From Dehalococcoidia bacterium (GTDB taxonomy: Bacteria > Chloroflexota > Dehalococcoidia > Lucifugimonadales > Lucifugimonadaceae): DNA of 64,000 nucleotides. Every line of letters starts with the position of its first letter. The stretch's first letter is position 1. This document shows, in pieces, positions 1-64,000 of this stretch. The DNA lies in assembly GCA_026421185.1 (NCBI GenBank), contig JAPKCH010000002.1:1-64000 (forward strand), written 5' to 3'. The translations under genes and the position numbers were made by a program. The notes under the pieces were generated by a model. That model saw only the letters and a program-made list of their open reading frames with translations, was not told where the DNA came from and did not search any database.

Positions 1-2
1 AG

Positions 3-149
3 GTCGTATTCACGCTTTGCCAAACTGCTGTTCGAGCAACACACTCATGGTTCGTTCTGCAGGAACTTCTTGGATACGAAACTGTGAAGGTTTACGACGG
101 ATCATGGACTGAGTGGGGCAACAGCGCCCTTCCAATTACTACTCGATAG
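3..149 (+). CDS. Sulfurtransferase (rhodanese), C-terminal part, truncated by window edge
   Basis: Frame from base 3 reads [48 protein letters not shown], with rhodanese active-site motif CQTAVRA and the [10 protein letters not shown]-terminal motif. Confidence 0.85.
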
Positions 150-183
150 TAATTCGTAAGTTCTCAGGGCCAAAGAAAACGGT

Positions 184-245
184 CGTTCAGTCAATAAAGA
201 AAACGCCGACTCAATCGAGTCGGCGTTTTCTTTATTGACTGAACG
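184..245. terminator. Bidirectional terminator-like 29-bp perfect inverted repeat
   Basis: CGTTCAGTCAATAAAGAAAACGCCGACTC-AATC-GAGTCGGCGTTTTCTTTATTGACTGAACG. Confidence 0.8.
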
Positions 246-278
246 AAAAAATCGATCCCGCCGATTCACCAGCTGCTT

Positions 279-518
279 CTAGCCGTTTTTTTGATCCTGA
301 GTAAATATCATCGGCAAGGCAACCCTTCTTGCAGCAGCGACGTTTTGAGCCATACGTGCAGGGTTAGTGTGCATACCGGGATGACTCAACGTGAACCTGA
401 ACAAGAAATCTGTTCGGCTCTCACACTGCCCCAATAGATCATCCAGATTCGGTGAAAACTTCACCCTTTTACCGCTCGCCACAGCGAACTGGTTAGGAGT
501 GAATAATCTAGGATTCAA
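279..518 (-). pseudogene. Aldo/keto reductase C-terminal relic
   Basis: RFTLSHPGMHT..NPARMAQNVAAARR..LP resembles the AKR C-terminal pattern (LSHPxxxTxIxGTxNPxHxAENVAAA) but is short and lacks the rest of the enzyme. Confidence 0.45.
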
Positions 519-828
519 CTACGGTCTAATGTTCTCGGCATCAGCGGATCAATCATGGCAGTAATGTTCAAAAACTCCGGAGCCGACAAAGGGCTAAGCG
601 GCTAGCTTGCATCATTCGTAATCGACCGAAGATTGTGCTTGGTAGAAAGAGTTATAGTATCGACAGCCAAAGAACCGCAACTTGAAGCCGTTTCCGAACC
701 GGTTACAGCTAAGCAAAATGGATACCAAACTGTATCCTTCCCGTGAAATCGTACTATCTGCACAATGTTGCAAGTGCGAATAAAGGATTAACCCACTTGT
801 GGCGAACGCTTTGTAACTGGAGAGACTG

Positions 829-2808
829 ATGTCTGATTCGGAACTATATTCACCTTCGGAATCGTTCGCAGCGAACGCTCACATAAAGAGCTTCGATGAA
901 TACAAATCCGAGTACGATCGGTCGATCGCCGACCCTGACTCCTTCTGGGCAGAAAAAGCCTCCGAATACCACTGGTTCAAAAAGTGGGACACCGTCCGAG
1001 AGTTCAACTACGACGTCCGTCTAGGCGAAGTTGATATCAAGTGGTTCGAAGGCGGACAAACCAACATCGCCTACAACTGTCTCGACCGTCACCTCAAAAC
1101 CCGAGGCGAACAAACTGCCATCATCTGGGAAGGCAACGAACCCGGCGAACAGCGAGAAATCTCCTACAACGAACTTCACGCCGAAGTTTCCAAATTTGCG
1201 AACGTCCTAAAGTCGCGCGGCGTAGCCAAAGGCGACCGCGTTACGATCTACATGCCCATGATCCCCGAGCTGGCAGTAGCCATGCTCGCCTGCGCCCGAA
1301 TCGGAGCCATCCACTCCATCGTCTTCGGCGGATTTTCAGCCGACGCCCTTGGCGATCGCATGGCCGACGCCACTTCCACAATCCTCGTCACCTGCAATGG
1401 CACCCGCCGTGGCGCAAAGCCACTCGAAATGAAAACTGTCGCCGACGATGCAATGATCATCGCCGAAAAGCAGATGGGCAAACCAGTCGAAACATGCATC
1501 GTTGTCGAACGAATCAAAGGCAGCGTAGGCGTTGAGCATGACATGAAAGACGGTCGTGACGAGTGGTACGCCGACGTCATGGCAAATGCCGACCCCGTAA
1601 ACGAAGCCGAGCACATGGAGTCCGAAGACCCGCTCTTCATCCTCTACACATCAGGCTCAACCGGTAAGCCCAAAGGCGTGCTCCACACCACCGCCGGATA
1701 CATGGTCTACTCCGCGCAAACCCACAAATACGTCTTCGACTACCACGACGGAGATATCTATTTCTGTACCGCCGATATCGGCTGGGTAACAGGCCATTCC
1801 TACATCATATACGGGCCGTTAGCCAACGGAGCAACGACGCTCATGTTCGAAGGGATTCCTACCTATCCTGCTCCTGATCGCTTCTGGCAAATCGTCGAAA
1901 AATGGAGTGTAAACCAGTTCTACACAGCTCCAACCGCAATTCGAGCTATCGCTGCTCTCGGTGATGACTACCCAGACAAGTATGAAATGCCCACTTTGAA
2001 ACTGCTCGGATCCGTTGGTGAACCGATCAACCCCGAAGCGTGGCGCTGGTACAACACTCACGTCGGAAAAGGACGTTGTCCAATCGTCGATACTTGGTGG
2101 CAAACCGAAACTGGCGGAATCCTTATCACACCTCTCCCAGGCGCAATTCCAGCCAAGCCGGGTGCCGCAACTTTGCCGTTCTTCGGTGTTGAACCTGAAA
2201 TCCTCGACCCAGAAACCGGTAAGCCGCTCGAAGGCAATGGCGTATCGGGCGTGCTGGTGTTGAAGTCGACTTGGCCGGGTCAGATGCGCACTCTATACGG
2301 CGATCACAAGCGCTTCAAAGATACGTATTTCGATATCTACAAGGGCTACTACTTCACTGGAGACGGCTCGACACGTGATGAAGATGGCTACTACTGGGTC
2401 ACCGGACGTGTCGACGACGTTATCAACGTCTCAGGACACCGAATGGGCACAGCCGAAGTCGAAAGCGCTCTCGTGCTGCACGAGGCAGTCGCCGAAGCAG
2501 CAGTCGTTGGATTCCAGCACGACATCAAGGGGCAAGGCATCTACGCATACGTGACTTTGAATGTTGGTCAACAATACACAGACGAACTCAAACAAGTGCT
2601 TCGAACTCAGGTAAGACAGGTCATAGGGCCCATCGCCTCACCCGACGTCATCCACTGGGCACCAGCCCTCCCCAAAACTCGCTCTGGCAAAATCATGCGC
2701 CGAATTCTAAGAAAAATCGCCACGGACGAAATCGACACAATAGGCGACACGTCAACACTGGCCGATCCTGAGGTTGTGGATGACTTGATCGCCCGTAAGG
2801 GTAAGTAG
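829..2808 (+). CDS. acsA: Acetyl-CoA synthetase
   Basis: 659 aa; [21 protein letters not shown] and [16 protein letters not shown] motifs. Confidence 0.97.
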
Positions 2809-3055
2809 CGCACATTTCTATCTCATTTAGAAACATCAGTCATAATGGTTGCCGCATCAGTCAAATAACTCGCCCGGTTCTTCGAATCGCCGGTTGATCT
2901 CATGAAGTTGCTTGCAACAGTTTCCAGTCACACTGATTTCCGCTAATTCGAAGTACGTAACTTAACAACTATGAGGCGAGAGATGCCAGATTTCTCAGGC
3001 GTTAACTTCGCAGGGACTGCTGAATAACAAATTGCCCGAACAGAATTAAAAAACA

Positions 3056-3796
3056 TTAAACCTCGTACGGAATATTGCTCAGTCTGGCAGCTTCCTTCAT
3101 CACGCTCTCAGTCAGTTCACGAGGATTTTGGCTTTCAAAATAGAGTGGGGTGCCGAATCTGACAGTGATCCTGGTTCGAAACGACGGGATGGTCCAATTT
3201 GGTGTAAATGGAATCCATTTTGTTATCCATTTTCCAACCGCCGACTGCTCTAACCCTCGGCCTTTGCGGTCGTATTCAATACCCACTGGAACGATCGGAA
3301 TTTTAAGCTCGTGCCCCTTTTGCTTTAGGTGGCGGGATTCATAACGCTTCAGAAGGCCAATTAGGCCTTCTTCGATCGAATTGACTGAGTCGTACTGGTA
3401 CTCGCCTTGTGTGAACACCGCCGTTATCAAGCGCCTGTCGAGACGGTCTTCAACGTCATTTGCCAGTTCCACAGCACGTTTTCGAGGGTTTTTAATTCCA
3501 CTTTCTTGCCAGATAACAGTACCGATAGCTGTCGTCATTTGTTTCTCAATAAAATTAATTACCGAGTTATGCCCAAATGAATCAGTTGATACGAAACTAA
3601 CGAACTCGCTGTTCGCTTCGGCTAGAGCAAACACATCTGCGGAGGTCCGGTGCACTGGCGCCAGCATAATTGGCCGTATGTTGGGTATCTCGCCTTCGAC
3701 TCGACTGTGTAGCATCAGTGCGCGTTTAGCTACAGGAACAAATCCTAACCGAATGGCGTGATAATTAAATCGCCACCAATTTTCTTTGAGACCCAA
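3056..3796 (-). CDS. 1-acyl-sn-glycerol-3-phosphate acyltransferase-like (PlsC family)
   Basis: LAPVHRTSADVFAL (H-x4-D like) and FTQGEYQYDSVNSIEEGLIGL; PIVPVGIEYD. Confidence 0.65.
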   Translation of the reverse strand: MGLKENWWRFNYHAIRLGFVPVAKRALMLHSRVEGEIPNIRPIMLAPVHRTSADVFALAEANSEFVSFVSTDSFGHNSVINFIEKQMTTAIGTVIWQESGIKNPRKRAVELANDVEDRLDRRLITAVFTQGEYQYDSVNSIEEGLIGLLKRYESRHLKQKGHELKIPIVPVGIEYDRKGRGLEQSAVGKWITKWIPFTPNWTIPSFRTRITVRFGTPLYFESQNPRELTESVMKEAARLSNIPYEV

Positions 3797-3980
3797 TTAC
3801 TTCCCTGACGCACGTTTTATAGTGCCTACGTTACCCGTGGATAGAAAACGTTTACACCCTAGTTCGACCTGTAATTCTATCGCCAAATTAGTAACTAATT
3901 CAGGTCTACTAGGACGAAATACAGAAACAGCATATGTATGCATATCGGCTAACTATTTACTCGTAGATACAATACACCCC

Positions 3981-5492
3981 ATGACACAAAATCTCACCGA
4001 CAAACCCAACATTCTTTACATAATGGCGGATGAAGCAATTGCCGAACTTATGGGAGCCTACGGTCATCCGGTGGTGAAGACGCCGAATATCGACAAGCTT
4101 GTTGAAAACGGTGTTCGATTCGACACTGCATATACCCCGTTTCCACTTTGTGCTCCGGCCCGTGCAGCGATGATGACGGGTCGGCATGCTTCGAGCATTG
4201 GGGCTTGGGACAACGGCGCATCGTTCGGATCCGATCACCCAACTTTCGCCCACTATCTTGCTCAAAACGGATACGACACCGTGCTCAGCGGTAAGATGCA
4301 CTTCGTAGGCGCAGATCAACTTCATGGATACAGTCGCCGACTAAACACCGACATCTACCCAGAGGACTACAAAATGGTCCGATCCGAGTGGGTTGATATG
4401 AAAGAGTCGCGAGGTGAAGACTGGGTCAACATAATGGAGAACCGCGATCGATACAACGCCTCCAACTACGGTCCTGATGCTGTAAAGGTTGATGGTCAAC
4501 ATGGCGATCTTGCGTTTGATCAGGAAACACACTTCCGGGCGTTGCAATATTTGAACGCCCGAGGTAATAATCCCGAACCGTTCATGCTCACGGTTTCGTA
4601 TCACCACCCTCACGAGCCATTCTGGCCACCAACAAAGTACTGGGACATGTACGAAGGTGAGCCGATAGATATACCGGAATTCCCAGACAATCTCGAAGAG
4701 ACCCGGTCGATGATGGACACCTGGCTCAACGCCTATCACGGCATCACAAAATTCGATCTGCGCAATCCCGAAAGCCTTTACCGAATGCGTCGGGCTTACT
4801 ACGCACTTATGTCTTACGTTGACGACCTGGTAGGCGAACTGATCTCCAGCTTGGAACGGTCAGGGCTCGATAAAAACACAATCATTATTTTCTCCTCCGA
4901 CCATGGCGACATGCTTGTCGAGCGCGAAATGGTTCAGAAGAGAGCGTTCTACGACTACTGCTCCAGAGTCCCATTGATCATCAAATATCCCGACAACCGA
5001 AACGCCGGAAAGATAGTTCGCACGCCTGTGACAACTATCGATTTACTGCCAACAATGTGCGAAATGACAGGCAGTGACGCCTCGCAACCACACGACGGCG
5101 ACAGCCTGCTACCGCTTATCGAGCAAGAAGATCATGACCGGCACGTATTCGTCGAAGCACATGAAGTGGTTGGCGTTCCTTGCATCATGGTTCGCAAAGC
5201 CGACTGGAAATACAACTACATCCACGGTCACGAGCCACAGTTGTTCAACATGAAAGATGATCCCAAAGAATGGAATAATCTCGCCGGCTCAACAGATCAT
5301 GTTGAAGTCGAATCTGAATTAAAAGCGCTGATACTCGATGAGTTCGACCCTGACGATATGGCTGCCGAAAACCTCGCAAGTATTCGTCGAAGGGCGGTCA
5401 TCAAGGACGTGATGGATAAACAGGATGTAACTTGGGCTTATCGTCCTGAATTCGACCCACGAAGAAATGTTCTTACCCAGCACCTCCCTTAG
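3981..5492 (+). CDS. Sulfatase (arylsulfatase/choline-sulfatase-like)
   Basis: NILYIMADE N-terminus, CAPARAAMMTG formylglycine motif (C-x-P-x-R), IIIFSSDHGDMLVE; ATG at 3981 preferred over the longer ORF. Confidence 0.93.
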   Translation: MTQNLTDKPNILYIMADEAIAELMGAYGHPVVKTPNIDKLVENGVRFDTAYTPFPLCAPARAAMMTGRHASSIGAWDNGASFGSDHPTFAHYLAQNGYDTVLSGKMHFVGADQLHGYSRRLNTDIYPEDYKMVRSEWVDMKESRGEDWVNIMENRDRYNASNYGPDAVKVDGQHGDLAFDQETHFRALQYLNARGNNPEPFMLTVSYHHPHEPFWPPTKYWDMYEGEPIDIPEFPDNLEETRSMMDTWLNAYHGITKFDLRNPESLYRMRRAYYALMSYVDDLVGELISSLERSGLDKNTIIIFSSDHGDMLVEREMVQKRAFYDYCSRVPLIIKYPDNRNAGKIVRTPVTTIDLLPTMCEMTGSDASQPHDGDSLLPLIEQEDHDRHVFVEAHEVVGVPCIMVRKADWKYNYIHGHEPQLFNMKDDPKEWNNLAGSTDHVEVESELKALILDEFDPDDMAAENLASIRRRAVIKDVMDKQDVTWAYRPEFDPRRNVLTQHLP

Positions 5493-6234
5493 AAGAGCGA
5501 GTGCTGGTCCAGTTCGATTCTGAACAGGTCAGTTCTGGAAAATTTCTAAATCCAGTGATGTGTTGAACTGAATATCTCGAAATCACGTAGGCACGGTCAA
5601 TTACTGACCTGAAACTGAGAGGTGCCAAATGATTTCTATACAGAAATTCAGTTCAATAGTGGCTGTGTTTACGATGCTCTCATATTCGCCTCACCGGATC
5701 CGGTTACAAGATCACAAATCGACTCTTGCTGGCAATTTATAAGTAAGTACGTAAGTTCCGTTTCAAGATAGCTTGAAGACCACAACGTATTTGAACAAAT
5801 AGAAGTCCTTGCCGAACAACGCTGTGGGTACAAAATGTACGATATATTGAGGTTAACTCAACGCATATATGCAACATAAGCCACGCGAAGATCTTTAGCT
5901 TTTATCAGGCTTTCACTTGATACACAAACTACGAGTCCCGGCGATAGATAACTAAATCTGACTCGCCGAGAATTCGATCTTATCGATACATTCCTGCAGG
6001 CACCAGCGCTGATCTTTCTGGGATTCAGATCATCTCTAGAGTTTGTATTGAACCAAAACGTATTATCCTAAAAGTGACCGTGAACAGCTCGAAGCTGACG
6101 GTGAATCATGAGTGCCTCCCTATCTTTGAGCATACGGCTACGTATTAAAGACCTGATGGCTATCAGGTTCTATCCTAGTGAATCTCACGCACCAAAGGTT
6201 TTCGCAAAGCTGATATCGCCGTTACAGTGATTGC

Positions 6235-6858
6235 ATGTCGAAATCACAGAACCGAACACACCTACTCATCTCAGCGCTACTACTGCTGGTAATTACCGCT
6301 GCAGCCTGTAGCAGCGAAGCCGAACCTGAAAAGGTTTCGGTCGCGAACACTGGCGACTTCGACACCTGCGAAGGATTCATCGCTGCCGAACACATCGAAG
6401 GCGAAGCCGATACATCTGGCTTAGTCGATCGAGTACGCGTGCTCGACGTAGCATCGATACCGGGTTTTGCAGAAAGCGGAGCCACCGCAAACTGCCTTAT
6501 CGAAGTGTTCCGCACTCTCGATGGATCCGATGACACGGCACCGGGAGATTCGGTAACTCTTTCACTTGTTCGGTTCGAAACAAACGAACTCGCAAAGAGG
6601 CTTTACAACTCGACACTTGCCGCCGCCATTCTCAGTGCCGAGCAAGTTGGAGATCTCGCTGAAGTACATCAGGATGTTGTCGGCACCGATTCATACCTTA
6701 TGGATGTCAAAGCGGGCGGAATTGGTGCGATCGTGGTCTATGTTTTCGACTCAACTTTCATATCTATGAGTTCAACAACTGACGATGAAAACAACGCATT
6801 ATTGGATGGTCAAGATTTAGTTAACGTTGCTCAAGGCGTGCAATCCCGTCTGCCTTAA
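6235..6858 (+). CDS. Putative lipoprotein, unknown function
   Basis: N-terminal signal with lipobox-like LVITAAACSS. Confidence 0.7.
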   Translation: MSKSQNRTHLLISALLLLVITAAACSSEAEPEKVSVANTGDFDTCEGFIAAEHIEGEADTSGLVDRVRVLDVASIPGFAESGATANCLIEVFRTLDGSDDTAPGDSVTLSLVRFETNELAKRLYNSTLAAAILSAEQVGDLAEVHQDVVGTDSYLMDVKAGGIGAIVVYVFDSTFISMSSTTDDENNALLDGQDLVNVAQGVQSRLP

Positions 6859-6981
6859 GTTAACAAAGTGCTACAGCAGGGCATGGCCAAAATTCTCTAG
6901 CTAACTATCTGTCATTCCGAAGTCAGAGATATTTTCGTTCCGATCGAATGTAATTTGTTTATCACAAACAATATAGTCAGA

Positions 6982-7092
6982 GTGAAACTGCCCCAGGAGG
7001 ATTTCGACAGGATCAATGAGCTAGCACCACCCGGCACCAACGTTGCTGATTACTATGAAGCTAGCTCCGAACCGAATGCACACCGCTTCTAA
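6982..7092 (+). pseudogene. Aldo/keto reductase C-terminal relic
   Basis: Frame reads VKLPQEDFDRINELAPPGTNVADYYEASSEPNAHRF*, typical of AKR C-termini, with no intact upstream domain. Confidence 0.6.
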
Positions 7093-7118
7093 CCATTTAC
7101 TGAGACCAATACGAATAC

Positions 7119-7916
7119 ATGCCAAACGACAAGCAAAAAGTTCTTATTACAGGCGGCGCCGGACTCATAGGTTCGATCATGATCGACAAGCTCGACGATA
7201 AGTACGAATTCTCTTCGCTAGACCTACGCGAAGCCGATCGCGTCAAGTCGACGGTTGCAAACCTAGATGATATGGAAGCGATTACGCCTGCATTTGAAGG
7301 AATCGACACTGTCGTTCATCTTGCAGCCGACAGGTCACCAAATGGATCGTGGGATTCAATCCTGAAGAACAATTTCGTCGCAACGTACAACGTATTCGAA
7401 GCTTCGAAACGTGCTGGAGTGAAGCGAGTTGTTTTCGCCAGTTCAAATCACGCAGAAGGTGGCTACTACCTCGATGCTCCATGGAAAACCGTGATGGACG
7501 GCGATTTTCACCTACTCGAACAAGACAACTACGAACTGGTTACTGAAAGGCACATGATTCGGCCTGACAGCTACTACGGAGTCGCTAAGGCGTACGGTGA
7601 GGCGCTTGGCAGCTATTACAACGATTACCACGGGGTAAGTTCGTTCCACTTGCGGATCGGATGGGTGCTAGAGCACGACGATCCAACGTTCTCGGGATAC
7701 GCCTTGTCGGTGTGGTTGAGCCATCGAGACACTGCACAGTTAATGGATCTTTGCATTAGTGCGCCAGAATCCCACAAGTACGACATATTCAACGCAACTT
7801 CTGATAACACTTGGAAGATATTCGATATCGATCACGCCAAAGAGGCGCTCGGCTACAAGCCTGAGGACAGGGCAGGTTCCGAATTCGCACATCAGGAATA
7901 TAAGCGCAGCGATTAA
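7119..7916 (+). CDS. NAD-dependent epimerase/dehydratase (uronate dehydrogenase-like)
   Basis: LITGGAGLIGSIM Rossmann motif; SSNHAEGGYY and SYYGVAKAYGE (YxxxK). Confidence 0.88.
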   Translation: MPNDKQKVLITGGAGLIGSIMIDKLDDKYEFSSLDLREADRVKSTVANLDDMEAITPAFEGIDTVVHLAADRSPNGSWDSILKNNFVATYNVFEASKRAGVKRVVFASSNHAEGGYYLDAPWKTVMDGDFHLLEQDNYELVTERHMIRPDSYYGVAKAYGEALGSYYNDYHGVSSFHLRIGWVLEHDDPTFSGYALSVWLSHRDTAQLMDLCISAPESHKYDIFNATSDNTWKIFDIDHAKEALGYKPEDRAGSEFAHQEYKRSD

Positions 7917-7980
7917 CGCAGCGACGGTTAAATGGTCAGAATGGTTCGCCGTTCTGATAGTAGTAGGTGGAGTAGCGAAA

Positions 7981-8958
7981 CTAAATGATCTGGTTACGAA
8001 GTTCTGTTTCACCTTTCCAGAGTCGACCCAAATTATCGTTCAGAATATCGATAACACGTTCTTCATAGAGTCGAGTCTCACCACCGGTGTGCGGTGTGAT
8101 TATCACGTTCTCCAGCTCCCAGAACACCGATTCCTTTTCGAGCGGTTCGTTCCAGAAGTGATCGATTCCAGCTCCTGCAATTTGACCTGATTTCAGAGCG
8201 TCAGCCAGAGCTGGTTCATCAACACACTGCCCTCGGGCAACGTTGATCAGGTATGCCGACGATTTCATCACCTTAAGAACATCAGCATCAACGATGTTGG
8301 TTGTTTCTGGCGTTAGTGGGCATGTCAGCACAACAAAGTCAGCTTGAGAAACGAGATCATTCAACTTACCGGGAGTCACCACTTCATCGGCAGGACCTAC
8401 GGCAGTGGAAGGGTCGCGCTTAGTAGCAACAACCTTCATGTCGAACGCTTTTGCGAAACGTGCTAGTCGCGACCCGATAGCTCCCATGCCGACAATCAGC
8501 ATGGTCTTGCCTATCAACTCATCTTCGCGCTCAGTAAGGTCGCCGAGCATTCCACGCCAAGTGGTGCTGTTCTGATTGTCACGACCTGTGTGAATGTGAC
8601 GGTTCAAACCAAGAATCAACGACATAGCATGTTCTGCAACCGCATTTTGGTTTACGCCCGATGCGTTAGCGAGTCGAATACCACGCTTCTTAAGTTCGTC
8701 GAGTGGAAACTGATCGTAACCAGCACCGATTGACTGAATGTATTTCAAGTTCTTCGCTCGATCGAGCAATGCGTTGTCCCAGAATCCAGAAACAACGAAT
8801 ACATCAGCGTCTTCGATGCGATCCATCGTTTCATCGGAGGACCAAGTCTGGAAATACTTCACCTCGGGGGCGCGGGCGGCATACCGCTCCTCCATCCGGT
8901 ATGCAACGTGAGCAAAGTGAACATTTGTGTTCGCTGCGGACGGAAAACCTTCAGACAT
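7981..8958 (-). CDS. D-isomer-specific 2-hydroxyacid dehydrogenase
   Basis: GKTMLIVGMGAIGSRLARFAKAFDMKV, VLTCPLTPETTNIVDADVLKVMK, NVARGQCVDEPAL; ATG at 8958. Confidence 0.93.
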   Translation of the reverse strand: MSEGFPSAANTNVHFAHVAYRMEERYAARAPEVKYFQTWSSDETMDRIEDADVFVVSGFWDNALLDRAKNLKYIQSIGAGYDQFPLDELKKRGIRLANASGVNQNAVAEHAMSLILGLNRHIHTGRDNQNSTTWRGMLGDLTEREDELIGKTMLIVGMGAIGSRLARFAKAFDMKVVATKRDPSTAVGPADEVVTPGKLNDLVSQADFVVLTCPLTPETTNIVDADVLKVMKSSAYLINVARGQCVDEPALADALKSGQIAGAGIDHFWNEPLEKESVFWELENVIITPHTGGETRLYEERVIDILNDNLGRLWKGETELRNQII

Positions 8959-9056
8959 AACTTCTCCAATAAACATGCAATATAAGTAGTTCAGCAACTA
9001 TTATGGTGTTCGAACGGGCCACATCATACCGCCCATTTTCGCAAACAATATTCCAT

Positions 9057-9947
9057 ATGCCCGAAAACATAACAATAAAAAACGAATTCGCCTCAGTAAC
9101 GCTGTCACCTGAAGCCGGAGCATCGCTCCGGTCAATCAAAGTAAACAAGAACGGCAAATCATACGAACTTCTCTCAGGCGGTAACAATCCACATGATCCT
9201 ACGAATCTTCCACATGGTGAAGGATCATTCATAATGGCACCGTGGGTGAATCGTATTCGTGATGGGCGACTTGTGACTCCAGACGGGATTCACGAACTGC
9301 CAATGAACCAGCCTCCGCACGCTATTCACGGAAACGTACGAGAACGCGTATGGACTGTGAAAGAAATCAGCGAGAGCTCAGTAGAACTCGAAATCAAGCT
9401 CGAAGAGCCATGGCCGTACGTTGGCCATATCGAGTACTCGATTTCGATGCAAGGAAATTCCCTTGTTCAGACAATTCGCCTGATTGCTGGCAATAACGAA
9501 ACTCGCTCGTTCCCAGGAAGCGTTGGATGGCACCCCTGGTTCAACCCAACTCTTGGTACAGACCTGGTAACTGTCCAAGCTGATGTAAAAAGCCAGTGGA
9601 AATTGAAGGACATGGGAACAGCGTCCGGCAAGCTCGAAGTAACCGAAGTGACCACTCGCCTCCAGAACGGAACGAAGTTCGCTATTCGTGAAGTAGATGG
9701 ATGCTTCTTGATGGACAAGGGCGGAAAAGCCGTAATTAGCTGGCCAGAACTAACTATTACAATGTCGGGATCAGAAGAAATCACTCATTTTATGTTCTTC
9801 TCTCCAGAAAACGCTCTTTGCGTTGAACCACAGACATGCACTGTCGATGCTGCTCAGCTTGCTAATCGCGGCTTCGAAGACACTGGGCATGTTCTTGTAG
9901 ACCGTGACAACCCATTGATTGCCAGCACTACTTGGAGTTGGGATTAG
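9057..9947 (+). CDS. Aldose 1-epimerase family protein
   Basis: IMAPWVNRIRDGR, HAIHGNVRERVW, SVGWHPWF motifs. Confidence 0.9.
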   Translation: MPENITIKNEFASVTLSPEAGASLRSIKVNKNGKSYELLSGGNNPHDPTNLPHGEGSFIMAPWVNRIRDGRLVTPDGIHELPMNQPPHAIHGNVRERVWTVKEISESSVELEIKLEEPWPYVGHIEYSISMQGNSLVQTIRLIAGNNETRSFPGSVGWHPWFNPTLGTDLVTVQADVKSQWKLKDMGTASGKLEVTEVTTRLQNGTKFAIREVDGCFLMDKGGKAVISWPELTITMSGSEEITHFMFFSPENALCVEPQTCTVDAAQLANRGFEDTGHVLVDRDNPLIASTTWSWD

Positions 9948-9996
9948 CGAGGAAAAATTACCTCGAACCACAATACGACGGCGGAGTCAGCCATAT

Positions 9997-10024
9997 CCAT
10001 AAGCGGACTATAGTTCGCTTATGG
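9997..10024. repeat. 28-bp near-perfect palindrome
   Basis: CCATAAGCGGACTATAGTTCGCTTATGG, one mismatched pair. Confidence 0.8.
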
Positions 10025-10127
10025 AAACAAATCAGTTTTCAAAGGAATATATCTTGAGATAGCTGCGTTGACGCTGTTCGCTATCGTCATGCTCACCGCA
10101 GCCGCGGTCGCTGTGCGAAAGACGTAA
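10021..10127 (+). pseudogene. Small membrane protein ORF broken by a frameshift
   Basis: METNQFSKEYIL then, in another frame, LEIAALTLFAIVMLTAAAVAVRKT* (hydrophobic helix). Confidence 0.4.
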
Positions 10128-10260
10128 TTCAAAAGTCTGAAAAATTAGCCTCACCAAATCGCCCTGACAGTACTACAATTCGTGATCTCGTTCGCATATC
10201 GATGTTTCAGACTTAATAGCGAATGAATCTTAGCCAGCAGATCCGAACGATCAGGTAATC

Positions 10261-11769
10261 ATGTCTACAAATACGCTTGCACACCTTCTAAACCCATCGT
10301 CCAAAACCGATGATTCGATCATCATACCGGGCGGCCCGACTCTTTCGTACGCTGAGTACGGTGAAGAAATCGAGCGCGTAGCAGGCTTGCTGGCAGGCGT
10401 AGGCGTAAAGCCGGGTAGGCCAGTATCAATCGTTCTCACCAACAACCTCGAATTCATGGTGCTGTTTCTTGCAGTCGTCCGGGCTGGAGCTGTTGCAGCC
10501 CCATTGAACTCGGCATACACCGTCGATGAGTTCAAATTCTTCATCGAAGATGCCGACGCTCAGCTGGTAATCGTCCCGCAGGGAGCGCATCTAGGTCGTG
10601 ATGCCGCAACTCAGCTCGGTATTCCCGTTCTCGACGCTTCGCTCGAAGGCAGCAAGCTAGTCCTAAGCAATAGCGGCGGAAATCTCACTAAGTCGGCGGA
10701 TGCACAGGCTCCTTCCGAATCAGACGTAGCCTTGTTCCTTCACACATCAGGCACGACTAACCGCCCTAAGGGCGTTCCGCTAACGCACGCCAACTTGATG
10801 AAATCGATCGGGAATATAAAGAATCACTACGAACTGACTCCTGAAGACACTTCGATAATTGTAATGCCGCTATTCCACGTTCACGGTCTTATGGGTGCAT
10901 CGCTCTCGACTCTGAACTCTGGAGGAACGCTCGTAATTCCTGAACGATTCTCAGCGTCAGCATTCTGGGGATTGCAGAAGGACTACTCAGCAACATGGTA
11001 CTCAGCTGTGCCTACTATTCACCAGATTTTGCTTATGCGAGCTGATGAGGACAATGCTCCAACTGAGTCGTTCCGATTCATCCGGTCTTGCTCCTCAGCT
11101 CTCGCACCGGCCGTGTTTGAACGCCTTGAAGCAAGATTCGGTGCTCCGGTTCTGGAAGCCTACGGAATGACCGAGGCTTCTCACCAGATGTCATCTAGCC
11201 CAATGCATCCAGGCAAGCGAATTCCTGGCACTGTCGGTCAGGCAACAGGCGTTGAAATCGCAATTATGGATATGGCAGCCACTGGTCAGCTTCAGAAGAC
11301 TGGTGACATCGGCGAAATCGTCATCAAGGGCGAGAACGTGATGCATGGTTACAACAACAACTCAGAAGCCAACGCTGAAGCGTTCGTTGATGGATGGTTC
11401 CGGACTGGCGATCAGGGATTCTTGGATGCAGAGGGTTATCTTTCACTCACGGGTCGAATCAAGGAATTGATCAACCGTGGTGGTGAGAAGATTTCACCGC
11501 TTGAAATCGATGGGATACTTCTAAAGCACCCTGCTGTAGCCGAAGCTGTTTGTTTCGCTGTGCCCGATGAAAAGTACGGTGAAGTAGTTCACGCAGCAGT
11601 CGTTCTAAAGGGTGACGCCAATCAGGAAAATATTCGTGCCTACTGCCGAGAACAGATGGCAGGGTTCAAGGTTCCTGACGTTGTGTACATCGCAGATTCT
11701 TTGCCTCGAACAGCTACCGGTAAGATTCAGCGACGACACATGGTCGCGGCGTTCGCCGAAGACAAGTAA
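10261..11769 (+). CDS. Acyl-CoA synthetase (AMP-forming), AMP-ligase family
   Basis: FLHTSGTTNRPKGVPLTH, EAYGMTEASHQM, GWFRTGDQG, PRTATGKIQR. Confidence 0.95.
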   Translation: MSTNTLAHLLNPSSKTDDSIIIPGGPTLSYAEYGEEIERVAGLLAGVGVKPGRPVSIVLTNNLEFMVLFLAVVRAGAVAAPLNSAYTVDEFKFFIEDADAQLVIVPQGAHLGRDAATQLGIPVLDASLEGSKLVLSNSGGNLTKSADAQAPSESDVALFLHTSGTTNRPKGVPLTHANLMKSIGNIKNHYELTPEDTSIIVMPLFHVHGLMGASLSTLNSGGTLVIPERFSASAFWGLQKDYSATWYSAVPTIHQILLMRADEDNAPTESFRFIRSCSSALAPAVFERLEARFGAPVLEAYGMTEASHQMSSSPMHPGKRIPGTVGQATGVEIAIMDMAATGQLQKTGDIGEIVIKGENVMHGYNNNSEANAEAFVDGWFRTGDQGFLDAEGYLSLTGRIKELINRGGEKISPLEIDGILLKHPAVAEAVCFAVPDEKYGEVVHAAVVLKGDANQENIRAYCREQMAGFKVPDVVYIADSLPRTATGKIQRRHMVAAFAEDK

Positions 11770-11799
11770 CCTGCCGCTGCGGTGAAAAATATTGAGGGG

Positions 11800-11940
11800 A
11801 TGTTGACAGACCGATCGCGTGTTTTGAGTTTGCTGGTAGCTGTACTGATAACAGGATCCTGACTCAGGTTTTGGACTGAGTATGTTCAGCCTCAACGGTC
11901 TCTTTCCACGCAATCCCAGCTTGAGTTGTATTTTCTATAG
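11800..11940 (+). pseudogene. Short secreted/membrane ORF with in-frame TGA
   Basis: MLTDRSRVLSLLVAVLITGS*LRFWTEYVQPQRSLSTQSQLELYFL*, uninterrupted except for TGA at 11860. Confidence 0.35.
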
Positions 11941-12132
11941 CCATCATCGGCCGTTTTGTCGCTACTGTTCCGAAATCAAATCACGAAACAGCCCCATATC
12001 GCCCTCGTTGACGATAAGCTAGGTCACCGTTCTTAGAGTTAACTATATGGTTGCATGAAGCTCGTATTCCAGATTATTTGGGTAGCGAGTCAATTCCATG
12101 CAGCTTTGTGATGATTTCGGAAAGGTTCTCTC

Positions 12133-12996
12133 ATGCTGTTAGGTGTTGCGGGTCTGGTACCAGGTGACTGGCGATCAATCGACGGGGCTGTACTCGACAA
12201 TGTCGCCGAACATGGATTCAAGACTGTCCAAATTAGAGTCAGTGATCCGCAGTCCATGAAGGACACCGACGTCAAGCGTCTAAAATCCATGTTCGAAGGA
12301 CGTGGATTCGAAATGCCGCAGACCGTTGGAAACTACGGTGGCAAGCTCATCGCAGAAGACGAAACCGAACGTAAGAACGAGATTAAATTTGTAAAGCGAA
12401 TGGTCAACGTTACATCTCGTCTCGGCAGTCCTAACACCTACTTGCGCCCAGGCAGCCTTAATCCAAAGGGTGGTTGGATGCCTCACCGATTGAACCACTC
12501 GGATGAAGTATTCGATCGGCTCGTCGACAGCACGAAGCAGATTTGCGCCGTTGCTGAGAACGAAGGAATCATGATGGCGGTCGAGGGCGGCACAGTTTGC
12601 CCGATTGATTCGCCTCAGCGAATGAAGGACCTCATCGACGCAGTTGGATCCAAAGCGCTTGGACTCAACATGGATCCCGTGAACTTCGTTGGGTCACTAG
12701 ATATTGCATATGACACCACTTCGCTCATCAACGAGTTCTACGAACTTATTCCAGATCGTATCGTTGGTTGCCACGCGAAAGACTTCACAGTCGTAAACGC
12801 ACTTCTTCCTCACTTCGAAGAAACAATTATTGACCAGCCAGAAAGCTTGCTCGATAACGAAGCACTTCTACTCGGTCTACAAAAAGTCAATCCAAATGCA
12901 CATGTTCTTGTTGAGCACCTGCCTGACGATAAGATTCCAGTTGCTGCAGCGGGAATTCGCAAGGTTGCCAATCGTGTCGGAATTGAGTGGGACTAG
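12133..12996 (+). CDS. Sugar phosphate isomerase/epimerase (xylose isomerase-like TIM barrel)
   Basis: VAENEGIMMAVEGG, LGLNMDPVNFVG, GCHAKDF. Confidence 0.85.
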   Translation: MLLGVAGLVPGDWRSIDGAVLDNVAEHGFKTVQIRVSDPQSMKDTDVKRLKSMFEGRGFEMPQTVGNYGGKLIAEDETERKNEIKFVKRMVNVTSRLGSPNTYLRPGSLNPKGGWMPHRLNHSDEVFDRLVDSTKQICAVAENEGIMMAVEGGTVCPIDSPQRMKDLIDAVGSKALGLNMDPVNFVGSLDIAYDTTSLINEFYELIPDRIVGCHAKDFTVVNALLPHFEETIIDQPESLLDNEALLLGLQKVNPNAHVLVEHLPDDKIPVAAAGIRKVANRVGIEWD

Positions 12997-13111
12997 TAAT
13001 AGTCTCGATCAATTATTTACGTGCGTCGAAGCTCGTTGTAAGGCACTCTGAGCTTCGACCAAATGACTATCCTCGCACAGCGAAGTGCGCAGGTATATCA
13101 GGAGCCTAATC

Positions 13112-13858
13112 ATGCCAGCCGATCTTTCCGGCAAGCGAATAATCATCACTGGTGCTGCTACAGGTATTGGTCGGGCGACAACGTTACGCGTATCGACATC
13201 TGGGGCAAAAGTCGCCGCTTTCGATGTGAACGATACCGATGGCGCAGTAACGATTAACGAAGTCAATGAAGCTGGCGGTGACGCTCGGTACTGGCACGTT
13301 GATGTCCGAGATGAACTCGCTGTTTCAGGCGCAGTGGCTGCTGCTGAAACTTGGCTAGGCGGCGTTGACGTTCTGATTCACGTTGCAGGCGTACTTCAGG
13401 GTGCGGCTATCGAACTCGACGAGTTTCCTGAGGAAATTTGGGACACCGTTCTCGACGTAAACCTGCGCGGCTCGTTCACTATTTGTAAATACGTAACTGG
13501 CGCTATGAAAAAACAAGGCAAGGGTGTGATCATCCTTACCGCTTCAGGTGCTGGTGTTCACGGCGGAAGTTCTTCACTCGCATACGGTTCGTCCAAGGGC
13601 GGAGTTCACGGCCTTTCACTCGTTATGGCAGACCACCTTGAGAAGCACAACATTCGTGTGAACGATGTTCTTCCAGGTAGTGTTGCAACGCCTTTGAAAG
13701 TCGCCAATGTCGAACAAATGCACGAAGCGAGCGGAAAAGCAGGGAGCCTCAAAGACAAAATCGGGGCGCTTGTTTCGCCTGATGAAATCTCGAAGGTCTA
13801 CGCATTCCTAGCTAGCGACGAAGCCGGCATGGTCAAAGGCAGCGTAACAACGCAGTAG
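13112..13858 (+). CDS. Short-chain dehydrogenase/reductase
   Basis: IIITGAATGIGRAT, HVAGVLQ, YGSSKGGVHG (YxxxK); ATG at 13112. Confidence 0.93.
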   Translation: MPADLSGKRIIITGAATGIGRATTLRVSTSGAKVAAFDVNDTDGAVTINEVNEAGGDARYWHVDVRDELAVSGAVAAAETWLGGVDVLIHVAGVLQGAAIELDEFPEEIWDTVLDVNLRGSFTICKYVTGAMKKQGKGVIILTASGAGVHGGSSSLAYGSSKGGVHGLSLVMADHLEKHNIRVNDVLPGSVATPLKVANVEQMHEASGKAGSLKDKIGALVSPDEISKVYAFLASDEAGMVKGSVTTQ

Positions 13859-14306
13859 TTAATTACTCTGGCTCTTCAAAATTTGATCTATTTCACTCAC
13901 TGTTTGAGCAACGGTGAGATTCGAGTTGACGATGATCTCAGCAACTTTGTTTTCGTACGAGCCACACATATCATCGTAAATAGAGCGAAGTGTCGTTTCT
14001 CGTAGCCTGAGATCATCTGCTCGTGATGCATTCCGGTCGGACACTTCCTTTCTGCTAGGAATAAGTACGATCAAACTGATCTCAATAGGCGACAACAGCA
14101 ACATTAAATCTAGCTAAATCGAGTTGCCGCTGAGTCTCATCACACCAGCCTATCTCAAGGTTTCGGAAACCATATTTTACGAACTCTCTAAACGAGTCGA
14201 ACTATAGGCGATACGAATCAGCTGTATACGAAGTCACTCATTCCTCGGCAACAGTAGATTTACCAGCTTCTGACAGGCCAGTTATCAACAGAACGCGATG
14301 TTCTAC
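13859..14306 (-). pseudogene. Decayed P-loop nucleotide kinase
   Basis: Minus strand: LVEHRVLLITGLSEAGKSTVAEE* (Walker A) then stops and frame change, then SPIEISLIVLIPSRKEVSDRNASRADDLRLRETTLRSIYDDMCGSYENK... Confidence 0.7.
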
Positions 14307-14318
14307 CAAGCTTGTCTA

Positions 14319-15461
14319 CTACTGCTTCGCTGTGTCTCGCTTCTCCCAGCCGGGTCTGAACATTCGTAAGAAGTTACTCTTGCCGTACGGATGCTTTTTA
14401 GCTTCCTCTTCGTTCAGTGTGACTCCGATACCCGGCGTAGTTGGCATGGTGAGGTGCCCATCTTCTACACGGTGGAATCCTTTCAAAACATCTGTCACCC
14501 ACGGCTCTAAGAAGTCGTCAAAACACTCTTGAATGAACACGTTGGGCGTCACCGCATCGATATGAAGTGCGACCATAGTTTTGAACGGACTTTCAGCGTT
14601 GTGAAGAGCGATTTCAGCGTGGTGCGCTTCTGCGATTCCTGCGATTTGAAGTGATCGCCAAATACCACCGACTCCCAGTGGCTCTGGATTAATGACGTCA
14701 GTCACGTTGTGAGATAGAAACTCTCCAAACTCGTGAATAGCGTGCATTCGTTCACCGGCGACCATTCGAACCGGAATCCTACGCGCAACTTCAACGAGTG
14801 CGCTTACATCAGTCGATAGCACTGGTGTTTCAAACCATGTTACTTCGTAGTCCTTCAGCCAATTACCAATCTCTATAGCGGCAAAGGTGCTAAATCTATC
14901 GTGCGCCTCGATCAAAATATCCACGTCGTCACCAACAGCATCACGAACAGCACCGATTAACGCCTTGGTTTCTTGGGTCTCTTTTCGAGACAGCTGCATG
15001 TGCGCATCGCCGAAAGGATCGAATTTGAGAGCGGTGTAGCCCTTTGCCACGACTTCGGCTGCTTTTGCAGCGAATCCTTCTGGAGTTCGTTCGCCCGAGT
15101 ACCAACCGTTTGCATAGACGCGAACGTTGTCACGTACTTTTCCTCCGAGCAGAGCATGAACCGGCACACCAAGCGATTTTCCTAATATGTCCCAGCAAGC
15201 CATCTCAATTCCAGCCATCGCCGGAGTAACTTTCAGGAAAGCAGTGAGATATAACTTGTGGAATATTTCGTGTATGTTGCGAGGATCCATTCCGACGACG
15301 AGATGTTTGACCTCTTCGATGGAAGCAACACGAGGCTGAGTTTCTGATCCGCCTGTGGCTTCACCTACACCGATCAGCCCTTCATCAGTTTCGACCACGA
15401 CGAAAATCCAGTTCTTCCAAGGATTTCCAACTACGACAGTTCTTACGTCGACGATCTTCAT
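14319..15461 (-). CDS. Mandelate racemase/muconate lactonizing enzyme family (galactonate dehydratase-like)
   Basis: ENWxF-type N-terminus, DILGKSLGVPVHALLGGKVRDNVRVYANGW, LIEAHDRFS, VINPEPLGVGGIW. Confidence 0.93.
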   Translation of the reverse strand: MKIVDVRTVVVGNPWKNWIFVVVETDEGLIGVGEATGGSETQPRVASIEEVKHLVVGMDPRNIHEIFHKLYLTAFLKVTPAMAGIEMACWDILGKSLGVPVHALLGGKVRDNVRVYANGWYSGERTPEGFAAKAAEVVAKGYTALKFDPFGDAHMQLSRKETQETKALIGAVRDAVGDDVDILIEAHDRFSTFAAIEIGNWLKDYEVTWFETPVLSTDVSALVEVARRIPVRMVAGERMHAIHEFGEFLSHNVTDVINPEPLGVGGIWRSLQIAGIAEAHHAEIALHNAESPFKTMVALHIDAVTPNVFIQECFDDFLEPWVTDVLKGFHRVEDGHLTMPTTPGIGVTLNEEEAKKHPYGKSNFLRMFRPGWEKRDTAKQ

Positions 15462-15954
15462 TCTGATGCTCCAACAATATGCACACGGATAACGGGGCTC
15501 ACTGCAAGCCGAGTCGGCGAAAGTTTACTTCATGAGAGTGCCCTGATGTGGCTCATAATTTTCCATGAACAAGACTACAATATCGATTCATATACAACGT
15601 GCGTTTACGCTGAATAAATAATTCAAACAGGCGACTAAATTGGCGATACCAGTGCAGTCTAAGGACAGCTTGTAATCCCACGATTAGTCCGAACGATAAA
15701 GAAGTTGCATTCACACTTCATAGAGTCGAACTGGATATAAACAACGCCAAGACAGATGTATTCGTAAAGAGTCTCCGTGATTCGGATGGAAGCTCTAATG
15801 TTTATTTCTTCTGGTTACGCCGATTACGAAATTTATTAAGAGCTTGAAATTGACGAAAATCGTGTTGGGTGACTCCTTAATACCATCTGCGCAGATCTCC
15901 ACATTGATGAGAAATAATCTGTAGCCCAACTAGTACAGGCAACACTTCTGTACT

Positions 15955-15985
15955 CACAAGAAACATCTCAAGTTTCTTGTGGGTA
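15955..15985 (+). terminator. Hairpin terminator candidate
   Basis: CACAAGAAAC-atctcaa-GTTTCTTGTG followed by GGTATTTTC. Confidence 0.6.
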
Positions 15986-16061
15986 TTTTCTCGAATTGGT
16001 CTTATCAGAACGTCCCAATTTTAGTCGGGGCGCTCTGCTCTTAAGCCGATATCATCCGCAG

Positions 16062-16466
16062 ATGTCAAAAAATCACGCTGAACTAATCGCCAATCTACCG
16101 AAAGATCCTGATGTAATCGCCCCAGATGGCTCTGAGATTCGCCTTATGGAATCTCTCATAGACGGTTCAAGCAGGGTTCACGCACTTCTGCGTCCAAGAA
16201 CAACTACTCATGCGGTCCATCATCTGACGGTTGAGGAAGATTGGTATTGCGTCGAAGGTAAAGGCGAGCTTTGGCGAAAAGATTCGAACGGCGAATCTGT
16301 TCAGGAACTATCAGCAGGAACTACATGTGACATTCCGCTTGGAACAATATTTCAGTTTCGAAGCACAGGCGAAGTACCATTAGCAATCGTTATTACGACT
16401 ACGCCACCGTGGCCGGGCGATCACGAAGCAGTCAAGGTGGATGGCAAGTGGGATCCAACGGTTTAG
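16062..16466 (+). CDS. Cupin domain protein
   Basis: HHLTVEEDWYCVEGKGELW...LSAGTTCDIPLGTIFQFRSTGEVPLAIVI. Confidence 0.85.
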   Translation: MSKNHAELIANLPKDPDVIAPDGSEIRLMESLIDGSSRVHALLRPRTTTHAVHHLTVEEDWYCVEGKGELWRKDSNGESVQELSAGTTCDIPLGTIFQFRSTGEVPLAIVITTTPPWPGDHEAVKVDGKWDPTV

Positions 16467-16546
16467 GCAGATAACAGTCCCCATCAATCTGAATTTGATT
16501 CAGTATTTCGCAAATACTGCGCATTCGATTAGTTCAGCCACAGGTT

Positions 16547-16590
16547 CCTCACTCAACATTGCCTTCTCCACAAGGAGAAGGATTTTAAGC
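16547..16590. repeat. Dispersed palindromic (REP-like) repeat copy
   Basis: CCTCACTCAACATTGCCTTCTCCacaaGGAGAAGGATTTTAAG. Confidence 0.6.
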
Positions 16591-16666
16591 TGTGCATCAT
16601 CAAATCGAGCCTCTCCTAAACTTCCTCAACAATTTCTTCACATTGCCTGAACAGGTTCCACACATT

Positions 16667-16731
16667 CATTTTCTAAATTTGGTTGTAGGCAATCAACTCA
16701 GCCGGTTAGCCGGCAAAGGATTTAGAAAATG
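16667..16731 (+). promoter_or_regulatory. Branched 5'UTR structure pairing over the start codon of the next gene
   Basis: 12-bp perfect inverted repeat CATTTTCTAAAT...ATTTAGAAAATG enclosing GTTG/CAAC and GCCGG-TTAG-CCGGC hairpins; right arm contains ATG at 16729. Confidence 0.6.
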
Positions 16732-17403
16732 ATCACACGAAAAATCACTCTCGGCGTAACAGCAGGACTTCTTGGCGCATTCGCTCTCGCAGGGACCGCA
16801 TTTGCGGATGAAGCACCAGTCGATGGCAACCTGCACGATTCAGTAAAAGATCGAGTAGCCGAGATTCTTGGCATCGAACGAGAATTTCTCGACTCGGCAA
16901 TGAGCGCTGCACGTGACGAGAACCGAGAAGCCAAGCAGGACGCGCGACTGGCTGATCTTGTCGAAGTGGGAAAAATTACTCAGGAACAGGCAGACGAGAT
17001 CGACGCTTGGGAAGACTCCCGTCCAGAAGTGATGGGAGATCTCAAGAAGCTCGGACGAGGTCACGACACTGGCGACGACAACAGCATTGAGGCTCGACTT
17101 TCCGCCCTAGTAGAGCAAGAAGTGATTACTCAAGCTGAGGCAGACGCTGTAACAGCTTGGAACGAAGCCAAGCCAGACTATCTTAATGACCTACGTGAAA
17201 AGATACGTCCAGCAAGAGATAACTATGGCGATGGTGAACGTGACGGCCGACGTGGTCGACATGGCCACGGTCGACACCACCGTGGCGCCCTTGAAGGTCG
17301 TGGACCCGTCGGATCTGGACTACGTGATATTGGACAGCAAGCTCCTGCGTCGGGCACCCGTACATCATTCACCATGCCAAACGGATCAGAAATAAACGTC
17401 TAA
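16729..17403 (+). CDS. Secreted protein with two internal repeats and His/Arg/Gly-rich C-terminus
   Basis: Signal peptide LGVTAGLLGAFALAGTAFA; LVEVGKITQEQADEIDAWEDSRPE and LVEQEVITQAEADAVTAWNEAKPD repeats; GRRGRHGHGRHHRG. Confidence 0.75.
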   Translation: MITRKITLGVTAGLLGAFALAGTAFADEAPVDGNLHDSVKDRVAEILGIEREFLDSAMSAARDENREAKQDARLADLVEVGKITQEQADEIDAWEDSRPEVMGDLKKLGRGHDTGDDNSIEARLSALVEQEVITQAEADAVTAWNEAKPDYLNDLREKIRPARDNYGDGERDGRRGRHGHGRHHRGALEGRGPVGSGLRDIGQQAPASGTRTSFTMPNGSEINV

Positions 17404-17418
17404 GCTCCTACCATGCAG

Positions 17419-17473
17419 GCCCCCAAACGGGAAAGCACCCCTTGATAACTCGAGGGTTGCTTTCCCGTTTGGT
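17419..17473 (+). terminator. Strong hairpin terminator
   Basis: CCAAACGGGAAAGCA...TGCTTTCCCGTTTGG inverted repeat after the stop codon. Confidence 0.75.
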
Positions 17474-17630
17474 CGATGGAATACGCAATTGAACTACGAT
17501 ATCTACCGACACGTGAATGTCGAAAGCCTAATATGTTTCTGGCAAACTGTTCACTAGAGCGTAGAGCTCTTGGCACGGTACTCAATCGTCATCGAACTTG
17601 AACCTAGTTATCGGCTCAGGAATCTCTCAA

Positions 17631-18317
17631 ATGGACCAACGCTCGGACAACAAAACTCAACGGCTACAGCGATGGTTCGATGAACGCCCCCAATGGGATC
17701 ACGCTTCATATGGCGAGTTCATGCACATTGGTGCAAACCAGACCATCTTCCGAATCACTTTAGAAGAGCAGGAAATCAACTCTGAAACTAAAGTTCTTGA
17801 TACCGCCTGTGCAGTTGGTGGTAACGCTCGATGGATGGCTTCACTGTTCGGCTGCCAGGTTTACGGCAATGACATCGATGAAGACGCTCTTGAGGTCGCA
17901 CGCGATCTTGCCGATATCGAAAATATCTCCGAGCTATGCACATTCGTAAAAGCCCCGGTTGAAGATCTTCCGTTCAACGACGGAATGTTCGACATGGTCG
18001 TCACTACCGATATTTTTGACCCCGCCGAAGTAAAACGAGTTCTCAAACCGGGTGGATGCTTCATCGCCATCTCACTGTTTGAAGATCCAAAAGTAACTCC
18101 TCTTCAATTGGCTGAAGCATGGGGACTTGATCTTGAAACGTCTCTCGACGTTACAGATCTTGCCTTCGCGTTCAACCGTGCGAAAGAAACCGAGGCTCGC
18201 CTTCTTCACGAATCCGACCTCATCGCTGCTCGTGAACTGATCGAGATTATGAACAAAAGCATCGCCCCGTACACACGAGGCGGTCGGCACTACATCATGC
18301 GACTTAGGAAAAAATAG
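17631..18317 (+). CDS. SAM-dependent methyltransferase
   Basis: VLDTACAVGGNARWMASLFGCQVYGNDIDE, VKRVLKPGGCFIAISLF. Confidence 0.88.
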   Translation: MDQRSDNKTQRLQRWFDERPQWDHASYGEFMHIGANQTIFRITLEEQEINSETKVLDTACAVGGNARWMASLFGCQVYGNDIDEDALEVARDLADIENISELCTFVKAPVEDLPFNDGMFDMVVTTDIFDPAEVKRVLKPGGCFIAISLFEDPKVTPLQLAEAWGLDLETSLDVTDLAFAFNRAKETEARLLHESDLIAARELIEIMNKSIAPYTRGGRHYIMRLRKK

Positions 18318-18336
18318 CCCTGCTACGTTTTTAAAA

Positions 18337-19257
18337 ATGACTAATCATAATTCCGATCAGTACCGTGGTATCTATGGAATTCCTGCAACGCCGTTCAATG
18401 AAGATGAAACTCTTGATCTTCGATCACTAGAGAGCGTTATAGAATTTTCAGTAGATAACGGCTGCCACGGCATCGTAATACCGGTAATGGCGAGCGAGTA
18501 TCAGGCACTCACTGATACAGAACGTCGTCAAGTGTTTGATGTCAGCACCAAAGTTGTAGCGAATCGCATTCCAACCGTCGCTGGCGTATCAGGAATATCG
18601 AATATTCATTCGATAGAATTAGCGAAATACGCTGAGGGCACAGGGTTCGACTCAGTAATCGCAATGCCACCGTTTAATATCTCTCGACCGTCGACGAGTG
18701 AAGTGTTGTCGTTCTTTGAACTACTCAGCAACGCTGTAAATATTCCTATTTGGATACAAAACCATTCTCTGGGTGCGCCTCTGAGCGCTACACAGTTGGC
18801 TGAACTCTGCGAAAACGTAGAGAACGTCAGCTACATCAAGGAGGAAACCGTCTTCGCTGCGCAGCTAACAACTGCCCTACTCAACCAAGCCGGAGACTCC
18901 GTCAAAGGTGTTATGGGCGGCATGGGCTGTAAATTCCTGATCTCCGAGTACAACCGAGGTATGTGCGGAAACATGCCTGCCTCTCACTTCGGGGATATTC
19001 ACTCGAACATGTGGGACCTGCTTGAATCTGGCGATGAAGCCAGTGCGAGAGAAATCCACACTCGAATGGCTCCATTGAACAACTTCGAAAGCCTTTACGG
19101 AATGCGCGCTTTCAAAGAAGTGCTTTACCGACGCGGCGTTATTACATCCACAACAACTCGTTCCCCCGGGAAGCAAGAACTCGACAGCTACGATATGGCT
19201 GAATACGACGCCCTGCTTGCTTCAATTGACGACCTCCTAATCTGGAAAGTCTCCTAA
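18337..19257 (+). CDS. Dihydrodipicolinate synthase/N-acetylneuraminate lyase family
   Basis: GIYGIPATPFNEDETLD, VSYIKEET Schiff-base lysine region. Confidence 0.92.
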   Translation: MTNHNSDQYRGIYGIPATPFNEDETLDLRSLESVIEFSVDNGCHGIVIPVMASEYQALTDTERRQVFDVSTKVVANRIPTVAGVSGISNIHSIELAKYAEGTGFDSVIAMPPFNISRPSTSEVLSFFELLSNAVNIPIWIQNHSLGAPLSATQLAELCENVENVSYIKEETVFAAQLTTALLNQAGDSVKGVMGGMGCKFLISEYNRGMCGNMPASHFGDIHSNMWDLLESGDEASAREIHTRMAPLNNFESLYGMRAFKEVLYRRGVITSTTTRSPGKQELDSYDMAEYDALLASIDDLLIWKVS

Positions 19258-19262
19258 ATACT

Positions 19263-20456
19263 ATGAAAATCGAAGCTATCGATCTCTTTTACGTCGCTCT
19301 CCCAAAAATCACGAGGACTGCCGACGGTACTCAGGATTCACTCGTAGTTCGGGTTCGAACGGACAACGGACTCGAAGGCTGGGGTGAATGCGATGCATCG
19401 CCGCTGGTATCAATGGCAGCGTACGTGATGCCAATGTCACACTCGAACGTCATCAACATCAACGAAGCGTTGATAGGTGAGACTCTCGACTCTCCCGAAG
19501 ATGTAATTCGTCTTCGCAAGAAAGTTGGCGAATATGGATTAGATGTCCAACAGCTCGACCACGCCGTAGCCGGTTCAGACATCGCAATGTGGGATGTACT
19601 TGGAAAACATCTTGGCGAGCCGGTATGGAAGCTAATTGGGCATGAAGCTTCATATGGAAAACTTCCATACGCCAGTGTTTTGTTCGGTGATGATCCAGCG
19701 GAAACAAGAGCCGTTGCTGATTCGATAGTCGAGCGTGATTTCAGAGCTGCTAAGTTCGGCTGGGGCCCAATGGGTCGCGGTTCACTGTCAGATGACATCG
19801 ATCTAGTTCAGGCTGCTCGTGATGGATTGGGACATGATGCGAAGCTAATGGTTGATGCTGGAGTGATCTGGGGCGATAACGTCGACGCCGCTTATGAGCG
19901 AGCGGTCGCATTCGCCGATCTTGGGGTTACTTGGCTCGAAGAACCGCTTCGTACTGAAGAAGTTGACGCATACAAAGAGCTTAGCGATCGAGTTCGTGCC
20001 AACGGTGTGAACATAGGCATTGCTGGCGGCGAAGGCGCTGACTACTTCCGAGCGGCCGATGACATGATGACTAATGCAGGACTCGACTTTGTTCAGATCG
20101 ACGTCGGACGAATCGGCGGGATTACAGAGGCGAAGCGTGTTGCCGATAAAGCCCACAAACTTGGCATACAGTATGTTAACCACACCTTTAAAAGCCATCT
20201 GTCGGTAGCAGCATCGATTCACGTGTTCGCAGGATATGAAGAGTTCAATCTCACTGAATATCCAGCTGGCGATTCCGCTCTTATCCTCGGACTAACTGCG
20301 CCAACTGGTATTTTCAGGGATTCAGACGGCCTGATACGCGCCTCAGATGAACCCGGTCTCGGCGTAGAAGTCAATCTTGACGCAATTAGAGAATTCCAGC
20401 GCAACGTGAAAATCGAAATCGACGGCGAAGTGCTGTTCGAATCTGCCAAACCTTAG
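19263..20456 (+). CDS. Mandelate racemase/muconate lactonizing enzyme family
   Basis: AAKFGWGPMG, LMVDAGVIWGD, WLEEPLRTEE, IAGGEGADYF, VQIDVGRIGGITEAKRV. Confidence 0.93.
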   Translation: MKIEAIDLFYVALPKITRTADGTQDSLVVRVRTDNGLEGWGECDASPLVSMAAYVMPMSHSNVININEALIGETLDSPEDVIRLRKKVGEYGLDVQQLDHAVAGSDIAMWDVLGKHLGEPVWKLIGHEASYGKLPYASVLFGDDPAETRAVADSIVERDFRAAKFGWGPMGRGSLSDDIDLVQAARDGLGHDAKLMVDAGVIWGDNVDAAYERAVAFADLGVTWLEEPLRTEEVDAYKELSDRVRANGVNIGIAGGEGADYFRAADDMMTNAGLDFVQIDVGRIGGITEAKRVADKAHKLGIQYVNHTFKSHLSVAASIHVFAGYEEFNLTEYPAGDSALILGLTAPTGIFRDSDGLIRASDEPGLGVEVNLDAIREFQRNVKIEIDGEVLFESAKP

Positions 20457-20569
20457 GCTGCTGGGCACCCACTTAGCCCGCTAATATTAGCCGTTCGTTC
20501 TTCATCAGGGGCCAAACTCACTGACAACATCAGTTGACGTGCCCCCCTCACATTCATAGAATTCTATGG

Positions 20570-20619
20570 CTGGCACTCTAAGCCCGCGACTGCTAACAGT
20601 CGGCAAGGTCGAGTGCTAA
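20570..20619 (+). promoter_or_regulatory. Two overlapping CIRCE-like HrcA operators upstream of groESL
   Basis: CTGGCACTC-N9-GACTGCTAA (20570-20596) overlapping CTAACAGTC-N9-GAGTGCTAA (20593-20619); consensus TTAGCACTC-N9-GAGTGCTAA. Confidence 0.8.
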
Positions 20620-20721
20620 TCATGAAAACGGTACGATTTGAACTTGATTCGGTGCCTCCGCACTCTTAATTCAATTTTGAAAAACCGTTTTCTCACGTGA
20701 CAACTAAGGAGAAAAAACTCA

Positions 20722-21018
20722 GTGGCACTGAACCTCACACCGCTTGGTGACAGGGTAATCATAGAACCTGCCGACGCAGAGGCTTCAACCTCTCCCGGCG
20801 GAATCATCATTCCTGACACAGCAAAAGAAAAGCCTCAACAGGGCTCTGTTGTAGCAGCCGGCCCAGGCCGAACAACCGACGAAGGCACCGTCATAGACAT
20901 GCCTGTTTCAGTCGGCCAGACCGTCATCTACTCTAAGTACGCAGGTACCGAGTACACAGAAGGCGGAGTTGACTACCTGATCGTTCGAGAGAGCGACATA
21001 CTCGCAATCGTTGGATAG
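20722..21018 (+). CDS. groES: Co-chaperonin GroES
   Basis: [16 protein letters not shown]...[16 protein letters not shown]...DILAIVG; GTG start. Confidence 0.98.
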
Positions 21019-21061
21019 TTCAATCTCGAACTACCCGTCTCATTTTGGAGATATATAAGTA

Positions 21062-22696
21062 ATGGCAGCAAAAGATCTAAAGTTCAGTGATGACGCTCGA
21101 TCACGCCTTAAAGAAGGCATCGACGTACTTGCTGATGTTTTAAAGTCGACTCTCGGCCCACGTGGTCGAAACGTTATCGTCGACAAAAAATTCGGCCCTC
21201 CGCAAGTCAACTCTGACGGTGTAACAATCGCCAAAGAGATCGACCTCGAAGATCCGTTTGCAAACATGGGTGCACAGCTTCTGAAGGAAGTCTCAAAGAA
21301 GACTAACGACGACGCTGGTGATGGCACGACCACCTCAACCGTTCTCGCTCAGGCAATTATTGCTGAAGGCTTCAAGAACGTGACAGCTGGTGCCGACCCA
21401 ATGGCAATCAAGCGCGGTATGGAAATAGCTATGGCTTCCATCCGTGAGTCGATCGCCTCACAGTCAACACCAGTTGACTCTAAGGAACAGATCGAAAGCG
21501 TAGCGATCCTTTCTTCCCATGACGACGAAATGGGTACACTCATTTCCGACGTTATGGACAAGGTTGGTAAAGACGGCGTTATTACCGTTGACGAATCGAA
21601 GTCTCTTTCATACGAGACCGAGTTCGTTGAAGGAATGCAGATCGACCGTGGCTATCTTTCGCCATACTTCGTGAACAACTCAGAAAAACAGGAATCGGTT
21701 TTAAACGACCCTTACGTTCTGATCACTTCACAGAAGATTTCTGCAATATCCGACCTTCTCCCTGTTCTTGAGAAGGTACTGCAGACCAACAAAAACATTC
21801 TTGTTATCGCAGAAGACGTTGAGGGCGAGGCTCTCGCTACTCTCGTTGTGAACAAGCTTCGTGGCACATTGAACGTCGCGGCCGTAAAGGCTCCTGGCTT
21901 CGGTGACCGCCGAAAGGCAATGCTCGAAGACATCGCAATTCTCACTGGCGGAACAGTCATTTCAGAAGAAATCGGTCGCAAACTCGACACGGTTACTCTT
22001 GATGACCTCGGCAAGTGCAAGCAGGTCGTCGTCAACAAGGACGAGACTACGTTTGTTGATGGTGCCGGTTCAGCTGACGCCCTCAAGGGTCGCAAGGCTG
22101 AAATTGAATCTCAGATCAGCGACACTTCATCCGACTACGACCGTGAGAAGCTCCAAGAGCGACTTGCTAAGTTGTCCGGCGGAGTCGCAATCTTGAAGGT
22201 TGGCGCAGCCACTGAAATCGAAATGAAAGAGAAGAAGCAGCGCATGGAAGATGCCCTTTCGGCTACCCGTGCTGCTGTTGAAGAAGGAATCGTTCCCGGC
22301 GGTGGAACAGTTCTAATTCGTGCTTCTGAAGGACTCAGTTCTGTGAATTCTGAGAACGGTGACGAGCAGACCGGCATTAACGTGCTGAAGAAAGCTCTAC
22401 TTGCACCTATCAGAGTAATCGCCGCAAACTCCGGTTTCGAAGGCGCTGTAATCCTTAGCAAGGTTGCCGACAACAAAGACAAAAACTTCGGTTTCGACGC
22501 TCACAAGGGCGAGTACGGCGACATGGTCAAGATGGGAATTGTTGACCCTGCCAAGGTAACTCGTGCTGCAGTTGAAAACGCTGTTTCTGTTGCTGGAATG
22601 ATCCTCACAACTGAGGCTCTGATCAGCGAGAAGGACGAGCCAATGATGCCACCTATGGGTGGTGGCGGCGCTCCTGGTGGAGACATGGGCTTCTAA
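21062..22696 (+). CDS. groEL: Chaperonin GroEL
   Basis: [42 protein letters not shown]; Gly/Met-rich C-terminus. Confidence 0.99.
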
Positions 22697-22723
22697 TAGC
22701 CTTTGCTTTAGTAAAGCAATTAT

Positions 22724-22762
22724 GAAAAGGGTCGCATCGAAAGGTGCGACCCTTTTTTTGTT
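22724..22762 (+). terminator. groESL rho-independent terminator
   Basis: AAAAGGGTCGCA-TCGAAAGG-TGCGACCCTTTTTTT. Confidence 0.9.
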
Positions 22763-22944
22763 CTGACAGCGGGGAGATGTAACCCTGAATTCATTTTCAA
22801 GATCTAGTACAGGGACCCGGCTTCCGTTCAAACTAACTGGATACAGAACCGACATTTCGACTAGATCAGGATGCAGTCCAGCACGACAATGTACGATGTG
22901 TAAATCATCAACAGATCAACCACACAGGCCACTCAGGAAACAAA

Positions 22945-23154
22945 ATGGATCAACGATCGTACTCGTGCGACAAGTGCAGCTCAACGACATACAAAACCGG
23001 CGAAATTCGAACCACTGGGTCAGGACTCAGCAGGTTCTTGAACGTACAGAATCAGAAGTACCAAACGGTTTCCTGCGAACAGTGTGGTTTCACTGAACTG
23101 TTCAGGCTCGATGGTTCAGGCTTCGGAAACATAGTCGACTTGTTCACCAACTAG
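22945..23154 (+). CDS. Small zinc-ribbon protein (DUF2082-like)
   Basis: CDKCSS...CEQCGFTELFR. Confidence 0.7.
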   Translation: MDQRSYSCDKCSSTTYKTGEIRTTGSGLSRFLNVQNQKYQTVSCEQCGFTELFRLDGSGFGNIVDLFTN

Positions 23155-23171
23155 AGTTCAGCTTCCGCAGT

Positions 23172-23888
23172 TCAAGTCAGCTTTTCGACTAGCTCAGCCC
23201 AGCTGTGCGCACTTACGTCGAACTCGGATAGAGGGTGAATAGGTTCGGGCGTTGGGAAGACGTCGATCCACTCTTCTTCAACGTGGATGTATGCCGTCTT
23301 AAGCCCGGCATTTTTGGCACCCATCAGGTCAGCTGCATGAGTGGCGACCATCATCACTTCGTTTGGTTGGTGACCGAGCAATTTCGCGCCCTGTTGATAT
23401 GCTTCGGGATCCTTTTTGTAGTGATCCATGAATTCACCCGACATAATGCCGTCCCAGCTAAGACCGTTTAGCTTCGAGCAGTCCACCGCAATCGAGAGGC
23501 TCAATACAGTCAGTACAGTGGTTGTGTAAGTTTCACGTAGCTTGTGAATAGCATCGACGGAACCATCCCATGTTTTCATTCGATGCCAAGCCTGATTTAG
23601 TTCATCACGCTCTAGGACCGATAGCTTGAGAGAATCGTGATTATCAAGTACTTCATCGAGAACATGCCTGTGAAGTACGTCTGCGTTCATACGAAGTAAT
23701 TCACCAGACTTCACACGCTCAAGCTCTTCGAACATTCGAACACGCCAGTCTGTGGCGATTTGTCGAGCGTCAGCACCTGCCTGTTGTTCATCGGAAATGC
23801 GCTGAACTTCAGTTTCGATAGCTCCCCGCCAGTCGAATACTGTTCCACCTACATCGAATGTGAGTGCTTTGACTCCTGGGATTTTCAT
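23172..23888 (-). CDS. HAD family hydrolase (haloacid dehalogenase type II-like)
   Basis: ALTFDVGGTVFDWRGAIE, MVATHAADLMGAKNAGLKTAYI. Confidence 0.9.
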   Translation of the reverse strand: MKIPGVKALTFDVGGTVFDWRGAIETEVQRISDEQQAGADARQIATDWRVRMFEELERVKSGELLRMNADVLHRHVLDEVLDNHDSLKLSVLERDELNQAWHRMKTWDGSVDAIHKLRETYTTTVLTVLSLSIAVDCSKLNGLSWDGIMSGEFMDHYKKDPEAYQQGAKLLGHQPNEVMMVATHAADLMGAKNAGLKTAYIHVEEEWIDVFPTPEPIHPLSEFDVSAHSWAELVEKLT

Positions 23889-24034
23889 AGTGCCTCTTCT
23901 TCGCTCTGGTCGATACGATTCATACAGAACCCATAGTGTCGATTTGTGGTCTGGATATTTTTAATCACTCTAAGATCAATCAGGCTACTATGATGTTCAC
24001 CCAAACCGCAAAATAAAATGTACTCATACTGAAA

Positions 24035-24247
24035 ATGACCGTTTCTGAACCAGTCGAATGTGGTCGACTCGCCCTCGAATACATGACCGGTGATTCAAGC
24101 GGCATAACGAAAGTAACCGAAACACGCGAAATGGAGTGGCTCACTCACGACGAGTATCTGAAAGTCTTTAATAGGGCTGATTTGTAAGTGAAGCACCTCG
24201 AAGAAGGGCTAACCGACCGCGGCATATACATCGGCATGAAACAATAA
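24035..24247 (+). pseudogene. SAM-dependent methyltransferase C-terminal relic with in-frame stop
   Basis: ...VTETREMEWLTHDEYLKVFNRADL*VKHLEEGLTDRGIYIGMKQ*; THxEYLxxFxxAxL and GLTxRGxYIG match class I methyltransferase C-termini. Confidence 0.55.
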
Positions 24248-24451
24248 GAACCGAGCAACTATGTTTTAGATGGTTCTGTACTCGCGTGGCCACCACCACG
24301 TAGCTTGCAGGTGACAGTCCTCTCCTATCAACATTGCTGACTAAGCTAAACTGACGAAAGAGACAGGCTGATCTTGCATTCAACGGGGAATTTACCCTCT
24401 GATCACTACCCAAGTGCACGAACCGGTCTATCAGTGAGTTAGTGCAACGAT

Positions 24452-25711
24452 ATGGATTCTTTCCGCTTTGTACACGCGGCAGACCTTCACATCGATTCAC
24501 CCTTTGCGGGTGTCGGTGACGCCGATAATCGAGTAGCGACCCGTCTTCGAGAGGCAACTTATGAAGCCTTTCAGAATCTGGTCGATCTTTGCATTAACCA
24601 AAATGCCGACTTCCTCGTAATCGCTGGTGACGTTTACGATGGCGCCGATCGTTCAGTTCGAGCGCAGTTACGCTTCAGGGAGGGTCTTTCCAAACTGGCT
24701 GATAAAGGTATCAAGTCCTTTGTAGTTCACGGAAACCACGATCCGCTCGATGGCTGGCAGTCGTCAATCTCATGGCCAGAAGGTGTTCACATCTTCGGTG
24801 CGATTCCCGAGTGGAAGAATTTTGAAAAGAACGGCGAAGTGGTCGCAGCTGTTCAAGGTATGAGCTATCCGACTCGCGAAGTTACCGACAATCTCGCTAC
24901 TCAATTCACCCCGCCTGAATCGCCCTCCCTATTCGCAATCGGGCTCCTTCACGCTAACGTGGGAGCCAACAGCGCACACCCAAACTACGCTCCCTGTTCA
25001 GTCGAAGATCTTTCAGAATCGGGAATTGACTACTGGGCGCTAGGTCATGTTCACACTCGCCAAACGCTCAAGCGCTCTGCTCCTGTGATCGCCTACCCCG
25101 GCAACACTCAGGGACGACATCCTAACGAAACAGGTGCTCGCGGAGCGCTGGTGGTTAACGTTGACCCTTCAGGAGCTTCTCGAAGCGACTTCGTTGCCCT
25201 AGATGTTGTTCGATGGGAACGTAGCGATATTGATATTTCAAATCTAGAGACAATAGACAGTCTCGATTCGGCTATACGTCAGGCAACAGACAATCTCAGT
25301 GTTGAGGCTGAAGATCGTGATGTTGTGTGCCGACTAACTCTCGTTGGTCGTGGGCCACTTCACGAGCAGCTTTCTGCCGATGGTGCTGTTATGGACTTGC
25401 TTGACGCAGTTCGAGGCACATGGAGTGGTGGTGGTTCACCGTGGGTTTGGGTTGAGCGAATAGTCGATTCAACTCGACCTGCTATCGATATTGAGTCACG
25501 GGCGAAACAAGATGATTTTCTTGGCGCCACACTAAAGCGTGCGCTGCTTTCTTCGTTTGAATCTGACGAAATCGACAGACTCACCAAAGTCGTATCCGAC
25601 GTCTACACTGGTCGACGCCACGGACTCGCGAAGCCAAGCGATGAACAAGTTTCAGCTTGGGTAGAAGAGGCCAGTTGGTATTTAGCAGAGCTGTTGGAGC
25701 AAAATAAATAA
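24452..25711 (+). CDS. DNA repair exonuclease, SbcD/Mre11 family (YhaO-like)
   Basis: FVHAADLHIDSPF, FLVIAGDVYDGADRS, VVHGNHDPLDGW, YWALGHVHTRQ. Confidence 0.95.
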   Translation: MDSFRFVHAADLHIDSPFAGVGDADNRVATRLREATYEAFQNLVDLCINQNADFLVIAGDVYDGADRSVRAQLRFREGLSKLADKGIKSFVVHGNHDPLDGWQSSISWPEGVHIFGAIPEWKNFEKNGEVVAAVQGMSYPTREVTDNLATQFTPPESPSLFAIGLLHANVGANSAHPNYAPCSVEDLSESGIDYWALGHVHTRQTLKRSAPVIAYPGNTQGRHPNETGARGALVVNVDPSGASRSDFVALDVVRWERSDIDISNLETIDSLDSAIRQATDNLSVEAEDRDVVCRLTLVGRGPLHEQLSADGAVMDLLDAVRGTWSGGGSPWVWVERIVDSTRPAIDIESRAKQDDFLGATLKRALLSSFESDEIDRLTKVVSDVYTGRRHGLAKPSDEQVSAWVEEASWYLAELLEQNK

Positions 25712-25712
25712 C

Positions 25713-28700
25713 TTGCGACTAACAGGAATAAACATCGAGAACTTCGGACCATTCGCAGATCGTGAATTCGGCGACATGTCGAATCGGATCACACTGCTTC
25801 ATGGTCCAAACGAAGCTGGTAAGTCAGCTATTCGAGCGTTTTTACGTTCGACAATGTTCGGCTACACCACAAAGGCTGATCGAGCTTCGTTGAAAGAGCT
25901 TTTCCACTACAAGCACTTCAAACCTGAACCGGGTTCAGGGGCAGTTTCACTCGTTACATCATCAGATGCCAATTTCAATATCCACCGGCGAGACGGTAAA
26001 AAGCGTGGCGAGGTTACAATCACCGGCGATGCAACAGGTAGTAACGACCTACTTGCCACTCTGCTCGGTGGAATCGATAGCGAGTTATATACGAGTGTAT
26101 TTTCGATCTCGCTGAGCGAACTTCAGGTTATCTCTTCGCTTAATTCCGATGAGATTCGAGACAAGATTTACTCGGTTGGTCTCGGCCTCGCCAACGTGTC
26201 ACTAACAGACGCACGTGGTGAACTCGATGATGAGTTACACAAGCTACGAAGCCCTCGGGCCGGTCGCATACGCAAGCTTGAAAAAGATCTTACTGTGGCG
26301 CGGGCTAAGCTCGAAGAAACTCGCCGTGGTAGTGATGAATATGCAGAACTGTCTAGCAGTCTTGAGCAACTAATCGAGAATACTAATTCTCAGACCACTG
26401 AACTCGAAGAAATGAGGTCTGGGATCGAACGTCAGAAAACTCTCGTTTCACTTCGAAATACGTGGGAGCGAAAGACCGAGATCGAACGTCAGGTTTCCGA
26501 GCTTCCAGAAAACGACATGGTTCCGAAGGGCGGTCTTCAGCAGCTTGAAAATTTAGTCGATCATAAGACTGCTCTTCAAGAACAGATGGATGAAGGTGAT
26601 TTACGCCAACAAGAGCGTAAGGCTGAATTTGAATCAGTTGGAGCTGTCGACGCGTTCATCGAACACGGCGATGACATTCGTAAGCTTCTGATGGAAACCG
26701 CCTACTACACGAAGGCAGTTACGGATCTACCGGTGGTCGAACAAGAACTCGAAAAAGAACAAGCACAACTTGATCATGATCTTGCTGAACTAGGCTGGTC
26801 GGAACAAGCAGTTAGCAAGTTCGAAACCCCGACCGATTTACAGTCTAATCTGGAATCAGTTGGGCGGGAACTCACTTCCGTACGCCGTAAATATCAAGAA
26901 TACGCACTCACTGTTCAAACTAGAACTGAAGATCGTGAGTCCGTGGCAGATGAAACTCTCAAACTCTCCGGTGCTAGGGACGCGCTAACAGATGTTCCAA
27001 AACAAACTTCAGCAGATCTCGAGATTAAGCGTGACCGATTGTCGAGGCTCCGTGCCGCGATAGCCGACGCCGGTTCAATTCGATCCGAGTTGAGTGAGGC
27101 GCAGAAGAACCTCGCTGACACGCTCGCTCAAACTAAAAATATCGGTGGATTCGTCGGATCAATACTTCTGCCAATCACCGTTATCATCGTCGGAACAGCT
27201 TCGATGGCATGGAGCTACACGAACGCCGAGCTACCCGGTGGTCTCGCTGGACTGCTGGGAGTTGTCGTAGGCTTCATACTTATTTCACGTGCGAGAGCAG
27301 CGGGTGGTTTCAAGATCACGATTCGCGAACCTGCGATTAACGAAGCCAAAAATATGGCGAATATTCAAGTTGAGGAAATTCAAGAACGGATCGATATCGT
27401 TGGCAAAGAAATTTATGAAATTTCCAAAGAATTCATTATCAGCGACATCCCCACAATCCGTGACGTAGAAGAAAAAGCTGGCGAACTCGACAGGTCCCTC
27501 GATATGCGACGACGATTTGAGTCTGTATCAAGAGAGTTCGAAACGGCGGCGGCTCGGTTATCAACCATCGATACCCGGCTTACCGAAGCACATAGCGGAC
27601 TAGCGCTCAGTGCCAATAATCTCGTTGATGTGCAGAACCGATGGCAATTACTACTCGAGCGATCTGAATTACGTATCGACCTTGATCCTTCGCAGGCAAC
27701 AAACGTTATAGCGAGCATACGAACGCTAAAGAGCCAGCAACGAACAACTGCCAGCCTGAGAATGCGCGTTTCACAGATGTCTGGCACCGCCGGTGAAATC
27801 GACTTACGATTATCGGAAATTCTCGAAGCCTCTAAGTTGCCAGAATCACCAGCACAGCAAGGTACTCAGGCGCTTGAAGATCTCGCTATGCGACTGAAAG
27901 CGCACGACGAAGCGGTTGTTCGCCAATCGCAGATTGCGTCTGAGATGGACATTTGGACGAAAGAATTTGAAACTCTTGAAGGTCGCATGTCGGAACTCGA
28001 CGTAAAGATTGGTTCGCTCCTAGAGAAAGGCGAAACCTACGATCACGAAGAGTTCAAAACTCTTGCGATTCAGGTTCAGGAACGTCGCGATCTCGAACGC
28101 AAACTTTCTGAACTTCTGGAGAACTATCCGTTGCTTAGTAACGACGATGGACAGGCGTACAGAGCCGATCTTTCAGCTACTCCGCATGAAGAAGCGGTTG
28201 CGCGCCTACAGCAGCTCCAAGACGAGGAAAAGCGAACACGCTCAGTGGTCGACGGTCTTCACTCTGAGCAGGGCAATCTAGATCGGCAACGGGCTGAATT
28301 TGAAAAATCGGGACAGGCACTAGAACTTCACTCTGAGATAAACGTCCTCGAAGAGAAGCTAGCCAATGATGCACAACGCTGGGCAGTGCTAACAATAGCT
28401 CGCGACATATTTGAACGAACTCGTGAAGAGTTCCAGCAGGAGCGCCAGCCAGCACTGATGCTGTCAGCATCGAAGTACCTCTCAAAACTCACGCTCGGCC
28501 GGTACACAAGCGTACGAGCCGTAATCGGTGAGAAAGAGCAAGACCTCCAAGTTATCGACGGCGAAGGGCAAACCAAACGTGCAAACGAGCTTAGTCGTGG
28601 TACTGCTGAGCAGTTGTTTCTCGCTATGCGATTTGCACTTATAGAGGAATACGCCAAGAACGCAGAGCCTATGCCAGTCGTTCTCGACGATATTCTGGTG

Positions 28701-28916
28701 AACTTCGACCCAGAACGTGCGAAGGCAGCTTGCAAGGTCATCATAGATCTTTCAGAGCAATTCCAAGTCATATTCCTGACGTGTCATCCAGAGACAGAAG
28801 CGATGTTCAAGTCTGTGGTTCCCACCGGCAAGAAGGTCCGCTCAGAAGCGATAAGCGTAATTGAGCTCACTAGCTCGGCTACCGCTGAGCGTCTCACAGT
28901 AGTCGAGCCTGCGTAG
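25713..28916 (+). CDS. SbcC/YhaN-like AAA ATPase
   Basis: MRLTGINIENFGPFADREF, LHGPNEAGKSAIRAFLRS (Walker A), ELSRGTAEQLFLAMRFALIEEYA and PVVLDDILVNFDPERAKA; long coiled coils. Confidence 0.93.
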   Translation: MRLTGINIENFGPFADREFGDMSNRITLLHGPNEAGKSAIRAFLRSTMFGYTTKADRASLKELFHYKHFKPEPGSGAVSLVTSSDANFNIHRRDGKKRGEVTITGDATGSNDLLATLLGGIDSELYTSVFSISLSELQVISSLNSDEIRDKIYSVGLGLANVSLTDARGELDDELHKLRSPRAGRIRKLEKDLTVARAKLEETRRGSDEYAELSSSLEQLIENTNSQTTELEEMRSGIERQKTLVSLRNTWERKTEIERQVSELPENDMVPKGGLQQLENLVDHKTALQEQMDEGDLRQQERKAEFESVGAVDAFIEHGDDIRKLLMETAYYTKAVTDLPVVEQELEKEQAQLDHDLAELGWSEQAVSKFETPTDLQSNLESVGRELTSVRRKYQEYALTVQTRTEDRESVADETLKLSGARDALTDVPKQTSADLEIKRDRLSRLRAAIADAGSIRSELSEAQKNLADTLAQTKNIGGFVGSILLPITVIIVGTASMAWSYTNAELPGGLAGLLGVVVGFILISRARAAGGFKITIREPAINEAKNMANIQVEEIQERIDIVGKEIYEISKEFIISDIPTIRDVEEKAGELDRSLDMRRRFESVSREFETAAARLSTIDTRLTEAHSGLALSANNLVDVQNRWQLLLERSELRIDLDPSQATNVIASIRTLKSQQRTTASLRMRVSQMSGTAGEIDLRLSEILEASKLPESPAQQGTQALEDLAMRLKAHDEAVVRQSQIASEMDIWTKEFETLEGRMSELDVKIGSLLEKGETYDHEEFKTLAIQVQERRDLERKLSELLENYPLLSNDDGQAYRADLSATPHEEAVARLQQLQDEEKRTRSVVDGLHSEQGNLDRQRAEFEKSGQALELHSEINVLEEKLANDAQRWAVLTIARDIFERTREEFQQERQPALMLSASKYLSKLTLGRYTSVRAVIGEKEQDLQVIDGEGQTKRANELSRGTAEQLFLAMRFALIEEYAKNAEPMPVVLDDILVNFDPERAKAACKVIIDLSEQFQVIFLTCHPETEAMFKSVVPTGKKVRSEAISVIELTSSATAERLTVVEPA

Positions 28917-28921
28917 TCATA

Positions 28922-29470
28922 GTGTTACGTCGAGACATCCAGCTGCTTGACGTAGAAATCGTTACTGAACGTCTTATTCTTCGCCCTTTGGATCTAGTCG
29001 ATCTCGAACCGATCGCTCGCGAATTTGATGAGCAGGTCACCCGGTACATGTACTCTTCAGCCGCTCGTTCAGCCATGGACGTCGCTCCGTTCATTGCGGA
29101 TTCAATTGAGGGTCTCACCAGCAACACGAACCTTCAATTGGTCGCTGTGCTCCAGGAAAATCCGAAAACATTTGTTGGGTGTTTGGGGTTACACAAACCA
29201 CACACGGCGACCCCAGAGCTGGGCATTTGGGTTGCGAAACAGTTCCATCGGCAGGGGCTCGGCCTTGAAGCGATAGAAGGCCTTTGTGAGTGGGCTACCG
29301 ATGAAATCGAATGCGATTACCTACGGTATCCAGTCGATCAACAAAATACTCCGAGCCGCAGAATTCCTGAAGCTCTCGGTGCAGAAATCGAAGACGAATA
29401 CGACCGTATTACGCCTAGCGGTAAAATGCTAAATATCGTCGAATACCGGATCTACACAGAGACGATTTAG
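28922..29470 (+). CDS. GNAT family N-acetyltransferase (RimJ/RimL-like)
   Basis: TERLILRPLDLVDLEPIAREFDE, VGCLGLHKPHTATPELGIWVAKQFHRQGLGLEAI. Confidence 0.88.
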   Translation: MLRRDIQLLDVEIVTERLILRPLDLVDLEPIAREFDEQVTRYMYSSAARSAMDVAPFIADSIEGLTSNTNLQLVAVLQENPKTFVGCLGLHKPHTATPELGIWVAKQFHRQGLGLEAIEGLCEWATDEIECDYLRYPVDQQNTPSRRIPEALGAEIEDEYDRITPSGKMLNIVEYRIYTETI

Positions 29471-29503
29471 GCATCATATTCCAGACGATTTCAGAGCATG
29501 AAA

Positions 29504-30241
29504 CTACGCCTCGTCAAGGGTCGCATATCGGTCGACGGGATTGACCGAAAGCCCCTCGTAAAGTCGCGTCATTCCTTCAAGCCATTTGGCCTGAACCGCT
29601 GGGTCCCAGACGGGATCGAAGTCTGGATACTTAGCGAGAATTCTGTCTGCTAATTCCAGCTTCAAAGAACCCGCTGTAGCCAGTGGTTCGGCGAATACAT
29701 GAGCAGGAGTGATGGGTGACGCTACCTGTGCAGCTGCTGCCCGTTGACGCGGTGGAGTTACTGCAGCTCGATTCTTACTGGCTCCGTGTCGCCCTACAAG
29801 AATCCTCTTCGAAAGATCGATTCCCGCTGCCTGCGCAGCTCTAATAAAGAAAGCTTCGCATTTCGTCAGCACGCCTTCTTTTGTGCCGAACGATCGGAAT
29901 GCCTCGTGAAACTGTCCCTTGCTCGCCCTAGCTAAATCTAGGTCGAACACAGGCACATAGAACCGTTCAAGGACCCGTCGGAGCAATGCACGCCTGTCAT
30001 CGCCTTCCGAATGGACCAAATTTTCCAACTCATCGGAAGGGTGCCCATCGGAGTCGATAAGAGTGAGCACCTTCAAAGCAGTCATTAATTGGGTCCCAGA
30101 GCTACCTGAGAATCTCGGCCCCCAGACAGTTTTGTCGATACGTCCTGGAATACCCTCGTCTAGAAGGAATTCCAAAAAAGTTTGGAATGTTCTATAAGGG
30201 ACATACGGGGGAACTGTTGAAGTTTGTTCGTGAAGGGTCAT
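29504..30241 (-). CDS. DUF5343-like protein
   Basis: VPYRTFQTFLEFLLDEGIPGRIDKTVWGPRFSGSSGTQLMTALKVLTLIDSDGHP; ATG at 30241 preferred over TTG at 30310. Confidence 0.6.
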   Translation of the reverse strand: MTLHEQTSTVPPYVPYRTFQTFLEFLLDEGIPGRIDKTVWGPRFSGSSGTQLMTALKVLTLIDSDGHPSDELENLVHSEGDDRRALLRRVLERFYVPVFDLDLARASKGQFHEAFRSFGTKEGVLTKCEAFFIRAAQAAGIDLSKRILVGRHGASKNRAAVTPPRQRAAAAQVASPITPAHVFAEPLATAGSLKLELADRILAKYPDFDPVWDPAVQAKWLEGMTRLYEGLSVNPVDRYATLDEA

Positions 30242-30295
30242 TTGTACTGGGAAACTGCCATTCCAAGCCTGTGGTGCGCTCACACTATCTCCCAG

Positions 30296-30326
30296 CAATT
30301 CCAAAGTCAAATGCTATTTGGAATTG
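30296..30326. promoter_or_regulatory. Palindromic operator candidate in divergent intergenic region
   Basis: CAATTCCAAA-N11-TTTGGAATTG, perfect 10-bp arms; further TTTGGAAT-like copies nearby. Confidence 0.6.
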
Positions 30327-30481
30327 AAATTTCCCGGCGGGGACAGTTTATGAAACTACTTTTTGGAACGCTGATAATACTCATATCGATTTGGAATGCG
30401 ATGTGCAGTTAGTTTATTTCCTACTGCTCATTCCGATTCCATAGGTATGTGAATTCGAATCTCGGTGAATTCCGAGACTAA

Positions 30482-31402
30482 ATGAGGAAAAGCAAGTTGA
30501 AGATTCCGATAGACCAGATCTTTCCTGACCCCGATCTCCCTCGTACAAAGAAGCCCAACGGACGTCGTGAAAACACACGTTCAGTTCGCTCCAAGCGCGA
30601 TCCGGTTGTTCTGTCTACGGGCAACGGATACCTCCTTCTAGCAGGCGAGCGAAAGCTCACAGCCGCCAAAGAAGCTGGCGAAGTATCAGTCGAATGCACC
30701 GTCAAGGAAGAGGTAACTCCACAGGAACGATGGGAGCTCTCACTTGCTGAGCAATACCACTCTTCCCTCGTGCCGGCGATGCAACTCGGGCGCGCATTTA
30801 TGGAATACCGAGATAGCCATGAAGTCACCCAGCAAGAGCTCGCTCGCAGGACAGGAATTACTCCAGGAACCATCCACCATTACGAGAGTCTAATTCGCAC
30901 TCTTGACCCTGCTCTTGGTGAACGAGTAAACAGCGGGGAGCTCACATTTAAAGAAGCCCGTTCTATCGCTGATATTGAAGACCATGTGAGGCAGAGAGAA
31001 ATCGCCCAGCCATTCATCGACGGACGACTTTCTAGTGTGCATGTTGAGCGTATTGTTGGGCGTGCAAAAACTTCTGCGACTCTGTCGATCGAAGACATCA
31101 TAGAAGAGGTTGTAAATGGCAAAAGAGCACCTGATCGCGAGCCGGAACCAACAACTGTAATTAAGCCAGCTATTCCGGTCGAAGCCGACACTGCCCTAAT
31201 CGAAAATGCAGTGCTGAAAATCGCTGGCGAGCTCGACGCAATGCAGCTACAGGTGATTCCGGAATACCGTCGACTGAAGCTGATAAGCAGTCTTAGAATT
31301 CTCGACAGCCGGCTGAGGTCGGCACTAGCAAACCTTAACGGAGGTGTTGCAGGACGGCAGGCTATTCCACGACAGTACGCCCCTGGCAAGGTTTCGGTTT
31401 AG
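30482..31402 (+). CDS. ParB/RepB-like protein with HTH domain
   Basis: PIDQIFPDPDLPR, GYLLLAGERKLTAAKEAG, VTQQELARRTGITPGTIHHYESLIRTLDPALGERVNSGELTFKEARSIA. Confidence 0.85.
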   Translation: MRKSKLKIPIDQIFPDPDLPRTKKPNGRRENTRSVRSKRDPVVLSTGNGYLLLAGERKLTAAKEAGEVSVECTVKEEVTPQERWELSLAEQYHSSLVPAMQLGRAFMEYRDSHEVTQQELARRTGITPGTIHHYESLIRTLDPALGERVNSGELTFKEARSIADIEDHVRQREIAQPFIDGRLSSVHVERIVGRAKTSATLSIEDIIEEVVNGKRAPDREPEPTTVIKPAIPVEADTALIENAVLKIAGELDAMQLQVIPEYRRLKLISSLRILDSRLRSALANLNGGVAGRQAIPRQYAPGKVSV

Positions 31403-31415
31403 ACAACCGGATTCC

Positions 31416-31640
31416 ACCTGGAGCGTCGGCCATTCGGCAGGCGCGTGACATCCAGGTCGGGATGCCTAAGGCACTCAAAACTGAATATCGCGTAGAGACG
31501 ACTAGATGAAACGCTGAGGTTTGTGCGGACACACAAACCTCGAGCCGCCGACATACTTCATGGGTTCTGAAGCTGTTGGCATAGTCTCCGCTGCGAGCCC
31601 ATGTGCCCCTCCAATTACGCCTCCGGAGGGGCGCATTTCT
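31416..31640 (+). ncRNA. Candidate structured RNA (or structured 3'UTR) ending in rho-independent terminator
   Basis: ACCTGGA-GCGTC-G-GCC-ATTC-GGC-A-GGCGC...TCCAGGT; GAGGTTTGTG-CGGACA-CACAAACCTC; CATGGG...CCCATG; GCCCCTCC...GGAGGGGC followed by a T-rich tract. Confidence 0.5.
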
Positions 31641-31643
31641 TTA
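31604..31643 (+). terminator. Rho-independent terminator
   Basis: GCCCCTCC-aattacgcctcc-GGAGGGGC-gcatttcttt. Confidence 0.8.
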
Positions 31644-31767
31644 ACAGGCTAACGAGCTTGGGTACTGACCGTAACAGCTTTACTAACTTCCGATAACCCC
31701 CCCTCTCGCATTTTAGGAGCGCTATGAGTTTTATTCGTTAAAGGTTGAAAATAAGATGGGGCATACG

Positions 31768-32607
31768 TTACAGCCCGAGAATTCCTGCGGCGTTGTCATG
31801 AAGAATTAGCGGGCGAGCTTCATCACGAATTTCAAGCTCTTCGAACTGCTCCATCCAGGTCACCGGTGAAATATATGGATAGTCCGATCCGAACAAGACT
31901 TTCTTTCGAAGTCGCCCACCAGCTTCGGACATAAGTTCCTTAGGAATGTACTTAGGTGCCCAGCCTGAAAGATCAATGAATACGTTCGGCTTGTGCAATG
32001 CCACAGCGATCTGTTCTTGAATCCACGGCCATGCAGGGTGGGCCATGATGATCGTCAAATTAGGATGCCGTGCCGCCAAAGAATCGAATCCAGGGATTGG
32101 ACGCGAGTACGCCAGTTCAAATCCGCCACCACCCGGCGTGTTTGCTCCAGCTGCTGCGTAACCCGAATGCATAATCACAGGAATTCCTAGTTCTTCAGCC
32201 TTCGAGAACAAAGGTGAGAATTGAGGATCGTCAGGGAAGAACGCCTGGTGAATCGGGTGAAGCTTTAGCCCGCGCAGGCCAAGCTCGGTTACCGCACGCT
32301 CGAGTTCAACAACTGCAGCGTTACCCTTTCGAGGATCGACTGACGCGAACCCCATCAGTACGTCGGGATGAGCAGCGACTGTTTCCGCAACGTAGTCGTT
32401 AGGATCTGGCAAGTCACCGGTTTCTGTTTCGGCATCGACTGAAAAAATCACAGCCATGGTATCGATCGCACGATACGTCTCAACCATCTTTCCCACATCG
32501 TCAGCCTCGTCGCTCATACGAAACATTCGACGTAGCCCAGACTCGATACCGTAATCCGGTATTCCCGGCATTCGAGGTATGTGAACGTGAATATCGATGG
32601 CTTTCAA
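31768..32607 (-). CDS. Amidohydrolase family protein (TIM-barrel metal-dependent hydrolase)
   Basis: MKAIDIHVHIPRMPG, IPVIMHSGYA, IIMAHPAWPW, VLFGSDYPYISP. Confidence 0.92.
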   Translation of the reverse strand: MKAIDIHVHIPRMPGIPDYGIESGLRRMFRMSDEADDVGKMVETYRAIDTMAVIFSVDAETETGDLPDPNDYVAETVAAHPDVLMGFASVDPRKGNAAVVELERAVTELGLRGLKLHPIHQAFFPDDPQFSPLFSKAEELGIPVIMHSGYAAAGANTPGGGGFELAYSRPIPGFDSLAARHPNLTIIMAHPAWPWIQEQIAVALHKPNVFIDLSGWAPKYIPKELMSEAGGRLRKKVLFGSDYPYISPVTWMEQFEELEIRDEARPLILHDNAAGILGL

Positions 32608-32740
32608 TGGTCTGTCCTACTTTGAACGGGCATTCGAATACCGAATGTCCTAATTAATACTGGTGTTTTAATAATTCGTGAACAAGGGTACGTTGTTCGA
32701 TACTCTGAGCTGATGCTATAGATCATCTAAAATTTCAGGG

Positions 32741-32960
32741 CTCGATGTTATGCAACAACTTTGAGAAGACACAGATACACCAGTGATAATCGCAAACGGA
32801 AACGACACCCCGTAATCAGTCGTAGAAGCTCTCACTATTGGTGCCTGCCACTACATCAGCAAACCGTTCTTCGAATTGAGCGGGACGTTCTTACCGTGTT
32901 ACTGTTCGACCCTAGCGTCTTTTCTGAATACTCAAACAGCAAGCTTGGGGATACGCCGAT
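32741..32960 (+). pseudogene. Response-regulator receiver domain relic
   Basis: LDVMQQL*EDTDTPVIIANGNDTP*SVVEALTIGACHYISKPFFEL..., receiver-domain signature (TPVIxxxxxxxxxxVVEALxxGAxxYISKPF) with two in-frame stops and a frame change. Confidence 0.65.
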
Positions 32961-33117
32961 GTGTGTGACGTCGCCTCCGTTCACATTGAGATAAGCCGAA
33001 TACGTCAGTAGCTCAATCAATTACTACTGAAGACTAATCCGAAAGCCTGCTTAAGTCACACCGAGGTATCAGATACTCGGTTAACGTAGATTACTTCGTT
33101 CTAATTCAGTTAATGAA

Positions 33118-34473
33118 CTAGGCTTTCACCCTCATCGGCAGTATCAGCGACAAAGTGGCGCCGACTGCTGCGATGATTCCAGCAAATATGATTACGCCGT
33201 GGAAACCGTTTTCCTGATTTATAAACCCGGCGGCAATCGGAGTTAGCGATCCGATTACGGCTCCGCCAGAGAACATCAGCGCTGTTCCTGACCCCTCAGA
33301 ACCCTTATCGATCATGTCCATCGCTGCTGCGTTGATGATCGGCATTACTGAGAAGAAGAAGAGCCCTAGAATCGCGATAAGAGCCGTCATTGCCAATCCT
33401 GAATCGAACTGAAGGAACAGGAAGATCAATATCGTCATCGAGGTCATAGCGAACGATATAACAGGTCTTCGGCCTATTCGATCAGAGAGGTTACCCATAA
33501 TCGGCGTCGAAAGAATTCCAGCCATCGTTATAAGAGCGACGTGTAGACCAACGAAAGTATCCGAGTAGTCGAGCTCTTCACGCATATAAATGACTAGGAA
33601 AACTTGGAACGAATTGTGGATAGCTCCTCTAAGTGCACCGAGCAGGGCCATTCCAAGTACGCCACGGTTACTGAGTAGCTTCTTTGCTGAACTGAAATAT
33701 TCACCAATGCTTACATCGCCTTTTGATTCAGCACCCGCAGTTTTGAACTTCGCTATTACCACGAATCCGGTCATGAACATTGGGATCGAAATGATCACCG
33801 CTAGCCAGCGCCAATCGACTCCGCTGAACACCACCCATGATCCTATCGTTCCTGCCAAGAGGAATCCGATGACCAGCGGCGAAGTGGTGTTACCTATCTG
33901 TGCTCCCGTTAAATGAGCAGCCATCGCGAAGCCACGGCGATCCGGATATCTGGCGGCCAACGTTCCGAACGCTGGGGCATGCCACAGCGATGTGCCGAAA
34001 CCTACGATCGATACTCCGATGAGCAGCGTCCAGTAGACAGGCGACACGCCTATGATGATGTATCCAGTTCCGACGAGCAGCATCGAGACAAGAAGAATCC
34101 ATGCGATTTTTTTGCGAAACATATCGGTAAGGATGCCAGCGGGAATGTTTGCTATTCCCGATGAGATCGACTGTGCTGACGACATTCCACCGATTGCGAT
34201 ATCACCAAGCCCCAGAGTTGACCGGATGCTTGGGATCATCACCAGAAGGGCGCCCTGCCCGAAGTGTTTTATCCCGTGCCCGGCTGACAGACCGTACATG
34301 AGCCCTAGAGATGGAGGGCTTTCAGGAGCATCTGAGCCTTTGTCTGTAACGACGTCATCCTGAACATTATTAATGATATCTCCCTCTGATTTATCGAGAA
34401 TAGCGGAGAGATTTTCAGACGAGTTGTTAGGTTGGGTAGGTTCTGATGATTCTGTATTAGACAAGGCGGACAA
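33118..34473 (-). CDS. Major facilitator superfamily transporter
   Basis: About 12 hydrophobic segments; PIMGNLSDRIGRRPVISFAM. Confidence 0.92.
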   Translation of the reverse strand: MSALSNTESSEPTQPNNSSENLSAILDKSEGDIINNVQDDVVTDKGSDAPESPPSLGLMYGLSAGHGIKHFGQGALLVMIPSIRSTLGLGDIAIGGMSSAQSISSGIANIPAGILTDMFRKKIAWILLVSMLLVGTGYIIIGVSPVYWTLLIGVSIVGFGTSLWHAPAFGTLAARYPDRRGFAMAAHLTGAQIGNTTSPLVIGFLLAGTIGSWVVFSGVDWRWLAVIISIPMFMTGFVVIAKFKTAGAESKGDVSIGEYFSSAKKLLSNRGVLGMALLGALRGAIHNSFQVFLVIYMREELDYSDTFVGLHVALITMAGILSTPIMGNLSDRIGRRPVISFAMTSMTILIFLFLQFDSGLAMTALIAILGLFFFSVMPIINAAAMDMIDKGSEGSGTALMFSGGAVIGSLTPIAAGFINQENGFHGVIIFAGIIAAVGATLSLILPMRVKA

Positions 34474-34577
34474 AGTGTACGCCTTGTCTAACGAATATGC
34501 GTTCTACTAGCTCGCTACCCAGTGCTGGATTATGAATGCCTAGAAACTTGTAGCACCAGTTGTCAGTTGTCGATATT

Positions 34578-35957
34578 TTAAAACCCCAACCTGCTCTCAA
34601 CTGCAGTTAGGGCTTCGTCGATGATGCTCGTCAACGTATCAGTTTCGTCGGCTGTTATTGTTAGCGGTGGGGCGATTGGGAGGATGTAGGCGGGGACTCG
34701 GATCCAGACGCCTCGTTTTCGGAGTTCCTCTGTGAGCATTGCATTTACTCCGACTGAGGAGTCGAAGTGTTCCTTGGTTTCGCGGTCCTTAACAAATTCG
34801 ATGCCCTGAATTAGCCCTACGCCTCGGGTGTCGCCGATGATTGGGTGTTTTGCCTTCATTTCATCTAGTGAATCTGAGATTTGCTGGCCTCGCACCTTAG
34901 CGTTTTCTACGAGGTTCTCTCGCTCGACGATTTCGAGGTTGGCGAATGCGGCTGCGGCACCGCCGGGGTGGGCAGAGTAGGTGTACATGTGGGACCAGAC
35001 TTTTTCGGGTCCACCAGCGAATGCGTCGGCGATTTTCTGGGTCGAGATCGATCCGCCTACAGGGAAGTATCCGGAGGTGATGCCTTTGGCGAATGACATG
35101 ATGTCGGGTACGACGCCTACGAGGTCAGATCCGAACCATTCGCCAAGTCGTCCGAATCCGGTGATGACCTCGTCGAATATGAGCAGCACGCCATATTTGT
35201 CGCAAATTTCTCTAACCATTGGCCAGTAATTGGAGGGCGGTACTACTCCCCCAAGAGGTTGCGATACAGGTTCGCCAATAACCGCAGATACAGATTCAGG
35301 TCCTTCGAATAGGATGGCTTTTTCGATATCTAGGGCTGCTCGTTCACCGTTTTGTTCTGCGGATGATGCGCCATAGGTGTCGTGGTAGTAGTGGGGCTGC
35401 CCCACGGTTACGACGTTGGCGGGTTTGGGCTGGTAATCGTGGCGTGGGAAGCCGGGGTGACCGCCGAGCCACATGGTTCCGTAGGTGGATCCATGGTAGG
35501 AGCCTTCTCGTGATATGACTTTGTATCGCCCGCGGTCACCTCGGCGCACGTGGTATGCCTGTGCCATTTTGAGGGATGATTCGTTGGCTTCTGATCCACC
35601 TTGACAGAAGAAGGTTCGGGTGAGGTCGCCGGGTGCGAGTTCCGATAGTTTGGCGGCTAGCTGAATCGTCTTTGGTGTGGCACCTGAGTAGACGTTCATG
35701 CTGATACTGACGAGTTGGTCGTAGATGGCTTTCGCGATTTCTTCGCGGCCGTGACCTGCGTTGCGGAAGTACATACCTGAGATGCCATCGATGAATTTGT
35801 TACCTTCTACGTCGGTTACATAGATGCCTTCGGCGGATTCCATTAGTAGGGGTCCGCCCTCTTCAGCGAGGAGGGTTTGGTTTGTCATCCCGACGTGCAT
35901 GTGGTCGAGGACGGCTTGGCGGAGGGCTTTGGGATCGTTGGCGGCTGGTATTGGCAT
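34578..35957 (-). CDS. Class III (aspartate/omega-amino acid) aminotransferase
   Basis: FCQGGSEANESSLKMA, YGVLLIFDEVITGFGRLGEWFG, PDIMSFAKGITSGYFPVG (PLP lysine). Confidence 0.95.
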   Translation of the reverse strand: MPIPAANDPKALRQAVLDHMHVGMTNQTLLAEEGGPLLMESAEGIYVTDVEGNKFIDGISGMYFRNAGHGREEIAKAIYDQLVSISMNVYSGATPKTIQLAAKLSELAPGDLTRTFFCQGGSEANESSLKMAQAYHVRRGDRGRYKVISREGSYHGSTYGTMWLGGHPGFPRHDYQPKPANVVTVGQPHYYHDTYGASSAEQNGERAALDIEKAILFEGPESVSAVIGEPVSQPLGGVVPPSNYWPMVREICDKYGVLLIFDEVITGFGRLGEWFGSDLVGVVPDIMSFAKGITSGYFPVGGSISTQKIADAFAGGPEKVWSHMYTYSAHPGGAAAAFANLEIVERENLVENAKVRGQQISDSLDEMKAKHPIIGDTRGVGLIQGIEFVKDRETKEHFDSSVGVNAMLTEELRKRGVWIRVPAYILPIAPPLTITADETDTLTSIIDEALTAVESRLGF

Positions 35958-36126
35958 GGGGAACCTTAGGTTGTAGTGCGGAAGATGGTAGCTGCTCGCT
36001 ATTGATACTGAAACTACTTGAGCATGGCAATTGGCAGTTGTTGCCTGTAATGATGGATGGTAGCCGCTGGGCTTTTAACCACAGTGACAACCGAGTGTTG
36101 CTGCCCGGGTTGAGCCGTTCTTATTA

Positions 36127-37248
36127 TTATGCCGCTGCTTGGTTAAATGGAGTTGAGGTTACGCCCATTGTGGCGGCTAGACCGGGATCAATAGCTTTGC
36201 CTTGGTAGGTGTTTACTCCGGAGGCGAATCCTTGGTCGCTTTTGAGTGCTTCAAGGATTCCTTGCTCGGCAATGCTTAGCAGGTACGGGAGTGTTGCATT
36301 TGACAGTGCAGCGGTGGCTGTTTTGGGGACGGCTCCGGGCATATTGGCGACAGCGTAGTGAACTACGCCGTGGACGGTGTAAGTGGGGTCTTCGTAGGTT
36401 GTGGCGTGGGTGGTTTCGAAGCACCCGCCTTGATCGACAGCGACGTCTACAAGGACTGATCCTTGTTGCATTTTCGCTATTTGGTCTTCTTTAAGAAGGA
36501 CCGGCGGACGACGGCCGGGCGAGTAGACGGCTCCGATGACGACGTCGGCATTTATCGCCGATTCTTCAACGGATTCGGTTGTTGATATAACGGTTTTAAG
36601 GTTGTTAAGGAATTGTTGATTGTCGACCGCGAATTGGTCTAGGCGGTCTTGTGTGTCGTTGATGAGGGTTACGTTGGCTCCATTTGCTAGGGCGAGGCGC
36701 GCAGAGTTTTGCCCAACGGTTCCGGCTCCGATGACTACGACTTCAGCTGCGGGTGCGCCTTGGATTCTAGATAGGAGTTTTCCTAAGCCGCCATGTGCTC
36801 GCTGGAGGTGGTGCCCGGCGGCGTGGACGGCGAGCTGCCCGGCGATTGCGCTCATTGGGGAGAGGATCGGAAATCGGGTGTCGGGATGAGTGACGGTTTC
36901 GTAGGCTATTCCGAGTACATATTTCTCAAGGAGCGTGTTTGCTAGGGGCAGGTCAGCGGCGAGGTGGAGGAATGTGAAGAGTGCGGAGTCTTTTCGGATG
37001 AGGTCGTATTCGGAGGGCTGGGGTTCTTTGACCTTCACGATGAGATCGGCAGTGCCCCAGACTTCGGCGGCGGAGTTAGAAATTTGGCAGCCGGCGTTGC
37101 GGTATGAGTCGTCACTGTATCCGCTTCCGATCCCTGCACCAGTTTGGATTAGGATTTTGTTGCGCCTCGTTAGCTCTTTGGCACTTTCGGGAGTGACGGA
37201 CACTCGGTGTTCGCCGGTTTTAATTTCGCTTGGAATTCCGAACAGCAA
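36127..37248 (-). CDS. ald: Alanine dehydrogenase
   Basis: FGIPSEIKTGEHRVSVTPES, VVVIGAGTVGQNSARLALANGANVTL, VHYAVANMPGAVPKTATAALSNATLPY. Confidence 0.97.
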   Translation of the reverse strand: MLFGIPSEIKTGEHRVSVTPESAKELTRRNKILIQTGAGIGSGYSDDSYRNAGCQISNSAAEVWGTADLIVKVKEPQPSEYDLIRKDSALFTFLHLAADLPLANTLLEKYVLGIAYETVTHPDTRFPILSPMSAIAGQLAVHAAGHHLQRAHGGLGKLLSRIQGAPAAEVVVIGAGTVGQNSARLALANGANVTLINDTQDRLDQFAVDNQQFLNNLKTVISTTESVEESAINADVVIGAVYSPGRRPPVLLKEDQIAKMQQGSVLVDVAVDQGGCFETTHATTYEDPTYTVHGVVHYAVANMPGAVPKTATAALSNATLPYLLSIAEQGILEALKSDQGFASGVNTYQGKAIDPGLAATMGVTSTPFNQAAA

Positions 37249-37421
37249 TTTTTTATCCTCAATAAAAATATGTTTATCAAACCTGATTGTTAATATTAAT
37301 GACCAGTTATTAACAGAATCAAGTAAAAGTTAGCGTGTCAGCGAGGGTGTTTAAGATTTGTTTTAATAGGTGGTAGTTGGGCGTAATATTTACGGATACT
37401 AAATTTAAACAGGGGGCTGGA

Positions 37422-38021
37422 ATGTATCGACTCGTTGGCTTGGTAGCTTTGGTTGTTATGGCTGCGGTGTTTGTAGCTTGTGGCAGTTCAGGCGAGACAT
37501 CTGAGCCAACTCAGGTTCAGGCTAATCCGACTTCAGTATCGGGTTATTCGGCTATTTCGTCGGCGGTAGCCGATGCTGTTAATTGTGTTGGTGTGTTGGC
37601 ACCGATCGAGGGCGACCTAAAGTTATTTACGGATCCGCTTACGAGCACGGTTAGTGCCTCTAAGCCACAGATTCAGTCTATGTGTTCGGCGATGTATGAC
37701 ACTGGAGAGCCGGGTCGTGAATTTCTTTCGGTTGTATTGATGCAGTTCAAGTCGGATGATTCGAGCTCGGATCAATACCAGTTGATGAAGAGTGCATATT
37801 CGGATACGGGTGACGCACTTTCAGAGCTTAATAACGCTGATGAAGGTTTGACCGATGTGCTTTCGGTATTGATCGACAGTGACGGGATTGGCCGGACGAT
37901 GGTGATGCGTCAGCGGGAGTGGCTGGTTACGGTGACTGCGGGGCCTACGATGGCTGATTCGCCGTGGAAAGTGGGCGATATGGAGATGATCGGGAAGGGT
38001 GTGCTGGAGCGGGTGAAGTAG
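37422..38021 (+). CDS. Putative lipoprotein
   Basis: LVALVVMAAVFVACGSSGE lipobox; ATG at 37422. Confidence 0.7.
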   Translation: MYRLVGLVALVVMAAVFVACGSSGETSEPTQVQANPTSVSGYSAISSAVADAVNCVGVLAPIEGDLKLFTDPLTSTVSASKPQIQSMCSAMYDTGEPGREFLSVVLMQFKSDDSSSDQYQLMKSAYSDTGDALSELNNADEGLTDVLSVLIDSDGIGRTMVMRQREWLVTVTAGPTMADSPWKVGDMEMIGKGVLERVK

Positions 38022-38077
38022 GGACTGCGCGTGTTGGGTTAGGCTCGGGCGTCGTCGGACGACTAGGCCGCTCGTCA

Positions 38078-38118
38078 CAATCTCCTACCCCTAACCCCTT
38101 ACATCCGGAAGGGGGGCG
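38078..38118. repeat. Dispersed palindromic (REP-like) repeat copy
   Basis: CAATCTCCTACCCCTAACCCCTTACATCCGGAAGGGGGGCG. Confidence 0.6.
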
Positions 38119-38194
38119 TTGGTTCCAGGCGTTATCGTACGACTTGGTTGCGGGGGTTTGAAACGGGCGGGTTTGGCAGTAGTGTTGAAGAACA

Positions 38195-38512
38195 ATGTTT
38201 AGATTTATTGGAAATAGACGACCTGTAGTTATTGGATTGATTCTCGGTACTACGCTGGGATTGATGGTGGCCATTGGCTACGGCGGTACGAGTGCGTGGT
38301 TGTGTTCAGGCATCAGGAAGTGCCCTGCCAGCTGGGAGCCGTTCGTCATAGTTTCAGCGATTATTTTCGTTTTGATACTGGTGGCAGTGATCATCATGTC
38401 GGTCGTTATGGCGAGGTTGTACAAGATTTTCGACACGTCGATTGGTGGCGAAAAGGCTTACGAGCCGAGTATTGGGACTGCTATGCGTGATGGGGACGGC
38501 AAAGAGGCTTAG
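38195..38512 (+). CDS. Small membrane protein, unknown
   Basis: Two hydrophobic segments (VIGLILGTTLGLMVAIGY; FVIVSAIIFVLILVAVIIMSVV). Confidence 0.65.
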   Translation: MFRFIGNRRPVVIGLILGTTLGLMVAIGYGGTSAWLCSGIRKCPASWEPFVIVSAIIFVLILVAVIIMSVVMARLYKIFDTSIGGEKAYEPSIGTAMRDGDGKEA

Positions 38513-38764
38513 CGCTTCCCTGACATCCTCGTTTGTACTTGGTACTGCATACAGGATCGCGTTTTAGTTGCTACTAGCACATTGGTGCATACCGAATTTT
38601 TTGATGCGGGGGCTAATTGGGCGTCGATACTGAATCTAGTTCAAGATGCCAATGTCTGTTTACGTTGATTTCGCACGTATAATCGGGCGGTTGAATTTGT
38701 AGGTTTGGGGTCATTTCGAGTTATGGCTTGATTGATCCACCCCAGAAGAGAAAAGAAATTTCGA

Positions 38765-40174
38765 ATGGCAGAAACTAGTTTCGATCTTGTTGTTATTGGT
38801 GCGGGACCCGGCGGATACCACGCTGCGATTAGGGGTGCTCAGCTTGGTTTGAGCGTTGCGGTTATTGAGAAAGACGACGGCACTGGTATCGGTGGACTCG
38901 GTGGAGTTTGCTTGAACTGGGGTTGTATTCCTTCGAAGTCGCTTCTGAAGAACGCCGAAGTGGTGAACCATCTCACGCACGCCGAAGACTGGGGCATCGA
39001 GGTTGGCGAGTGGTCGGCAAGCATGTCGAAGGCTGTTGATCGTTCACGCAAGGTTTCGAAGGCTCTTACGAACGGAATTGGATTCCTGTTCAAGAAGAAC
39101 AAGATCACCCTCGTTCAGGGTAAAGCGATTCTGAAGTCGTCGACTCAGATTGATGTTGAGGGCGGCGAGACCCTTACTGCCAAGAATATTGTTATTGCAA
39201 CGGGCGCACGTGCTCGCAGCTTGCCGGGTCTTGAGATTGATGGCAAGGACATCATCACTTCTCGGCACGCACTTGAGCTTCGAGAGCAGCCAGAAGCTGT
39301 TGCCGTTATCGGTGCATCGGCTATCGGTTGTGAGTTTGCTTACTATTTTAACTCTTACGGTGTGAACGTGAAGATGTTCGAGATGCTCGAGCATTTGGTT
39401 CCTCGTGAAGACGAAGAGGTTTCGGTTGAGCTGGAGCGTCAGTTTGGTCGACAGGGTATCGAGTTCGCAACTTCTGCCAGCGTTTCAGGCGTTGAGAAGA
39501 AGAATGGGCGGCTTGCTGTTCAGTACGAAGTTGGCGGCGAGAAGCAGGAGTTCATCTGCGACAAGGTGCTGTTGGGTGTTGGTGTTCAGCCAAACACCGA
39601 TGGTATTGGTCTTGAGAACTTAGGGATCAACACTGTTGGACCCGGGTTCATCGAGGTTGATGGGAACATGCGAACGAATGTCGGTGGCGTTTACGCTGTC
39701 GGTGATGTGAACGGTAAGTTGATGCTTGCTCACGTTGCGTTTGATCAGGGTGTTGTGGCTGCTGAGACGATTGCGGGTCACGATGTTGAGCCGATTGAGG
39801 ATTATGTAAACATGCCTCGGTGTACTTACGCTCAGCCGCAGATTGCTTCAATTGGTCTTACTGAGGCGCAGGCTCGCGAGAATGGTGTGAATTTGAAGAT
39901 CGGTAAGGTTCCGTTTGCGGTTGCTGGCAAGTCGGTTGCTATCGGGGAGCCTCAGGGCTTCGTGAAGGTGCTTACGGATGATGACTCAGGTGAGGTTATT
40001 GGGGCGCACATTATTGGCCCTGAAGCTACTGAGTTGATTGCTGAGATTGGCATGCTGCAGATGCTTGAGGGTACGAACCTTGAGTTGCACAAGATGACTC
40101 ATGCGCACCCGACGCTTTCGGAGGCTGTGAAGGAAGCTGGTGCGGCTGTAACGGGCGAGGCTATTCATTTCTAG
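38765..40174 (+). CDS. lpdA: Dihydrolipoyl dehydrogenase
   Basis: LVVIGAGPGGYHAAIRGAQLG, GGVCLNWGCIPSKSLL redox Cys pair, YAVGDVNGKLMLAHVA, HAHPTLSEAVKEA. Confidence 0.97.
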   Translation: MAETSFDLVVIGAGPGGYHAAIRGAQLGLSVAVIEKDDGTGIGGLGGVCLNWGCIPSKSLLKNAEVVNHLTHAEDWGIEVGEWSASMSKAVDRSRKVSKALTNGIGFLFKKNKITLVQGKAILKSSTQIDVEGGETLTAKNIVIATGARARSLPGLEIDGKDIITSRHALELREQPEAVAVIGASAIGCEFAYYFNSYGVNVKMFEMLEHLVPREDEEVSVELERQFGRQGIEFATSASVSGVEKKNGRLAVQYEVGGEKQEFICDKVLLGVGVQPNTDGIGLENLGINTVGPGFIEVDGNMRTNVGGVYAVGDVNGKLMLAHVAFDQGVVAAETIAGHDVEPIEDYVNMPRCTYAQPQIASIGLTEAQARENGVNLKIGKVPFAVAGKSVAIGEPQGFVKVLTDDDSGEVIGAHIIGPEATELIAEIGMLQMLEGTNLELHKMTHAHPTLSEAVKEAGAAVTGEAIHF

Positions 40175-40212
40175 CTGATCTACGGCCAGACCACAACACA
40201 GGATTATGTACC

Positions 40213-40249
40213 ATTCACCCCATTACAAAATGTAGCGGGGTGAATTTTT
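40213..40249 (+). terminator. lpdA terminator
   Basis: ATTCACCCC-attacaaaatgtagc-GGGGTGAAT-TTTT. Confidence 0.85.
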
Positions 40250-40683
40250 ATGACTGCAAATACTGACCATGAACGAGTGGCCCAATTAGATCCCTAGCGT
40301 GTACGGGCGCTGCTAAACGCTCACTTAAACTCAGTAAGTTCATTCAGTGAGCGAGTGGTTACCATCGCCGCGGTTGTTCTCGGAATTTCACTTCTGGCAT
40401 TGCAAATAAAAGACCCCGAACTTGCAATACTCGCAGTGATATCTTGGGCACTTCAGTAGTGATGAGTCTTATAGGTGGATTGGTAGAAGTGGGATTCGCT
40501 ACCCAGCGTCTCAACAAAGCAGAGGATCGCTGGGTATAAAGGGTTAAACACGAACCGCTTTCGGAGAATGATCAGACCGTAAATATCAAAGATGTTTTAG
40601 TGTCGCTGTCGATGGTCGCTTTAATAATGGGAGTTATCACGCTCGTTCTGTTTGACGATTACAACGCGCCATTGGGTCAATAA
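40250..40683 (+). pseudogene. Decayed membrane protein gene
   Basis: MTANTDHERVAQLDP*RVRALLNAHLNSVSSFSERVVTIAAVVLGISLLALQIKDPELAILAVISWALQ* then frame change SVVMSLIGGLVEVGFATQRLNKAEDRWV*RVKHEPLSENDQTVNIKDVLVSLSMVALIMGVITLVLFDDYNAPLGQ*. Confidence 0.7.
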
Positions 40684-40783
40684 CTAGGTTCGGACCATTG
40701 CCTGAAATAACCTGAACCGGTTGATCCAGGCGCGATTTAGTTTGCCTATGTTGTAATTTCGACAATTTGGAGAGATGGTACCT

Positions 40784-40815
40784 GATTGCCACGTCGGTCC
40801 TCCTCGCAATGACAG
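40784..40815. repeat. GTCATTGCGAGG-type dispersed repeat
   Basis: GATTGCCACGTCGGTCCTCCTCGCAATGACAG. Confidence 0.7.
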
Positions 40816-40924
40816 TAGGCGGTTTTGGCTCGTATGATCGTAGTGTCGAGGGTAGAGTCGATAGATTCGGGTTTCGGATTCTTATTATTTGGGATGTTGC
40901 GGGTTGAGTGCTGGGAGATGATCT

Positions 40925-42343
40925 GTGGTTAGTCAGGCACGCAAAACAACGGTTGTAATTCTTGGTGCTTCTGGGGATTTGACTCAGCGGAAGCTAGGTC
41001 CGGCGTTGTTTCATTTAATGAATTCTGGATCGTTGCCAGATTTGTGTTCGTTCGTGGGTGTTTCGAGAAGCAAGTTTTCCGACGAAGCATTCCGAAGTAC
41101 GCTCCGTGAGAGCGTGGATGCGGTATCCGATTCTGATTGGGCAGGGTTTGCTGAACGAGCCAGTTATTTTCAGGGCTCTTCGACTAATGCATTGTCGTTG
41201 AAGTTGCTTGATCAGCAAATTTCGGAAGCGTGCGGGGATGATTTCGCCGATGACCGTGTTTACTACCTTGCTCTTAAACCGTCGCTTTATCCGGACACGT
41301 TATTGGCTCTTGCTGAATCGGGCTCTCTCAATGAAAGCCTAGGATCGCGCAGGGTCGTAATCGAAAAACCATTTGGCACGGATTTTGAGTCGGCACGTAA
41401 ATTGAACGAGCTGGCGCATTCGATGATGAACGAGGATCAGATTTACCGAATAGATCACTATCTAGGCAAAGATACTGTTCAGAATATTTTGGTATTTCGG
41501 TTCGCAAACGCCATATTCGAACCGCTGTGGAATCGGAACTATATTGATCACGTTCAGATAAGTGTTTTGGAAGATCTCGGAGTCGAAAATCGTGGTACTT
41601 ACTACGATGATTCTGGTGTTTTGCGAGACATGATGCAGAACCACTTGATGCAGCTACTGGCGTTGATCGCAATGGAGCCGCCTGCTTCTTCCACTGCCGA
41701 TGCTTTAAGGGATGAGAAGGCGAAGGTTTTATCGGCCGTTCGCCGGGTCGATGATGATTACGCAACCGCGAATTCCGTACGTGCTCAGTACGACGGTTAC
41801 GTTTCAGAGACTGGAGTTGATCCTGATTCATCGACTGCGACTTATGGCGCTGTGAAGCTATTCGTCGACACTTGGCGTTGGCAGGATGTGCCGTTTGTTT
41901 TGCGATCGGGAAAGGCTCTGAGTCGGAAGAGCTCGGAGATATCGATCGAGTTCAAACGTCCGCCGCAGTCGATTTTTGGTGTTTCGGGAGATGTGATGCC
42001 GAACAGGTTGACCATATCGATTCAGCCTGATGAGGGTGTTCATCTTCAATTTGTGAACAAAACGCCGGGCGCTGGAACTGAGCTTGCTGCGGAAACTCTT
42101 GAGTTTCACTTCCCTGTCGGTGTTATTCGGGACGCTTATGAACGTTTGCTGCTTGATGCGATTTTGGGTGATGCAACTCACTTTAATCGTAGTGATGAGA
42201 TTGAGTATTCTTGGCGAATTATCGATCCGTTCATCAATGCTTGGCTGGATGGCGGGACGCCGAAGATGTTGGGTTACGAGCCTGGTAGTTTTGGCCCGAT
42301 GGAGGCTGAGGGCTTGCTCGGTGAGGGCCGTGAGTGGATTTAG
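40925..42343 (+). CDS. zwf: Glucose-6-phosphate 1-dehydrogenase
   Basis: [61 protein letters not shown]. Confidence 0.97.
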
Positions 42344-42399
42344 GTTTTTTGATTTGGCGTCGTCGAGGTGCTGATTAGGATCGCGTTGATAGATGTTTT

Positions 42400-42432
42400 C
42401 AGCCTGAATCGGTTGGTTCAGGCTTCTTTTGT
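42400..42432 (+). terminator. zwf terminator
   Basis: AGCCTGAA-TCGGTTGG-TTCAGGCT-TCTTTT. Confidence 0.85.
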
Positions 42433-42475
42433 TTGGTGGTAGTTGCAGGTTCGGTCTATTCAAGGGTGTGGACGT

Positions 42476-42513
42476 GATTGCCACGCCACTCTTAGGGATT
42501 CCTTGCAATGATG
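42476..42513. repeat. Degenerate GTCATTGCGAGG-type repeat
   Basis: GATTGCCACGCCACTCTTAGGGATTCCTTGCAATGATG. Confidence 0.5.
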
Positions 42514-42560
42514 GGTGTATGTTATGGGCTGATTTATGACGGTGACCAGTATCGATTCCA

Positions 42561-42600
42561 CCCTCACACTAGCACTCTCCTCCGGGAGAGGGGATTCGAT
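42561..42600. repeat. Dispersed palindromic (REP-like) repeat copy
   Basis: CCCTCACACTAGCACTCTCCTCCGGGAGAGGGGATTCGAT. Confidence 0.65.
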
Positions 42601-42617
42601 GTTTTCAGGAGTAGCAG

Positions 42618-42977
42618 ATGACTAAAAAGACGAAGATTACTCGGTTGTTTACCGGGGATGATGGGCAGTCGCATTTCGAGGATCTTGAAGTTGAGATGGA
42701 GCCAAATATTGTTGGTCACATTTCAGAGACGTTTAGCGCGACTGGATTGGTTTTTCGGGAGACTAGTGGGGCGTACGACTACGATTTTCATGTAGCGCCA
42801 CGCAAGCAATACGTGGTTAATCTCGATGGGGCAGTTGAAATTACCGTTGGGAGTGGCGATAAGCGAGTGATGGGAGCGGGCGAAATGTTTCTCGCGGAAG
42901 ACACAACAGGTCAGGGTCATATCTCGAGGGCTGTGAATGGCAAGATTAGGCATTCGCTGTTTATTACGGTGGATTGA
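42618..42977 (+). CDS. Cupin-like small protein
   Basis: PRKQYVVNLDGAVEITVGSGDKRVMGAGEMFLAEDTTGQGHISRAV cupin pattern. Confidence 0.7.
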   Translation: MTKKTKITRLFTGDDGQSHFEDLEVEMEPNIVGHISETFSATGLVFRETSGAYDYDFHVAPRKQYVVNLDGAVEITVGSGDKRVMGAGEMFLAEDTTGQGHISRAVNGKIRHSLFITVD

Positions 42978-43119
42978 CGAGCGTGATTCTCTGTCTCATC
43001 CGAAGACCTTGTCGCTCTGGCAATTGCTGCGTTAGTCTGGCCGATATTGCGACGGGGTGAAGACGTCTCACCTAGTTAGCGGGGCGTTTACTTCAGGCGC
43101 ACATTCGTGCTTGGTCGAG

Positions 43120-43155
43120 TCTGCCCCTCTAACTCCCACGATCAAGGGGCATTAG
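43120..43155. repeat. Dispersed palindromic (REP-like) repeat copy
   Basis: TCTGCCCCTCTAACTCCCACGATCAAGGGGCATTAG. Confidence 0.5.
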
Positions 43156-44280
43156 TTAAACAGCGAAGGGTTTTATTTTTTCGTATATGCCGTTGACGAT
43201 TGGTTTGGCTTCGACATGGAGCCAATCTTCAAGGATGTCCGTGTAAAGGCCCCGAAAGTCGTTGTTAAATGCGAGGTCGCCTTGCACCCAGTCGGCTGGA
43301 TCTATCGACGGATATTCGGCGTAATGACCACCAGCAACCTGATTGCCGACTACAAACGCCACTCCGCCGGATCCGTGATCAGTTCCTGTTCCGTTGTCGC
43401 GAACTCGCCTGCCGAACTCAGAGAACATTAGAACCGTTACTTCGTCACCTAGTCTGTGTTCTTCGAGATCATCAAAGAACGAGATGAGCGAACTCGAAAT
43501 GTGGCTCCATAGTTTCGATTGGAGAGTTACTTCGTCGGTGTGAGTGTCGAAGCTACCGTACTCGGTGTAGAAAACCCTGGTTCCGAGATCGGCAAAGTGG
43601 ACTTGAGCAACGCCTTTGAGACTTTTGGCAAACGGGTTGTCAGGATACTCGACATTCGACTTGTACTTGAGCGGCGCTTCCTTGAGAATATCGGCTCCTC
43701 GCATAGCATCTAGCCCAGTTTGGCCTAAATAGTCCATAACGGTGTCGGATCCGAGTAGGGGTGTGTACATACGTCTGAAGGCGTTGAGAGCTTGCTCACG
43801 TTGATTGGCTCCGGCTACTCCGGTGAGAAGGCCGTAGTTTTCTAGATCCCCGACCGATGCGACCGGAACCCCTGGGGCTGCAAGTGCTCTTGGAAGTCCG
43901 TTTCCGAAGTTGACCGCCGTCACTGGATTTCTGCCTTCAGGGTCGAGTTCCTTGATTGCCTGGCCGAGCCATCCTTTTGAGCCGACTGTTGCTGGTTCTG
44001 CTGTGTGCCAGATGTCCATAGACCGGAAGTGAGACCGATTAGGGACGGGATAACCGATTCCATGAACGATGGCGACTTTGCCCTGATCATAAAGCGTCTT
44101 CATCGGCCCCATGCCGGGATTGAGTCCATAGCCCTTGTCGAGTGGGATGACCTGGTCATCGGTGATACGAATGTTGGGTCGTGAGTCTTTATAGAAACCG
44201 TTCTGAAAAGGAACGATGCAGTTGAGGTAGTCGTTTCCTCCAGAGAGTTGGATGACTACGAGGACTTTCTCTTTGGTCAT
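43156..44280 (-). CDS. DUF1501 domain protein
   Basis: VVIQLSGGNDYLNCIVPF, SHFRSMDIWHTAEP, VLMFSEFGRRVRDNGTGTDHGSGGVAFVVG. Confidence 0.92.
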   Translation of the reverse strand: MTKEKVLVVIQLSGGNDYLNCIVPFQNGFYKDSRPNIRITDDQVIPLDKGYGLNPGMGPMKTLYDQGKVAIVHGIGYPVPNRSHFRSMDIWHTAEPATVGSKGWLGQAIKELDPEGRNPVTAVNFGNGLPRALAAPGVPVASVGDLENYGLLTGVAGANQREQALNAFRRMYTPLLGSDTVMDYLGQTGLDAMRGADILKEAPLKYKSNVEYPDNPFAKSLKGVAQVHFADLGTRVFYTEYGSFDTHTDEVTLQSKLWSHISSSLISFFDDLEEHRLGDEVTVLMFSEFGRRVRDNGTGTDHGSGGVAFVVGNQVAGGHYAEYPSIDPADWVQGDLAFNNDFRGLYTDILEDWLHVEAKPIVNGIYEKIKPFAV

Positions 44281-44430
44281 GATGATATTGGCTGATTAGT
44301 CTGGTGAGGTGGTGTCGGGTTGCTGTAGTTGTGCTGGTGGGGTTTTTGGTTGGCTGAATCGAGCGTTGATTAGTGTTTGTCACTTAGTTCCTCATCGCAA
44401 TGACAGGAACGACTAACATGTCTTATGTCG

Positions 44431-45444
44431 CTATTCGTTGGATCTCTGATAGACCTGAAGGCGATGGCGGAGGGAGTCGGTGATTATTAGCCTGCCTTCT
44501 GGGTCGATTTCGATGGCGGTGGGGTCCCAAAGATAGGATTCCACTCTTGATGAAATTTCGTGGGGTTCCGTAGCGTCAACTTCGATGAACGAATCGAATC
44601 GAGTTCGTGCTTCGGCTTCGTCGGCATTTGCATTCAGATATTCCTGCGCCCACGGCGAAACCGTTGCTGCGCCTCGTACCGACTGTTGGAAATTCCAGTT
44701 TGAATCGAACATTTGGACGCGTTGGTTGCCCCAGTCGGCTACATAGATAAATCCGTCTTGATCAACTGCGACGTCAGACGGTCGGTCCAGTTGGCCTTCT
44801 TCTCGTCCAGGCGTGCCGAACTGGTCAATGAACGTTCCATCGTTGGCGAATCGTTGGATTCGGTCGTTTCGCCAGTCGGCAACGTAGATGTTGTCAGTTA
44901 CATCGGTATCGATGCCCCAAGGAAGATTGAACTCGCCTTCACCGGTGCCTTCGCACCCAAAGTGCGAGATATAGTCGCCGTTGGGTGTTAGGCGCTGAAT
45001 TCGATTGTTGAGATGATCGACCAGCAGTAAATCACCGTTTAATGTGAATTTCAGGCCTGCGGGTCCGCTGATTTGACCGGGATGGTTCCCCTGTTCGCCC
45101 CATTTTGAGATGAATTCACCATCCGGGGTGTACACGGTTATTCGATTGAGTTCTTCGTCGGCAATATAGACGTGGTCGTTGGGACCGTGCGTGATTGCAG
45201 TCGGGCTCACGAACTGACCATCGTCTGTGCCATCGCTACCGAACTCGTGATACCAGCCATGATGAACGTCACATATGCCAACGCGAATGCCCAAACGGTG
45301 CATTGGGCTTCGATTCACGGCGAAGATGCGACCATCGGGTCGGATCGAAAGATCGACTGGTATGTGGAAGCCTCGGCCTCCAACATCGGCACCGAATCCG
45401 ATGGTATCTAAGTATTTGAGTTTATTTTTCATCTGAGTGGTCAT
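44431..45444 (-). CDS. NHL-repeat (six-bladed beta-propeller) protein
   Basis: Repeated NIYVADWRNDRIQRF / FIYVADWGNQRVQMF / LLLVDHLNNRIQRL blades. Confidence 0.92.
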   Translation of the reverse strand: MTTQMKNKLKYLDTIGFGADVGGRGFHIPVDLSIRPDGRIFAVNRSPMHRLGIRVGICDVHHGWYHEFGSDGTDDGQFVSPTAITHGPNDHVYIADEELNRITVYTPDGEFISKWGEQGNHPGQISGPAGLKFTLNGDLLLVDHLNNRIQRLTPNGDYISHFGCEGTGEGEFNLPWGIDTDVTDNIYVADWRNDRIQRFANDGTFIDQFGTPGREEGQLDRPSDVAVDQDGFIYVADWGNQRVQMFDSNWNFQQSVRGAATVSPWAQEYLNANADEAEARTRFDSFIEVDATEPHEISSRVESYLWDPTAIEIDPEGRLIITDSLRHRLQVYQRSNE

Positions 45445-45450
45445 GATGAT

Positions 45451-46932
45451 CTAAACGAATTGGTACTCGCGGGTGGCGACGATTAGTTGCAGAAGGGAGG
45501 CGATGACTTCGTCGGAGATGTTTGACATGTCGTCGTGCTTCTCATTCGGCGACGGACTCGGGATTACATTGTTTACGTAATCCCTGAGACCGCTTAAGGT
45601 ATCGTCGGCAACTTGGAGGCTTCCTAGACTAGCTAAACTGGCGTTTACTAGGGAGCCGGCTGTTGGTGAGTTACCCGCTGCTGAACGAATAGTGGAAACC
45701 ATTTCTTGAACGCCATTGTTTTCTAGGTTTCCGACGATTTCTCCAGCGAAGTTAACTCGCATGACCATAGATCCGGTCGATATCCAGTCGGCGCCACCCA
45801 TCCAGCCTTCGACACTTGGCGGTGCGTAAATGTCTTGGCCCATATATCCACTCGCTGCAATGTGAGAGTAGACGTCGGAAGTCGGAGAATCGTAGCCGCC
45901 AGCGAGTCGAACTGTGCCGACAACGAGCTCGATAGGGCTTTTCACCCGTGCGTTCCATGCGGATGGCGACTTGAACGAATCAGATAGGAACAATGCTCTC
46001 AGCATCGCTTTGATCGAATGACCGGACTCGAAGTAGGCGTGGGTCATCACTTCAATTGCTTCTGGATTTAGCGGAGGGAAGTGAGGCCATTGAGGGACAG
46101 GTAATTCGTCGGCAACGAAATAGTGATACAGGTGCCTGGCGATAAATCCGGCGGTTGCAGGGTTTTTACAGATGATGGCAATGATATTTTCGCCATTAAA
46201 GTTTCCGGTCTCGCCTAAAAATGTTTTTTCTCCGTCATCGTGGTCATCTGGATCAAATTTGAACTGCCAGTTGATGTAGCCGTAGGGCCGCATCGTGTTG
46301 TTGCGCATTTTCAGCGCCATGTAGTCAGTATTTTCGACCGTCCAACCCGTGAACGCCCGAGAGCATTCTTTGATGTCTTCTTCAGTGTAGTTGCCCACTC
46401 CCAATGAGAACAGTTCGAGGATTTCGCGACCATAGTTTTCGTTGATCGAATCCTTGTGGTTGTCTTGATTGTCGAGCCACAGGATCATCGCTGGATCTTT
46501 GGACAGTGCTAGCAGCAGATCGTCGAATTTACCCAAACCGTTTGCGCGAAGCATGTCGAGGTGAGTCGACATTGCTTTGCCTTGGATTAGTTTCGTTTGG
46601 CCGGTTGCGAACACTCGATGCCAGAACAGGTTCATCTTTTCGATGAACGGCGCGCCGGTCGTGACCATTTGATAGAGCCAGTTTCCGGCGCTACTACCTA
46701 TGGTGCGTAGATCGGACTGATCGATGTGGTATCGACGTATGAGGTCTTGAGGAAGAGAAGTGGTGTCGATTGCATTTAGAAGCTGGTCGACTGCATCTTC
46801 ATAATCAAGTTGCGAGTATTTCCGCAGTTCGGCAGCCGTGCCCCCGAATCCAGCCCGTCGAAGCAGGTGCCCAATCAACAACTCGTCAGTGCGAGTTTCG
46901 GTCGTCGTCATTTCAAAACCCTCGAGAATCAT
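45451..46932 (-). CDS. DUF1800 domain protein
   Basis: LLRRAGFGGTAAEL, NLFWHRVFATGQ, NENYGREILELFSLGVGNYTEEDIKECSRAFTGW. Confidence 0.93.
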   Translation of the reverse strand: MILEGFEMTTTETRTDELLIGHLLRRAGFGGTAAELRKYSQLDYEDAVDQLLNAIDTTSLPQDLIRRYHIDQSDLRTIGSSAGNWLYQMVTTGAPFIEKMNLFWHRVFATGQTKLIQGKAMSTHLDMLRANGLGKFDDLLLALSKDPAMILWLDNQDNHKDSINENYGREILELFSLGVGNYTEEDIKECSRAFTGWTVENTDYMALKMRNNTMRPYGYINWQFKFDPDDHDDGEKTFLGETGNFNGENIIAIICKNPATAGFIARHLYHYFVADELPVPQWPHFPPLNPEAIEVMTHAYFESGHSIKAMLRALFLSDSFKSPSAWNARVKSPIELVVGTVRLAGGYDSPTSDVYSHIAASGYMGQDIYAPPSVEGWMGGADWISTGSMVMRVNFAGEIVGNLENNGVQEMVSTIRSAAGNSPTAGSLVNASLASLGSLQVADDTLSGLRDYVNNVIPSPSPNEKHDDMSNISDEVIASLLQLIVATREYQFV

Positions 46933-46946
46933 TATTTGTCGGGATT

Positions 46947-47597
46947 CTAAAGGTTTTGATCGTCGTTGCGCGCTATTTCCAACATTTCTGTGAGCTGAGG
47001 AACATCGACTTTCATAGAAATAGCGACTTTCTCATCGGAATCTGACTCTTCCGTGTTGCCTAGTTCTGCATGGACTACGGCGCGGTTTGCGAATGCTTCG
47101 CCCCAATCTGGTTTGAGTCGGATGGCTTCGGAGAAGTCTTTAAGGGCAGTTTCTAGGTGTCCTAGCTGGTAGTGCGAGTTTCCGCGGTCGAGATAGGTGT
47201 CAGGGCATGACGGGTTGAGTCGTACTGCGGTGTCGTAGTCGACTATCGCTTTTTCGAATTCGCCATTCATGGAGAAGGCGTCGGCTCGGTAGTGGTGAAG
47301 TTTTGCGGATTGCGATGATCGTGCGATTGCTTCGGTGAAGTGATTGATGGCTTTTTCGGGGTGCCCTTCGTCGACTTCACGGACGCCGTTTTTGAAAATG
47401 TTTAGAGTGCGTTCGGGCGTGGTTAATTTACCCTGACGGTAGAGAGTTTTGAGGGTTGTGAGCAGGTTTGGCATTGTGGGCAGTTCCGGTGAGGTGCCTG
47501 ATTCGAGTTCGGGTAGCGAGGTTTCGGATACACCTGAGGGTTCTGGGTTATCTGAGTTTTTCAGTACGACCAACACGATAGTGGGAGGTATGACCAT
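46947..47597 (-). CDS. Tetratricopeptide repeat protein
   Basis: TPR units: FEKAIVDYDTAVRLNPSCPDTYLDRGNSHYQLGHLETALKDFSEAIRLKPDWGEAFANRA. Confidence 0.9.
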   Translation of the reverse strand: MVIPPTIVLVVLKNSDNPEPSGVSETSLPELESGTSPELPTMPNLLTTLKTLYRQGKLTTPERTLNIFKNGVREVDEGHPEKAINHFTEAIARSSQSAKLHHYRADAFSMNGEFEKAIVDYDTAVRLNPSCPDTYLDRGNSHYQLGHLETALKDFSEAIRLKPDWGEAFANRAVVHAELGNTEESDSDEKVAISMKVDVPQLTEMLEIARNDDQNL

Positions 47598-47649
47598 TTA
47601 GCAGTTTGATTGCTAGAAATTATCGAAGGTTGCCCAAATCTGAATATGC

Positions 47650-48204
47650 TCACACTTTACGCGCTAACAGTGAACCAATAATTTGTGGTGCAGCTTCGAT
47701 CGCCCTTTCGCGGATTTGTTCGGGCGTGAGGCTACCGATTGGGTGTTGGATGAGTGCGAATGGGTAGTCGGGTATTCCTCCTAAGTTAGCCATTGCTTGC
47801 GCACCTGATTCGAACGGTTCAGTACAAATTGCGATTGCTGGGATGCCGAGAGCTTCGAGCTTGAGTGAGTCGTACACACTGGACGACGAGCAGCTTCCTC
47901 AGTCGCCGTTGGCTAGTATCGCCACATCGATTTCTTGGGATAAATCGTTCAGGAAGCCTGGGTCGGCGGGTCGAGACGCGTCGCCTTTGTTTACTCGGTA
48001 TGCGCTGGCTACTTCGAATCGTTCGGCAAGTACGTCATAGACGGCATCGAGCAGATTTGCGGCGTTGAGTTTGTCGTTAGTTAGCAAGCCAATTCGTTTG
48101 CCGGCTAACGATTCCGTACGAACCGCCATTCCATCAGTTGCTATCGACTGAGTCGCGGTGGGGTCGAGTACTCGAAGTGGTTTGGCGCCTATGTTTGTAA
48201 CCAT
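47650..48204 (-). CDS. UGSC-family selenoprotein (in-frame TGA as selenocysteine)
   Basis: ORF 47899..48315 and ORF 47650..47877 share one frame across TGA 47899-47901: ...EIDVAILANGD-U-GSCSSSSVYDSLKLEALGIPAIAICTEPF...; start ATG 48204 preceded by AGGAGAAATTA. Confidence 0.85.
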
Positions 48205-48226
48205 TAATTTCTCCTGAGTCGGTATG

Positions 48227-49294
48227 TTACCTGTTTGCTTTGATTGGTCGTGTAACGACTTTGGATCTGGAACCGAGCGACCATGGTGGTATGACTGCGC
48301 TCCATGCGCCACCATCGCCTCCGACTACGATTGGAATGGCTGATTCTGGCGAATCTAGGACACTAGTTAGCTGGTCGGCGTTAGCATCGCCCAATTCAGA
48401 TTTGGGGTCTCTCTGCGCGCCACTCGGGAATCCCATAGCGATCCATTCAGAAGCGGGTTTTCGGGCGTTTTCGTAGATGTATTTGCCGACTTGCTCTTTT
48501 TTCCAGCCAGCTGCCGAGAAATGGGAGGCGTGTTCGGGGCAGATGACGAGTACGACCTGCTTTACACCGGGACCCATTGGGTAGAGGCGTTGTGCGAACG
48601 CATCGAGGATTCCTTCTGGGGTGCTAGCTTCGTGCTCACCGAACTGGGTTCCGCTAAGACCAGACATAACTGTGACTGCGCTTTCACCTTCGGTTAATCC
48701 ATGCGTGACGTGGAGAGGGCTCCATTCGTTAGGTAACGCTTCTTCGTTTTCGGCGATGCACCAGCTGTACTTGCCGGGGTGACCGAGGGTTGCTTTATCA
48801 AGCCCGTTGTTGCTTTTGGTGCCGAGAATATTTTGGATTACTAATCTGATTGCTCTGCCGATGGTTGCGTTTGCACGGTGGCCTGGTCCGAACGCTGAAA
48901 CGCCTGAGTTGATCTCAAGATCTTTTGTTATAGGGCCGTTTACGATTAGCATGATCGCTGCGCCCATTGTTGAAACGGTGATTCCGTGGAGGTTGAACTC
49001 GGGCTGAGTTATCGCTTCTATCGCTGCGATAACGACTGGCATATATTCAGGTTTACAGCCTGCCATTACGGCGTTGATGGCTGCTTTTTCGGCTGTGATT
49101 ACTGCGCCTTTGACCGGTTCAATGCCAAGAATATCGTCGGGTACGAGGCTGGCGGCTTCGAGCATGGCTGTTACGGCTTCAGGTGTTGGCGGCACTACGG
49201 GGAGGCCGTCGGACCATCCGTTTTCGAAGTAGGTTTCGATGGCTTCGAGTGCGTCGGACACTTCTATGGAATCTGATGTGAGACGGGGTATCAC
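48227..49294 (-). CDS. Conserved protein upstream of the UGSC selenoprotein, function unknown
   Basis: WSDGLPVVPPTPEAVTAML; 22 nt upstream of the UGSC start, same strand. Confidence 0.75.
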   Translation of the reverse strand: MIPRLTSDSIEVSDALEAIETYFENGWSDGLPVVPPTPEAVTAMLEAASLVPDDILGIEPVKGAVITAEKAAINAVMAGCKPEYMPVVIAAIEAITQPEFNLHGITVSTMGAAIMLIVNGPITKDLEINSGVSAFGPGHRANATIGRAIRLVIQNILGTKSNNGLDKATLGHPGKYSWCIAENEEALPNEWSPLHVTHGLTEGESAVTVMSGLSGTQFGEHEASTPEGILDAFAQRLYPMGPGVKQVVLVICPEHASHFSAAGWKKEQVGKYIYENARKPASEWIAMGFPSGAQRDPKSELGDANADQLTSVLDSPESAIPIVVGGDGGAWSAVIPPWSLGSRSKVVTRPIKANR

Positions 49295-49477
49295 TAGTGA
49301 CTCTTTTTCAGGGTGAGAGAGGTTAGCTGCCGGGATCGATTGGGGCTTTTGGGTGGTTCTGAATCTAGTTCAGAAAGACAGTGTTGGTGAGTGGGCATTT
49401 GGTTGCTGAGTTTGAAAGTAACGTGGTGTTTGCGTTTAGCTCCGAGCGTCATCGAACGACTTGGTAGCGCGTCGCAT

Positions 49478-49520
49478 TTCTCCTTATCCTCTAACTCCTT
49501 TCCATCAAGGAAAGGAGGAC
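49478..49520. repeat. Dispersed palindromic (REP-like) repeat copy
   Basis: TTCTCCTTATCCTCTAACTCCTTTCCATCAAGGAAAGGAGGAC. Confidence 0.6.
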
Positions 49521-49524
49521 ACGG

Positions 49525-49848
49525 CTAGTCGGCGTGGAAGACTTCTAGCCAGATGGTCTGGTTTTTATCGGCGTGGGCGCCATCGGGGAGTTGGAAGAAG
49601 GGCGACATGTCGTCTTGCCACTTCTTGTTTACCTCCTCTTTGGCCATTCCTGATACTGATGCATCGTGTGACTCATCGCATTCAACGTAGCCGAACAGTG
49701 TGCCGTCTTCTCGGAAGAAGATGGTGTAGTTACGCCAGCCGGTGCGAATGAGTGCTTCAGACATTTCAGGCCAGATGTCATCGTGTCGCTGCTTGTACTC
49801 GGCAACCATTTCCGGGTGAATTTTCATTTCGAATCCGACTCGTTGCAT
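49525..49848 (-). CDS. rhaM: L-rhamnose mutarotase
   Basis: MKIHPEMVAEYKQRHDDIWPEMSEALIRTGWRNYTIFFREDGTLFGYVE. Confidence 0.88.
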   Translation of the reverse strand: MQRVGFEMKIHPEMVAEYKQRHDDIWPEMSEALIRTGWRNYTIFFREDGTLFGYVECDESHDASVSGMAKEEVNKKWQDDMSPFFQLPDGAHADKNQTIWLEVFHAD

Positions 49849-49963
49849 GGTGTTTTCCTAGGGATATTCCATTATTAGAGATATTTCAGATGCCGCAGAG
49901 TGTAGGCTATGTTCCCAACTAAATGAAGCGAATTACGTGACTATTTGAGCAGGAGTGTTTCTA

Positions 49964-50308
49964 GTGTCGAAGTCTATTGCACAGGTTTTGGACCTGAAAG
50001 ACGATCCTAAGATTATTGCCGAGTACGAGGAGTACCACCGCAATGTATGGCCTGAGGTGCTTGAGGCGCTCAAGGGTATTGGGATCGAGCGGATGGAGAT
50101 TTTCCGAAGTGGTAATCACCTGTTTATGTACTGCACGGTTCCCGACGATTTCGATCCTCGAAAAGATTTCGAGAGCTACACATCTTCAAAGCGAGCTGAA
50201 GAGTGGAATGATCTGATGACGAAGTATCAGCAGAAGGTTCCACAGGCTTCTGAGGGCGACTGGTGGTGCCCGATGAGCTTGGCGTTCGATTCAGAGTGGC
50301 GTGCTTAG
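49964..50308 (+). CDS. L-rhamnose mutarotase family protein (paralog)
   Basis: DLKDDPKIIAEYEEYHRNVWPEVLEALKGIGIERMEIFRSGNHLFMY. Confidence 0.85.
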   Translation: MSKSIAQVLDLKDDPKIIAEYEEYHRNVWPEVLEALKGIGIERMEIFRSGNHLFMYCTVPDDFDPRKDFESYTSSKRAEEWNDLMTKYQQKVPQASEGDWWCPMSLAFDSEWRA

Positions 50309-50423
50309 CAGGAGAGACTGATAAGCCGTAACTTTGCTTTCTTTGGGCTGATGTTGCCAGCTGGCCAATTGAGTGTGCAGGGGCGTTGGCGTCTTTGATT
50401 AACAGTGGATTTGCGGGAGTGAG

Positions 50424-50828
50424 ATGAAAAATCTCGACCGGGCGTGGGTTTGGGCAATTCTTGCTGCTGGCTGGATGGGTTTGATATACGCACTTTCTGA
50501 TCGCCCAAGCAACGCTTACGAAGGTGCCGACAAAGCGACTTCGTGGCTGCCATTTGCAACGACGATTGCTCACGTTGGTTTGTATTTTGTTCTTAGTGCA
50601 TTCGTATTGCGTCCGTTGGTGTTGCTAAGACCCTCGACGGAAGCACGTATTGCCTACTCGACGGTGTTCGTAGCTCTTGTTTATGGAATACTCGATGAAG
50701 TTCACCAATCGACTGTCGAAGGCAGGGTAAGTGAGGTCGTTGACGTCATTGCAGATGTTTTTGGAGCGGTGCTTGTAGTGGTATTTTGGTTCTTGATCAG
50801 AAGATATAAAGCAAATTCGGGCGAATAA
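50424..50828 (+). CDS. VanZ family membrane protein
   Basis: GLIYALSDRPS...HVGLYFVLSAFVLRP...YGILDEVHQSTVEGRVSEVVDVIADVFGAVL. Confidence 0.88.
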   Translation: MKNLDRAWVWAILAAGWMGLIYALSDRPSNAYEGADKATSWLPFATTIAHVGLYFVLSAFVLRPLVLLRPSTEARIAYSTVFVALVYGILDEVHQSTVEGRVSEVVDVIADVFGAVLVVVFWFLIRRYKANSGE

Positions 50829-50836
50829 TTAGAAAT

Positions 50837-51169
50837 ATGCCAATTAGGGAAGCAGAAGAACTCTGGCCTACGGGTCCGGAAGTTCTAACCACACTCGAAG
50901 AAGCGGTTCAGATGGCCGAGGAAATAGCGGCGCCTCCCGCCGAACGCTGGGTTGCTCGGACTATCAGCGACAAATTGATCCCAAGTTTGTACAACGCCCG
51001 AACGTATCTTGAAGTCGGCAAATTGAATTCGCCTGAAGTTCGGCTGGGAATTATGAACGCACGACTCGAAGCCGGTGAGCTGGCAAATTCAGACTCCCGC
51101 TACGCACCACTCTATTCAAAAATACGAGTACTTGCCGAAGAAGCCGAAATGGCTTCGAAAATGAGCTAG
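50837..51169 (+). CDS. Hypothetical protein
   Basis: 110-aa ORF tightly spaced between VanZ and ybeY genes. Confidence 0.6.
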   Translation: MPIREAEELWPTGPEVLTTLEEAVQMAEEIAAPPAERWVARTISDKLIPSLYNARTYLEVGKLNSPEVRLGIMNARLEAGELANSDSRYAPLYSKIRVLAEEAEMASKMS

Positions 51170-51225
51170 GCATATGTGCCGTCGAGGCTCGAATTTACTT
51201 TCGACCATGCTAGGATGGGGGCACT

Positions 51226-51771
51226 TTGAAAGCCCCAAACGAAACCGACTCATATTTATCAGAAGACGGCCGTATTGAGGTCGTTTTCGATCTGGAAAAT
51301 CTTCCCGATTCTGATATTGCGCTTGTTATAAAAGCCGCTGTGGCGGGTCTTGATTCCGAGCAGTTCGATGGTCCGGATCACATCACAGTTATGCTCACTG
51401 GGGACGAGCGAATCAGAAATCTGAATCGGGATTTCAAGGGCGAGGACGAGATCACTGACGTGCTTTCGTTCAACGTGGATGAACCGAGTGGCGATTCAGG
51501 CGATGAAGAGTGGCCTGAATTTGCCAGTGAATCAAGTGAATACGAATTTTCTGTAGAAGTTGAATCGGATCGACTTGGCGATATTGCGATATCGCTTCCT
51601 CAGGTAGTTAGACAGGCTGCTGAGAACTGTAAAGCGGCGGATCGCGAGCTTGCGATGCTTACGATTCACGGTGTGCTTCACTTGCTCGGTTACGATCATG
51701 CCGAGCCTGACGAAGAGAAGGTTATGTTCGGCAAGACTGACGTTGTTTTGGCTGAGATTTTCGGGGACTAG
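51226..51771 (+). CDS. ybeY: Endoribonuclease YbeY
   Basis: HGVLHLLGYDHAEPDEEKVMF metal-binding motif (HGxxHLxGYDH). Confidence 0.95.
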   Translation: MKAPNETDSYLSEDGRIEVVFDLENLPDSDIALVIKAAVAGLDSEQFDGPDHITVMLTGDERIRNLNRDFKGEDEITDVLSFNVDEPSGDSGDEEWPEFASESSEYEFSVEVESDRLGDIAISLPQVVRQAAENCKAADRELAMLTIHGVLHLLGYDHAEPDEEKVMFGKTDVVLAEIFGD

Positions 51772-51812
51772 AGCCTCGTTATCTATTTAGATTTGGTAAG
51801 ACTGGTTCTGAC

Positions 51813-53486
51813 GTGACAAATAGCCAGGTTTTTTATAGGAAATGGCGCCCTACCCGTTTTGACGAGGTAGCCGGGCAGCAGCACGTCACCAATACTCTCA
51901 AACGGGCGATTCTTACCGACCGTGTTTCGCACGCATATTTATTCACGGGACCACGTGGTGTCGGCAAAACATCTACCGCTCGCATTCTCGCCAAAGCACT
52001 GAACTCTGAGCGATCCGAAGATGGTGAGCCAATAGCCGATTCAGAAGTTTCAGTGGCTATCGATGAAGGCCGTTACATGGATCTCATCGAGATCGATGGA
52101 GCTTCGAATCGCGGCATCAACGATATTCGTGACCTACGAGAAAACGTCCAGTTCCGACCCGTCGAGGGCAAATACAAGGTGTACATCATCGACGAGGTGC
52201 ACATGCTCACAACTCCAGCGTTCAACGCATTGTTGAAGACGCTGGAAGAGCCTCCTCCCGGAATCGTGATGATTCTGGCAACAACTGAAGCTTCGGCTTT
52301 GCCAGCGACGATTATTAGTCGTTGCCAGAGATTTGATTTCAAACGACTCTCGAACGACGACGTTATTGAACGATTGATCGAGGTCTGTGAAGCCGAAGAG
52401 ATCGAAGCAGAGCCTGCTGTACTCGAGATGATAGCCCGAACGGCTTGGGGCTCGTTGCGTGACGCCGAAAATCTGCTTGAACAGCTATTTATTTCTTATG
52501 GCCAGTCGGGCGAAGACGGTCAGCCTTCTGAGATAACAGAGGGGCAGGCAAGAGAGCTGCTTGGACTTGGCGATACTGCTACCAGCACCGAACTTGCCTC
52601 GGCATTGCTTGCAAAAGACGCAGCACAGGCGTTGACGGTGATAAATCGTGAGGCGCAACGAGGTGCAGATCTTCGGGCGTTGCGAACGGGCGCAGTTGAT
52701 GCGTTGCGGGTTGCGTTGCTGATGAAGGCAGGTGTTGAAGATTCAATAACTCAAGGTTCCGAGTTTGCTGAAACGATGGCGGCGGCGGCACGTCCAGCTC
52801 GGCTCAACCAGATTTTGCACATACTTACGGCGTTGGGGCAGGCCGACATGAAGGTCAACTCTTCATCGCCACTTCCTCTTGAATTGGCTGTTTTGAAGGC
52901 GACTACTAAGCCTGTTTCTGCGGCGATGGCTCCTTCGGCACCGACAGCTTCAGGTGCGACTCCTTCTAGGGCTGCTGCTACTCCTCGGCAGGGTTTTCAG
53001 AAGTCTTCTACCGGTGACGATGAGGAGAAGGCACCTGCGCCACGTCGTGATCGCACTCCTGTTGAGCAGCAGTGGGACAAGGTGATGTGGGCGATGCGCC
53101 GTACGAAGAACCGCAAATATGTTGTTGGCCCGATTCTTCGTAATGTTGAAACGCCCGAACCGGATGACGGCAAGATTGCCCTCCGCTTCAAGAGCAACGC
53201 TTTGAAGAACAACTTCATGGAGGAAATGCAGGATCAGCGGTCAAGAGATGCGCTGAAGGCTGCTATAACCGAAGCGTACGGCTCGGAGCTTGAGTTGCAG
53301 GTAATTTCGCCTCATGAGGCGGCCGAGGAAGCGAAGTCTAACGCAACCGCTACAGGCGGCAGTCGACAGCCGATTACTGATGCGCAGGAGAGTGCTATGG
53401 TGCGCGCTGCGATGGCGATGGGCGCAACGGTGGTTTCCGAGGAGCCGACGTCGGGCGATGGCGGGGATGACGGTTCGCAGGGCTGA
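51813..53486 (+). CDS. dnaX: DNA polymerase III subunit gamma/tau, zinc-module cysteines absent
   Basis: YRKWRPTRFDEVAGQQHV, FTGPRGVGKTSTARILAKALN, IIDEVHMLTTPAFNALLKTLEEPP. Confidence 0.96.
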   Translation: MTNSQVFYRKWRPTRFDEVAGQQHVTNTLKRAILTDRVSHAYLFTGPRGVGKTSTARILAKALNSERSEDGEPIADSEVSVAIDEGRYMDLIEIDGASNRGINDIRDLRENVQFRPVEGKYKVYIIDEVHMLTTPAFNALLKTLEEPPPGIVMILATTEASALPATIISRCQRFDFKRLSNDDVIERLIEVCEAEEIEAEPAVLEMIARTAWGSLRDAENLLEQLFISYGQSGEDGQPSEITEGQARELLGLGDTATSTELASALLAKDAAQALTVINREAQRGADLRALRTGAVDALRVALLMKAGVEDSITQGSEFAETMAAAARPARLNQILHILTALGQADMKVNSSSPLPLELAVLKATTKPVSAAMAPSAPTASGATPSRAAATPRQGFQKSSTGDDEEKAPAPRRDRTPVEQQWDKVMWAMRRTKNRKYVVGPILRNVETPEPDDGKIALRFKSNALKNNFMEEMQDQRSRDALKAAITEAYGSELELQVISPHEAAEEAKSNATATGGSRQPITDAQESAMVRAAMAMGATVVSEEPTSGDGGDDGSQG

Positions 53487-53554
53487 TGTTGTAAGTGCCC
53501 CTGATCCTCTTAGGCGTGGGTGTCTGCAGTTGATGGGTGTTGGCGACGGGTGCG

Positions 53555-53600
53555 TTCCCCCTCAACCCAGCCTTCTCGCTTAGGGAGAAGGAATTAGTGA
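53555..53600. repeat. Dispersed palindromic (REP-like) repeat copy
   Basis: TTCCCCCTCAACCCAGCCTTCTCGCTTAGGGAGAAGGAATTAGTGA. Confidence 0.7.
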
Positions 53601-53803
53601 ATGAGCGGCAAGTGATATCGTCGTAAAGCGAGATCGGCGTAAGGATCAATTCACTCTAGTCTGGTTTCTTGATTTCTCGTAGTGGCTGGTAACGACGTAT
53701 GATTGTCGGATTCAAAAAATTTTGTCTTGGTATTGTCGATTTTTAGATGGATCGATGCTGGGGCTTGTGTAGATATTTCGGTTAGTGATCTGGATTCAAT
53801 TCG

Positions 53804-54112
53804 ATGATGAACAAGAACATGCTCAAGCAGGCGCAGCAGATGCAGGCTCGACTTGCCGCTGTGCAGGACGAAATCGCTGTAGCCCGAACTGAAGCTTCGG
53901 TTGGCGGGGGAATGATTAGCGTTTCCGTTATTGGTGGCTCGAAAGTGGAGTCGATCACTATCGACCCTGAAGTTGTAGACCCTGAAGACGTTGAAATGCT
54001 GCAGGACTTGATTCTTGCTGCTGTCAACGAAGCGATGGACACAGCTCAGAAGCTGGCTTCCGACAAGATGGGCGCCATCACTGGCGGAATGAACATTCCT
54101 GGCCTGATGTAG
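53804..54112 (+). CDS. ybaB: YbaB/EbfC nucleoid-associated protein
   Basis: MNKNMLKQAQQMQARLAAVQDEIA...PEVVDPEDVEMLQDLILAAVNEAM. Confidence 0.95.
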   Translation: MMNKNMLKQAQQMQARLAAVQDEIAVARTEASVGGGMISVSVIGGSKVESITIDPEVVDPEDVEMLQDLILAAVNEAMDTAQKLASDKMGAITGGMNIPGLM

Positions 54113-54153
54113 TCCGGGTTCTTACCGATACCCAACTAGCCTGAAAAGAACGC

Positions 54154-54798
54154 ATGGCCAATTCCGAAATTGCACCTTCCGCTGCGCCGCCGGTTGCCCG
54201 ATTAATCGAGGCATTTCACCGGTTGCCCGGAATTGGGCCTAAAAGCGCACAGCGCCTTACTTATCACTTGATTCGTATGCCTCAAGACGAGGCGGAAGAG
54301 TTCGCTGCCGCAATTCTTGGCGTGAAAGAACGAGTTGTTTTGTGCGAGACATGCGCGAACATTGCCGAAGCGGCTGAGTGCGTTATTTGTGGCGACTTAC
54401 AGCGTGACAATTCACGTATTTGTGTTGTCGAAGAGCCGTTGGACGTTGTCGCTGTTGAGCGAGCACGAGTTTATTCAGGTAAATACCACGTGCTTCATGG
54501 CGTTATTTCACCAGTGAATGGTATCGGCCCGAACGATTTGAAATTGCGCGAATTGCTGGAGCGTCTTCGAGACGGCAAAGTCAAAGAAGTGATCGTTGCT
54601 ACGAACCCGAATCTCGAGGGCGAAGCAACTGCGATGTACATTCAACAGTTGATTGGCCCGCTTGGCGTTTCAGTTACACGTCTTGCTCGTGGCTTACCGA
54701 GCGGGTCGGACATTGAATATGCCGACGATTCAACACTTGCTCACGCTCTGGAAAGTCGATCCGAGATTCCTTCTCCGCAGACTGACGCCTCTTCGTAG
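54154..54798 (+). CDS. recR: Recombination protein RecR
   Basis: FHRLPGIGPKSAQRLTYHL, CETCANIAEAAECVIC, CVVEEPLDVVAVE. Confidence 0.97.
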   Translation: MANSEIAPSAAPPVARLIEAFHRLPGIGPKSAQRLTYHLIRMPQDEAEEFAAAILGVKERVVLCETCANIAEAAECVICGDLQRDNSRICVVEEPLDVVAVERARVYSGKYHVLHGVISPVNGIGPNDLKLRELLERLRDGKVKEVIVATNPNLEGEATAMYIQQLIGPLGVSVTRLARGLPSGSDIEYADDSTLAHALESRSEIPSPQTDASS

Positions 54799-55032
54799 GT
54801 GTTCGAGTAGTGTCTAGCTACACGGTAGCGAGATCGGTCATTTTCCGATTGGCCTTGTAATTGTCTACACGGTTTCAGTAGTAGTTGGCGTTCGCGCGCA
54901 GTTTGCTACACGGTAGCGGCGTACCGTTATCCGTGTAGGTTTTGCGGGCTGGGTACTGGGTTTGGCTTTCTATCTCTACGCCTGGGACAGATTATTAGTG
55001 TTGGCTGCCTGTGGATGTTGGCAATTGGGTCG

Positions 55033-55078
55033 TTCCCCCTCAAACTAGCCTTCTCACTTAGGTAGAAGGAATAAGGGA
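55033..55078. repeat. Dispersed palindromic (REP-like) repeat copy
   Basis: TTCCCCCTCAAACTAGCCTTCTCACTTAGGTAGAAGGAATAAGGGA. Confidence 0.7.
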
Positions 55079-55264
55079 TGCTTCGCAGGGTCGTGGTGGT
55101 TGCTCGTGTGTTCGCTGAGGCCAACGTTGAGATCTCTCCGCTTTAGTCGTGTGCTTGGTGATGATTCGGGAACACGGTGGCGTGATCGCTGGTTCGCGTT
55201 TACTGTGTAGGCGATGACTTGAGCTAGTTGGATCTGCTCTCAGCGTATCGTCGTAATTTGATTC

Positions 55265-56374
55265 ATGACCTTCGTTCGTAATATCAGCGCTCGCACTTTG
55301 AGCGCACTACTGCTGCTAGTGCTTAGCGCTACGTTGTTCGCTGCATGCGTAACGGAACCGCTGCCGGCTTCAGGTCGTCCAGCTTTTCCAGATGCTACGT
55401 TCGTTTCGGTCGACGTTACGCCCGCCCCTATCTCGCCAACTGCCACACCATGGCCTGCTGTTGCCGATAACGATGTGAGGATGCTGCCTGAGGGGCTTGA
55501 TCCTGAGTTTTACTCTGAAGCAGATCCTAGTGAAGTAGTTGTCTTGTGGGAGAAGTTTCTTTCAGGCACGACCTTCGCGGTCACCTCAGGTCGATTTTAC
55601 TTCCGTAATAGAACTCCGTTCGAGGGCGATATTCACTTGTGCCCCGGTGGAACTGGATATCTTGCTGGTAGCCCTGAGGGAGCGCTTAAATGGATGGTAA
55701 ATACTTCGGCTGGTTACTGGTACGAGGTGACTTTGACTCACGAGATTCCGTTTACAGGTCGAGATGTTACGTTTGCGATAGGCGTGAACGATGGCATGCC
55801 GGTTCGATCGGGCAACACTACCCCATTGGAATTCCGTGCTAGCGACCAATGTGCATTGGCCGATGTGGGTATTCAGTACGCGTTCACGGATGAAGAACGG
55901 AAACTTTCAGAACGAGTGGAGATCGTAGTGGTGGAGATCGAAGAAATACCGTGGGTTGACGGTACTCGAGAGTTCCCTGAGCAGATCACTATCGAGGGAT
56001 CGGCAGGACTCGATCAGGAAGCGGGGCTCGATTACTGGAAAGCGTATTTATCAAACGGTGTAGTCGAAGCAGTGGCGTTCAACTACGGTACCTTCGCGGT
56101 TACACAGGCGTTCACAGGTTCGCTGCATTTGTGTGGCGAACGGGTCGCTGTTCTCGATGGTGAGCCTTCTGGGGTTGGGGAATGGGCGGTTCAATCGACG
56201 GGATCGAAACCGTACGACGCGAAGATTATTTTTACTTTGCCAGGTGATTCCACGTTCAGAACCATCGTTCTAGGCGTTGACGATGTGAAGCCAATACGAA
56301 TGGGCCGGAGCGAAGATACGGGGCTGATTAGTGCGACGCCTCTCGTTCTGAGTAAATCGACTGAGTGCGGGTAG
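55265..56374 (+). CDS. Putative lipoprotein, unknown function
   Basis: Signal LLLLVLSATLFAACV lipobox; 369 aa. Confidence 0.75.
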   Translation: MTFVRNISARTLSALLLLVLSATLFAACVTEPLPASGRPAFPDATFVSVDVTPAPISPTATPWPAVADNDVRMLPEGLDPEFYSEADPSEVVVLWEKFLSGTTFAVTSGRFYFRNRTPFEGDIHLCPGGTGYLAGSPEGALKWMVNTSAGYWYEVTLTHEIPFTGRDVTFAIGVNDGMPVRSGNTTPLEFRASDQCALADVGIQYAFTDEERKLSERVEIVVVEIEEIPWVDGTREFPEQITIEGSAGLDQEAGLDYWKAYLSNGVVEAVAFNYGTFAVTQAFTGSLHLCGERVAVLDGEPSGVGEWAVQSTGSKPYDAKIIFTLPGDSTFRTIVLGVDDVKPIRMGRSEDTGLISATPLVLSKSTECG

Positions 56375-56479
56375 TTGGACTCCATTTAGTGGCTTGGACA
56401 TCTAAGGTCTATGGCCTTGGTTCAACAAAAATCACAAAGGTAAGTCGTGGGTATGATTGGCAGCTATGATTAGCGCACG

Positions 56480-57301
56480 ATGACTTCAAAGCGGCGGCCG
56501 GTTACATATACGACTGATGGCGTGGTTGTTCGCACGAGTAATTTAGGCGAGGCGGATCGGATCATCACTTTGGTGACGCCGATTCATGGAGTTGTTCGTG
56601 GCGTTGCCAAGGCGGCTCGTAAGCCTGGTTCCAAGCTTGGCGGTCATCTTGATTTGCTGAAGCATGTAAGCGTGTCGATTCGAGAGACCAGAACACTCCA
56701 TGGTTTGAGCCAGGCAGCAACCGTGAACGGGTTTAGAGGCCTGAGAAACGATCTCGATAAATTTTCACGAGCTTCGTATGTTTCTGAAATGGCGGAACGA
56801 TTCTCAGTTGAAAACGGAGCCAACCAGCCACTATTCAGATTGCTGATAGCCGTGCTGGCATCGCTTGAAACGACTGATAATCCTGAAATGGCGATTCATT
56901 TCTTCGAGATGAGGTTGCTTCAGTTGAGCGGGTTTGCTCCTGAGCTTTCAAAGTGCGTTGAAACAGGCGTTGTGCTGGAGCCTGCGAATCATTTGTATTC
57001 GGCTGATCGCGGAGGGCTTGTGAACAACGAGTCACGACCTGTTGGCGAATCGGCGCTACTGCCAGCGGGCTTGAACACGATCAAGTTGTTGCGATTTCTA
57101 TCGAAGACAGATATTCAGCAGGCCGGCGTAATGAAGCCGAGCGAAGGCGAGAACAGACAGCTTTCTCGTATTCTGCGAGCGCAGATTCATCATGTTTTAG
57201 ATCGCGGATTACGTTCTGAGGCATTCATGGACGAAGTGCGCAGTCGCCCATCTCACAATAGTGAAGCGATAGCGCCAGATAATTCGGTTTCGATCGAGTG
57301 A
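56480..57301 (+). CDS. recO: DNA repair protein RecO
   Basis: TTDGVVVRTSNLGEADRIITLVTPIHGVVRGVAKAARKPGSKLGGHLDLL. Confidence 0.93.
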   Translation: MTSKRRPVTYTTDGVVVRTSNLGEADRIITLVTPIHGVVRGVAKAARKPGSKLGGHLDLLKHVSVSIRETRTLHGLSQAATVNGFRGLRNDLDKFSRASYVSEMAERFSVENGANQPLFRLLIAVLASLETTDNPEMAIHFFEMRLLQLSGFAPELSKCVETGVVLEPANHLYSADRGGLVNNESRPVGESALLPAGLNTIKLLRFLSKTDIQQAGVMKPSEGENRQLSRILRAQIHHVLDRGLRSEAFMDEVRSRPSHNSEAIAPDNSVSIE

Positions 57302-57470
57302 CTTAGGGTGTGACATTCATCGCAAAGAATTTGCACTGGATTGTTACACTCGGTTGAACTTATCCCTTACTTGCGGCTTGTCGCAGGATGGAAGTGGGCG
57401 TAACGCTCACATTTCGTTCAACATCTACAAATAATTACCTGTTCTTGAACGTGCCATTGGCACCTAAAAT

Positions 57471-60400
57471 ATGCCTGACTCAGACATCGTTATCCGCGGC
57501 GCCCGCGAACACAATCTTAAGAACTTCGACATCAGAATCCCGCGGGATACGATGACCGTAATCACCGGCGTATCGGGATCGGGTAAGAGCAGTCTTGCTT
57601 TCGATACTATTTTCGCTGAGGGGCAACGACGCTACGTCGAATCGCTTTCTGCGTACGCTCGGCAGTTTTTGGGCAGGATGGAAAAGCCTGACGTTGATCA
57701 CATTGAGGGGCTGAGTCCTTCGATTTCCATCGATCAAAAAGGCGTTTCGAAGAACCCTCGTTCGACTGTGGGAACTGTCACTGAGATTTATGACTACCTG
57801 CGGCTTCTGTTTTCCCGTGCGGGTCGACCTCACTGTCACAACTGTGGGCGACCGGTATCGCGTCAGACTGTTCAGCAGATCGTCGATTCGATCTTGAATT
57901 GGGATGAAGGTACGCGACTGCAAGTGATGGCACCGATGGTGACTCACATGAAGGGTGAGCACCTTCAGGTTTTCGAGACGGCCCGACGAGATGGCTTTGT
58001 TCGTGTGCGTGTCGATGGTGAGACCCATGATCTTTCGGACGAGTTGAAGCTGGCGAAAACGAAGTGGCACGACATTGAAGTGGTTGTCGATCGAATTATC
58101 GTTCGTGAAGACACCGACCGTGGGCGGTTGACTGAATCGGTTGAGACTGCGCTTCGACTTACAGGCGGAAACCTGATCGCTTCGAAATTGGGTAGTGACG
58201 GTACGGATGATGAGGATGTCATTTACTCAGAGCATTTCGCCTGTGTTCACTGCGATATTTCTATTGCGGAGCTCGAGCCGCGTAATTTCTCGTTTAACAC
58301 TCCTTTTGGAGCGTGCCCGACTTGCACTGGACTTGGATACAAGCTGGAAGTCGACCCTGATTTAGTAATTCAGGACAAATCACTGAGTTTGAACAATGGC
58401 GCTATTACTCCTTGGGCTCGATCAGGTTCGAACTCCCCTTGGTACAACTCGACTCTAGAATCACTTTCTGAGCACTTTGGATTCTCGATGGACACGCCTG
58501 TTCGCGAGATGGATATGGATCACTTAAGCGTGATTCTGTATGGAACTGCGGGCAGGAAGCTTGATGTTTCTCACCAGACTCAAAAGGGCAAAGTTTATAG
58601 CTGGAACACATCGTTCGATGGAGTGATTCCGAACATGGAACGACGCCACATCGATACAGAATCAGACTCAGTTCGCGATGACATAGCGCGGTATATGACT
58701 CAACGTGCGTGTGCGACTTGCGGCGGTGCACGTCTGAAGCCCGAAGTTCTAGCGGTGACCGTTCTCGGCATGAACGTAATGGAAGTCACGGGTCAGTCAG
58801 TAGAAAACGCATTGCGGTGGGTCGCAGCGTGCCGAACTAGTGAGTGGCCTGGCAACGGTGAATACAGCGGCGAGGCTGAAGACCCCCTGAGTAATCGAGA
58901 ACAGGCGATTGCAGCTCAAATTTTGAAAGAAGTGGAAGCACGTTTGGGCTTCCTTTCGAGGGTTGGACTCGATTATCTGACTCTCGACCGAGCTGCGGCA
59001 ACGCTTTCGGGTGGTGAGGGTCAACGAATTAGGCTTGCGACTCAGATCGGATCGGGGCTGATGGGCGTTTTGTACGTGTGTGACGAGCCTTCAGTGGGAT
59101 TACATCCTGCGGACAATGATCGCTTGATCGGCACGCTGAAGAACCTTCGTGATGTGGGTAATACGGTTCTGATCGTCGAACACGATGAATCTGTAATGCG
59201 AGCAGCCGATCATATTGTCGATATGGGGCCGGGAGCAGGTCAGTTCGGCGGAAACGTAGTGGTTGAAGGTCCGATTGACGCGATTCTCAAGAGCGAGGAG
59301 TCGCTTACGGGTGCTTATCTAAGTGGACGTAAGTCGATTCCTGTTCCGAAGAAGCGTCGTAAAGGTAATGGCAGCGAGATTGCTGTTATTGGTGCTCGCG
59401 AAAACAATCTGAAGAACGTTTCTGTAGCGATTCCACTTGGGACACTGACTTGTGTGACCGGTGTTTCAGGTTCGGGTAAGAGCACGCTTGTGAACGAGAT
59501 TCTTTCTAAGAAGCTTTCACAGCACTTCTATCGTTCGAAGGACAGGCCCGGCGAACACGATGAAGTGACAGGGCTTGAACACGTCGACAAAGTGATTAAC
59601 ATTGATCAATCGGCGATTGGTCGAACGCCTCGTTCGAATCCGGCTACTTACACGGGCGTATTCACGAATATTAGAGATATTTTCGCTTCAATGCCTGAGT
59701 CGAAGGCACGTGGTTACAAGGCTGGTCGTTTTTCGTTCAACGTAAAGGGTGGTCGTTGCGAGGCTTGCAGCGGTGCTGGTTACGTTCAGATCGAGATGCA
59801 GTTCCTGCCAGATGTGACTGTGCCGTGTGAGATTTGTCTTGGCGCTCGGTACAACCGAGAAGCTCTTGAGATTAAGTTCAAGGGCAAGTCGATTGCAGAT
59901 GTTCTGGATATGACCGTTGCTGAAGCAGCTGATGTGTTCGAAAACATTCCTTCGATAGCCAATAAGATGAGGACGCTGACCGATGTGGGTCTTGGCTATG
60001 TGCATTTGGGTCAGCCCGCCACGACACTTTCGGGTGGTGAGGCTCAACGAATCAAGCTGTCGTCTGAGCTATCGAAGCGTTCTACGGGCAAAACGGTCTA
60101 CATTCTCGATGAGCCAACTACTGGTCTTTCGTTCGACGATGCTGCGAAGCTGATGATCGTGCTGCACCGATTGGTAGATGCTGGAAACTCGATCATATTG
60201 ATTGAGCACCACTTGGATCTGATTAAGAATGCCGATTGGATTCTCGATATGGGCCCATTGGCTGGTGATCGAGGCGGAAAGCTCGTTGCCGAGGGCACAC
60301 CAGAGTTTGTCGCATCGGTGAAGAGTTCGTCTACAGGGCTGTATCTCGCCGAAATGGACGGCATAAAGCCCAATGCCAAAGCCCCTGGCACTGTGAAAGC

Positions 60401-60551
60401 TCGAAAATTCAAGTCCGCTACGAACGGAATTAACGGTGATGAGATCACGTTACCGGATAGGCCTACCACCTCAGCCAACGGCGCAACTAAGACGCGTAAG
60501 AACTCGCGTCGGTACCGAAGGCGCCGTCGCGGGGCTGCAACCGGCGGATAG
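57471..60551 (+). CDS. uvrA: Excinuclease ABC subunit A
   Basis: REHNLKNFDIRIPRDTMTVITGVSGSGKSSLAFDTIFAEGQRRYVESLSAYARQFLG; zinc motifs CHNC and CEAC...CEIC; LSGGEAQRIKL. Confidence 0.99.
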   Translation: MPDSDIVIRGAREHNLKNFDIRIPRDTMTVITGVSGSGKSSLAFDTIFAEGQRRYVESLSAYARQFLGRMEKPDVDHIEGLSPSISIDQKGVSKNPRSTVGTVTEIYDYLRLLFSRAGRPHCHNCGRPVSRQTVQQIVDSILNWDEGTRLQVMAPMVTHMKGEHLQVFETARRDGFVRVRVDGETHDLSDELKLAKTKWHDIEVVVDRIIVREDTDRGRLTESVETALRLTGGNLIASKLGSDGTDDEDVIYSEHFACVHCDISIAELEPRNFSFNTPFGACPTCTGLGYKLEVDPDLVIQDKSLSLNNGAITPWARSGSNSPWYNSTLESLSEHFGFSMDTPVREMDMDHLSVILYGTAGRKLDVSHQTQKGKVYSWNTSFDGVIPNMERRHIDTESDSVRDDIARYMTQRACATCGGARLKPEVLAVTVLGMNVMEVTGQSVENALRWVAACRTSEWPGNGEYSGEAEDPLSNREQAIAAQILKEVEARLGFLSRVGLDYLTLDRAAATLSGGEGQRIRLATQIGSGLMGVLYVCDEPSVGLHPADNDRLIGTLKNLRDVGNTVLIVEHDESVMRAADHIVDMGPGAGQFGGNVVVEGPIDAILKSEESLTGAYLSGRKSIPVPKKRRKGNGSEIAVIGARENNLKNVSVAIPLGTLTCVTGVSGSGKSTLVNEILSKKLSQHFYRSKDRPGEHDEVTGLEHVDKVINIDQSAIGRTPRSNPATYTGVFTNIRDIFASMPESKARGYKAGRFSFNVKGGRCEACSGAGYVQIEMQFLPDVTVPCEICLGARYNREALEIKFKGKSIADVLDMTVAEAADVFENIPSIANKMRTLTDVGLGYVHLGQPATTLSGGEAQRIKLSSELSKRSTGKTVYILDEPTTGLSFDDAAKLMIVLHRLVDAGNSIILIEHHLDLIKNADWILDMGPLAGDRGGKLVAEGTPEFVASVKSSSTGLYLAEMDGIKPNAKAPGTVKARKFKSATNGINGDEITLPDRPTTSANGATKTRKNSRRYRRRRRGAATGG

Positions 60552-60777
60552 TTCGTTTGAACTTCTAATTAACCCCCGGAACGCCACTTAGCTCTCCCGA
60601 ATGGATCCGTGCGCTCACGCTACGTCGAGTTCATTAGTGAATTGGTCAGCAGGATGGACGCTGACTTCCCTCCAGGTATACGACCGTCAGCTCCGCTTGC
60701 GCAGCCTGCGGTTTCAGTTGCTTATGAGAAGCAATAATTCGCTGATATTAATCGTAAACGCTGGATCGTCGACTAGA

Positions 60778-61278
60778 TTAGCCGTCGCTTTGAACGATAA
60801 TGGCTAGGTTTTCACACGCTGAAATATCGGTCTGACAGAGCATTACCATGTTTCCTGCGACTAGATAGGCGTGATAGCTGGTGCGGTTATTGCCAGATGT
60901 GATGATTCCGCCAGCAGAGTTGGACGCAGGCGAACGGCCGAGGATCGCAAGCGCCGATTTGACACCTGCCGACATTGCATCAGCGTGTGTGGCGTATTTA
61001 CGAATTTCAATATCTCGCCTATCAGCAAATCCGTAGTAGACGTTCGTTGCCAGCGGCACGGTGTCTATATCGAACTCTTTGCTCAGTTTGAACCCGGCGA
61101 CTTCGAAATTCTCAACAGTGAATACTTCGTCGATTCGCAGGATAAGTGCGACTTCTTCACCATCATTAGACGTAGAGACGGTGTCGCCGGCTAAATCGTA
61201 TGGATCACTTGATCCGCAGGCAACAGCGAACAGCGCCAAAGAGAATATCGAGAACACAAGCAGTTTCCTGAATAGCAC
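60778..61278 (-). CDS. Putative lipoprotein
   Basis: FSIFSLALFAVACGSSDPYD lipobox. Confidence 0.7.
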   Translation of the reverse strand: MLFRKLLVFSIFSLALFAVACGSSDPYDLAGDTVSTSNDGEEVALILRIDEVFTVENFEVAGFKLSKEFDIDTVPLATNVYYGFADRRDIEIRKYATHADAMSAGVKSALAILGRSPASNSAGGIITSGNNRTSYHAYLVAGNMVMLCQTDISACENLAIIVQSDG

Positions 61279-61404
61279 TAGATACTCCGTTTAATCGTGA
61301 TTACCGCCCGGTCGGCTTCGCTCAGGGCAGACTGCTAACTCCTCGCAATGGCAACACTACGCTGACCACTCTCCTGCCGAGGTTTCGCAAACCATAGCAA
61401 ATGG

Positions 61405-62619
61405 TTAGCGTTTTCCGCCGGCTAGGTTCAATGATTCTGGGAGAGAACGGAGTCGGAGCATTGCGGCTGTACCAATTACCGGTCCGAGTGCGAGCATTGC
61501 GAACGCCCAGCCCCACCCTGAGGAATCTTTGACAATTGGTAGTAGCCATATGGAAACTGCGGTTAGAGCGAAGCCGATGCCGGTTTGAAAGGTGAGCATG
61601 GTGCCACGGTAGGCGGGGTCGCTCAATTCAGTCATAGCGGTTGAGAATTGAGCGGAGTCGGCGATTATAGATGCACCCCATATCATAGCTAATATCACGA
61701 TCAACACAGTCATTTCGACAGGTATGAATCCTATAAATGCCGCCATAGTTCCACTAATAATCATCGCGATACTTGTTACTGCGGTTCGCCCTATTTTTTC
61801 GGACCATGCTCCTGCAAGCGAGCTTGCGAAAGCCCCTGCTGCGAATACAAGGAACGTGAGGACGCTGGCAAGATCGAGGCTGTCGCCAATCAACGATCTA
61901 TCGCCTACGACGTAAAGCATGAAGCTGCCGATCCATGCCCACATTGCGTACAGCTCCCATTGGTGGCCGAGGTATCCGGTTAGTGCGAGTCGGGGACCCC
62001 GTTCAGTGAGGGCGCTAATCAGATAGCGAGGATTGAACTTGGCGCCTTTCACATCGTGGGGACCGTCTGTGACCATGAATTTCAGTATTAATCCGCCGAT
62101 TATCGCCAGAATTGAACTGCCAATAATCACAGCTTGCCAGTTTTCAGAAAATACAGATCGAAGCAGATGTGGTGATCCAGAGCCGATGGTGAGTGCCCCA
62201 ACCATGGTTCCAAGGGCGAATCCTCTGCCTTTTGTGTACCAGCCAGAAATCACTTTCATTGCGGGCGGGTAAACGCCACCTAGGAACGCACCAGTTGCGA
62301 ATCGAGCTGCGATCAGCATTGGGGTTGATTCGACTGGTATAACGAGTAAGTTGGTTGCAGCTGCAAGAATTGCCGATACGGCGAACAGTGTTCGAGCGTT
62401 GACGAGGTCGGAGAGATTGGTGAAGGCAATGATAAGTGTGCCGAGAACGAATCCGAGCTGAACGGCGATTGTCAGAATCGCAATCGTTGATTCGTCGACT
62501 GATTTCTCAATTTCGAGTGCTCCAGATATAGCGTTCGTCGAGAACCACACCGATAAAGAAAAGAATGTGGCTACTGATATGAAAAATAGTGATCGTGTTC
62601 GTGTTTCAGCTTTGAACAT
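61405..62619 (-). CDS. Major facilitator superfamily transporter
   Basis: Multiple TM segments; ATGAFLGGVYPPAMKVISGWYTKGRGFALGTMVGALTIGS. Confidence 0.9.
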   Translation of the reverse strand: MFKAETRTRSLFFISVATFFSLSVWFSTNAISGALEIEKSVDESTIAILTIAVQLGFVLGTLIIAFTNLSDLVNARTLFAVSAILAAATNLLVIPVESTPMLIAARFATGAFLGGVYPPAMKVISGWYTKGRGFALGTMVGALTIGSGSPHLLRSVFSENWQAVIIGSSILAIIGGLILKFMVTDGPHDVKGAKFNPRYLISALTERGPRLALTGYLGHQWELYAMWAWIGSFMLYVVGDRSLIGDSLDLASVLTFLVFAAGAFASSLAGAWSEKIGRTAVTSIAMIISGTMAAFIGFIPVEMTVLIVILAMIWGASIIADSAQFSTAMTELSDPAYRGTMLTFQTGIGFALTAVSIWLLPIVKDSSGWGWAFAMLALGPVIGTAAMLRLRSLPESLNLAGGKR

Positions 62620-62774
62620 GAATATTTGATGTATGCGTAGCTCGTTTAAGATGCTTCAATAACCGTTCGAATGCTATCTAGCTTGCCAATTATTTCCAAG
62701 TGAAGCTTTCGGGCGGTATTGTTTTACCTGTTGGATATTCGTTAGCTACGAGATACAAAGTTTCGAGGATAAGT

Positions 62775-63281
62775 ATGGGCCAGAGCGAACTAGAACTCAC
62801 TTACTTTCAGGACGGTCTTCACGGTAATCATTGTTACGGTTGCGGTGCATGGAATGATAAGGGGTTAAGGATTAAATCGTTCTGGGATGGCGATGAATCG
62901 GTTTGTATTTATCAACCAGATCAGCACCATGCAGCGATGCCCCCTGATGTGATGAACGGTGGAACCATCGCTGCCATTATCGATTGCCACGGGGTGTGCT
63001 CGGCGATAGCTGATGCGTACCGAACAGAGGGTCGTGAGGTTGGTGATGGTCAGAAGATTTGGTACGCAACTGCGTCGCTGACGGTGAACTATCGAAAACC
63101 CACTCGAATCGACGGGCCTGTGACAGCCCGTGCTCGATTGACTGAGAAGACTCACAAGAAGACTGCGTTTGCGGTCGATTTTTACTCGCATGATGGAGTC
63201 TTAACTTGCGATGCGACCGTGCTTTCGCTGAGAGTCCCTGACGAGTGGGCTGATCCGACAGGCTTATTTCAACATCTGTAG
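62775..63281 (+). CDS. PaaI-like hotdog-fold thioesterase
   Basis: CYGCGAWNDKGLRIKSF, DVMNGGTIAAIIDCHG, SLTVNYRKPTRIDGPV. Confidence 0.85.
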   Translation: MGQSELELTYFQDGLHGNHCYGCGAWNDKGLRIKSFWDGDESVCIYQPDQHHAAMPPDVMNGGTIAAIIDCHGVCSAIADAYRTEGREVGDGQKIWYATASLTVNYRKPTRIDGPVTARARLTEKTHKKTAFAVDFYSHDGVLTCDATVLSLRVPDEWADPTGLFQHL

Positions 63282-63390
63282 CCTGTTGCTTGATATTTAA
63301 GGTAGTAATTATTAGTTTTCGCTAGGAACTTGGAATTATTGAACGCACTTTAATCCCTGATGAATGTCAGGGCATTTGGATGTAAATATT

Positions 63391-63861
63391 ATGAAATTGG
63401 CAGTTGGTGGCGATCACGCAGGTTTTTCTATGAAGGGTCCTGTCGTTGAATATTTGAAATCTCTTGGGCACGACGTGACTGACTACGGCACTAACTCTGA
63501 AGAATCTGTCGATTTTACAGATGTCGCACAACGAGTAACTTCGGCAATTCTTTCTGGTGATGCGGAACGCGGAATTCTTGTTTGCGGGACGGGTGTTGGA
63601 GCGGCTATTGCCGGTAACAAGGTTCCGGGTATACGTGCGGCTTTGACACACGACACTCATTGCGCACATCAGGGTGTGGAACACGATGATGTGAACCTGA
63701 TTTGTATGGGTGCGTGGATTATCGGAATTGCCGTTGCTAAAGAGGTTATCGACGCTTTTTTGAATGCAGAGTTTTCGACAGATCCAGATTTCAGACGTCG
63801 AGTGGATAAGCTCGCCGAAATGGAACGTAAGTACGCGGAAGAACTAGTTCAGCTAGATTAA
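63391..63861 (+). CDS. rpiB: Ribose-5-phosphate isomerase B
   Basis: KLAVGGDHAGFSMKGPVVEYLKSLGHDVTDYGT, GILVCGTGVGAAIAGNKVPGIRAAL. Confidence 0.95.
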   Translation: MKLAVGGDHAGFSMKGPVVEYLKSLGHDVTDYGTNSEESVDFTDVAQRVTSAILSGDAERGILVCGTGVGAAIAGNKVPGIRAALTHDTHCAHQGVEHDDVNLICMGAWIIGIAVAKEVIDAFLNAEFSTDPDFRRRVDKLAEMERKYAEELVQLD

Positions 63862-64000
63862 TGCACTATGCCTAGAGCAATGGAATCGGACAGTACTGAA
63901 GTAATGTAACGCGGTAAGTGGGCTGGGCGTTCGGAATTCTTCGTAGACGTCGAGCTGGACTTGGCCGCGCACCCAGCTTACCCAACTGCCACCTCCTGAC

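Follow-up and report, generated by a model that had tools for sequence, protein, structure and literature searches.

The window, by which we mean the whole 64,000-nt stretch of DNA analysed here, comes from a SAR202 genome of the genus Candidatus Lucifugimonas, class Dehalococcoidia. SAR202 is an abundant deep-ocean clade that was brought into culture only recently, with Ca. L. marina JH1073 as a cultured strain (PMC10444878). A gap of 365 nt separates the stop codon of an orphan ParB-like gene (parB) from a convergent amidohydrolase gene, and it holds the RNA element described below. The two genes and the parts of the element are as follows.

30482-31402, + strand: orphan ParB-like gene, 306 aa, with a ParB_N-like and a ParB HTH domain
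31416-31457, + strand: P0 (stem 1), an accessory hairpin
31487-31643, + strand: conserved core (P1, P2, P3, pseudoknot, terminator) in the 19-genome DNA alignment
31490-31499, + strand: P1 5' strand, GCGUAGAGAC, pairing with 31584-31591 in 97% of alignment cells
31515-31542, + strand: P2 hairpin with the invariant tip G-CGGACA-C (hexaloop 31526-31531)
31548-31579, + strand: P3 hairpin, with covariation, predicted independently by RNAalifold
31562-31567, + strand: pseudoknot 5' strand in the P3 loop, GGGUUC (GGGCUC in relatives)
31584-31591, + strand: P1 3' strand, GUCUCCGC, invariant in 19 of 19 genomes
31595-31600, + strand: pseudoknot 3' strand, GAGCCC, downstream of P1
31601-31643, + strand: predicted intrinsic-terminator hairpin and T-rich tail, with the C-rich loop AAUUACGCCUCC at 31613-31624
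31768-32607, - strand: amidohydrolase, convergent neighbour of the element

The folding energy of positions 31403-31650 is -103 kcal/mol, compared to -80.1 ± 5.4 kcal/mol in 200 shuffles, none of which was as low (z = -4.2). The opposite strand of the region folds well too (z = -3.2), as is expected from near-palindromic stems; two features, its terminator tail and its location behind parB, favour the + strand for the RNA. A first-pass annotation had described the gap as a candidate for a highly structured intergenic RNA with four consecutive stems, all of which are found where it had placed them. Stem 2, GAGGTTTGTG-CGGACA-CACAAACCTC at 31516-31541, is perfect. Stem 1 (ACCTGGA..TCCAGGT at 31416-31457, with the inner stems GCGTC/GGCGC and GCC/GGC) is present in the window, but its conservation is patchy, extending to about half of the genus. 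The pairing CATGGG/CCCATG is real, although not as a separate stem: its two strands form a pseudoknot, one lying in the loop of a hairpin missing from the annotation (31548-31579) and the other at 31595-31603. The terminator GCCCCTCC/GGAGGGGC at 31605-31632 is likewise present, with a tail rich in T (ATTTCTTTAA) but no clean T tract, and its conserved stem comprises 12 bp (31601-31612 with 31625-31636). Both the closing helix P1 and hairpin P3 had been overlooked. The consensus shape is P1 (GCG-UA-GAGAC / GUCUC-CGC) enclosing P2 and P3, plus the pseudoknot, followed by the 12-bp terminator stem. As had been claimed, there is no convincing open reading frame: open frames are short (at most 56 aa), and in the sequence alignment indels follow no fixed frame and conservation tracks the stems.

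The region is present in exactly one copy per genome in 19 of 19 genomes of the genus, most of the genomes compared being metagenome-assembled; it was not found by DNA similarity in 41 genomes of other genera. The ParB-like gene lies upstream in all 19 genomes, and the convergent gene downstream is an amidohydrolase in all genus copies except L010. A covariance model of the genus matches the window at 31477-31647 with 197 bits. Because the 19 copies were aligned by MAFFT without reference to structure, covariation among them is not forced by a model. In this alignment, 97.4% of 888 cells pair, and double changes that keep pairing occur at 16 of 47 pairs (1-4 with the partner slid; mean of 6.3 in shuffles), a result that none of 500 shuffles equalled. 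Such double changes affect 7 of the 11 pairs of P2 and 7 of the 10 pairs of P3, and the pseudoknot strands (31562-31567 with 31595-31600) pair in 99% of cells. From the same structure-free input, RNAalifold returns P1, P2, P3 and the terminator. In P1 no pair has a double change, and two genomes, L016 and L020, carry an altered helix, so that the evidence for P1 is conservation only; its 3' strand is unchanged even in the two genomes with an altered 5' strand, and GAGAC/GUCUC is present in genus g6 as well. For P0, covariation is moderate: in a 9-sequence alignment 86% of cells are paired, with five double-change pairs and a score reached by 0 of 500 shuffles.

To search beyond the genus, we ran its covariance model blind over 149 genomes. 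Copies were matched in genera g6, g12 and g9, each immediately after parB, and g4 loci were matched also; a broadened model added copies after parB in g2 (in whole genomes) and weak ones in g10. In the whole-genome model search, every convincing copy lies directly after parB; six genera of the family have such copies. The CGGACA tip closed by G-C recurs downstream of parB in g2, g4, g6, g9 and g12; the motif served to select the loci listed, but its location, within some 120 nt downstream of parB, did not. Under the same tip, P2 stems differ between genera (UAUAUAAUG, CGCCGGUG, UUGGCGCG and others). Alignment A3 was fitted to the covariance model, and we claim no covariation from it. The pseudoknot occurs in five genera: as GGGCUC/GAGCCC in g1, g2 and g12, with a compensatory change as GGGUUC/GAACCU in g9 (L043, L057), and with a one-base slip as GACUAU/AUGGUC in g6; g4 copies keep P2 and the terminator and have no pseudoknot. 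Shuffling of single elements is a weak test of this pairing, as GGG can pair with the C-rich terminator too, and many p values fall at 0.1-0.3, with no single-sequence significance; the fixed position in five genera and the one compensatory change suggest that the pseudoknot is real. No recognisable element follows parB in genera g3, g5, g7 and g8. In the class's other families the model scored only weakly (E = 1e-4 to 0.04), and we rejected these matches as chance after inspecting ten stretches, mostly C-rich terminators with no such CGGACA hairpin.

Two genera have other structures at this place. In g11, a different conserved structured RNA, GUCGACGGC..GGGCGACCAUUCGGCAUGG..GCUGUCGA, lies between parB and a terminator with the loop AGCCUCC (L068, L069, L071-L073, L081, L083), and in 5 of these 7 loci it is preceded by a TATAAT box. 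In g10, a C-rich hairpin of the CGGCCCCCCAACCCCCCG type without the CGGACA tip stands before the terminator (L047, L048, L058-L064), the loop of which is mostly GCCUCC.

No Rfam 15 family matched, either in cmscan at the gathering score or, for the element, at E ≤ 10. In agreement with the earlier failure to recognise tmRNA, SRP RNA, RNase P RNA or 6S RNA by eye, tmRNA had no Rfam or ARAGORN match, SRP RNA and RNase P RNA had no Rfam match, and 6S RNA (RF00013) did not match the element at E ≤ 10. Taken together with the genus-wide conservation and the covariation, on both of which the first-pass annotation had staked its proposal, these results indicate that the element is a conserved structured RNA, forming a well-supported family absent from Rfam. 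That it is an ordinary terminator with chance hairpins is scarcely credible, for although CCCCUCC/GGAGGGG terminator stems are common in the class, this explanation is contradicted by the covariation of P2 and P3, the invariant loop and the cross-genus model matches. An independently transcribed housekeeping-type RNA, such as a divergent 6S RNA, is improbable. The element is universal in the genus, and a search of 8 family genomes detected no 6S RNA at E ≤ 1 although the control detects it in E. coli, B. subtilis and others, as would suit such an RNA; however, the element always follows parB, has no evident promoter, is absent from g3, g5, g7 and g8, and is unlike 6S RNA in shape, being a three-way junction with a pseudoknot, whereas 6S RNA is a single long helix with a large central bubble that mimics an open promoter. 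Its resemblance to the Rfam 15 families (6S RNA, tmRNA, SRP RNA, RNase P and riboswitches) lies in being structured and of similar size. A riboswitch was rejected, as Rfam holds no matching known aptamer and the downstream gene in the genus is convergent, not co-directional. Hairpins bound by CsrA/RsmA carry GGA in a hexaloop, usually in an ANGGA context; the element likewise has GGA inside the CGGACA hexaloop, but it lacks the ANGGA context and offers a single site. A CsrA-sequestering RNA was rejected because a CsrA gene was found in none of the 8 genomes searched.

The 12-bp terminator stem folds at -23 kcal/mol, and its loop is unpaired in the predicted fold. Among the 16 terminator-like hairpins in the window, that of the element is the only one with CCUC in the loop. 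Across genera, the terminator loop is GCCUCC or GCCUCU in g1, g6, g10, g11 and g12, on unrelated stems, and it is C-rich in g2, in g4 and in 2 of 3 g9 copies. The C-rich loop adjoins a CCUCC/GGAGG stem in g1, g4 and g10, and its conservation could partly reflect terminator architecture. Judged by its sequence, the last hairpin is a predicted intrinsic terminator in most copies; several members of the genus have a tail that is not T-rich (CATCGCGTTAAGG), so that termination is uncertain in these. Elsewhere in the window, on the minus strand near 183-246, there is a perfect 30-bp inverted repeat with a GATT loop (TCGTTCAGTCAATAAAGAAAACGCCGACTC), possibly a terminator.

A promoter scan gave nothing above chance (2 matches vs. 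1.1 expected), and the sole match beyond the promoter region of parB sits inside that gene. In 2 of the 4 g4 loci, the parB stop codon and the start of P2 are no more than about 20 nt apart. Given this proximity and the lack of an above-chance promoter, co-transcription with parB is the simple reading, while the TATAAT box between parB and the RNA in g11 makes an independent small RNA (sRNA) promoter possible in the lineage. Pairing of GUCUC with GAGACUA in the parB 5' leader was dropped, as it holds in the window's own genome only and not in relatives.

We favour, tentatively and at somewhat less than even confidence, the reading that the element is a structured 3'UTR of the parB mRNA, which may be processed to give an sRNA acting through its C-rich loop. 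A monocistronic transcript would start at the parB promoter, run through the element and stop at the terminator hairpin, and the P1-P3 domain with the pseudoknot would protect the 3' end of the mRNA while the fold leaves two sequences exposed, one in the CGGACA hexaloop and one in the C-rich terminator loop. The element would act post-transcriptionally, either while still part of the parB mRNA or after its presumed release by processing as a stable RNA, and the GCCUCC loop could pair with G-rich Shine-Dalgarno stretches of target mRNAs independently of Hfq. Bacterial sRNAs derived from 3'UTRs are a kind known from enterobacteria, and most known examples depend on Hfq and RNase E. Like these, the element lies between the stop codon of a protein gene and a predicted intrinsic terminator that is conserved with it; unlike in the enterobacterial cases, Hfq was not detected in the genomes tested. 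The accessible C-rich loop expected of an sRNA that acts on Shine-Dalgarno sequences is seen in the predicted fold and in most genera with the element. In Listeria, the C-rich terminator loop of LhrC binds Shine-Dalgarno sequences without need of Hfq, and C-rich loops pair with such sequences in several Firmicute sRNAs (PMC4132741); that paper cites RNAIII, RsaE and FsrA as further Hfq-independent sRNAs with C-rich loops. LhrC and the element have in common a C/U-rich terminator loop suited to Shine-Dalgarno pairing, Hfq being unneeded in the one and undetected for the other, but the element is a pseudoknotted three-way structure in single copy, fixed to parB, with no promoter of its own seen. 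The likeness is one of mechanism by analogy, not of descent, and we claim no homology of sequence or structure.

The 3'UTR reading with possible processing is favoured over a purely cis-acting element of the parB 3'UTR that stabilises the mRNA or binds a protein and so sets the amount of ParB, an alternative that we regard as plausible if less probable. The strict linkage to parB in six genera speaks for cis action, as does the fact that the sequence is most strictly kept at a hairpin tip, which is typical of places where a protein or RNA binds; the binder at the CGGACA tip could possibly be ParB itself, a ribosomal protein or an RNA-binding protein. Also in line with it, the exact tip TGCGGACACA is unenriched in the genome, and its 3 matches vs. 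2 for the reversed control argue against a regulon of CGGACA tips. However, cis action leaves the C-rich terminator loops on unrelated stems unexplained, and the search for a homologue of a known 3'UTR-binding system came up negative, CsrA not being found. Less likely than either of these readings, and on balance doubtful, is a new RNA class that couples ParB to gene expression via both the CGGACA tip and the C-rich loop. If it were true, a pseudoknotted 3'UTR RNA would have ParB synthesis or a set of mRNAs as its target, within a lineage without detected Hfq, CsrA or 6S RNA. In the genus, UCCGC in the P1 3' strand is complementary to GCGGA of the hexaloop, and the element could therefore switch between two folds.

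Of 76 family genomes, 71 have the ParB-like gene; the protein encoded in the window is about 93% identical to the counterpart in Ca. L. marina JH1073. In Pfam, HTH_ParB matches above the cut-off (E = 2.4e-9) and ParB_N just below it (E = 1.7e-5). The distance to dnaA is about 41 kb on the window's contig (30482-31402 and G000:C65:71560); it is longer in L. marina (about 75 kb) and shorter in G019 and G023 (about 20 kb). This protein is the sole TIGR00180-type match in G000 and G013, below the model cut-off; no ParA gene was identified next to its gene, and no relatives were found in viral contigs. Judging from the distance to dnaA and the TIGR00180-type match, it may be the chromosomal ParB of the lineage. 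If the only ParB-type gene detected near the origin does carry a conserved regulatory RNA, the implication would be either control of chromosome partition at the RNA level or an Hfq-free small-RNA system in Chloroflexota. The existence of cultured relatives makes the element directly testable.

The position beside an origin-proximal ParB gene, together with the invariant GCGGACAC, could also suggest a site acting as DNA, either ParB-binding (parS-like) or a cruciform. We consider this very unlikely: the stem arms change together, whereas binding to double-stranded DNA would fix the sequence and not the pairing, GCGGACAC is not palindromic, and the element ends in a terminator. Better candidates are the clustered ATTCCAAA..TTTGGAAT palindromes upstream of parB. 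There, at 30169-30398, 6 of the window's 13 TTGGAAT/ATTCCAA sites are clustered, and the palindromes ATTCCAAA-N4-TTTGGAAT and ATTCCAAA-N11-TTTGGAAT occur nowhere else in the window (0.00 expected). The cluster is a candidate for an operator or a site of the parS kind; the window has no canonical parS. Throughout the family, parB is repeatedly preceded by GGAAT boxes and GGACAGTTT. The divergent neighbour of parB at 29504-30310, which has a weak DUF5343 match below the cut-off, stays next to parB in almost all loci of the genus that have contig sequence on that side.
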